In this document: positions 1 to 36,373 of the stretch, piece by piece
Position numbering within the stretch: the stretch's first letter is position 1
Layout of the letters: each line of letters begins with the position of its first letter
Source of the DNA: Caldilineaceae bacterium
GTDB taxonomy: Bacteria; Chloroflexota; Anaerolineae; Caldilineales; Caldilineaceae
Assembly: GCA_020433455.1 (NCBI GenBank)
Contig: JAGRCP010000056.1
Coordinates: forward strand, 1 to 36,373
DNA length: 36,373 nt
Direction of reading: 5' to 3'
The notes under the pieces: generated by a model
Told to the model about the DNA's origin: nothing
The model's input: the letters and a program-made list of their open reading frames with translations, nothing else
Databases searched by the model: none
Made by a program: the position numbers and the translations under genes

Positions 1-274
1 AGCTTTCCGGGCCGTAGATCTCAATCACCCGGCCCTTGGGAATGCCGCCGATGCCCAGAGCAATGTCCAGGCTCAGACTGCCGGTTGGGATTGACTCCAC
101 GTTGAGCTTGGTTGCTTCGCCCAGCTTCATCACCACGCCGTCGCCATACTTTTTGTTGAGATTCCCCAGCGTCGTCTCCAACGCTTTGAGCTTATTTGAA
201 TCCATTTTGCTATTGTCCATGGTCGTCTTCTGGCTTGACTTTTTCTTCCCGGTGCTGCGCTTGCGCCGTGCCAC
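1..274 (-). CDS. recA: Recombinase RecA, N-terminal part (gene runs off the window)
   Basis: RecA forms the ATP-dependent filament on single-stranded DNA that drives homologous recombination and LexA self-cleavage. The visible reading frame, on the reverse strand, contains the typical N-terminal helix ([20 protein letters not shown]), then the [17 protein letters not shown] and [13 protein letters not shown] stretches that lead into the Walker A loop, which lies just beyond position 1. I place the start at a GTG (272-274) because AAGGGG sits six bases upstream of it. This adds a Lys/Arg-rich leader ([12 protein letters not shown]). The alternative is the ATG at 218-220, beginning MDNSKMDSN, which lacks so good a ribosome site. 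A LexA-type box lies 19 bases upstream of the GTG. Family identity is certain; the start is probable. Confidence 0.93.
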
Positions 275-292
275 AATGGTCCCCTTACTCTA

Positions 293-304
293 AAACAAAT
301 GTTC
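293..304 (-). promoter_or_regulatory. Candidate LexA (SOS) operator upstream of recA
   Basis: On the reverse strand this reads GAACATTTGTTT, one base away from the Gram-positive/Chloroflexota style palindrome GAAC-N4-GTTC. A second, weaker copy (GAACGCTTGTGC on the reverse strand) lies at 320-331. The position directly in front of recA fits SOS control. The family consensus is known; binding here is inferred. Confidence 0.5.
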
Positions 305-682
305 TGTAACGGGAGTTTAGCACAAGCGTTCTGGCCTGTCAACCATCAATTTTAGGGTTCGGACTGCCGCCTTCGCGCGCAAAAGGGGTGAGCTATGATT
401 TGATTGATTTGAGGACGGACTATGATTTTTTTGTTGTGCACCCGGTCTGATCTGCCGATTATGCAGTCATAGAGAAATTACCTAAACTTTGGACAAATCG
501 TGCGGACATGAGGTGCGGCGAAAGAATTCCTTGCTCAGGCCCATACCTGGCCGTCCGCCGCACCTCGCGTCCCTACCACAATGACATCCCTGCCCGACCT
601 GTTGCTGAATCCGATCTGTCGGGCCGGAGGCGCCGACCTACCACACGTAATCCTGTTGAGCCTGATAAATTATGGAGGAACA
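305..682. other. Intergenic region with an 11-bp inverted repeat
   Basis: I see no credible gene between recA and efp. The clearest structure is a perfect 11-base inverted repeat, 510-520 against 556-566 (GAGGTGCGGCG / CGCCGCACCTC), with a 35-base loop. The motif is partly echoed near 627-637 (GGCGCCGACCT). The recA promoter should lie near 310-360. The small open frame at 508-759 has no recognisable protein content and runs through the terminator hairpin. Confidence 0.4.
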
Positions 683-733
683 AAAAAAGAGCAGGCATGA
701 AGACGAAAATGGTCTTCATGCCTGCTCTTTTTT
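683..733 (-). terminator. Strong bidirectional rho-independent terminator after efp
   Basis: A perfect 22-bp stem (683-704 with 712-733) encloses a 7-base loop. Each outer end carries a run of A or T, so it can terminate on both strands. It lies 88 bases beyond the efp stop codon on the strand efp is read from, and it separates efp from recA. Confidence 0.85.
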
Positions 734-821
734 GCTGTCCGCCAATCAGATCGCGATAAGATGACGACCTTGCCGGATCGGAGTCCGGCGCTCCCGGGCG
801 GCGACCGAGGGCGTTTGCTGC

Positions 822-1385
822 CTAATTCCTGACGCGCGTAACGTAGCTGCCGTCGCGGGTGTCAATGCGGATGGTATCGCCTTCCTGTACGAACATGGGC
901 GCCTGCAACCGGTATCCCGTAGAGACTTCCACCTGCTTGGATGGCGTGTTCGCGGTGTCGCCTGCAATCGCAGCCTCGGCCCACGTAACTTCCAGATCAA
1001 CCGTGGTGGGCAGGGAAATATCGATGGGCTCGTTTTCGTAGGACTCCAGCGTGACGATTTGATTGTCAACCATGAACTCCAGAATCCCTTCCAAGGCCTC
1101 CGCCGTGAGGGGAATCTGCTCGAAGGTTTCCGTGTTCATAAAATAGTAGAGTTCACCGTCATTATAGAGATACTGGACATTAGCCGTGTCGAGCCGTACA
1201 TCGTTCACCCGGGCGCCGTTGTTGTAGGTCTTTTCAACCGTCGAACCGGTGCGCAGGTTGCGGACCTTGAGGCGAATGGTGGCTCCGCCCCGGGCCATCT
1301 TAATGTGCTGATGATCCAACACCTTCCAAAGCTGGTTGTCTTCTTCAAAAATGTTATTGCGGCGTAATTGCTGTACTTCGGCCAT
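822..1385 (-). CDS. efp: Translation elongation factor P, Arg-tip variant
   Basis: EF-P enters the ribosomal E site and relieves stalling at consecutive prolines. The 187-residue protein has the full three-domain length: an N-terminal KOW-like domain (about 1-64), an OB domain, and a C-terminal OB domain with the usual STGYRLQAPMFVQEGDTIRI-type ending. The modification loop reads HIKMARGGA. The residue aligned with E. coli Lys34 is Arg32, as in the EarP-rhamnosylated class. No earP, epmA or epmB gene is in this window. GGAG lies about ten bases before the ATG. The downstream hairpin at 683-733 is its likely terminator, and the neighbour ruvA is 172 bases upstream. The several polyproline/Thr-Pro surface proteins nearby are plausible EF-P clients. 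Confidence 0.97.
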   Translation of the reverse strand: MAEVQQLRRNNIFEEDNQLWKVLDHQHIKMARGGATIRLKVRNLRTGSTVEKTYNNGARVNDVRLDTANVQYLYNDGELYYFMNTETFEQIPLTAEALEGILEFMVDNQIVTLESYENEPIDISLPTTVDLEVTWAEAAIAGDTANTPSKQVEVSTGYRLQAPMFVQEGDTIRIDTRDGSYVTRVRN

Positions 1386-1557
1386 AATGATTTTTCTCCA
1401 TACCCGCGCGATGATTCAGCCGGAGATGATCTGCGCGTACTGTTTTCAGGTCAGATTGCGCTCTCCACGATATCGGGACGCGCCGATTACTGCGTAACTC
1501 GACAATTATAGGCAGAAGCAGAGGGTCGGTCAAAAATTTTGGAGGCCGAATTCCTGA

Positions 1558-2142
1558 TCAATTCGTGAACTGGGCCAGCGCCAACCGCAGGCGCTCTTCT
1601 ACTGTAGCGACATCGCCCGGCAACTGCTGAATGGCGCGCTGCGCCTCGACAACGCTGTACCCCAGCGCGACCAGCGCTTCCAGCACTTCCGTATCCGCAG
1701 CCGAGGCGGCGGCCAGGCCGGCAAGATCATCGCCGTCGCCCAGTCGGACTTTATCCTTCAGTTCCAATACGATCTTCTGGGCGGTGCGTTTGCCGATGCC
1801 CGGTGCACGCGCGATAACCCCGGGTTCATCATTCGCCAGCGCCAGTCGGATAGCGTCGGGCGTGAGGGTGTTGAGGACAGAGAGCGCGACCTTGGGCCCC
1901 ACACCGCTCACGCCCAGCAGCAGCTCGAACAACTCCAGCTCCTGGTCATCCAAAAAGCCGAAGAGAGTAAGCGCATCCTCCCGCACTTGCAGATAGGTAT
2001 GAAGGGCGACCGGGCGGCCGGCTCCATGCTGGGCTATGGCGGCCTCCGTGGTCAGCACTTTCAGGCCCAGGGCCCCGCCGATTTCAACCACCAGATGATC
2101 GGTTCCCCGTCCGGTGACAATCCCGTTTAGCGTACGAATCAT
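1558..2142 (-). CDS. ruvA: Holliday junction branch-migration subunit RuvA
   Basis: RuvA binds the four-way Holliday junction and loads the RuvB motor for branch migration during recombinational repair. The 194-residue length is normal. The N-terminal OB fold begins MIRTLNGIVTGRG. Two helix-hairpin-helix motifs are visible, GVSGVGPKVALSVL (about 78-91) and APGIGKRTAQKIV (about 112-124). The C-terminal domain III (ALVALGYSVVEAQRAI) is the RuvB contact. A GGA sits upstream of the ATG. I saw no clear GAAC-N4-GTTC box, so SOS control is not supported. ruvB and ruvC are not adjacent. Confidence 0.97.
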   Translation of the reverse strand: MIRTLNGIVTGRGTDHLVVEIGGALGLKVLTTEAAIAQHGAGRPVALHTYLQVREDALTLFGFLDDQELELFELLLGVSGVGPKVALSVLNTLTPDAIRLALANDEPGVIARAPGIGKRTAQKIVLELKDKVRLGDGDDLAGLAAASAADTEVLEALVALGYSVVEAQRAIQQLPGDVATVEERLRLALAQFTN

Positions 2143-2284
2143 ATTGGTTGGGTCCTTTGTCCCTCTCCGTTGCGCGGTCGGCGACCTTGACCTGCCGCTA
2201 TCCGAGCGTCATTATTGCGTAGCAGCAGTGTAACCCGAATATGCTTTTGGGCAAATCTGCCTTGCCAACGACGCCAATGACAAA

Positions 2285-2312
2285 GGCGACGACCAATGTT
2301 CCGGTCGTCGCC
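2285..2312 (-). terminator. Hairpin terminator after the FecR/cadherin-like protein gene
   Basis: A perfect 10-bp GC-rich stem (2285-2294 with 2303-2312) has an 8-base loop and is flanked by AAA/TTT. It lies about 57 bases past the stop of the minus-strand gene at 2369-5623 and is the likely end of that transcript. Confidence 0.65.
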
Positions 2313-2368
2313 CTTTCGGTCGAATTTTCAACTGTGGCGTGAATTCGCTGCCTGACGGTTGTAACAGC

Positions 2369-5300
2369 CTATGGTCGAACGACCGTTACCTCCACCCAGG
2401 CGGTAGTCGAGAGTTCGCCGTCGCTTACGCTGTAGCTGAAACGGTCTACGCCGCTGAACTCGGCTGCCGGCGTGTAGCGGACGGCATTTCCCTCCACTGC
2501 CGTTGCGCCGTGTTCGGGCGCACCCACTTCGATAATGCGTAATGCGTCCTGTTCCGCATCCCCGTCATTATCCAGCACGGGAATGAGGATGGCTTCACCA
2601 TTGCTGCCTGCCGCGTCATCCATCGGCGCAGGCGGGTCATTGACGGCGTCAACGGTGACAATGACCCGCTGCTCGGTCGTTAATGTGCCGTCGCTCACCG
2701 TAACGGTTACTTCGGCGGCCCCGCTCTGGTTCGCCGTCGGCGCTATGCGCAAAACGCGCTGCGCGCCTTCACCGTTGAGCTGGAGCGCATCTTTCGGCAG
2801 AAGCAGGGCATTGTTGCTTGCCACGCTCAGCGTGAGCGCGGCCGGGTCATGGTCGACGTCGCCCACGGTGATTTCCATCTCGCTTACACTGTCTTCCGCC
2901 AGGCTTACTTCTTGCGGCACGCTGAGGGTCGGCGCGTCATTTACCGGCGTAACGGTGAGCGTAAACGCGCTCTGACCGCTGCTCTGGCCGTCGCTTGCCG
3001 TCAACGTGATGCGGGCAGTTCCGGACTGATTGGCTGCGGGAACGATCAGCAGCGTTCGCGTCGTGCCCGCGCCCTCCAGCGTGAGCGCTCCTTCGGGCAG
3101 CAAAGCCGGATTGTCGCTGCTCGCCGTCAGCGTCAGCGGATCGCCATCCGCATCGGCGAGCGTGAGAGCCAGCGTTATGCGCCCATCTTCGGCCACTGTC
3201 TGATCAGCGGCTTGCCCGATGACAGGCGCATCATTCACCGGCGCGACGGTCAGCAGGAAGCGCGCCTGGCTGAAGCCGACGCTATCCCGTACGGTGACCG
3301 TGATCTCCGTTGTCCCGTACCGATTGGCTGCGGGCGTGATGCGCAATGTGCGTTGTCCGCCGTCGCCCGTCATGACCATACCGTCAGGCGCTATAAGCGT
3401 ACCATCGGCCGCGGCAGCCGTGACGACCAGCGTAGCCGCGTCGTCGTCAACGTCGCTTACGGCAAGCGGAACCTCAATGCTGCCGTCTTCCTCGACTTGT
3501 CGATCGCCAGGCGGCTCGATTTGGGGCAGATCGTTGATGGGCGCAACGGTAACCGCAACCGTGCGGCTTACCGTTGTCAGGCCGTCATCTACAGTGAGCG
3601 TGATGACCGCGTTTCCCGTGCGGTCGGGCAGCGGGCGAATTTCCACTGTCCGTTCGCTGCCCGCGCCTGAGACGGTCATGCCGTCCGGGGCGACGAGAGT
3701 TTCATTATCTACTGCAACGCTCAATGTAAGGGTCGCCGGATCATTATCCACGTCGCTCAGGGTGACGATCAGCGTCCCTGTTGCGTCTTCCTCCAGGCGC
3801 ACTTCGCTTGCGGCAAGTACGGTCGGCGCATCATTAACGGGCGTCACCGCCACGGTTACGTTTGCGCCGGCGATGGCTTCGCCATCTGAAATGCGGTAGG
3901 TAAATGTATCTTCGCCCGCGAAATTGAGTGCGGGCGTATAGCTCACGAGACCGTTACCCAAATTGCTCGCTCGCCCGTGCGCCGGTTGCGTCAGATCGAC
4001 GAGGACCAGCTCGTCCTGGTCTGCATCATAATCATTTCCCAACAGGGCGATGGTTACGCTTTGTTCCTCTGCGGTGACGGCTGCATCTGCCACCGCGACG
4101 GGCGCGGCGTTGGGGCGGGCCGTGCTCGTCGCGGTAGGAGAGGGAAGGGCTGTCGGCGTTCCGGTCGGCGTCCTTGTCGGTATTCTGGTAGGCGTCTGTC
4201 CTGGCGTTCTGCTGGGCGTCTTGCTGGGCGTTTTGGCGGGGGGTCGAGTGGGCGTTCTGGTTGCTGTCTTTGTCGGCGTTTTGCTTGGAGAAGGTGTTGC
4301 CGCGGGCGTAATATCTTCCCGCGCCAGCGCCTTCTTGGTGGCAGCCTGCGTCGGCCGGGCCGCGGTTTGCCGCGGCGTAGGCGTGGCCGTAGGTAGGCGT
4401 GACGCCCCACGCGTCGGCGACGCCGTCGCGGTCGCGCCGGTGTTGGGCATTGCAGATGGCCGCCGGGCCGGCGTTGATGTCGCGCTCCCGCGGTCGCCGT
4501 TTGCACCCAAGCGCACCGAGAGGGTGCTGGTCGGCAGAACCGCCGTGAGGGCGGACGGCGTTTCGTCTGCCGTCGCCATGCTTTGCTCGCGACTATTGGT
4601 CGGCGTTGCTCCCTGCGTCGCGGCGGTTCTGCTGCTGATTACGGTCGGATTTGCATCCGGCCGGAGCGATGCCGCCGTTCCAGACTGGGCAGGAGTGATA
4701 GACGCATCAGCGGGCAGAGGCCGCTGGGCGACTTGCGTAACGTTGCCTTCGCTTGCCTGCACCAGCGGAGCCGTTCCCGTACGAATCTCTGCAATCTGCC
4801 CGCCTTCTATCTGGATGCGTTCCTCGCTCGTCTCTACCGTTACCATGCCGCCGGCCGTTTCGATCACGCTCTCTTCTACCGTGGGTACGGTGACTGTAAA
4901 ATCGGCCTCTTCGGTCAGCGCCCGCATGGCCGCGGTGCGCACTTCATAGATTGCGGCGGGCGATTCTGTGCGTGTGATCTGGTGGCGGGTCATCCCGGAT
5001 TCCTGGAGCAGCACAATCGCGGCCGCGCTGTTCTGCACTTCCGGGATCATCAGGCGCACGCGGCTGTAGGGCGACAGGGTTGCATGGCGGGCGGCAGAGA
5101 AGCGAATCTCCGCTGAGCCGTCGTTGGTTTGCACAATATCGCCTTGATCCAGGCGCGCCTCCTCGCCCGCCTGGATGGTTTCGACCGCCCCCGTCGCGCC
5201 GCGCTGAATCAAAAGCACGGCTGTCTGCGCGCTGACAATAGCCGCGTTGACGGCCGGGGAAGCAGGCGCTTCCAGCACGATTTCATCGGCTGAATCGAAT

Positions 5301-5623
5301 CGACTTGTCGTTTCCTGCGGCGTCAAAAGGCGAGGCAGCAAGATCGTGAAGAGCAGGAGGACGGCTACCGTCGCTCCGGCTAATGTCCAGGAAATGCTCC
5401 GGGCAAATTGAGCCGGCCATTCGGCCAATCGCTCCAGACGGGCGCGTAGGGAGCCGGCGCCGCTCGATGACGTTTCAGCCGCGTTACGCTTGCCCAGCGT
5501 GCGCTCCACCTCCTGTAAAACGTGGGTTTCCAGACGCGCAGCGAGTTCTTCAGGCACTTCTACCGGCGGAAGATGAGTCTGAAACAGCTTTTTCAGTTTC
5601 TGCTCATTCAATCGCTTAGTCAT
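2369..5623 (-). CDS. Single-pass FecR-like (putative anti-sigma) protein with cadherin/Ig-like ectodomain
   Basis: The 1084-residue membrane protein lies directly after an ECF sigma gene: the sigma stop TAA is followed at once by this ATG, so translation is probably coupled. Visible parts: a charged cytoplasmic head (1-76), one membrane helix (77-100), a FecR-like beta domain (about 130-285, with AVETIQAGEEARLDQGDIV), and a long Thr/Pro/Ala linker (about 285-505) with a period-4 TP-K/R tract. Then come about six tandem cadherin-like domains of roughly 95 residues (506-1084): an AVAD..LLGNDYDADQD type first and last, and four EDxx..DVDxDPATLT..VNDAP types between. I infer an anti-sigma role from position and topology. 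The head lacks the zinc-binding HxxxCxxC anti-sigma motif. The domains may bind surface polysaccharide, neighbouring cells or calcium. The minus-strand hairpin at 2285 ends the unit. Confidence 0.8.
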   Translation of the reverse strand: MTKRLNEQKLKKLFQTHLPPVEVPEELAARLETHVLQEVERTLGKRNAAETSSSGAGSLRARLERLAEWPAQFARSISWTLAGATVAVLLLFTILLPRLLTPQETTSRFDSADEIVLEAPASPAVNAAIVSAQTAVLLIQRGATGAVETIQAGEEARLDQGDIVQTNDGSAEIRFSAARHATLSPYSRVRLMIPEVQNSAAAIVLLQESGMTRHQITRTESPAAIYEVRTAAMRALTEEADFTVTVPTVEESVIETAGGMVTVETSEERIQIEGGQIAEIRTGTAPLVQASEGNVTQVAQRPLPADASITPAQSGTAASLRPDANPTVISSRTAATQGATPTNSREQSMATADETPSALTAVLPTSTLSVRLGANGDRGSATSTPARRPSAMPNTGATATASPTRGASRLPTATPTPRQTAARPTQAATKKALAREDITPAATPSPSKTPTKTATRTPTRPPAKTPSKTPSRTPGQTPTRIPTRTPTGTPTALPSPTATSTARPNAAPVAVADAAVTAEEQSVTIALLGNDYDADQDELVLVDLTQPAHGRASNLGNGLVSYTPALNFAGEDTFTYRISDGEAIAGANVTVAVTPVNDAPTVLAASEVRLEEDATGTLIVTLSDVDNDPATLTLSVAVDNETLVAPDGMTVSGAGSERTVEIRPLPDRTGNAVITLTVDDGLTTVSRTVAVTVAPINDLPQIEPPGDRQVEEDGSIEVPLAVSDVDDDAATLVVTAAAADGTLIAPDGMVMTGDGGQRTLRITPAANRYGTTEITVTVRDSVGFSQARFLLTVAPVNDAPVIGQAADQTVAEDGRITLALTLADADGDPLTLTASSDNPALLPEGALTLEGAGTTRTLLIVPAANQSGTARITLTASDGQSSGQSAFTLTVTPVNDAPTLSVPQEVSLAEDSVSEMEITVGDVDHDPAALTLSVASNNALLLPKDALQLNGEGAQRVLRIAPTANQSGAAEVTVTVSDGTLTTEQRVIVTVDAVNDPPAPMDDAAGSNGEAILIPVLDNDGDAEQDALRIIEVGAPEHGATAVEGNAVRYTPAAEFSGVDRFSYSVSDGELSTTAWVEVTVVRP
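4118..4294 (-). repeat. Period-4 Thr-Pro repeat tract (coding)
   Basis: This lies inside the FecR-like gene and encodes about residues 444-502, in which TP-K/R-T/S units recur every four residues (KTPTKTATRTPTRPP and so on). At DNA level it appears as near-12-base repeats. It is probably a rigid, wall-spanning or glycosylated stalk between the FecR domain and the Ig-like domains. Confidence 0.7.
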
Positions 5624-6151
5624 TTATACGCTTACACCTTCAAGAATTTGTCGTAACTGGCGTCGACTTCTGCTCAGAAGAGATTCCGTCGCTTTGTATG
5701 TTTTACCCATGGATTCGGCGACTTCGCTCACGCTTAGGCCGATGTGATAGCGCAGCAGAAGCGCTTCCCGATAGCTTTCAGGCAGCTTCATCAGCGCTTC
5801 TTCCAGTTCCATGCCCAGACTGGTGGGGCCGGCTACCGTCAGGTTTACGGGCAAGGGCTCCACGGGCCGCCGCCGCCGCCAAAAGTCCGCTTTTTTATTT
5901 GCTGCAATGCGATAAATGAAGGTCGAAATGGCCACGCGACCATCAAAATTCTGGATGGCCTTGACCAATGCAGCCAGCGTCTCGCTTAATACTTCCGTTG
6001 CGTACTCCGTGTTGCCCATTGCATAGCAGAGGTAGCGATAAAGCGGGTCCTGCCATTCGTCCAATAAATTCGACCATGCATCTTCGTCGCCGGCCTGAAG
6101 GCGACGCAGGAAATCGGGATCGGTGCCGGGCGAGTCGTGATTGGTTGTCAA
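5624..6151 (-). CDS. ECF-family RNA polymerase sigma factor
   Basis: This sigma factor of about 175 residues is expected to direct RNA polymerase to a small regulon. Region 2 is visible as DEDAWSNLLDEWQDPLYRYL through AISTFIYRIAANKKADFWRR. Region 4 has the helix-turn-helix (LPESYREALLLRYHIGLSVSEVAESMGKT, then SLLSRSRRQLRQIL). I choose the TTG at 6149-6151 because GGAG lies seven bases before it and the result has typical ECF length. The frame is open back to an ATG at 6334, which would add about 61 basic, unrecognisable residues with no good ribosome site. The gene is immediately followed by its likely anti-sigma partner, a classic sigma/anti-sigma pair. Neighbouring surface-protein genes are candidate targets. 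Confidence 0.88.
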   Translation of the reverse strand: MTTNHDSPGTDPDFLRRLQAGDEDAWSNLLDEWQDPLYRYLCYAMGNTEYATEVLSETLAALVKAIQNFDGRVAISTFIYRIAANKKADFWRRRRPVEPLPVNLTVAGPTSLGMELEEALMKLPESYREALLLRYHIGLSVSEVAESMGKTYKATESLLSRSRRQLRQILEGVSV

Positions 6152-6492
6152 TGCGTGACTCCTGCTCACTTTATCGTGAGTCTTTTTCACAATCCTTCGC
6201 CTCACGCTTATTCGATCGCGTACGCGTATAGGACGCGTGGGGGAATGGTCTGAATTGAATTCGGCTGCTTCTCTGGAAATATAGGCGGCGATGCTGTCGG
6301 CCGGCGATGATACGCGTGTAGACTCACCGCGCACGGGCGCTAAATCAGCATGAGGGTGTAGCGAGAATGGGCAATGGCTGATGCGTCAAATCAAGTCAAT
6401 GATCGGCAGGAGGGGAAGAAGCTGCGAAGCCGATCTCACTTGATTGCGCAGCGGGGACAATCGTGTAATGTGTTTGGGCCAAGTATAGCAAG
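6152..6492. other. Leader region of the sigma/anti-sigma pair
   Basis: Apart from the open extension of the sigma frame up to 6334, no gene is recognisable here. The region should hold the sigma-operon promoter. I could not pick a convincing -35/-10 pair by eye. A short stretch near 6222-6240 is rich in ACGCGT/TACGCG palindromes. Confidence 0.3.
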
Positions 6493-6541
6493 GCCCGGTC
6501 CTTTGTCAAAGCGACGTAATCAGATGGACAAGGACCGGGCT
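6493..6541 (-). terminator. Hairpin terminator after the cadherin/DUF11 surface gene
   Basis: An inverted repeat (6493-6507 with 6527-6541, one bulge) forms a GC-rich stem with a loop of about 20 bases. It lies about 80 bases beyond the stop of the gene at 6623-10231, and short T runs flank it on both sides. It probably insulates that gene from the sigma operon. Confidence 0.7.
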
Positions 6542-6622
6542 TTAAGCTTTGTTACTATTTTGTCCGGGCGGAGAGTTTGCCCCCGCCCGGCGATGTATAC
6601 CGTCGGCTTTATACCGATGATG

Positions 6623-9600
6623 TTACTGGAGACGGATGATTGGGAGCAGAATGCCGTCCAGCATGCTGCCACAGTGAATCGACGTACTGTTGGGATCGTT
6701 AGGCTCGGTTGTATCTTGATCATCGGTCAGGATTTCTACGGTCATGTTATCCGCACTGACGGTAAACTGATTCTGCACGGCGGAGCAAGCCGTTCCGCGA
6801 ATGCGTACACGTAGCTGGACCGCCCAGGTTTGTCCCGACTGAAGCTCGGGAAGCAGCAGTTCAAAATTTTCCGCATTCGCGCTGATGATTTGACCGCCGC
6901 TTCCAGGGAAGATTGTATCGAAGAGCAACTCCGTGTCAGATGAAAGCGTGCCGGTAATGCGTACATTTTCTGCAGTTCGATTCCCCACGTTTTCTATGGT
7001 CGGGTTGTACACGATCTCGTCGCCCGGTTCCGCCAGCCCGCCCATTGCCGCCAGGTCCTTCATGGGCGCACGCATGATAACATCGGCCGTGACGGACGTG
7101 GTGGTCGCGTCATTCGGTGCTCCCGTATCGGGATTGTCGCTGACGGATGCTGAGACGCCATCGGCCAGGACTGTGGCCTGATTTGCGACCGTCTGGATGC
7201 CGGCCGGCAGCGTATCCGCAATCTTGACCCGGAAGCTGATGGTCGCACTTTCACCGTTCCCCAGCTCAGTTATGGTTACACGTACCGTATCGTCGGCGGC
7301 ATTTAAGCCCGATACGACTGTCCCTCTGCTGGTCTGAACAAGATCGCTGCCGGCGGCCGTCGGCGTGAGTGTGAGCAGTGAGGATAGCTCGTCATTAATG
7401 ACGACGTTTTGGGCGGATTCGCCTACGTTGCGAACGACGATCGTGTAGTCGATCAGGTCGCCCGGACCACTCTGCCCATCCGGGTTTGTATCGGTTACAA
7501 CAGCGCGTTTAGTCATGCGCAGAACGGGTCTGGTGGCAACCGTCGTAAGCGTCGGATCGTTCGCCTGGGGCGTGTCCGGATCGTCGGTCAGCATGAGGGG
7601 GAGGAGGGTCGATGTAACCTGGCCTTGGTTCGCTACTTCAACGATATCCCCCGTTAGTTGGTTGTCAATGATCACGTTGAAGGAGATGGTTACTGCCTCT
7701 CCCGCACCGAGGGTAGGAATTGTAACCCGTACATCCGTGTCGCCGGAACCGTTGCCGTCAGTGACGATTGCTGCTGCGCCGGATGAGCTAACCGTGCCGA
7801 CCACCAGCGTTGTGGACGTATCCGGCGTATCGAGGAAGACGACGTTTGACGCAGGAGCCTGGCCCTGATTCTCGATTTTTACGGTGTATCCCAAGGTCTC
7901 ACCTGGCGACGGTATGCCGTTGCCGTTACTGTCATTAACAAGCTGGTCGATCTTGGTAATCGCCAGGACGGCACGGGACCCCAGCGTCGTAACGGTCGCA
8001 TCATCTATATCGGCGCTGTCCGGATCATCGCTGGAGATGCTGGCGAAGTTTTGACCGATCACGTTGGCCTGATTGGAAATGGATGTAATGTTGTCAGGCA
8101 CCGGATCGACAATTTGCACCCGGAATGTGATGACAACTGTTTCATCAGTCGCAATGTTGCCGATATTTACGGCTACATTTGTATTTCCGGCGTCGTTGCC
8201 GCTGGTGATCGAACCTTTGCTAGTCGTCACGCTGCCCACAACCAGCGGGCTATGGGCATCCGGCGTGTCTTGTAACACAACGCCTTCCGCCGTCGTTACG
8301 CCCGTATTTTCCAGCCGAATTGTGTAGAGAAGGGTATCGCCGGCTTCGATGAGCGAGTCGCTGCCCGCGGGCCAGGGTGCGTCGCGCTTCGTTATTTTGA
8401 GCAGGATGGAGCGATCGACCGGTGTTTTATCGCTATCCTGATTGTTCGCAGGGTTGGCGTCATCGCCGTTTGTGCCGTCATCCTGTACTTCGGCGTCAAC
8501 TTGAATTTCTGAAACTCCGCTGGGAACCGATGAATTGAGGGTGACCGCGAAGATTCTGTTGCCTGTGTTGCCCGCGTTTACTAAGCCGATTGCCATGGTG
8601 CAGGTTGTGCCCGCCGGCGCGTTGTCGCTGCAACTCCAGCCAGCGCTGCTGCCGGCCTGATCAAATGTTGTGTAAGCCGGAACCGTTACTTTGAGGACGA
8701 CGCCTTCAGCTTTACCGCTGCCGTCATTGGCGTAACGAACGGTATAACCAATCGTTTCGCCCGGTCGAACGCTGACGCCGCCGTCCGTTACGTTGCGGAT
8801 GGTTACGTCAGGTGCGACGACCGTAATTTTGAAGGTTCTATTTGTCGATGCGCTGGCCGCATCCGTTACGGTGACGGTCACATTTACCACGCCGGTTAGC
8901 CCATCCGTGGGGCGAACGCGGATCAGACGTTTGGTCGGCCCGCTGCCGGCAAGGATTGTGATGTCTGCATTGGGCAACAGGGTTCCGTTGTCCGATACGG
9001 CTGTTACCGTCAATGTCCCCGGGTTGTGATCCACATCGCCTACTGTGATCTCCTGAGTGTGCGTCGCCCCTTCAACCATCTGGAAATCGCTAATTGCTAC
9101 CAGGGTCGGGCTATCGTTGACCGGAGTAATGGTCAGCGTCACGGTAGCCGTACTGCATGCGCCCTGAACGGAGCCGTTTGTGTTGCAGGCTTCGTATTGG
9201 AAGGAATCCGCCCCGTTGAAATTTGGGTCCGGCGTATATCTGATCACGCCGCTTGCCTGGGGAATAGCTGTGCCGTCAACCGGTGCTGCGGTAACGCTAA
9301 CGGAAGCCGGATCCATGCTCAGGGATGCTGCGCCTGGGGTATCATTCCCCAACACGGTAACGAGAATATTGGTATCTTCAGGGCCTGAGGCGATATCGTC
9401 CTGGACGTTTGGCTGGGGGGCAGTAATGTTCAGCATGACGCTGCCGCTGCCCGTCGTACCGCTTGCGTTGGAGCCCGTGGCTCCCTGATCGTCCACTGTT
9501 ATATTCAGTTCGTCGGCGAGGGCTCCGCTGTCAGGCGTGTAGGTGATGCCGTTGAACGCCGCGTTGAGGCTGCTGAGCGGCCCTTCGCCTGAGACTGCGG

Positions 9601-10231
9601 CGGTTCCGTTGCCGACGACGTTTGTCAGTCCGACGGTAGAAGCAAGATCGACTGTGCCCGAGGAAACGCTCAGGTTGAAGACGAGGATGCTGCTGCCTGC
9701 GTCTACGTCTTTCACCTCAATTGGCGGCAAGACTTTTGCAGTTTCAAAGGTAACTGCCTGGGCGCCCGGCAGGGTGAGAACCGGCGGATCGTTCAGGCAG
9801 TTAATGATTACATCGGCCGTGTAATTGGTGGCAGTATTGTTGTTGAGTTGATAAGTGAATGAATCGGGGGGACCGCCTGTCGTGCATACATTAGCATTCG
9901 GTTTGTATTCGATATCGCGTTGATTGCCCGTGATTTGGGTCGTTCCCAGCGCTGTCGGCGTATCGGCATGGGTGACCGTATCCGTTGTCTCCAGGGAGGA
10001 CTCGATTCCCAAAATCGTGTAGCCGGCATCTTCGTTTACCGTACCCGTGACGACCGAAGCGCCTATGATCAGCGGTATGGTTTCCTTCGCAGTTGACCGG
10101 ATTGTCTCCTGGGAAACGGATTTATCTATCGCCGCTGCTGGCCTGGCGCAGATTAAAAGTAAGACGAATAGACAGAATGCTCCAATGACAGCATAAGGGG
10201 AACGACGGAGTCGCGGCTGTTGTATGGTCAT
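6623..10231 (-). CDS. Large secreted surface protein: cadherin-like domains plus DUF11 repeats
   Basis: The 1202-residue protein has a signal peptide (hydrophobic 14-28, likely cleavage after ARPAAA, about residue 34). Next come about four cadherin/Ig-like domains (roughly 59-472), recognised by NEDAGY, VLGNDTPG, YTPDPNFNGADSFQYE, TPVNDSPTL and DVDHNPGTLTVT. Five DUF11-type repeats follow (roughly 473-1180), each starting like LxITK..PGETLGYTVKIENQG and ending in DDPDxxxxNDxT. DUF11 repeats are known from bacterial and archaeal surface proteins and usually serve as spacers or adhesion modules. The extreme C-terminus, DGILLPIIRLQ, resembles the YDVYLPVMQR tail of the next protein upstream. AGGAG precedes the ATG. 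There are few cysteines apart from paired ones. I infer a structural or adhesive cell-surface role; no catalytic motif is visible. Confidence 0.85.
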   Translation of the reverse strand: MTIQQPRLRRSPYAVIGAFCLFVLLLICARPAAAIDKSVSQETIRSTAKETIPLIIGASVVTGTVNEDAGYTILGIESSLETTDTVTHADTPTALGTTQITGNQRDIEYKPNANVCTTGGPPDSFTYQLNNNTATNYTADVIINCLNDPPVLTLPGAQAVTFETAKVLPPIEVKDVDAGSSILVFNLSVSSGTVDLASTVGLTNVVGNGTAAVSGEGPLSSLNAAFNGITYTPDSGALADELNITVDDQGATGSNASGTTGSGSVMLNITAPQPNVQDDIASGPEDTNILVTVLGNDTPGAASLSMDPASVSVTAAPVDGTAIPQASGVIRYTPDPNFNGADSFQYEACNTNGSVQGACSTATVTLTITPVNDSPTLVAISDFQMVEGATHTQEITVGDVDHNPGTLTVTAVSDNGTLLPNADITILAGSGPTKRLIRVRPTDGLTGVVNVTVTVTDAASASTNRTFKITVVAPDVTIRNVTDGGVSVRPGETIGYTVRYANDGSGKAEGVVLKVTVPAYTTFDQAGSSAGWSCSDNAPAGTTCTMAIGLVNAGNTGNRIFAVTLNSSVPSGVSEIQVDAEVQDDGTNGDDANPANNQDSDKTPVDRSILLKITKRDAPWPAGSDSLIEAGDTLLYTIRLENTGVTTAEGVVLQDTPDAHSPLVVGSVTTSKGSITSGNDAGNTNVAVNIGNIATDETVVITFRVQIVDPVPDNITSISNQANVIGQNFASISSDDPDSADIDDATVTTLGSRAVLAITKIDQLVNDSNGNGIPSPGETLGYTVKIENQGQAPASNVVFLDTPDTSTTLVVGTVSSSGAAAIVTDGNGSGDTDVRVTIPTLGAGEAVTISFNVIIDNQLTGDIVEVANQGQVTSTLLPLMLTDDPDTPQANDPTLTTVATRPVLRMTKRAVVTDTNPDGQSGPGDLIDYTIVVRNVGESAQNVVINDELSSLLTLTPTAAGSDLVQTSRGTVVSGLNAADDTVRVTITELGNGESATISFRVKIADTLPAGIQTVANQATVLADGVSASVSDNPDTGAPNDATTTSVTADVIMRAPMKDLAAMGGLAEPGDEIVYNPTIENVGNRTAENVRITGTLSSDTELLFDTIFPGSGGQIISANAENFELLLPELQSGQTWAVQLRVRIRGTACSAVQNQFTVSADNMTVEILTDDQDTTEPNDPNSTSIHCGSMLDGILLPIIRLQ

Positions 10232-10332
10232 GGACTTGCTCCTGCAATGGTAGATACAAATCGACTGCTGCTGCTTTGAAGCAGCCGGGGGATGGAGTTG
10301 CCTGGCTCAAAAGCGTTAGCGTTACTGTATAG

Positions 10333-10387
10333 CCTCCGGGAGGGTCTGCGGGAAACATGCCGTTTCCAGAGAGAAACCTCCCGGAGG
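10333..10387 (-). terminator. Nested hairpin between the kelch/DUF11 and cadherin/DUF11 genes
   Basis: An 11-bp outer inverted repeat (10333-10343 with 10377-10387) encloses a second stem (GGAAAC/GTTTCC). It lies 18 bases past the stop of the kelch gene. It lacks a clean T tract, so it may be a weak terminator or a processing/stability hairpin rather than a full stop. Confidence 0.5.
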
Positions 10388-10405
10388 AACCTGTATGGGT
10401 GCGCG

Positions 10406-12373
10406 TTAGCGCTGCATCACCGGTAAATAAACGTCATAGTTGGCTTGGGAGCTGGGATTGCGCACCCAGTTACTGAAAGTGCGTTTTTCCTGCCCGGCGT
10501 AGACCCATTGGGCCTGGGCGTTGTTGGGAATGACCGTACCGTCGCCCTGTCCGGGATCCGTGTTGCCGACCCACGTGATGATGACGTCTTCGCCCGAGCT
10601 TTGATAGCGTCCGTCCTGGGTGATAACGCTGTATTCGCTGTTAACCAGCGTGCGTTCCGAACGAACGGTCATCGTTCTGGTTACCGTATCGCCGCCGGCT
10701 AATTCGGGAATAAGCCATTCCGCTACGCCGTTGACGGTATTGTCCGGTCCGGTAACATTTGTTGCGTAGATGGGAATGGTGTCGCTGATAATCAAATTGG
10801 CGACCGAATCGCCCAGCAAATTGTACTTGACCGCGATTTCATAGGTAATGGAATCGCCGGGCTGAACCTGCTCCGGCGCGGATTTGGTAATTTCCAGGAC
10901 CGTATCCGCCGAGCGGAGAGGCTGACGGCGCACGATGGTATATGAAACCTCGCCGCTTTCACCGGGGCCGACTTCGCCGACTTCCCAGGAAATGACATCC
11001 AGCTGAGCGTTGATCTCCGGTGCATTGGCCCCCGCGCTGCTTACGCTGTCGGGCACCAGGTCCGCCTCCTGGGGAATCGTGTCGTTGATGTACACATCTT
11101 CCACCGGCGTGTCGCCGGGATTGTAGTAGGTAATCGTATATTCGATTGCTTCATCAGGCGCGACCCACCGCTTGGGGCTGTTATCCATCTCCAACCGAAT
11201 GCCGGGCTGGGGCGTGGGTGTGGGCGGCGGCGCCGGCGGGGCGGAGCGGAAGACCGTCGCGGTGACGCTGCTGTCATCCTCGGCTTGCAGGCCGCCGACT
11301 ACATATAGATAATCTTCGCCGAACTGATTGAGCGCGACAGCGGCATGACGCAAGCGCGGAGCGGGTAGCGCTTCTTCCGCCACCCTGGCTCCCAATGCAC
11401 CATCGGCCAGGAAAGGGTAGGATGTCACCCGGTTAAGAATTGCGTCATCAGACGTAATGCCGCCGATGATCACCAATTTGTTGTCCAGAACCGTAGCTCG
11501 GTGATAGTAGGTCGCAGCGGGTAATTGAGCCGCAACCTGCCAGGCGGACAATTGCCCGCCTGGCAGTACCGCCGCGCGCCAGATTTGATCAAATGAGACT
11601 GCCGGACTGCCGTTCCGATCGCCTCGATTAGAACCGCCGACTGCATAGACGTAGCCGTCATGCTCAACGGCGGCAAAGCGCCGCAGTGGTTGCGGGAGGC
11701 TGGTTGTTTCCGTCCAGGGGCCCAGATTGCCGTTCGCGTCAATTGACGCGAACTGCACCTGATTTAAGGTCAGATCGTCGGCCGTGTTTTGCGGATATCC
11801 CCCCAGAAATCCTCCTAAAATATAGAGGCGATCATTGACGATTAGCGCTTCGTGAAGGTTAATCCCCTGGCTGATTTGGCCGGGAGGCGGTGAAACGGGG
11901 TAATTTCCCAACACTTGCCATGCCGCGAGTCCGCCGTCCTCCAGAAATGCCGCGCGGAAGATATTAATCGTTCCGAAAATATCACCCCGCGCCGCGCCGC
12001 CGACGGAGTAGACGAACTTGTCGTTAGCCGCCACGGCGTGGAGATAGCGGTGATCCGGCAGCGGGCTGGTTTCCTGCCACCCTGCGAGCGAGCCGTCCGC
12101 ATTGACCGCGGTGTAGAACACTTTGTTGCCGGCGTCCAGCTTGTTGCCGTCGGGCTGTTTACCGCCGATGACATAAATGAAATTGTCATGTGCGACGATG
12201 CCGCTGTTGGCGGAATTGACGGGTAACGGCGTATCCGCCAGCTCCGTCCAGTTTGTAATAGGAGCGGTGATGCCCGCTGATTGAAAACCAAAAACAAACA
12301 AAAATCCCAAGCTTAGAGTGGTGACCGTGGCTGCAATGATTTTCAGTACCCGATCCGGTAGCGGAACGCGCAT
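10406..12373 (-). CDS. Secreted kelch-propeller protein with DUF11 domains and C-terminal LP tail
   Basis: The 655-residue protein has an N-terminal hydrophobic signal or anchor (about 8-31). Six kelch-type blades follow, marked by IYVIGG, VYSVGG, LYILGG, VYAVGG, LVIIGG and LYVVGG (about 55-380), each with a conserved downstream Trp or Leu-Pro turn. A Pro-rich hinge (PPAPPPTPTPQPG) leads into two DUF11-like domains (about 399-610, starting IRLEMDNSPKRWVAPDEAIE and VLEITKSAPEQVQPGDSI). The C-terminus is YDVYLPVMQR. The gene starts five bases after the pseudokinase stop, with its ribosome site (GGGAGAA) inside the end of that gene, so the two are co-translated. A propeller on a surface stalk suggests ligand or glycan binding. 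No enzyme residues are recognised. Confidence 0.83.
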   Translation of the reverse strand: MRVPLPDRVLKIIAATVTTLSLGFLFVFGFQSAGITAPITNWTELADTPLPVNSANSGIVAHDNFIYVIGGKQPDGNKLDAGNKVFYTAVNADGSLAGWQETSPLPDHRYLHAVAANDKFVYSVGGAARGDIFGTINIFRAAFLEDGGLAAWQVLGNYPVSPPPGQISQGINLHEALIVNDRLYILGGFLGGYPQNTADDLTLNQVQFASIDANGNLGPWTETTSLPQPLRRFAAVEHDGYVYAVGGSNRGDRNGSPAVSFDQIWRAAVLPGGQLSAWQVAAQLPAATYYHRATVLDNKLVIIGGITSDDAILNRVTSYPFLADGALGARVAEEALPAPRLRHAAVALNQFGEDYLYVVGGLQAEDDSSVTATVFRSAPPAPPPTPTPQPGIRLEMDNSPKRWVAPDEAIEYTITYYNPGDTPVEDVYINDTIPQEADLVPDSVSSAGANAPEINAQLDVISWEVGEVGPGESGEVSYTIVRRQPLRSADTVLEITKSAPEQVQPGDSITYEIAVKYNLLGDSVANLIISDTIPIYATNVTGPDNTVNGVAEWLIPELAGGDTVTRTMTVRSERTLVNSEYSVITQDGRYQSSGEDVIITWVGNTDPGQGDGTVIPNNAQAQWVYAGQEKRTFSNWVRNPSSQANYDVYLPVMQR

Positions 12374-12378
12374 GAGTG

Positions 12379-14631
12379 TTATTCTCCCGTTGATGGTGGA
12401 CCACCCGGGTCACCCCCTGATGACCCGCTTCCTGCTCGATAGAATCGAAATGCGGACTGTGCGTCCATAAACTGTAAGCGCTGATAAGACGGCTCAACTT
12501 GCACCAATAAAAGACCCCATTGATACTCTCCGGGTTCCAACGGATGGTTGCCGGAATTATCTAGAGCCGTTAAATCAACAGTAACCTGATTTCCGGTTGT
12601 TGGAGCCGCCATGCCGAAGCCCTGTGAAATCGGATCCTGGCCGTCTTGCCAGAACACGATTTCAAAAGCCTGCCCTGTCTGGGGCGTAATCGTCGTATCC
12701 CAGCTAAAGAGTTGGCTTCCCGTACCGCTGCCTCCGCTTAAGGGCAATAGGAGCTGTAACGCACTGCTTCCCGTTGCGATACGCGTGCTGGTCGCCGTGG
12801 GCAGCGGCAGCGGCGTGTTGGTAACCGTCGGCTGCACGGTATTGGTCGCCGTGGGCTGGGGCGTATATGTGGCGGTCGGCAACGGAATCGGCGTACGCGT
12901 CGCGGTCGGCAGCGACGTATTCGTGGCAGTCGGCAAGGCTGTATTGGTTGCCGTTGGTTGCGGCGTATTGGTTGCCGTCGGCTGCGCTGTATTTGTGGCG
13001 GTCGGCAAGGCTGTATTGGTAGATGTCGGCCGCGGCGTATTGGTTGCCGTTGGTTGCGGCGTATTGGTGGACGTCGGCTGTGCTGTATTTGTGGCGGTCG
13101 GTTGCGCCGTGTTGGTAGACGTCGGTCGCGGCGTATTGGTTACAGTTGGTTGCGCCGTATTAGTAGACGTTGGCCGTGCCGTGTTCGTCGCTGTCGGTTC
13201 CGGCGTATTGGTCGCCGTTACTTCTTCCTGGGCCGTGCGTTGAGTTGCCGGTGCAATGATTGCCGAAGCTGCTTCTCCGCTTTCCGCCGTTTCATTTCCC
13301 GCCTCGTTTACATCGGACTGCTGCGCGGTCGCGGTTGATGCTGCCGTCGGCGTCGCTGTCGGGCCGGCTTCCGTCGTCGGCGTCGCTGTTTCGCCATCCC
13401 CTGCGCCTGCGTCTTCTGCAACAGATGCGGCCGTCGCGGTTGCGGGGTCTGTTGCCGTAGCTGACTCGTTCTCGCTATCGCCTCCTGCCGGGCTTTCCGG
13501 CGTATTGGTTTCGCGGTTAGAAGCCTGCTCCTCCGCATTGTCCGCCCCTGCATTCTGGCTGGTCTCTTCCGCCTGAGCCGCGGCTACGCTGGTTGCGCCT
13601 TCATTTTGGGGCGGCGTAGCGGACGCGGTATTTGCGCCGCGATCAGCGGAGACGACAGCGCCGCGTCGTAAGAGGGCCGGCTGGATCAGAAAGAGATAGA
13701 CCCCGCCTGCCACCAGCAGCAGCATGGCCAGGGTTGCCAATGCGCCGATTAACCTGCGCCGGCCGTTATTGGTTGTTTCCTGCTGCTTTTCCGCTACCGG
13801 CGCGTCCCAGACCATGCCTGCCGACAGGGCATTCTGAAAATCGCCTGCGGTGCTGTAGCGAACATCTGGTTCCTTGGCCAGCACATTACGCAATACATAG
13901 GCTCCGCCGGCTGGAATTGAAGGATTTAACGACCGTGCTGAGTGGGGGATATCGTTGACGATGGCGTAAAGCAATTGCCCCTGGGTGTCGGCCACAAAGG
14001 GCAGATTCCGCGTGAGCATGGAATAGGCGACGACGCCTAGGCTGTAGATGTCCGCGCGGGAATCGCTTTCAATATCGGCTCGAATCTGCTCCGGCGCCAG
14101 GAAATGGGCGGCAAAGCTCGCGGGTTTGTCCTGGTCGGTGAGCGCGACTGTGTTGAGCCCTTCCGCCAGACAGAAGTCGGTAATCATCACCTGACCATCT
14201 TCAGTCAGGATGATATTATCCGTCGTGAGCCCTTTGTGCTCAATCCCCTGCTCATGGGCGTAATCCAGGGCATCCGCCAGCTGTGTGACAATGGGCAGGA
14301 TGGTTTCCGCATGGCTGACCTGCTGCTGATTGGCCAACCGATCAGTCAGCCGTTCGCCGGGAATATACCGGCTGGCAATATAATATTGCCCATCGACCTG
14401 ACCGGCATCCACGACCGGCACAATATTCTTGTGTTGTAAACGTGCAGCCTGCCGCCCCGCAGCCAGGAATTGCTCTAATCGCGATGATGTATGCAGGAAT
14501 GCCCTACCGGGAACGCGGAGCACGACAGGACGATCCTGGCTGTCCGTTGCAAAATACTCCACATATAACGGGCTTTCGCTCGCTGTGCCCTGAATTGTGT
14601 ATGGTCCGATTTGTTTCGGTGCTGTGTTCAT
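12379..14631 (-). CDS. Membrane protein-kinase-fold protein, probably a pseudokinase, with Thr/Pro stalk
   Basis: The 750-residue protein has a Hanks-type kinase fold at residues 10-270, one membrane helix (about 293-316), a low-complexity extracellular stretch, an 8-residue Thr/Pro repeat stalk (472-617) and a C-terminal beta-rich domain (about 621-735) that I do not recognise. Fold landmarks are kept: APE (179-181), [14 protein letters not shown] (194-207) and the Asp of DFG (D152). Key catalytic residues are not. The beta-3 lysine is Arg39 (VVLR), the HRD motif reads HKG (132-134), so the catalytic Asp is Gly134, and DFG reads DFC. The glycine loop is also degraded. Family rules therefore predict a catalytically weak or dead receptor that senses outside the cell. 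It is co-translated with the kelch protein. Divergent ATP use, as in some atypical kinases, cannot be excluded. Confidence 0.88.
12781..13218 (-). repeat. 24-bp tandem repeat array encoding xPTxTNTx stalk
   Basis: About eighteen 24-base units inside the pseudokinase gene encode variants of A-Q-P-T-A-T-N-T. Units differ at silent and first positions, so the array is old enough to have diverged. Array length may still vary by slippage. The Thr density makes O-glycosylation plausible (inference). Confidence 0.9.
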
Positions 14632-15181
14632 AATGGTAACCTAACAAATAAAATTAGGCAGGAGCGCAGCACCGAGATAGCCAGAGTATATCCAGGATTT
14701 CGTAACCGCACAGCCCAACCGCGTGGCTACTCTAATTGGACGCAAAAAAATTGTCATAGGATACGGTAAGTTTCTCGGATAAGCCTGCTCTGATGCACTT
14801 TATGTTGATCTTGGCCGATGAATTTGGGCAAATAAGCATAAGATTTATGCTCTGTTTTGCGTTCAGTATATCGACCAGAACCATTGATTCATGCGCAGCA
14901 GGATGAATTTACCCTTTGAGACGGCAGGTGTTCTCCTTACTTAAGTCTCCACAGCGGTAGCTTTTTTCGTTTAGACTACAATAGTACCTTATCTCCTTCG
15001 ATCACGCCTAGAAAATATTAAACCGACAAAGCGAAGGATCGCTATTTGCCTTACGATAAACCCGTATGAAACAGGAAAAAGCCAGCGCATTTATTTTGAA
15101 GTTTATCTGGTTCTTAACCACATCTGAACACAGCACCGACACAATATATAAATATAACAGAGTGAGGAGCGGACGTTTTCT
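14632..15181. other. AT-richer divergent intergenic region (promoters for both arms)
   Basis: This 550-base gap separates the leftward surface block from the rightward nucleotide-sugar block. I find no gene or known riboswitch. It is clearly more AT-rich than the flanking genes. A 7-bp hairpin (14835-14841 with 14845-14851, AGCATAA/TTATGCT) is visible. A TATAAATATAA stretch about 30 bases before the rfbF start could be a -10 region. GTGAGGAGCGG serves as ribosome site for the first rightward gene. Confidence 0.4.
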
Positions 15182-15958
15182 ATGAAAGTTGCAATCCTGG
15201 CGGGCGGAAAAGGCTCGCGGCTGGCGGAAGAGACCGCCGTTAAGCCCAAACCCATGGTCGAGATCGGCGGCAAGCCCATTCTTTGGCACATCATGCGCCA
15301 TTACTCTTACTATGGCTTTAATGATTTTGTCATTGCTCTGGGCTATTTAGGCGAAGTGATCAAGCGGTATATGGTCGATTACGCTTCACTGAACAGCAAT
15401 TTGGCCATCAACATTAAGACCGGCGCCATCAGCATGAACGGCGGCTACAAGCCGGACTGGAATGTGGAGCTGATTGATACCGGCCAGGAAACTTTGACCG
15501 GCGGGCGGATTAAGCGCTTGGCTCCCTACATGGGGAATGATACGTTCATGCTGACCTGGGGCGACGGCGTGGCGGATGTGGACCTGAACGCGCTGCTGGA
15601 TTTTCACAAGAGCCACGGCAAGCTCTGCACGCTGACCGCGGTGCGTCCGCCGGCTCGCTATGGGTATATGAATTTTGAAGGCGATCAGGTGATCGAATTT
15701 CAGGAGAAGCCCCAACTGGCCGAAGGCTGGGTCAACGGAGCCTTTTTTGTCTGTGAACCTCAGGTCTTCGACTATATCGAAGGTGATGAAACCATGTGGG
15801 AGCACGCACCGCTGGAGAATTTGGCCCGGGACGGTCAGTTGATGGCCTACCGCCATAACTCCTTCTGGCAGTGCATGGACACCCTGCGTGAAAAGCATAT
15901 TTTGGAGCAGTATTGGCAATCGGGCAACGCGCCCTGGAAAATCTGGGAGGATGTATAA
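15182..15958 (+). CDS. rfbF: Glucose-1-phosphate cytidylyltransferase (RfbF type)
   Basis: It makes CDP-glucose from CTP and glucose-1-phosphate, the entry step to CDP-linked deoxysugars. The 258-residue protein begins [18 protein letters not shown], the nucleotidyltransferase signature, followed by [18 protein letters not shown] and [13 protein letters not shown], which are typical of RfbF/DdhA. Further blocks ([13 protein letters not shown] and [18 protein letters not shown]) are also family-specific. GAGGAG lies a short way before the ATG. The stop overlaps the next start (TAATG), so it is translationally coupled to the SDR gene. The usual partner RfbG (CDP-glucose 4,6-dehydratase) is absent from the window, so the downstream SDR or a distant gene must act on the product. 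Confidence 0.93.
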
Positions 15959-17013
15959 TGCGAGTTTTGGTAACCGGCCATAACGGCTATATCGGTACAG
16001 TTCTGGTCCCCATGCTGCTGGAGGCGGGCCATGATGTACACGGATTCGACAGCAATCTGTTTGCGGCTTGCACTTTCGGTAAAGAGCCGGTTCAGATTCC
16101 CGCGGTCATGAAGGATGTGCGTGAAGCGGACATCAGCGATGTGGGTGGATTTGACGCGGTGCTGCACCTGGCCGGCCTCTCCAACGATCCTCTGGGCGAT
16201 TTGAACCCTGACCTGACCTACGACATCAACTGGCGCGCATCGGTGCGTCTGGCGGAGCTGGCCAAGCAGGCCGGCGTAGGACGTTTTGTCTTCGCCTCTT
16301 CGTGCAGCAATTATGGGGCCCAGGGCGACGCCCCCGTGGACGAGACCGCAAACCTGAACCCCGTTACCCCTTACGGCGAATCCAAAGTGAAGGTAGAGCA
16401 GGACGTTTCCAAGCTGGCCGATGGCGATTTTACGCCTGTCTTCCTGCGCAACGCCACGGCGTACGGCGTTTCGCCCCGGCTGCGCTTCGATCTGGTGCTC
16501 AATAACCTGACGGCGTGGGCCTACACCACGGGGCTCGTCTTCCTCAAGAGCGACGGCATGGCGTGGCGGCCCATTGTCCACGTGGAAGATATTTCGCGCG
16601 CCTTTGTCGCCGCGCTGGAAGCGCCCAAAGAAGCGGTTCACAATCAGGCAATTAACGTCGGCCGCACGATGGAAAACTATCGCATCCGGGATCTGGCGGA
16701 AATTATTGTCGATGTGGTTCCCAACAGCCGGGTCGAATTTGCAACCGCGGACAGCGAATTCCACGTGGGCGCGGACAAGCGCAACTATCGGGTTGATTGC
16801 AGCAAAATCGAGCGCGTCCTGCCCAACTTCCAGCCCCAATGGGACGCGCGCAAAGGCGCCATTCAGTGCTACGAGGCGTACAAGCAGGTCGGCCTCAAGC
16901 TGGACGAGTTTGAGGGCGAACGCTATCGCCGCATTTTACACCTCAAGAGACTCATGGCGGAAGGCAAAGTGACGTCTGACCTGCGACCGGCAGAGCTGGC
17001 CGTCAGCGCGTAA
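15958..17013 (+). CDS. NAD-dependent epimerase/dehydratase (extended SDR) acting on a nucleotide sugar
   Basis: This 351-residue extended short-chain dehydrogenase has the Rossmann motif GHNGYIG (7-13), an Asp after beta-2 (GFDSN) favouring NAD(H), a serine-containing stretch ASSCSNYG (113-120) and the catalytic pair Y139xxxK143 in [12 protein letters not shown] start it at the ATG overlapping the rfbF stop, not at the earlier in-frame ATG at 15913, because [13 protein letters not shown] is the normal N-terminus. Its place between a CDP-glucose synthase and two sugar methyltransferases says it modifies the same activated hexose. Whether it is a 4-epimerase, a 4-ketoreductase or a dehydratase cannot be settled from the sequence. 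Confidence 0.88.
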
Positions 17014-17036
17014 GATATTGTTTGCGGCATAAAATT

Positions 17037-17088
17037 GCGTACTGCGTAAATTTGCGGCGGCGGAAAGCTGGAAATTTACGCAGTACGC
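17037..17088 (+). repeat. 17-bp perfect inverted repeat of a low-complexity word
   Basis: 17037-17053 and 17072-17088 are perfect inverted copies with an 18-base loop. Each arm is built from the word TACTGCGTA. It lies between the SDR stop and the ribosome site of the methyltransferase gene. A similar word recurs at 35872-35892. It could act as an mRNA hairpin limiting translation or marking transcript ends. Confidence 0.8.
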
Positions 17089-17117
17089 AGTATTTCTTTA
17101 TTAAGAAGGTAATTCCC

Positions 17118-18386
17118 ATGAACCTAGTTAAAGAACAACCCGCCCAGACCCGTATCTGGCGCGATGAGACGGCCTGCCGCTCTTGCGGCTCCGAAAACCT
17201 GGAGACCATTCTCGCGTTTGGCTCCACGCCCCTGGCCGACCGCTTGCTCACTGCCGACCAACTCGAACAGCCTGAGTACATGGCCGACTTAACCCTGACC
17301 TTTTGTCATGACTGCTCCCTGGCTCAGATTGTGGAGACGGTGGATCCTGAGATACTTTTTTACGCTGAGTACCCCTATTTCTCGTCCGTCTCGCCGTCGC
17401 TTATGCGCCACTTCCGGGAGAGCGCGCTGGACATTCTGGCCGAACGGAATTTGGACGCAAACAGCCTGGTGATGGAAGCGGCCAGCAACGACGGCTATAT
17501 GCTGCGTAACTTTGTGGAGGCGGGCATCCCTGTTCAGGGCATTGACCCGGCCAAGGCGCCGGCGCAAAAGGCGCAGGAAAACGGCATTCCCACGCTGATC
17601 ACCTTCTTCGGCAAGGACCTGGCCGAGCAGCTGGCAGCCGAGGGCAAGCAAGCCGATGTCTTCCTGGCCAATAACGTCCTGGCCCACGTGCCCGATCTCA
17701 ACGGCTTTGTGGCCGGCATCGCCACGATTCTCAAGCAGAGCGGCGTTGCGGTGATCGAAGCGCCGTATGTGGTGGATCTGGTGGATCACGGCGAATTTGA
17801 CACCATCTACCACCAGCACCTCAACTATTATTCCGTGACCGCGCTGGATAAACTCTTCCGTCGTCATGACCTCTATCTTAACCGCATCAAGCGCGTGCCC
17901 ATTCACGGCGGCTCTCTGCGCCTCTTTGTCGAGCCGGTGGAAAATGTGGAAGCGTCCGTTACGGATTTGCTGGCCATGGAGGCTGAGCGCAAAGTCGATG
18001 CGATCGACTTCTATCTGGACTTTGCCGATCGGGTGGAGAGCGTGAAGCAGGGGCTTCTGGCCATCCTGGACCAGGTGAAGGCCGAAGGCGCGTCGGTTGT
18101 CGGTTACGGTGCAGCGGCCAAGGCCACCACGCTCCTGGCCTACTGTGGCGTGGATAAGGGGTATCTGGACTACGTGTTGGACCTCAATCCCTATAAGCAT
18201 GGCCGTTTTATGGGCGCAAATCACTTTGAGATTTTCCCCCCCGCCAAATTGCTGGAAGATCAGCCTGACTACGTGCTGATCCTGGCGTGGAACTTCGCCA
18301 AGGAGATCATGGAGCAGCAGGCGGAGTATCGTGAGCGGGGCGGCAAGTTCATTGTCCCCATCCCCGAACCGAAGATTATTGGCTAG
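17118..18386 (+). CDS. SAM-dependent sugar C-methyltransferase family protein (TylCIII/KijD1-like)
   Basis: The 422-residue protein has the three-part layout of NDP-hexose C-methyltransferases. It has an N-terminal zinc-binding domain (CRSCG near 22-26, then CHDC near 61-64). A Rossmann SAM domain carries [13 protein letters not shown]-terminal Rossmann-like domain carries [14 protein letters not shown] and [13 protein letters not shown]. The family's catalytic Tyr/His loop is present as [11 protein letters not shown] use the ATG at 17118 because AAGGT lies just upstream; an earlier in-frame ATG at 17022 would read through the inverted repeat. It probably adds a methyl branch at C3 of a 4-keto-6-deoxy or related hexose for surface glycans. 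The substrate is inferred from family and neighbours. Confidence 0.88.
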
Positions 18387-18508
18387 CAGAAGGCTGGACC
18401 GCGGGCGACGCAGACTGGGCGGATCAGGGCGGATTGTTTCCCAAGGGGCGTCCGCTGGGCTTCGCTGTATTCGCGCAACCCGCGCTCTGCTTTTGAAAGG
18501 AATCGATC

Positions 18509-19768
18509 ATGAATGCGGAGATAACAGCTGAAGGAGCGGTCGCAAAGGCCGCTGCCGCCGCAAGCGCAGTGGAAGCGAACGAGAACGCGTTGGACGTGAC
18601 GTGTCCGAATTGCGGCGGCCAGGGCATGCGCCTGATCTACGAGATGACGGGCGCACCGGTGCACAGCGTGTTGCTCATGCAGAGCCGGGAAGAGGCCCAA
18701 ATCTATCCCCAGGGCGAGATTCGCCTGGGCTATTGCGACCGCTGCGGCTTCATCAGCAACGTCTCGTTCCAGCCTGAGTTGCAGGAATATTCCAAAAAGT
18801 ATGAATCGACCCAGGCGTATTCACCTACCTTCAATACATTCCATCGCAATCTGGCCCAGCGGCTCATCGACCGGTATGATCTGCGCGGCAAGCGCGTCGT
18901 CGAGATCGGCTGCGGTCAGGGGGAATTCCTGGTCCTGCTGAGCGAGTTGGGTGATGTGGAGGGCGTGGGCGTTGATCCGGCCTATGACGGACGTGTGACC
19001 GAGGCAGCCGACGATCCCAATTTGACCTTTATTTCTGACTTCTATTCGGAAAAATACACCGATTACACCGGCGACTTCATCTGCTGCAAGATGACGCTTG
19101 AGCATATCCCCGACACGGCCGATTTCGTACGTACAGTGCGGCGCTCCATCGGTGACCGGCAGGATGTAACCGTCTTTTTCCAGATTCCCAGCGCGACGTA
19201 CGTCCTGCGCGACCTGGCTTTTTGGGACATCTATTATGAACACTGCACTTATTTTACGCCTGCATCCCTGCGTTACCTTTTTGAAGATTGCGGTTTTGAG
19301 GTTTTGGGCACGGCCACAGAATATGATGATCAGTATTTGATGATAGAATGTAAGCCTGCAGCAGGCGAACACAGCGTTACGCAATCGCTGCATGCCGAGT
19401 TACTGGAGAAGTCGGCCCATGACGTCGCCTACTTTGAGGACAACGTCATGGTGAAGCGCAGTTACTGGCGCAAGAAGCTCAATGACGCGTGGGCGGACGG
19501 CAAGCGCACGGTGATTTGGGGGTCCGGTTCCAAGGGCGTGGCTTTTCTCACCACGCTTCAAGTAAGCGATGCCGTGGGGTATGCCGTCGATATTAACCCC
19601 AACAAGCATGGAACCTTTATGCCGGGCACGGGGCATGAAATTGTGGGCCCCGATTTTTTGACCGACTATCGGCCGGATTTGGTGATTGTTATGAACCCTA
19701 TCTATGCGCCGGAGATTCAGCGTGATTTAGACCGGTTGGGCGTAGAGGCGGAGTTGGTGACGGTATAG
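18509..19768 (+). CDS. Second SAM-dependent methyltransferase of the same sugar-methyltransferase superfamily
   Basis: The 419-residue protein is a diverged relative of the preceding one. It has an Ala-rich N-terminal extension (about 1-30), a zinc site (CPNCGG near 32-37, CDRCGF near 76-81), the SAM motif VVEIGCGQGEFLVLL, the catalytic-type loop IYYEHCTYFT, and the C-terminal domain with VIWGSGSKGVAFL and DINPNKHGTFMPGTGHEI. AAAGGA precedes the ATG. Two adjacent members suggest two methylation steps, or one enzyme working on a different position of the same sugar. It differs enough from its neighbour that recent duplication is unlikely. The exact substrate is unknown. Confidence 0.85.
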   Translation: MNAEITAEGAVAKAAAAASAVEANENALDVTCPNCGGQGMRLIYEMTGAPVHSVLLMQSREEAQIYPQGEIRLGYCDRCGFISNVSFQPELQEYSKKYESTQAYSPTFNTFHRNLAQRLIDRYDLRGKRVVEIGCGQGEFLVLLSELGDVEGVGVDPAYDGRVTEAADDPNLTFISDFYSEKYTDYTGDFICCKMTLEHIPDTADFVRTVRRSIGDRQDVTVFFQIPSATYVLRDLAFWDIYYEHCTYFTPASLRYLFEDCGFEVLGTATEYDDQYLMIECKPAAGEHSVTQSLHAELLEKSAHDVAYFEDNVMVKRSYWRKKLNDAWADGKRTVIWGSGSKGVAFLTTLQVSDAVGYAVDINPNKHGTFMPGTGHEIVGPDFLTDYRPDLVIVMNPIYAPEIQRDLDRLGVEAELVTV

Positions 19769-19897
19769 AGCAACGGTTAATTGTGAATGGTTAGTTGTGA
19801 ATGCCTAATGCTGAATGCGCGCCGGCGTTCACGTTTTCCGCCTCCACTCGTTATACAGTACGTCATTATGCATTAGACTTTGAGGGAGTCGTTTGTC

Positions 19898-21232
19898 ATG
19901 AAGAACATTGCAGTGGCCGGGACCGGCTATGTGGGGTTATCGACAGGAACGTGCTTTGCCGACATGGGCAATAGGGTAACTCTACTCGACATTAGTGAAG
20001 AAAAGATCGCCATGCTGGAGCGGGGTGAATCGCCCATCTATGAGCCGGGACTGAATGAAATGATCCGGCGCAATGTCAAGGCCGGGCGTCTGCACTTTAC
20101 CACCGATTACGCTGAAGCGTTGGCTGATGCTGAATTTGTCTTCATTTGCGTGGGGACGCCCAGTGGCGTGGACGGCGAGGCCGATTTGCAGTACGTGCGC
20201 ATGGCGGCCCAGAGCATCGCCGACCACATGCACAAGCCTCTCATCGTGGTCAACAAGAGTACGGTTCCCGTGGGTACGGGCGACTGGGTTGCTGATATTA
20301 TCAGCGGCCGGCTGGAAGAGCCCATGGAGTTCAACGTAGTGAGTTGCCCCGAATTTACCCGCGAAGGGTCGGCAATTTATGATTTTATGAATCCGGACCG
20401 GGTCGTCCTGGGCAGCCGCAACCACGTTGCGGCCGAGAAGGTAGCGCAACTGCACCTGCCCCTGCGCGCCCGCATCGTCATGACCGATCTACGTACGGCC
20501 GAGATGATCAAGTATGCGTCTAATGCGTTTTTGGCCACCAAAATCAGCTTTATCAACGAAATCGCCGCCATCTGCGAGAAGTTGGGCGCGGATGTGGAAG
20601 AAGTGGCCGTGGGCATGGGCATGGACAAGCGCATCGGCCCCATGTTCCTGAATGCAGGGTTGGGTTACGGCGGCTCGTGCTTTCCCAAAGATGTCAAGGC
20701 GTTGGAGCACATGGCCATCGAACAGGGCGATCACCCGGCGCTACTGAGTGCAGTGATCGACGTGAACCAGCATGCCCGGCGCTGGGCGATCGACAATTTG
20801 ACCGAACTGCTGGACGGCGATTTGGCCGGCAAGCGTATCGGCGTTATGGGGTTGGCGTTCAAGCCGAACACCGACGATATCCGCGAATCGCCCGCGTTGG
20901 AGATCGCTCAGCTCCTGCAGAAAGTCGGCGCGCTGGTCAGCGGATATGATCCGGTAGCCATGGCCAATGTCGCCCGCACGAATCCGGACCTGCGCCTGGT
21001 TGAAGACCCCTATGAGCTGGCCGAGAATGTAGACGCCCTGCTCGTATGCACAGAGTGGAATGAGTTTAAGCAGCTCGATTTACCCCGACTGAAAGCCTGC
21101 ATGGCGCAGCCCATTATTGCCGACGGTCGCAACATCTATCAGCCCGGCCTCATGCAGGAGTTGGGCTTTGTCTATCGGGCCGTCGGGCGCGGTGAGACCT
21201 TCGCTGTGGAGCCGGGATTCGCATTTGCCTGA
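19898..21232 (+). CDS. ugd: UDP-glucose 6-dehydrogenase
   Basis: It oxidises UDP-glucose to UDP-glucuronate with two NAD+, supplying acidic sugar for capsule or exopolysaccharide. The 444-residue protein shows the N-terminal NAD fold ([17 protein letters not shown]), [10 protein letters not shown], the central [19 protein letters not shown] helix, and the catalytic cysteine C261 in [14 protein letters not shown]. The C-terminal UDP-binding domain ([17 protein letters not shown]) follows. I choose the ATG at 19898 because GAGGGAGT lies before it. An in-frame ATG-like extension of six residues upstream is unlikely. GDP-mannose dehydrogenase is the main alternative; the overall pattern fits the UDP-glucose enzyme better. 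Confidence 0.93.
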
Positions 21233-21345
21233 TCGTCTGGTCGGCGAATTATAAACGGTAGCCCATCGCATGGGCGAAACCGCTTAACGCTGCGGCGTGC
21301 CCGCCCATGCGATTTGTATAAAAAAAGCATTGAAGGGAAGAGGTT

Positions 21346-22374
21346 ATGCGCATTCTTGTTACCGGAGGGGCGGGTTACATTGGCAGCCATACCTGCGTCG
21401 AGTTGCTCAACGCCGGTCATACCGTGATCGTGGTAGACAATCTCTCCAATTCCAGCGCAGAAGCTTTGCGTCGGGTGGAGGAGCTGACGGGCGAGCCGGT
21501 GATTTTTTATCAAACTGATCTATTGGATCAAGCGGGGCTTGCCCAAATCTTTGCGGAGAACGCGATCGAGGCCGTAATCCATTTTGCCGCGCTCAAGGCT
21601 GTCGGGGAGTCGGTTGCCGAACCCCTGCGCTACTATCGCAACAATATCACCGGCACGCTCAATCTGCTGGACGCCATGCAGGCGCATGATGTTAAGACGC
21701 TGGTTTTTAGCTCATCCTGCACGGTTTACGGCGTTACTGAGGATATGCCGCTGACGGAGGATGCCCCCCTGGGGGCGATTAATCCCTACGGGTGGAGCAA
21801 ATTCATGATGGAGCAGATCCTGCGGGATCTGTATATCGCGGACCCGGAATGGCGGATTGCCCTGTTGCGCTATTTTAATCCCGTGGGCGCGCATCCCAGC
21901 GGCCGGATCGGAGAAGATCCGTTCGGAATTCCCAATAACCTCTTTCCCTATATCACTCAGGTCGCGGTAGGCAAGCGTGAGAGACTCTCCGTTTTCGGCA
22001 GCGACTATCCGACGCCTGACGGTACGGGAATTCGCGATTATATTCATGTGGTCGATCTGGCGTTGGGCCACTTGAAAGCGTTGGAAAAGCTGTCGGAAGG
22101 GCCTGGGATCGAAGCCTATAACCTGGGAACGGGGCAGGGAAGCAGCGTATTGGAAGTCGTTGCCGCGTTTGAGCAGGCGTCGGGTCAAGCCGTTCCCTAT
22201 CAAATCGTGGCCCGGCGACCGGGCGATGCGGCTGTCTCCTACGCCGATCCGGCGAAGGCTGAAGCGGAACTGGGCTGGCGTGCCGTCCGCGACCTGTCGG
22301 TCATGTGTGCGGACGCCTGGCGGTGGCAGGCGATGAATCCTGCCGGCTATGCAGAACCAGCCGTTACATCGTAA
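21346..22374 (+). CDS. galE: UDP-glucose 4-epimerase
   Basis: GalE interconverts UDP-glucose and UDP-galactose through a transient 4-keto intermediate with bound NAD. The 342-residue protein has GGAGYIGSH (7-15), [18 protein letters not shown], the catalytic Ser124 in FSSSCTVYG and Y148xxxK152 in [12 protein letters not shown]. It also has the GalE-specific [19 protein letters not shown] and [14 protein letters not shown] blocks. It closes the rightward nucleotide-sugar block and converges with LacI regulator 1, whose stop is only three bases away. No hairpin separates them, so read-through and antisense transcription are possible. AGAGG lies before the ATG. Confidence 0.96.
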
Positions 22375-22377
22375 TCC

Positions 22378-23388
22378 TCACTCTTCACAAACCTGCCGCA
22401 CCGATTTCCGCACAATGAGTTCCGTGGGCAGGACAAACTCCTCATAAGGCAAGGTCTCTTCACTGGCCAGGCGGGCCACCAGACGCTCTACCGCGGTCAT
22501 GCCCAGCTCGTACGCGGGCTGGACCGCGGTGGTCAAAAAGGGCGGCTGAAGGCAATTGTCGGGCAGATCGTCAAACGCCGCCAATGAAAAATCGTCGGGC
22601 ACGCGTAAACCGGCCGCGTGGAGGGTGCGCATAACCCCCACGGCAATGAAGTTGTTCGCCGCCAGGAAGGCCGTGGGCGGCGAGTCCAGGGTCAGCATGG
22701 CCTGGGCCATGCGCTGCCCGCCCTCCACCGTAAAAGCGTCATAGCGAATCAACGTCGGGGCGACGGCAATCCCGGCTGCCTCCAGCGCGGCGCGATACCC
22801 CGCCACCCTTTCACGCGAAACGGAAATATCCGCCGGTCCCGACAACATTCCGATGCGGCGGTGCCCCAAAGCCAGCAAATGGTCGGCGAGCGCGCGGGCG
22901 CCCTGCTCGGAATTTCCGCGTACAATATCCACTTCTATATCGTCCACCCGTCGATCCAGCACCACTGTCTCGATCTCCCTGGCCCGTAAGCGCCCGACCA
23001 TCTCGCCCGTGTGGGATGCGGGCACCAGCAGTACGCCGTCCACCCGCCGGCGCAGGAGCATGGAGAGATACCGTTCCTGCTTGGCTTCGCTTTCATCCGT
23101 GTTGCCGAAGATGACCGTGTAGTTCCGACTGCTCGCGCCGTCCTCTACGCCCCGGGCCACCGCCGTCCAAAAGGGGTTGGTGATATCGGTGAGAACCAGG
23201 GCGATGGTCTGGGTGCGCCGGGATTTCAGGCCGCTGGCCAGAAGATTCGGCTCGTAGTTCAGGGCCGCGGCCGCCGCCTCCACCCGCGCGCGGGTAGCAT
23301 CGCTCACATAGCCAGAATTATTCATCACGCGTGAAACGGTGATCGGCGCTACGCCGGCGTGCTTGGCGACATCGCGAATGGTGGTCAT
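22378..23388 (-). CDS. LacI-family transcriptional regulator 1
   Basis: The 336-residue repressor-type protein has the N-terminal LacI helix-turn-helix (TIRDVAKHAGVAPITVSRVMN, about 3-23) and hinge helix (LNYEPNLLASGL). Its sugar-binding periplasmic-protein-like core has LVLTDITNPFWTAVARGVE, GNTDESEAKQERYL and AANNFIAVGVMRTLHA. The frame is open a further 19 residues upstream, but MTTIRD is the family N-terminus. It has no clear ribosome site; a 20-bp hairpin lies just before it, after the dehydrogenase gene. It is the last gene of the leftward AKR-ADH-LacI unit, so it probably regulates that unit or the sugar locus in response to its substrate. Confidence 0.94.
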   Translation of the reverse strand: MTTIRDVAKHAGVAPITVSRVMNNSGYVSDATRARVEAAAAALNYEPNLLASGLKSRRTQTIALVLTDITNPFWTAVARGVEDGASSRNYTVIFGNTDESEAKQERYLSMLLRRRVDGVLLVPASHTGEMVGRLRAREIETVVLDRRVDDIEVDIVRGNSEQGARALADHLLALGHRRIGMLSGPADISVSRERVAGYRAALEAAGIAVAPTLIRYDAFTVEGGQRMAQAMLTLDSPPTAFLAANNFIAVGVMRTLHAAGLRVPDDFSLAAFDDLPDNCLQPPFLTTAVQPAYELGMTAVERLVARLASEETLPYEEFVLPTELIVRKSVRQVCEE

Positions 23389-23408
23389 GGGTGGGGTGAA
23401 GATTGACG

Positions 23409-23460
23409 AATGAAGATTGAAGATTGGTGATGCTAATCCGACCAATCTGCAATCTTCATT
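23409..23460 (-). repeat. 20-bp inverted repeat of a low-complexity word
   Basis: 23409-23428 and 23441-23460 are inverted copies with one mismatch and a 12-base loop. The arms are made of the repeated word TGAAGATTG. It sits between the dehydrogenase stop codon and the start of LacI regulator 1, and so would form a strong hairpin in the shared mRNA. Confidence 0.8.
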
Positions 23461-23462
23461 CT

Positions 23463-24512
23463 TTAGTCTTCAAAAGTAATCACAACCTTTCCGCACTGTC
23501 CCTCATCCGCGACCTGATAGGCCTGGGCGGCCTGGTCCAGGGAAAAGCGGTGGGAGACGATTACCTCGGGCTTGAGATTCCATTCCACCAGCTTCTCTAC
23601 CAAATCTTCCATGTGGCCCAGGCTGGTGACCCAGGATCCGTAGATGGTGATCTGGTTGTGGATGATGGTCTGGCTCACGTCAAAATCGACCGTGTTGCCC
23701 TCGCCCACCATGGCCGCGCGGCCCCAGCGGCGCGTACCCTGCAGCGCCAGGAGCCGGCCTTGCGGCGAGCCGGAGCAATCGATGCTCACTTCGCAACCTT
23801 GACCGTTGGTCAGCGCCTTGATCTGCGCCAGCGCGTCAGGCGCATCGGCCCGCACCGCCTGGTCGATGGCGTTGCACTCAATGGAGAAATCCAGGCGATC
23901 CTGGGAGATGTCCGCCCCGATGACCTGGGTCGCGCCCATCTTCTTGGCGATCAGGCCCGCGGCCATGCCCACGGGGCCCATCCCGGTGATGAGGACGCGA
24001 TCCTGGCCGGAGACGACGACCCGGTTGAGCGCTTCATAGACCGTGCCGAAGCCGCACGCCACCAGCGCGCCGTCCACATAGCTTAGCTCGTCGGGCAGCG
24101 CGATGCAGGTATCCTCCTCGGCCAGCAGGTAGTCGGCATGACCGCCGTCGCGCTGCCAGCCGTAGGCCGCGCGGTAGTCGGATGTACACGAAATCATGTA
24201 GCCTTCCCGGCAGTCGTTGCAGACGCCGCAGCCGCTGATGTGGTAGAGGATGACCCGGTCTCCCGCCTTGAAGCGCTTGCAGCCCGGCCCGACCTTGACG
24301 ATCTGGCCGCAGGGCTCGTGGCCCGCGATAACGTTTTGATAGGCCTCCGGTCCGTGGCCCAGATGCTCCCGATAGATGGCCCGAATATCGCTGCCGCAGA
24401 TGGACGACGCCTTCATCTTGATCAGAACCTGGCCGTAGCCGGGCTCGGGTACATCTACTTCGACAAATTCTACCTGGCGGTTGCCGGGTAACAGAACGCC
24501 TTGCATTTTCAT
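23463..24512 (-). CDS. Zinc-dependent medium-chain alcohol/polyol dehydrogenase
   Basis: This 349-residue NAD(P)-dependent MDR enzyme resembles threonine or sorbitol dehydrogenase. Catalytic zinc ligands are C39 (SSICGSD) and H65-E66 (AGHEPCG). The structural zinc site is C95, C98, C101 and C109. The dinucleotide motif is GMGPVG (177-182), followed by VIGADIS with Asp202, which favours NAD(H). GGAG lies nine bases before the ATG. It is the middle gene of a leftward unit with an aldo/keto reductase and a LacI regulator beside a sugar ABC transporter. I infer oxidation of a sugar or polyol such as a fucose-type aldose, but the substrate is not shown by the sequence. Confidence 0.92.
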
Positions 24513-24566
24513 AATCGGGTCTCCATTCAGGAATCAGAAATCAGAAACAACTATGGTTCTTGGCGT

Positions 24567-24589
24567 AGGGTGCGACCCTTGCGGTCGCC
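24567..24589 (-). repeat. Short GC hairpin between aldo/keto reductase and dehydrogenase genes
   Basis: GCGACC and GGTCGC form a 6-bp stem around CTTGC within an 87-base gap. A run of AATCAGAA words lies at 24533-24548 beside it. It may be a partial terminator or mRNA-processing site within the unit. Confidence 0.4.
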
Positions 24590-24599
24590 CGCAGAGTGC

Positions 24600-25637
24600 T
24601 CACGGCGGGGTGATTTCCCCGTCCACGTCCCAGAGGTCTTCCCAAGGCTGGCCATTTTTCCAGAGAAAGACCTGGCCTTTGATGAGGCGGTTGTTTTTGT
24701 CGATGGCCGCGATGGCGCGCATCTCGTCGTCGGTCAGGGGATCATCGACGGTGGCCCGCAGGTTGGCCAGATAGTTGCGCCGCTTGGTGGAAAAGGGAAT
24801 GGGCGTCTGGCCCCGCTGGACCGCCCACTTGACGCAGATGACCGCAGGATGAACGCCGTGGCGTGCGGCGATCTCCACAATGACCGGATCCTCAATATCC
24901 ACCGTGTCGTCGGGCGTGCGGTCCCGCTCGGGCCGGGCGGGCGAGCCGATGGGGCTATAGCCGATGGGTTGAATGCCGTTGGCGACAGCGAAATCAAAGA
25001 GTTCCGGCTGCTGGAAATGGGGGTGCAGTTCCATCTCATTGGCCGCAGGGCGGATGCGGGCGTCGCGCAAGAGGAGCTTGAGCTTGGGAATGGTCATGTT
25101 GGACGTGCCGATGTGTCGCACCAGGCCCTGATCCGCCAAGCTTTCCAACCGGCGCCAGACGCGCATGTAATTGGCGTGGATGTAGGGTTGGGCGTCGTCT
25201 GCGCGCGACGCCACGCTGACGCCCGGCGCATGGTGATTGGGAAAGGGCCAGTGAATGAGGTAGAGGTCCAGATAATCGAGTTGCAGATCCCGCAGCGACT
25301 GCATGAAGGCCGGAACGACGTCCGCCTCGCCGTGCATGTCATTCCACAGCTTGGAGGTGATCCACAGCTCCTCCCGGGCCACGCCGCTTTGCATGACGTC
25401 CTGAAGAGCATGGCCGATCTGCGCTTCGTTGCCGTAGACGGCCGCACAGTCAAAGTGGCGGTAGCCCACGCTGGCCGCATCTTTGACGGCCGCCGCAATC
25501 TCCGCCGCGGCTACGTGATCCGAGCCGAATGTGCCCAACCCGATGGCGGGCATCGTTGCGCCCGTGTAGAGACGACGTTGGGGAACCTGCGCCGGGTCAA
25601 CAGGCTGGCCGGCCTGACGAGAAAGAGGTTCGTTCAT
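24600..25637 (-). CDS. Aldo/keto reductase
   Basis: This 345-residue NAD(P)H-dependent TIM-barrel oxidoreductase carries the complete catalytic tetrad. Counted from the chosen start, it is D63 (HFDCAAVYG), Y68, K96 (ITSKLWND) and H129 (YLIHW). GTSNMTIPKLKLLL and the late VKWAVQRGQTPIPFSTKRRNYLANL cofactor block also fit. I start it at ATG 25637 (MNEPLSRQAG), because the earlier in-frame ATG at 25691 lies inside the palindromic operator. First gene of the leftward unit. It could reduce a keto-sugar, or oxidise L-fucose or D-arabinose to the lactone in the reverse direction. The sequence does not decide. Confidence 0.9.
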   Translation of the reverse strand: MNEPLSRQAGQPVDPAQVPQRRLYTGATMPAIGLGTFGSDHVAAAEIAAAVKDAASVGYRHFDCAAVYGNEAQIGHALQDVMQSGVAREELWITSKLWNDMHGEADVVPAFMQSLRDLQLDYLDLYLIHWPFPNHHAPGVSVASRADDAQPYIHANYMRVWRRLESLADQGLVRHIGTSNMTIPKLKLLLRDARIRPAANEMELHPHFQQPELFDFAVANGIQPIGYSPIGSPARPERDRTPDDTVDIEDPVIVEIAARHGVHPAVICVKWAVQRGQTPIPFSTKRRNYLANLRATVDDPLTDDEMRAIAAIDKNNRLIKGQVFLWKNGQPWEDLWDVDGEITPP

Positions 25638-25675
25638 AGGTTGACAGCCCCTGATTTCCAGTGTATGATACCTGT

Positions 25676-25691
25676 ATGGTAACGGTACCAT
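25676..25691. promoter_or_regulatory. Candidate LacI-family operator (palindrome with CG centre)
   Basis: ATGGTAACGGTACCAT is a near-perfect palindrome (six-base arms, central ACGG) with the CG centre typical of LacI-family operators. It lies 38 bases upstream of the aldo/keto reductase start and about 167 bases upstream of divergent LacI regulator 2. It probably overlaps the leftward promoter. Which of the two LacI proteins binds it is unknown. Confidence 0.6.
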
Positions 25692-25810
25692 TACTATAAC
25701 ACGAGCCGTGCTCCCTGTCTAGCGCCGTGTTTGAATTTTGTTGTCCCCGCACTGAAGCGCGCCCGTCTACAGCGTGCAGTTCTGTGATCAGGTTTGACAC
25801 AATTGAACAG

Positions 25811-25842
25811 ATCGATTTCAATATGCAGTAATCGATTGCAAT
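25811..25842 (+). promoter_or_regulatory. Direct repeats 20 bp apart in front of LacI regulator 2
   Basis: ATCGATTTCAAT (25811-25822) and ATCGATTGCAAT (25831-25842) match at 11 of 12 bases and are spaced exactly 20 bases, two helical turns. A TTGACA (25794-25799) lies just upstream as a possible -35 element. The arrangement suggests a binding site for autoregulation. No good -10 at standard spacing is evident. Confidence 0.45.
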
Positions 25843-25857
25843 CCCCAAATTGGACCA

Positions 25858-26844
25858 ATGGCTCCCAAAATTGCCGATGTAGCGGATTACGCCGGCGTAT
25901 CAACCGCAACGGTTTCGCGCGTGCTTGCCGGCAAACCCCATGTAAGCGAGGCCATGCGTACCCGCGTCCTGTCGGCGGTCGCCGAGTTGGACTATCGCCC
26001 CAGCCGCGTGGCGCGCAGTCTGCGCGCTCGCCGCGCCAATATCATCGGTCTTGTTGTGGCCGACATCCAGAATCCCTTTTTTATGGCCGTCGCACGGGGC
26101 GTGGAAGATATCGCTTATCAACGTCAATTCGGCGTTTTTCTCTGCAATTCGGATGAAGATCCGGAAAAAGAAGCTTTTTACATCGACTTAATGCTGGCGG
26201 AGCAGGTGACCGGCGTGATTATTGCGTCGTCGGCGGCGGACGTCTCCCACTATGATCGGCTGCTGGGCGCGGGCATTCCTATTACCGCAATCGACCGCCG
26301 CATGCCGGACCTGGCCATTGATACCGTACGTGTTGACAATATCGCGGCCGCCCAACGCCTGGTTGACGGCTTGATTGAAGCAGGGCATACGCGCATCGGC
26401 GCCATTGTGCCTGATGGGTCCATTACCACGGGCGCTGAAAGGCGACAGGGATACGAATCCGCGCTGCGTGCGCACGGCCTGGCCGTGGATGAGGCGCTGA
26501 TCCGTATGGGGCAACCCCGGCGACAATTTGGCTATGAAGCGGCCTGTGCGCTCTTGCAGGCGGACAATCCGCCTACTGCGCTCTTTGCCGGCAACAATCT
26601 GGTTACGGTCGGCGCGCTGCAAGCGCTCCACGATCTGAGCCTGCAGCCGGGACGCGACGTTGCCGTTGCTGCGTTTGATGAGCTGGACTGGATGTCCATG
26701 ACGGCCTTTCCCCTGCTGGTTGCCGCCCAGCCGGCCTATGCCATGGGGCGGCGCGCGGCGGAGCTGATCTTTGAGCGCACCGAGCAGCCTGATCTGCCGG
26801 TGCAGGAAGTAGTGTTGACGGCCAGGGTGAAGCGCGAGTCGTGA
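25858..26844 (+). CDS. LacI-family transcriptional regulator 2
   Basis: The 328-residue protein has the LacI DNA-binding head (KIADVADYAGVSTATVSRVLAG, about 4-25) and hinge (LDYRPSRVARSLRARR). Its ligand-binding core has IGLVVADIQNPFFMAVARGVEDIA, LCNSDEDPEKEAFYIDLML and AGNNLVTVGALQAL. It is divergent from the aldo/keto reductase and is followed 142 bases later by the sugar ABC transporter, so it is the obvious local regulator of the uptake and fucose-isomerase operon. It resembles LacI regulator 1 in plan but is clearly a separate paralogue. There is no strong ribosome site upstream; the ATG is fixed by the start of the conserved head. Confidence 0.95.
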   Translation: MAPKIADVADYAGVSTATVSRVLAGKPHVSEAMRTRVLSAVAELDYRPSRVARSLRARRANIIGLVVADIQNPFFMAVARGVEDIAYQRQFGVFLCNSDEDPEKEAFYIDLMLAEQVTGVIIASSAADVSHYDRLLGAGIPITAIDRRMPDLAIDTVRVDNIAAAQRLVDGLIEAGHTRIGAIVPDGSITTGAERRQGYESALRAHGLAVDEALIRMGQPRRQFGYEAACALLQADNPPTALFAGNNLVTVGALQALHDLSLQPGRDVAVAAFDELDWMSMTAFPLLVAAQPAYAMGRRAAELIFERTEQPDLPVQEVVLTARVKRES

Positions 26845-26986
26845 CGCACGGCCAACGAACCATCGTGAATCCCGGCAGAAATTCGCCTACAGTAACGTAG
26901 CTCCTTACCCAATATCGTGTGACAGTTCCTTCGGGGACTTAACAAATTTACTGTTCGAGTTGTTCATTGCAACAAGGAGAAAAAGC

Positions 26987-28027
26987 ATGAAGAAAGTAAG
27001 CCTATTGCTGGCCTTGCTGTTGGTCCTGGTCGTTATGGCGGGCTGCGCTGCGCCCGCTGCAGCGCCCGCGGCCGATAGCGACAGCGCGAGTACAAGCGAA
27101 GAAGCGGCTCCGGCGGATGATGCGGCTGCGGAAAGCGATGCGGCTGCGGAAGATGACGGCATCTACATTCCCGTGATCTCCAAGGGCTTCCAGCACCAGT
27201 TCTGGCAGGCGGTCGAATCGGGTGCGGAACAAGCTGCGGCCGATTACGGCGTTGAGATCACCTTCGAGGGCCCGGAAACGGAAGCCATGGTTGATCGCCA
27301 GATTGAGATGCTCCAGGCGGCCCTGGCCAAGAACCCGGATGCCATCTGCTTTGCTGCGCTGGACACCCAGGCCGCGATTCCGCTGCTGGAAGAGGCCCAA
27401 TCCCGGGGCATTCCCATTGTCGGTTTCGACTCGGGCGTGGATAGCGACATTCCCGTCGCCACAGCGGCTACCGATAACGTGGCCGCGGCTGCGCTGGCCG
27501 CGGACAAGATGGCCGAGCTGATTGGCGATGAGGGTCAGGTTGCGGTTATCGTCCACGATCAGACCAGCCGCACGGGCATCGACCGGCGGGACGGCTTCCT
27601 GAATCAGATGGAAGCGGCCCACCCCAACATCGAGATCGTGAATGTGGATTACGGCGGAGGCGATCAGCTGAAGTCCACGGACCTGGCCAAGGCCGTCATC
27701 CAGGCCAATCCGGACCTCAAGGGCTACTTCGGCGCTAACGAAGGCTCCATCATCGGCGTGCTCAACGCCATCACCGAGTTGGGCAAAGAAGGCGAGATCG
27801 TGGCCGTGGGTTACGACGCGGGTGCGCAGCAGCTTGACGCCATCCGCAGCGGCGTAGAGTCCGGCGCCATCACTCAGAACCCGGTGGGCATCGGCTACAA
27901 GTGCGTGGAAGCGGCCGTCAAGGCGATCAACGGCGAAGAAGTGGAGAAGGTCATTGACACCGGCTTCTTCTGGTACGATGCTGATAACATCGACGATCCG
28001 GAAATTGCCGCATTGCTTTACGAATAG
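26987..28027 (+). CDS. Sugar ABC transporter substrate-binding lipoprotein (RbsB-like)
   Basis: The 346-residue protein has a lipoprotein signal peptide (MKKVSLLLALLLVLVVMAGC) with the lipobox cysteine at residue 20. A flexible acidic Ala/Ser/Glu/Asp linker (about 21-57) and a periplasmic-binding-protein type-1 domain follow. That domain shows VISKGFQHQFWQAVESGAEQ, the NPDAICFAALDT strand, GFDSGVDSDIP, ANEGSIIGVLNA and VGYDAGAQQLDAI, all typical of ribose/allose/xylose-type binding proteins. AAGGAG lies six bases before the ATG at 26987; an in-frame ATG nine codons upstream has no such site. It delivers a pentose or deoxyhexose to the downstream ATPase and permease. With fucI in the operon, L-fucose or D-arabinose is a reasonable guess. 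Confidence 0.94.
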   Translation: MKKVSLLLALLLVLVVMAGCAAPAAAPAADSDSASTSEEAAPADDAAAESDAAAEDDGIYIPVISKGFQHQFWQAVESGAEQAAADYGVEITFEGPETEAMVDRQIEMLQAALAKNPDAICFAALDTQAAIPLLEEAQSRGIPIVGFDSGVDSDIPVATAATDNVAAAALAADKMAELIGDEGQVAVIVHDQTSRTGIDRRDGFLNQMEAAHPNIEIVNVDYGGGDQLKSTDLAKAVIQANPDLKGYFGANEGSIIGVLNAITELGKEGEIVAVGYDAGAQQLDAIRSGVESGAITQNPVGIGYKCVEAAVKAINGEEVEKVIDTGFFWYDADNIDDPEIAALLYE

Positions 28028-28036
28028 TCCGATCTG

Positions 28037-28102
28037 AACAGGTCGCGGATGAGACGAGCTTCGACGGGCGTTTGGTCGAACGGCGCGAATCCGCGGCCTG
28101 TT
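28037..28102 (+). terminator. Hairpin (partial terminator) between binding-protein and ATPase genes
   Basis: A 14-bp arm (28037-28050) pairs with 28089-28102 (one G-T wobble), followed by a short T run. Such hairpins after the binding-protein gene are known to keep its mRNA more abundant than the transporter genes. The 180-base gap before the next gene fits this. Confidence 0.6.
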
Positions 28103-28207
28103 TTCAGTTCAACGGGGATTTATAGGCGGATGCGTGAAACGTGTCAGACCCCGTCACGCTCATCATAAATTCCCCACGAGCCCTATTTTTTACGCAAGGG
28201 AGCGGTA

Positions 28208-29782
28208 ATGGACACAGTACTGGTTAAGATGGAGGGAATCGACAAGTCGTTTCCCGGCGTGCGGGCCTTGATAAACGCCCAGTTTGAGCTGCGCGCCGGC
28301 GAAGTCCATGCCCTGGTGGGCGAAAACGGCGCGGGCAAATCTACACTTATGAAAATCTTATCCGGCATCTACACCAAGGATGCCGGACATATTTATTATT
28401 TAGGCGAAGAGACGGAGATCGACGGCCCCCGGGAGGCCCAGCATCTGGGGATCAGCATGATCCACCAGGAGCTGAATCTCATGCCTCACCTGACCCTGGC
28501 CCAGAATGTCTTCATCGGGCGGGAGCCCCGGGGCGCGCTGCCCTTTATGTTGGACGAGCGGAAAATTAACGCGCAGACTGAGGCGCTCTTCGAGAGGATG
28601 AACCTGCGCCTCAACCCCGGGACCAAGGCGTCGGAGCTGACGGTGGCCAAGCAGCAGATGGTGGAAATTGCCAAGGCCCTGTCGTTTGACTCCCAGGTGC
28701 TCATTATGGATGAGCCCACCGCCGCGCTCACCAATGCGGAGATAGACGAGCTGTTCCGCATCATCCGGGATCTGCGCAGCAAGGGCGTGGGCATTGTCTA
28801 TATTTCCCACCGCCTGGAAGAATTGAAGCAAATTTGCGACCGCATTACCGTCATGCGCGACGGTCAATATGTGGATACGGTGGACGCCGCTTCGATCCCC
28901 ATCGACCGCATCATCAGCATGATGGTGGGGCGCACGATTTACGAGTCCGCACCGGAATTGCCCGAAAATCGGGATACGGAGACGGTGCTGGAGGTGCGCA
29001 ATCTGAATCGGGGCAAAGAGCTGATCGACGTTAACTTTAGCCTTAAAAAAGGCGAAATTCTGGGGTTCGCGGGCCTCATGGGCGCGGGGCGTACGGAAGT
29101 GGCCCGGGCCATCTTCGGCGCAGACCCGGTGGACTCGGGCGAGATCTACCTGTACGGCAAAAGAGTCGGCATCCATCACCCGCGTACCGCGGTGCAGAAC
29201 GGCCTGGGCTATCTGTCTGAAGACCGCAAGCGCTATGGTCTGGCTACCGGCTTGAATGTGGAAATCAATAACGCCCTGGCCTCCATGGGGCAATTCCTGT
29301 CCAGCGTCGGCGTGGTCAACGACAGCAAGATGGAGGAGCGGGCCGAGCAGTATGTGGAGACGCTGGCCATCAAGACGCCCAGCGTCAATCAGCTCGTCAA
29401 GAACCTTTCCGGCGGCAATCAGCAAAAGGTAGTCATCGGCAAGTGGCTGACGGCCGACAGCGACATCCTCATTTTTGATGAGCCGACCCGGGGCATTGAC
29501 GTCGGCGCGAAGAGCGAGATTTATCACCTGCTCAACGAACTGGCCGGACAGGGCAAGTCCATCATCATGATTTCGTCGGAACTGCCCGAGATTTTGCGCA
29601 TGAGCCACCGCATCATCGTCATGTGCGAGGGGCGCATCACCGGCGAGCTGGACGCTACCGAAGCCACCCAGGAGCGGATCATGACCTATGCGACCATGCG
29701 CTCTGTACTGACGGATCAGGACGACGACAACCATTCAACCGACGACGCGGCGCCGGCCGCAGTGACAGTATCTCAAAAATAG
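28208..29782 (+). CDS. Sugar ABC transporter ATP-binding protein, double ATPase (RbsA/MglA type)
   Basis: The 524-residue protein holds two tandem ATPase domains. The first has Walker [10 protein letters not shown] (38-46), an [15 protein letters not shown] signature region and Walker [12 protein letters not shown]. The second has the degenerate Walker [17 protein letters not shown] usual in this family, the signature [15 protein letters not shown] and Walker [13 protein letters not shown]. Length and order match RbsA/MglA/XylG. AAGGGAG precedes the ATG. The last about 20 residues are an acidic, low-complexity tail. It powers import of the monosaccharide bound by the upstream lipoprotein through the permease encoded 12 bases downstream. 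Confidence 0.96.
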
Positions 29783-29794
29783 AGAGGAATTATT

Positions 29795-30775
29795 ATGGCA
29801 TCTGCTGCAACCACCGCTGCGCCCAGACAGTCCATTCTGCGTTCGGACGCGGCCCAAAAGCTGTTGGCATTCGGCGCGCTTATCCTGATTTTCGCCTTCT
29901 TTTCCTTCGCTTCGCCCGTCTTCTTCACCTGGGAGAACATCAAGGGCATCTTATTGGCCACTGCGGTCAACGGCATTCTGGCGTTGGGCGTCACCTTCAT
30001 CATTATTACCGCGGGCATTGACCTCTCTGTGGGCACGGTCATGACCCTCTGCGCGGTGATGACGGGCGTGGCCATCACCAACCTGGGCCTGCCCATTCCC
30101 GTGGGCATCCTGGTCAGCCTGCTCACCGGCATCGCGGCCGGCTCCGTCAACGGCTTCTTCATTTCGCGCATGGGCATTCCGCCCTTCATCGCCACATTGG
30201 GCATGATGATGATGGCTCGGGGGCTCGCCCTGGTCATTTCCGGCGTGAAGCCCATTTACTTCAACGATGCGCCCGGCTTCCGCAATCTGACCATGGGGAC
30301 ATTGGTAGCCGATATCCCCAACGCGGTCATCATCCTCTTTGTCGCCGCCATCATCGCCGCGTTTATCCTGGGCAAGACCGTGTTGGGGCGTTACGCCGTG
30401 GCCATGGGCAGTAACGAAGAAGCGACCCGCCTTTCCGGCGTCAACGTGGCCAACTGGAAGACCGCGGTCTACGCGCTGGGCGGCTTTTTCAGCGGCCTGG
30501 CCGGCGTGGTCATCGCCTCCCGGCTCAACTCGGCCCAGCCCGCGTTGGGCATGGGGTACGAGCTGGACGCAATCGCCGCGGTGGTCATCGGCGGCACCTC
30601 GCTGAGCGGCGGGCAAGGCACCATTCTGGGCACCGTCATCGGCGCGTTCATCATCAGTACGCTGACCAATGGGTTGCGTATTCTTTCCGTTCCTCAGGAA
30701 TGGCAGATGGTCGTCACCGGCGCCATCGTCATCCTGGCCGTTTATCTGGATATTGTTCGTCGCCGCAGACAATAA
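29795..30775 (+). CDS. Sugar ABC transporter permease (RbsC type)
   Basis: This 326-residue polytopic membrane protein has about eight to ten hydrophobic segments. Family blocks seen are ITAGIDLSVGTVMTL, FFISRMGIPPFIATLGMMMM, GSNEEATRLSGVNVANWK and AVVIGGTSLSGGQGTILGT. AGAGG lies just before the ATG. It forms the membrane channel of the transporter. One permease would act as a homodimer, as in the ribose system. It is the last gene of the transport core; the next gene begins 89 bases later without a clear terminator, so downstream genes may be cotranscribed. Confidence 0.95.
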   Translation: MASAATTAAPRQSILRSDAAQKLLAFGALILIFAFFSFASPVFFTWENIKGILLATAVNGILALGVTFIIITAGIDLSVGTVMTLCAVMTGVAITNLGLPIPVGILVSLLTGIAAGSVNGFFISRMGIPPFIATLGMMMMARGLALVISGVKPIYFNDAPGFRNLTMGTLVADIPNAVIILFVAAIIAAFILGKTVLGRYAVAMGSNEEATRLSGVNVANWKTAVYALGGFFSGLAGVVIASRLNSAQPALGMGYELDAIAAVVIGGTSLSGGQGTILGTVIGAFIISTLTNGLRILSVPQEWQMVVTGAIVILAVYLDIVRRRRQ

Positions 30776-30864
30776 AAGCAGACAAAAAGGCAGACTGTCA
30801 GCGCAGGCTGCCAAAATAACGTGCGGCTCATTCTCATTGTCTTTAGAAAGTGTGATCTGACTGT

Positions 30865-31650
30865 ATGTGTATGTTGAAGGCTGGTATTTTTGTTGATGTG
30901 GAGAATCTGAACCGCAATGGCGGATGGAAGTTGCAATATAACATATTGAAACAACTGGCCGAGGCCCAAGGCACCACCGTGTTGCGGGCCAATGCGTATC
31001 TGGCCGTTGATGTACAGCGAGAGGAAGAAGACGCCAAGTTCCGGGAGCGCAACGAGCGCTATCGGGCGGCTGTGCGTAAAAACGGTTTTCACCTCGTGCC
31101 CAAAGAGGTGAGACGTTATTACGATGCCGAGGGCGGAATTTATCTCAAGGCCAACGCCGACCTGGACCTGGCCGTGGATGCCCTGCTCCAGTCTGAGAAC
31201 CTGGACTACGTGCTGCTGGGCAGTGGCGACGGCGACTTTATTCGCCTGGTGCGGGCGCTCCAGACTCGGGGCAAGCGGGTCGATCTCCTCTCCTTCTCCA
31301 ATACCAGCTCGGATCTGATCCGGGAAGTGGATAACTACTTTAACGGTTATCTGGTGCCCGGACTGGTGATGCCCAATGATGAGACGGCGGGTCATCGCCT
31401 TTACGGCGTTATGCATGCCGTCAATGAAGAGAAAGGCTACGGCTTCCTGACCACACGGACAGGATTGGCCGCAGACGCGGTGCGCGACGACATTTTCTGC
31501 CATATCAGCGACGTACAGCATAACGGCAGCCAGGTTGATAACGCACTCTTTGCCGACCTGCGCCGCCGCCACGCCGTACTGGAATTTGACGTACGGGAAA
31601 CCATCAACGGTTCCCAGGCCAAAAAGGTCACCGTCTACAGTTGGGCGTAA
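30865..31650 (+). CDS. NYN-domain (LabA-like) putative ribonuclease fused to a cold-shock domain
   Basis: The 261-residue protein has a NYN/PIN-like domain (about 5-160). Acidic residues expected in the metal site are visible: D11 (GIFVDVENLN), D99/D101/D105 (ADLDLAVDAL) and D122/D124 (GSGDGDFIRLV). A second domain (about 179-258) looks like a cold-shock fold: RNP1-like KGYGFL (190-195) and RNP2-like DIFCHIS, with a terminal KKVTVY strand. I infer an RNA-binding nuclease or RNA-processing factor. ATG at 30865 or 30871 could start it; no strong ribosome site is seen. Its place between sugar transport and sugar enzymes is unexpected. It may be a bystander or a post-transcriptional controller. 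Confidence 0.85.
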   Translation: MCMLKAGIFVDVENLNRNGGWKLQYNILKQLAEAQGTTVLRANAYLAVDVQREEEDAKFRERNERYRAAVRKNGFHLVPKEVRRYYDAEGGIYLKANADLDLAVDALLQSENLDYVLLGSGDGDFIRLVRALQTRGKRVDLLSFSNTSSDLIREVDNYFNGYLVPGLVMPNDETAGHRLYGVMHAVNEEKGYGFLTTRTGLAADAVRDDIFCHISDVQHNGSQVDNALFADLRRRHAVLEFDVRETINGSQAKKVTVYSWA

Positions 31651-31675
31651 ATAAGACCACAGTTCGCTAATAGCC

Positions 31676-31728
31676 GGGTCCGTGACCTGGCTCGCGCCGC
31701 CCGACAAGGCCCGCCGGGTCACGGACCC
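31676..31728 (+). terminator. 12-bp inverted repeat after the NYN/cold-shock gene
   Basis: GGGTCCGTGACC (31676-31687) pairs perfectly with 31717-31728, and the loop itself is GC-rich. It lies 26 bases past the stop codon. It has no T tract, so it may be a weak terminator or the outer part of a repeat element continuing to 31889. Confidence 0.5.
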
Positions 31729-31762
31729 ATGCCCATCAAGCTAAGCATTATGTCGCATAGGT

Positions 31763-31889
31763 CGCCGGTTGAAACCGGCGCCTGATACGGAAAGTGCGTT
31801 GAAACGCACTGCATACACGGCGAGATCGGCCACTCCGCAACCGGCTTGAGCCGGTTTTCCGTAGCAGACACCGGTTTGGAACCGGTGTC
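31763..31889 (+). repeat. Cluster of four short hairpins in the intergenic spacer
   Basis: Four stem-loops follow one another: 31763-31780 (7 bp, loop TGAA), 31793-31810 (7 bp, loop TGAA), 31839-31856 (8 bp, loop TG) and 31867-31889 (10 bp, loop TGG). Stems are mostly ACCGG/CCGGT based. They fill the spacer before the mutarotase-like gene and look like a repetitive intergenic element, not a coding region. Confidence 0.75.
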
Positions 31890-31925
31890 GAGCCTTACAT
31901 TACGGCCCACTCTGAAAGGAAATCT

Positions 31926-33011
31926 ATGACGACTATTGTGCATTTGACGCCGGCCATGTTTGAAGCCAAGGAGCGGACGCTGGTAGAAGACGGCGAACTG
32001 CGCGCGTCCGTCTTCCGCTACGATTCGGGCGTGGCCGGGCTGCGCCTGAGCAACCGCGCGGGCGAGCTGGTCTTGCTGCCCTTTCAGGGCCAGCAAATCT
32101 GGTCGGCGACATTCGGCGGGCGTAACCTGACCATGAAGTCCATGTTTGACCAGCCCTATCCCACCCAAAATTACCTTCAGACCTATGGCGGCTTTCTCAT
32201 CCACTGCGGCTTTACGGCTATGGGCGTCCCCGCGGCCGAAGACAGCCATCCTCTCCACGGAGAATTGCCCAACGCGCTCTACGCCGACGCCTGGCTCAGC
32301 ACGGGAACGGACGAACGGGGCGAGTTCATCAGCCTGGGCGGAGAGTATGAGCATATTGTCGCTTTCAGCACCCGCTACGTTGCGTCGCCGGAAGTGCGCC
32401 TCTACGCGGGCGAGAGCGGCTGCCGCATCACCATGGCCGTAACCAATCGCAAACAGACGGCCATGGAGTACATGTATATGGCTCACGTCAACTTTCGGCC
32501 TGTGGACAACGGGCGCCTGGTTTACAGCGCACCGTCGGACACGGATCACGTGCGCGTGCGCAAAAGCATTCCGTCCCACGTGAAGCCGGGGCCGGATTAT
32601 CTGAATTTCCTGGCCACGCTGGAAGCGGCTCCTGCGCGTCATGAAGTGCTGGAGCCCGGTCTGGCCTTTGATCCCGAAGTGGTTTTCTATATCGACTACC
32701 TGGCCGATGACGCCGGCTGGGCCCGCACCATGCAGGTTCACCCAGACGGCACGGCCGACTTCATTCGCCATCGCCCGGAGCAGCTGGACAAGGGCGTACG
32801 CTGGATTTCCCGCACCCCGGATCAGGACGCCTTGGGTATGGTTCTGCCCGCTACGGCTGAGCCGGAAGGGTACAGCGCCGAGAAGGCCAAGGGCAACGTC
32901 AAGGTTCTGGACCCGGGCGCAGCGTTTTTCTGCGCAATGGAAATCGGCGTCCTTCCCGCGGATCAGGCCGCGGCCGAGGCGGAGGAGATTCGCCAAATTG
33001 CGCCGGAGTAG
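31926..33011 (+). CDS. DUF4432 / aldose 1-epimerase-like sugar protein
   Basis: The 361-residue protein resembles galactose-mutarotase-fold proteins of the DUF4432 group. Blocks suggesting this are RLSNRAGELVLLPFQGQQIWSATFGGRNLTMKSMF, GGFLIHCGFTAMGVPAAEDSHPLHGELPNA (candidate His residues), MYMAHVNFRPVDNGRLVYSAP and a late VRWISRTPDQDALGMVLPATAEPEGY. AAAGGAAA precedes the ATG. Members usually occur in sugar catabolic operons and are thought to interconvert anomers or bind sugar. Here it would prepare the imported aldose for the isomerase or dehydrogenase. The exact activity is inferred. It overlaps no other gene and is 27 bases from the AroE-like gene. Confidence 0.82.
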   Translation: MTTIVHLTPAMFEAKERTLVEDGELRASVFRYDSGVAGLRLSNRAGELVLLPFQGQQIWSATFGGRNLTMKSMFDQPYPTQNYLQTYGGFLIHCGFTAMGVPAAEDSHPLHGELPNALYADAWLSTGTDERGEFISLGGEYEHIVAFSTRYVASPEVRLYAGESGCRITMAVTNRKQTAMEYMYMAHVNFRPVDNGRLVYSAPSDTDHVRVRKSIPSHVKPGPDYLNFLATLEAAPARHEVLEPGLAFDPEVVFYIDYLADDAGWARTMQVHPDGTADFIRHRPEQLDKGVRWISRTPDQDALGMVLPATAEPEGYSAEKAKGNVKVLDPGAAFFCAMEIGVLPADQAAAEAEEIRQIAPE

Positions 33012-33037
33012 TCCGCCTTCTAATCGAGGAGCATTCT

Positions 33038-33901
33038 ATGTCGGAGAATCCTGACTATACCGAATCGTTGGTGGGCGTCTTCGGCCATCCGGTGGCGGAG
33101 AATCCCACCTGCGTCATGCAGCAGGCGGCCTTCGATCATCTGGGCCTGCGCTGGCGCTACTTGACCATTGAGGTCCTGCCCGGCAATCTGGAAGCGGCCA
33201 TGCAGGGGCTGCGGGCCATGGGCATGCAGGGCATCAACCTGACCATTCCCTATAAGGTGGAAGTGCTGCGCTATCTGGACGACATCTCCCCCGACGCGCG
33301 CATCATGGGCGCCGTCAACACCGTCCGGCGGGAGGGCGACCGGCTCATCGGCGAAAACACCGACGGAAAGGGTTTTATTCGCTCCCTGCGCGAGGATGCA
33401 AACTATGCCATTGACGGACGGCAGATCATCGTCATGGGCGCGGGCGGCGCGGCCCGGGCCATGACCGTGGAGCTGGCCCTGGCCGGCGCGGCGCGGATTC
33501 TCATCTGCAACCGCAGCCCCGCGCGCGGGGAAGAGCTTGTCCGTCTGCTCAATGCAGAGACGCCCGCGGAGGCCTTCTTCATCCCGGCCGACGAGCCCCT
33601 GACCATCCCCAAGGGTACCGACGTGGTCATCAACGCCACCTCCATCGGCCTCTATCCCGACGTGACCGGCATCCCGCCTGTGAACATGGCGAGCATCACC
33701 GACGCGCATCTGGTTTGCGACGTGATCCCGAATCCGCCCAACACCCGCTTCCTGCAGGAGGCCGCCGCGCGCGGTGCGCGTACCCTGGACGGGCTGGGCA
33801 TGTTGGTCTACCAGGGAGCCATCGCCTTTGAGTTGTGGACCGGCTATCCCGCGCCCGTGGACGTCATGAAAGCCGCGCTGGAGCGTGAATTCGGAGTCTA
33901 A
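33038..33901 (+). CDS. Shikimate-dehydrogenase-like (AroE family) oxidoreductase, divergent substrate site
   Basis: The 287-residue protein has AroE architecture: an N-terminal substrate domain beginning LVGVFGHPVA, the INLTIPYK block with catalytic Lys73, ENTDG with Asp109, and the NADP-fold motif GAGGAARA followed by CNRSPARGEEL. In classic AroE the substrate carboxylate is held by a Ser-x-Ser motif (AHSxSP). Here that stretch reads AENPTCV, so the first Ser is Asn22, the second Thr24, and the following Pro is Cys. Its operon is sugar catabolic, not aromatic. I therefore doubt that shikimate is the natural substrate; a quinate-like or sugar-derived cyclic polyol or keto acid is possible. 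GAGGAG precedes the ATG. Confidence 0.82.
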   Translation: MSENPDYTESLVGVFGHPVAENPTCVMQQAAFDHLGLRWRYLTIEVLPGNLEAAMQGLRAMGMQGINLTIPYKVEVLRYLDDISPDARIMGAVNTVRREGDRLIGENTDGKGFIRSLREDANYAIDGRQIIVMGAGGAARAMTVELALAGAARILICNRSPARGEELVRLLNAETPAEAFFIPADEPLTIPKGTDVVINATSIGLYPDVTGIPPVNMASITDAHLVCDVIPNPPNTRFLQEAAARGARTLDGLGMLVYQGAIAFELWTGYPAPVDVMKAALEREFGV

Positions 33902-33926
33902 ATTTTGACAGAACCCGGATCGGGGA

Positions 33927-33973
33927 GAGATTAGGAGATTGGCATTGATATCGAGTCCCAATCTCCTAATCTC
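33927..33973 (+). repeat. 16-bp inverted repeat of a low-complexity word
   Basis: 33927-33942 and 33958-33973 are perfect inverted copies separated by 15 bases. The arms are built from the word AGGAGATT, which reappears at 33996-34003. It lies in the 164-base spacer between the AroE-like and fucI genes and resembles in design the repeats at 17037 and 23409. Confidence 0.8.
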
Positions 33974-34065
33974 CCAATCCCTTAATCGGAGAGCAGGAGA
34001 TTACTAACTCAAATCAAATCCGTCTCATCCGCGTTCTATCCTTCAATTAAATCAGGAGAAGCGAA

Positions 34066-35871
34066 ATGGCTGAGTTTGTGATGAATGAACCGCACAACGT
34101 CCTCATCGGCGGGATGCCCAAGATCGGCATCCGCCCCACCATTGACGGGCGCCTGGGCGGCGTGCGCGAATCCCTGGAAGAGCAGACCATGGCCATGGCC
34201 CAGGCCACGGCCCATCTGCTGAGCGAGAAGCTGCGCCACTACAACGGCCTGCCCGTGGAGTGCGTCATTGCCGACAGCACCATCGGCGGCGTGGCCGAAG
34301 CCGCGGCCTGCGCCGAGAAGTTCCGCCGGGAAGGCGTAGGCGTCTCCATCACCGTAACGCCCTGCTGGTGCTACGGCTCGGAGACCATGGACATGGACCC
34401 CCACCTGCCCAAGGCGGTCTGGGGCTTCAACGGCACCGAGCGCCCCGGCGCGGTCTATCTGGCCGCGGTCTCAGCCGCACACAACCAGAAGGGGCTGCCC
34501 GTCTTCAACATTTACGGGCGGGACGTCCAGGATTCAGATGATCGCACCATTCCCGCCGACGTGGAGGAAAAGCTGCTCCAGTTTGCCAAGGCCGGGCTGG
34601 CCGTAGCCACCATGCGCGGCAAGTCCTACCTGAGCATGGGCGGCACCTCCATGGGCATCGGCGGCTCGATTGTGGACCAGGCCTTCTTCCAGGATTACCT
34701 GGGCATGCGCGTGGAAGTGGTGGACATGGTGGAGTTCGTGCGCCGCATGGAGCGGGGCATCTACGATCCGGAAGAATATGCCCGGGCCCTGGCGTGGGTG
34801 AAAGAGAATTGCCATGAAGGCAAGGACTACAACGCACCTGATCAGCAGATGAGCCGGGCGGAGCTGGACGAAGTCTGGGAGACGGTGGTCAAGATGGCCC
34901 TCATCGCCCGGGACCTCATGATCGGCAACCCCAGGCTGGCCGATCTGGGTTACGGCGAGGAGGCCCATGGCCACAACGCGCTGGCCGCGGGCTTCCAGGG
35001 CCAACGCCAGTGGACGGACCACCTGCCCAATGGCGACTTCCTGGAGGCCATTCTCACCAGCTCCTTCGACTGGAACGGCATTCGCCCGCCCTTCATGGTG
35101 GCCACGGAGAACGACGCGCTCAACGGCGTCTCCATGCTCCTGGGCAACCTTCTCACCGACGCGGCCCAGATCTTCGCCGACGTGCGCACCTACTGGAGCG
35201 CGGATGCGGTGGAGCGGGTTACGGGCTACCGGCCGGAAGGCCGGGCCGCGGAGGGCTTCCTCCATCTCATCAACTCGGGTCCCGCCACCCTGGACGGCAC
35301 GGGCCGCCAGAGCCGGGACGGCAAACCGGTCATGAAGCCCTTCTGGGAGATCTCCTCCGATGAAGCGCAGGCCTGCCTGGACGCCACCACCTGGCACCCC
35401 GGCAGCCTGGGATACTTCCGGGGCGGCGGCTGGTCTACCCGCTTTACCACCCGGGGCGACATGCCCGTGACCATGTGCCGCCTCAACCTGATCAAAGGGC
35501 TGGGGCCGGCTATGCAGATCGCCGAAGGCTGGACCATCGAGCTGCCCGACAATGTTCACGAAACGCTGAACGAGCGTACGGATCCCACGTGGCCCACCAC
35601 CTGGTTTGTTCCCCGCACCACAGGCAGCGGCCCCTTCCGGGACGTCTACAGCGTGATGAACAACTGGGGCTCCAACCATGGCGCCATCAGCTACGGCCAC
35701 ATCGGCAGCCGGCTCATGACCCTGTGCGCTATGTTGCGCATTCCCGTCTACATGCACAACGTGCCTGAGGCGAGCATCTTCCGTCCCAGCGCGTGGACCG
35801 CATTCGGCGCCAACGAGCCCATGGGCGCGGATTTTCGGGCGTGCGCGAACTACGGGGCGTTGTACGGGTAA
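34066..35871 (+). CDS. fucI: L-fucose isomerase
   Basis: It interconverts L-fucose and L-fuculose (also D-arabinose and D-ribulose) with Mn2+. The 601-residue protein matches the E. coli enzyme closely along its length as I recall it: [100 protein letters not shown]. Likely metal ligands are E348 (VATEND), D372 (FADVRTYW) and H538 (WGSNHGA). AGGAGAAG lies before the ATG. It is the last gene of the operon, ended by a strong terminator. No fuculokinase or aldolase gene is present in the window. A degraded second copy of its C-terminus lies 3' of the terminator. Confidence 0.97.
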
Positions 35872-35892
35872 TGCGTACTACGTAATGCGTAA

Positions 35893-35930
35893 GGGGGCGA
35901 CCGGCAATCCGCCGGTCGCCCCCTTTTTTT
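35893..35930 (+). terminator. Rho-independent terminator of the fucose operon
   Basis: A perfect 13-bp GC stem (35893-35905 with 35911-35923) with a 5-base loop is followed by seven T. It lies 21 bases past the fucI stop and just after the word repeat TAATGCGTACTACGTAATGC at 35871-35890. Confidence 0.95.
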
Positions 35931-36003
35931 GTCGTTGCAGAAACGCTGGTATGCGGAGGAACCGCCGGAAGAGGCGGATCGCGAGTGATAACGCACATAT
36001 AAC

Positions 36004-36108
36004 GCACATAATGTGAGGATTTTCTATGCGGGTGCATGGGCCACGTTCGGCGTGACTGAGCCTATGGGGCTTCTGGGCGAATGCTAACTTATTGGACGTT
36101 GTATGGAA
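36004..36108 (+). pseudogene. Decayed C-terminal fragment of a second L-fucose isomerase gene
   Basis: Translated from 36004, the sequence reads AHNVRIFYAGAWATFGV then TEPMG. This aligns with residues 564-587 of the intact fucI ([20 protein letters not shown] then EPMG) with a short deletion. After that, small insertions and deletions shift the frame and an early TAA appears at about 36085, although DNA similarity continues to the end of the parental gene (GCGTTGTACGGG against ACGTTGTATGGA). No upstream part of the gene is present. It is a relic of a tandem copy or of a replaced neighbour, not an expressed gene. Confidence 0.8.
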
Positions 36109-36140
36109 GAGCGAGGTCTGAATAGAAGGTTGGACTAGCA

Positions 36141-36170
36141 TCTCGCCACTTGGCGGGGGCTCTTTTTTTT
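36141..36170 (+). terminator. Terminator-like hairpin after the fucI relic
   Basis: CTCGCC pairs with GGCGGG around ACTT, followed by GGCTC and eight T. It sits where a second fucI copy would need its terminator, which supports the relic reading. Confidence 0.6.
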
Positions 36171-36373
36171 GGATAAAATGGCCAATGGTTAGATTTGGGC
36201 GATTTGTCAGATATCACATATGTCTATAGAATAGACTTAAAAATGGGAGTGCATGTGTTTTGACCAATCAACTGCGGGCTGGCGGTGCCGAACTCCCAAA
36301 ATGGGCGAAATCAATGCGAATTCAATAAATTATTACATTGAATTTGTTAATTTATATTTTTAAAAAATAATAT
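36171..36373. other. AT-rich end of window, no gene seen
   Basis: Base composition falls sharply, and the last about 60 bases are nearly all A and T. No reading frame, ribosome site or repeat with a clear role is visible. It may be the upstream region of a gene beyond the window or a contig end. Confidence 0.4.

Follow-up and report, generated by a model that had tools for sequence, protein, structure and literature searches.

The window analysed here, a stretch of 36,373 nucleotides from a Caldilineaceae bacterium, encodes a membrane protein with a kinase fold that probably acts at the cell surface as a receptor or scaffold without enzyme activity (Table 1). This reading comes from sequences, in which catalytic residues are lost and fold-bearing residues retained, the protein is conserved in four genera, its gene is linked to a kelch gene, and its ectodomain is shared with other proteins. 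More specifically, the protein would be a catalytically dead PknB-like receptor of a lineage-specific family, its ectodomain holding the kelch protein outside and its kinase fold docking inside, a proposal to which we give an even chance.

The open reading frame and its coordinates were correctly predicted at the outset, as was the long Thr/Pro stalk, where these two amino acids make up 55% of residues 471–620. A single transmembrane segment precedes the stalk, at about residues 295–316. The Pfam Pkinase profile matches the protein with 97.2 bits (E 1.4e-27, cut-off 31.7) over positions 52–254 of 263, which assigns it to the Hanks fold. The top PDB relatives are the active PknE, StkP, and PknB, and the alignment with active mycobacterial and streptococcal kinases spans the whole domain. 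These are transmembrane Ser/Thr kinases that likewise combine a kinase domain, a transmembrane helix, and an extracellular sensor; unlike them, the window protein has an eroded catalytic site, a Thr/Pro stalk, and a different ectodomain, and no PASTA repeats were matched in it by the Pfam profiles. Also, the PASTA kinase model NF033483 gave 170.9 bits, far under its cut-off of 450. AlphaFold2 models of the ectodomain alone and of the kinase domain with two myxobacterial relatives had pLDDT values of 52–53, too poor for use.

Table 1. Features of the window around the receptor pseudokinase gene, with the basis of each assignment.
Feature	Position	Strand	Basis
Receptor pseudokinase, 750 aa (kinase fold, TM, Thr/Pro stalk, ectodomain)	12379..14631	(-)	ORF and Pfam
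Pseudokinase domain, residues about 1-275	13807..14631	(-)	Pfam and PDB sequence matches
Beta-3 position, Arg39 instead of Lys	14515..14517	(-)	PknE pairwise and multiple alignment
Alpha-C Glu position, Ala58 (overlooked in the original prediction)	14458..14460	(-)	Multiple alignment
HKGLTTDN for HRDxKPxN; catalytic Asp and catalytic-loop Lys lost, Asn kept	14215..14238	(-)	Alignments
DFC for DFG; metal-binding Asp retained, Gly lost	14170..14178	(-)	Multiple alignment
Single transmembrane helix after RRR, residues about 296-316	13684..13746	(-)	Hydropathy
Thr/Pro-rich stalk, PTxTNTx repeats, residues about 465-622	12766..13239	(-)	Sequence
C-terminal ectodomain, common to active STKs, PP2Cs, and FecR-type proteins	12382..12759	(-)	Alignment and searches
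Secreted kelch propeller and DUF11 protein	10406..12373	(-)	Pfam; beside pseudokinase also in G012, G010, G004
Large secreted DUF11/Big_9 protein	6623..10231	(-)	Pfam; syntenic in G012, 41.8% identity
ECF-type sigma factor	5624..6334	(-)	Profile matches; syntenic in G012
Anti-sigma-like N-terminus, TM, stalk, cadherin/Big_9 repeats	2369..5623	(-)	Pfam; N-terminus like FecR-type L097/L098

In the pairwise alignment with PknE, EHKGLTTDN lies opposite THRDVKPEN and TDFC opposite VDFG, with VVLRVP at beta 3. Compared with PknB-type kinases, the Gly loop reads ASESPLYVE and alpha C reads LAAGR, HKG occupies residues 132–134, the Lys of HRDxK is replaced by T136, and DFC occupies 152–154, with C154 for Gly. 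The row used as the alignment ruler has a sequence that we take to be that of PknB, and the PDB pairwise alignment gives the same residue correspondences. These alignments bear out R39 at the beta-3 Lys, G134 at the HRD Asp, and DFC for DFG, together with the degraded Gly loop and the intact APE (stretch 179–182) and F-helix motif (DIYSLG, 194–199), all as originally described. However, the description of three missing catalytic landmarks stands only for the Lys and the HRD Asp; the DFG Asp is retained, so only two of the three canonical residues are lost. Its list of losses, although real in what it named, was also incomplete, with A58 in place of the alpha-C Glu and T136 in place of the HRDxK Lys. 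With Arg39, Gly134, and Asp152 as its canonical trio, the protein falls outside the competent Hanks kinases. Moreover, a bacterial pseudokinase is defined by one or more of the Lys, HRD Asp, and DFG Asp being missing (PMC12599244), a definition that takes in the window protein, with two of the three missing, and each of the four orthologues, with at least one.

Several pseudokinase families in that review (ActPs1-3, GLW, CP1, DYD, and DLHK) likewise have a kinase fold with lost catalytic residues, several of them with a transmembrane segment after the kinase domain; unlike them, the window protein has no DYD motif, GLW motif, COG3899 ATPase domain, or DFG deletion. It shares the absent alpha-C Glu and the beta-3 Arg with the DYD family and also has the transmembrane segment, but its DFC in place of DYD excludes membership. 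For ActPs2 (beta-3 Arg, HRN, deleted DFG, two long insertions), the Arg is present, but the protein has HKG, DFC, and no long insertion, whereas CP1 combines a COG3899 ATPase domain, for which no Pfam match was found, with the absence of a transmembrane segment, which is present here. EssB/YukC and the pseudokinase domain of MviN are likewise membrane pseudokinases acting as scaffolds (PMC12599244), but the window protein has no secretion-system or MurJ-like part and is much closer to active PknB kinases. An EssB/YukC assignment was rejected: the Pfam profile gave no hit at E 0.1, and the seven proteins scanned included no T7SSb-type neighbor. Words beginning "Chloroflex" or "propeller" are absent from this review, and a literature search on Chloroflexi with kelch and kinase gave no title or abstract on such receptors.

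A search of 61 genomes with the window kinase gave one clear orthologue, G012:C150, at 53% identity, and many other kinases at 30–40%; in a scan of genome contigs with the kinase, the only two matches were distant, intact myxobacterial kinases. Pseudokinase orthologues are found in three further genera of the same family (G012, G010, and G004), each followed by a kelch gene. The G012 copy reads VTLKLP, HEGLTTDN, and DFC and has no alpha-C Glu. Thus, of the substitutions whose conservation was in question, the beta-3 Arg is not conserved, this copy having kept the Lys, whereas HRD Asp-to-Gly and DFC are common to both proteins; the catalytic-loop Asn and the DFG Asp are also retained in both. 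G010:C455 (LALRIL, YLDLNFRD, DIG) retains an Asp at the HRD position, and its catalytic-loop Asn is changed to Asp. The eroded kinase domain of G004, on contig C622 (RLLYTF, HGQLTPGE, GIG), has Glu for this Asn and keeps the alpha-C Glu. In this case, the ectodomain and the kelch gene are on C116, and the end of C622 and the start of C116 fall in the same Thr/Pro repeat (TDTPPPTNTHTATA-type); both ends would belong to one gene split by a contig break. Gene order around the G004 copy, from a divergent DUF11-like surface protein upstream to kelch and an endonuclease III-like gene downstream, is the same in G010; the kelch and endonuclease types were recognized here by eye from sequence, not by profile. 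No canonical catalytic residue is lost in all four proteins, which have just two losses in common, those of the Gly loop and of the catalytic-loop Lys.

In the maximum-likelihood kinase tree, the four proteins group at 97/86, nested in a larger supported clade (99/97) together with active receptor kinases of the family and five PD40-propeller pseudokinases. These five (L055, L063, L064, L065, and L066) make up a second pseudokinase group of the same family, with HRN or HHN, DFS or DFD, and a fused PD40-propeller ectodomain; a single origin of both groups is possible but unsupported (92/38). Intact paralogues of the same architecture occur in the window's own genome. For example, the active receptor kinases G000:C73 and C67 have the same stalk and ectodomain and the same tree neighborhood, but differ in their intact VALK, HRD or HQD, and DFG motifs and in having RCC1 propeller genes, not kelch, among their neighbors. 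Another eroded transmembrane kinase on G000:C73 (L060:7325-8476 (+)), with HYALNPDA for HRDxKPxN, lies beside genes for an FtsK/SpoIIIE multi-ATPase, WXG100, and FHA proteins, in a T7SS-like context that recalls EssB.

Selection was assessed on 47 columns (9 catalytic or nucleotide-binding, 38 other) with at least 85% conservation among 45 kinases presumed active, a set in which odd rows, the eroded G004-like ones included, appear only if the alignment lists them. In the four sequences of the kelch-linked clade, catalytic columns are retained in 11/36 cases and the other invariant columns in 102/152 (Fisher p = 1e-4, a guide only, columns and sequences being non-independent). The APE Glu, the F-helix Asp, and the alpha-I Arg are retained in all four. 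Compared with G012, the kinase domain has a pN/pS of 0.45 and the ectodomain one of 0.34, at saturated synonymous sites. In all five pairs of the clade that were compared, identity is higher in the ectodomain than in the kinase domain (62.5/53.2, 52.8/36.7, 46.0/31.8, 49.6/32.6, and 61.7/37.8), and the reverse is seen in one active paralogue pair, L059/L061 (37.9 versus 56.6). Orthologues of an active short kinase in G000 and G012 are 57% identical, not much above the 53% of the pseudokinase domain, whose divergence between these two genomes is therefore not unusually rapid. Column retention, pN/pS, and the higher ectodomain identity indicate that the catalytic site has been released, whereas the fold and the ectodomain are held. 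The original view of a pseudokinase with its fold kept thus gains from the eroded homologues in three genera and from the kinase-domain pN/pS, and is graded as probable.

A non-catalytic receptor is the most likely reading of these data, its main rival being a pure membrane anchor, where only the ectodomain and kelch would matter and the kinase fold would be a vestigial cytoplasmic plug that holds the membrane position and passes no signal. Such a plug would agree with the faster divergence of the kinase domain than of the ectodomain in the kelch-linked clade and with catalytic residues that drift differently genus by genus. However, all four proteins have a full-length kinase domain and keep the APE, F-helix, and alpha-I residues, and the kinase-domain pN/pS is 0.45 (pS saturated); we consider this anchor rather unlikely. 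Gene decay or an annotation artefact is very improbable and already largely refuted. Although the loss of several catalytic residues and the apparent splitting of the G004 copy by a contig break would fit it, uninterrupted open reading frames of 750–963 aa are found in three genomes, the whole block is syntenic with G012, and pN/pS is below 1. The lone decayed copy that the original prediction had allowed for, with intact homologues in close relatives, is rejected by the eroded orthologues, which are the nearest homologues in three other genera, by their tree grouping, and by pN/pS.

An atypical active enzyme would bind nucleotide through the DFG Asp, the catalytic-loop Asn, and Arg39, and possibly perform a different transfer reaction. 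Different transfer reactions on kinase folds are those of SelO and SidJ. Also, the Asn and the DFG Asp are kept in the window protein and G012, and ATP binding is possible for Lys-to-Arg pseudokinases (review PMC12599244). Nonetheless, the window protein is without an intact Gly loop, alpha-C Glu, HRD Asp, and catalytic-loop Lys, and the remaining residues vary across the clade (N-to-D in G010; GIG and N-to-E in G004), all of which leaves this enzyme quite unlikely. Residual nucleotide binding or activity is possible in some clade members, and in the window protein nucleotide binding is possible because Asp152 and Asn139 remain.

The kelch start codon lies 5 bp past the pseudokinase stop and a GGGAGA ribosome site is placed in the last pseudokinase codons, in agreement with the co-translation first proposed. 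The kelch gene adjoins the pseudokinase in 4/4 genera, with gaps of 2–5 bp in the window, G012, and G010, and among 17 genera of the order its relatives at E<1e-30 are confined to the same four. In G012 the block is syntenic throughout (FecR/cadherin-type protein, sigma factor, DUF11 protein, kelch, pseudokinase, and divergent sugar-nucleotide genes). The nearby sigma factor suggests a transcriptional output, and there is precedent for an ECF sigma factor being phosphorylated by a Hanks kinase (PMC13147305); however, this sigma factor comes with an anti-sigma-like partner of its own and is preceded by a strong promoter-like match, which makes any link to the pseudokinase speculative. In an own-genome paralogue pair of these two genes (L097), the pseudokinase ectodomain takes the place of the cadherin/Big_9 repeats.

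Outside the cell, the stalked beta-rich ectodomain would bind or retain the secreted product of the adjacent downstream kelch gene, and inside, the retained kinase fold would be a platform for docking, where it would either pair with an active receptor kinase bearing the same ectodomain or bring in a cytoplasmic partner. Then, occupancy outside would alter assembly inside without phosphotransfer. Reporting on surface assembly, as originally suggested, is a conceivable role. To our knowledge, few bacterial pseudokinases have a known function. Here, an eroded kinase and active kinases with the same ectodomain coexist in one genome, with a predicted extracellular partner adjacent, and such matched receptors make the contribution of the dead domain directly testable by comparison.

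The outer domain, regarded originally as unknown, recurs across the class. It was found in 8/17 genera of the family (46 genomes) and in 28/395 genomes of the class, with eight copies in the window's genome. Its carriers include active kinases, PP2C phosphatases (L060, L100, L103, L134, and L139), FecR-type proteins beside sigma factors (L097 and L098), and a LysM protein (L099), with L103 and L098 assigned by similarity only. Kinase and phosphatase carriers are interspersed in the ectodomain tree, a pattern pointing to shuffled cytoplasmic outputs, and after its orthologues the window ectodomain is nearest by path length to the FecR-type, with modest support. A gene with a secretion signal, as called by a crude hydrophobicity rule, follows 16/20 kinase- or phosphatase-type carriers, compared with 68/202 ORFs overall. 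Several of the secreted proteins encoded downstream of carriers have propeller repeats (kelch, RCC1, SBBP, and LVIVD), and kelch also lies 3' of the PP2C carrier L139 in another family, with a 3 bp gap.

Also, G010:C409 (L057:3567-5252 (-)) combines a PP2C domain that is degenerate (Pfam PP2C 18.4 bits, below the cut-off; Stp1 36 bits) with a transmembrane segment, a stalk, and this same type of ectodomain; CBM96/DUF11 and kelch genes follow it, and it is a candidate pseudophosphatase counterpart. Tentatively, a single ectodomain, frequently associated with a gene for a secreted beta-propeller, could serve class-wide surface sensing on interchangeable outputs (kinase, PP2C, anti-sigma, dead kinase, and the putatively dead phosphatase), the dead ones being kelch-paired in this family.

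Finally, two C-terminal motifs were observed. An [FY]LPxh-like motif, a possible sorting signal, is near the extreme C-terminus of 14/68 ORFs with a secretion signal versus 3/134 without (internal 16-mers, 12/1360), its carriers including 6623-10231 and 10406-12373 of the window and L053, L054, L057, L100, and L101. Pseudokinases and FecR-type ectodomain proteins have [ST]GE at the extreme C-terminus (window 12379-12400, L053, L054, L058, L097, and L098), whereas active kinases end in CPGCGGR or similar.
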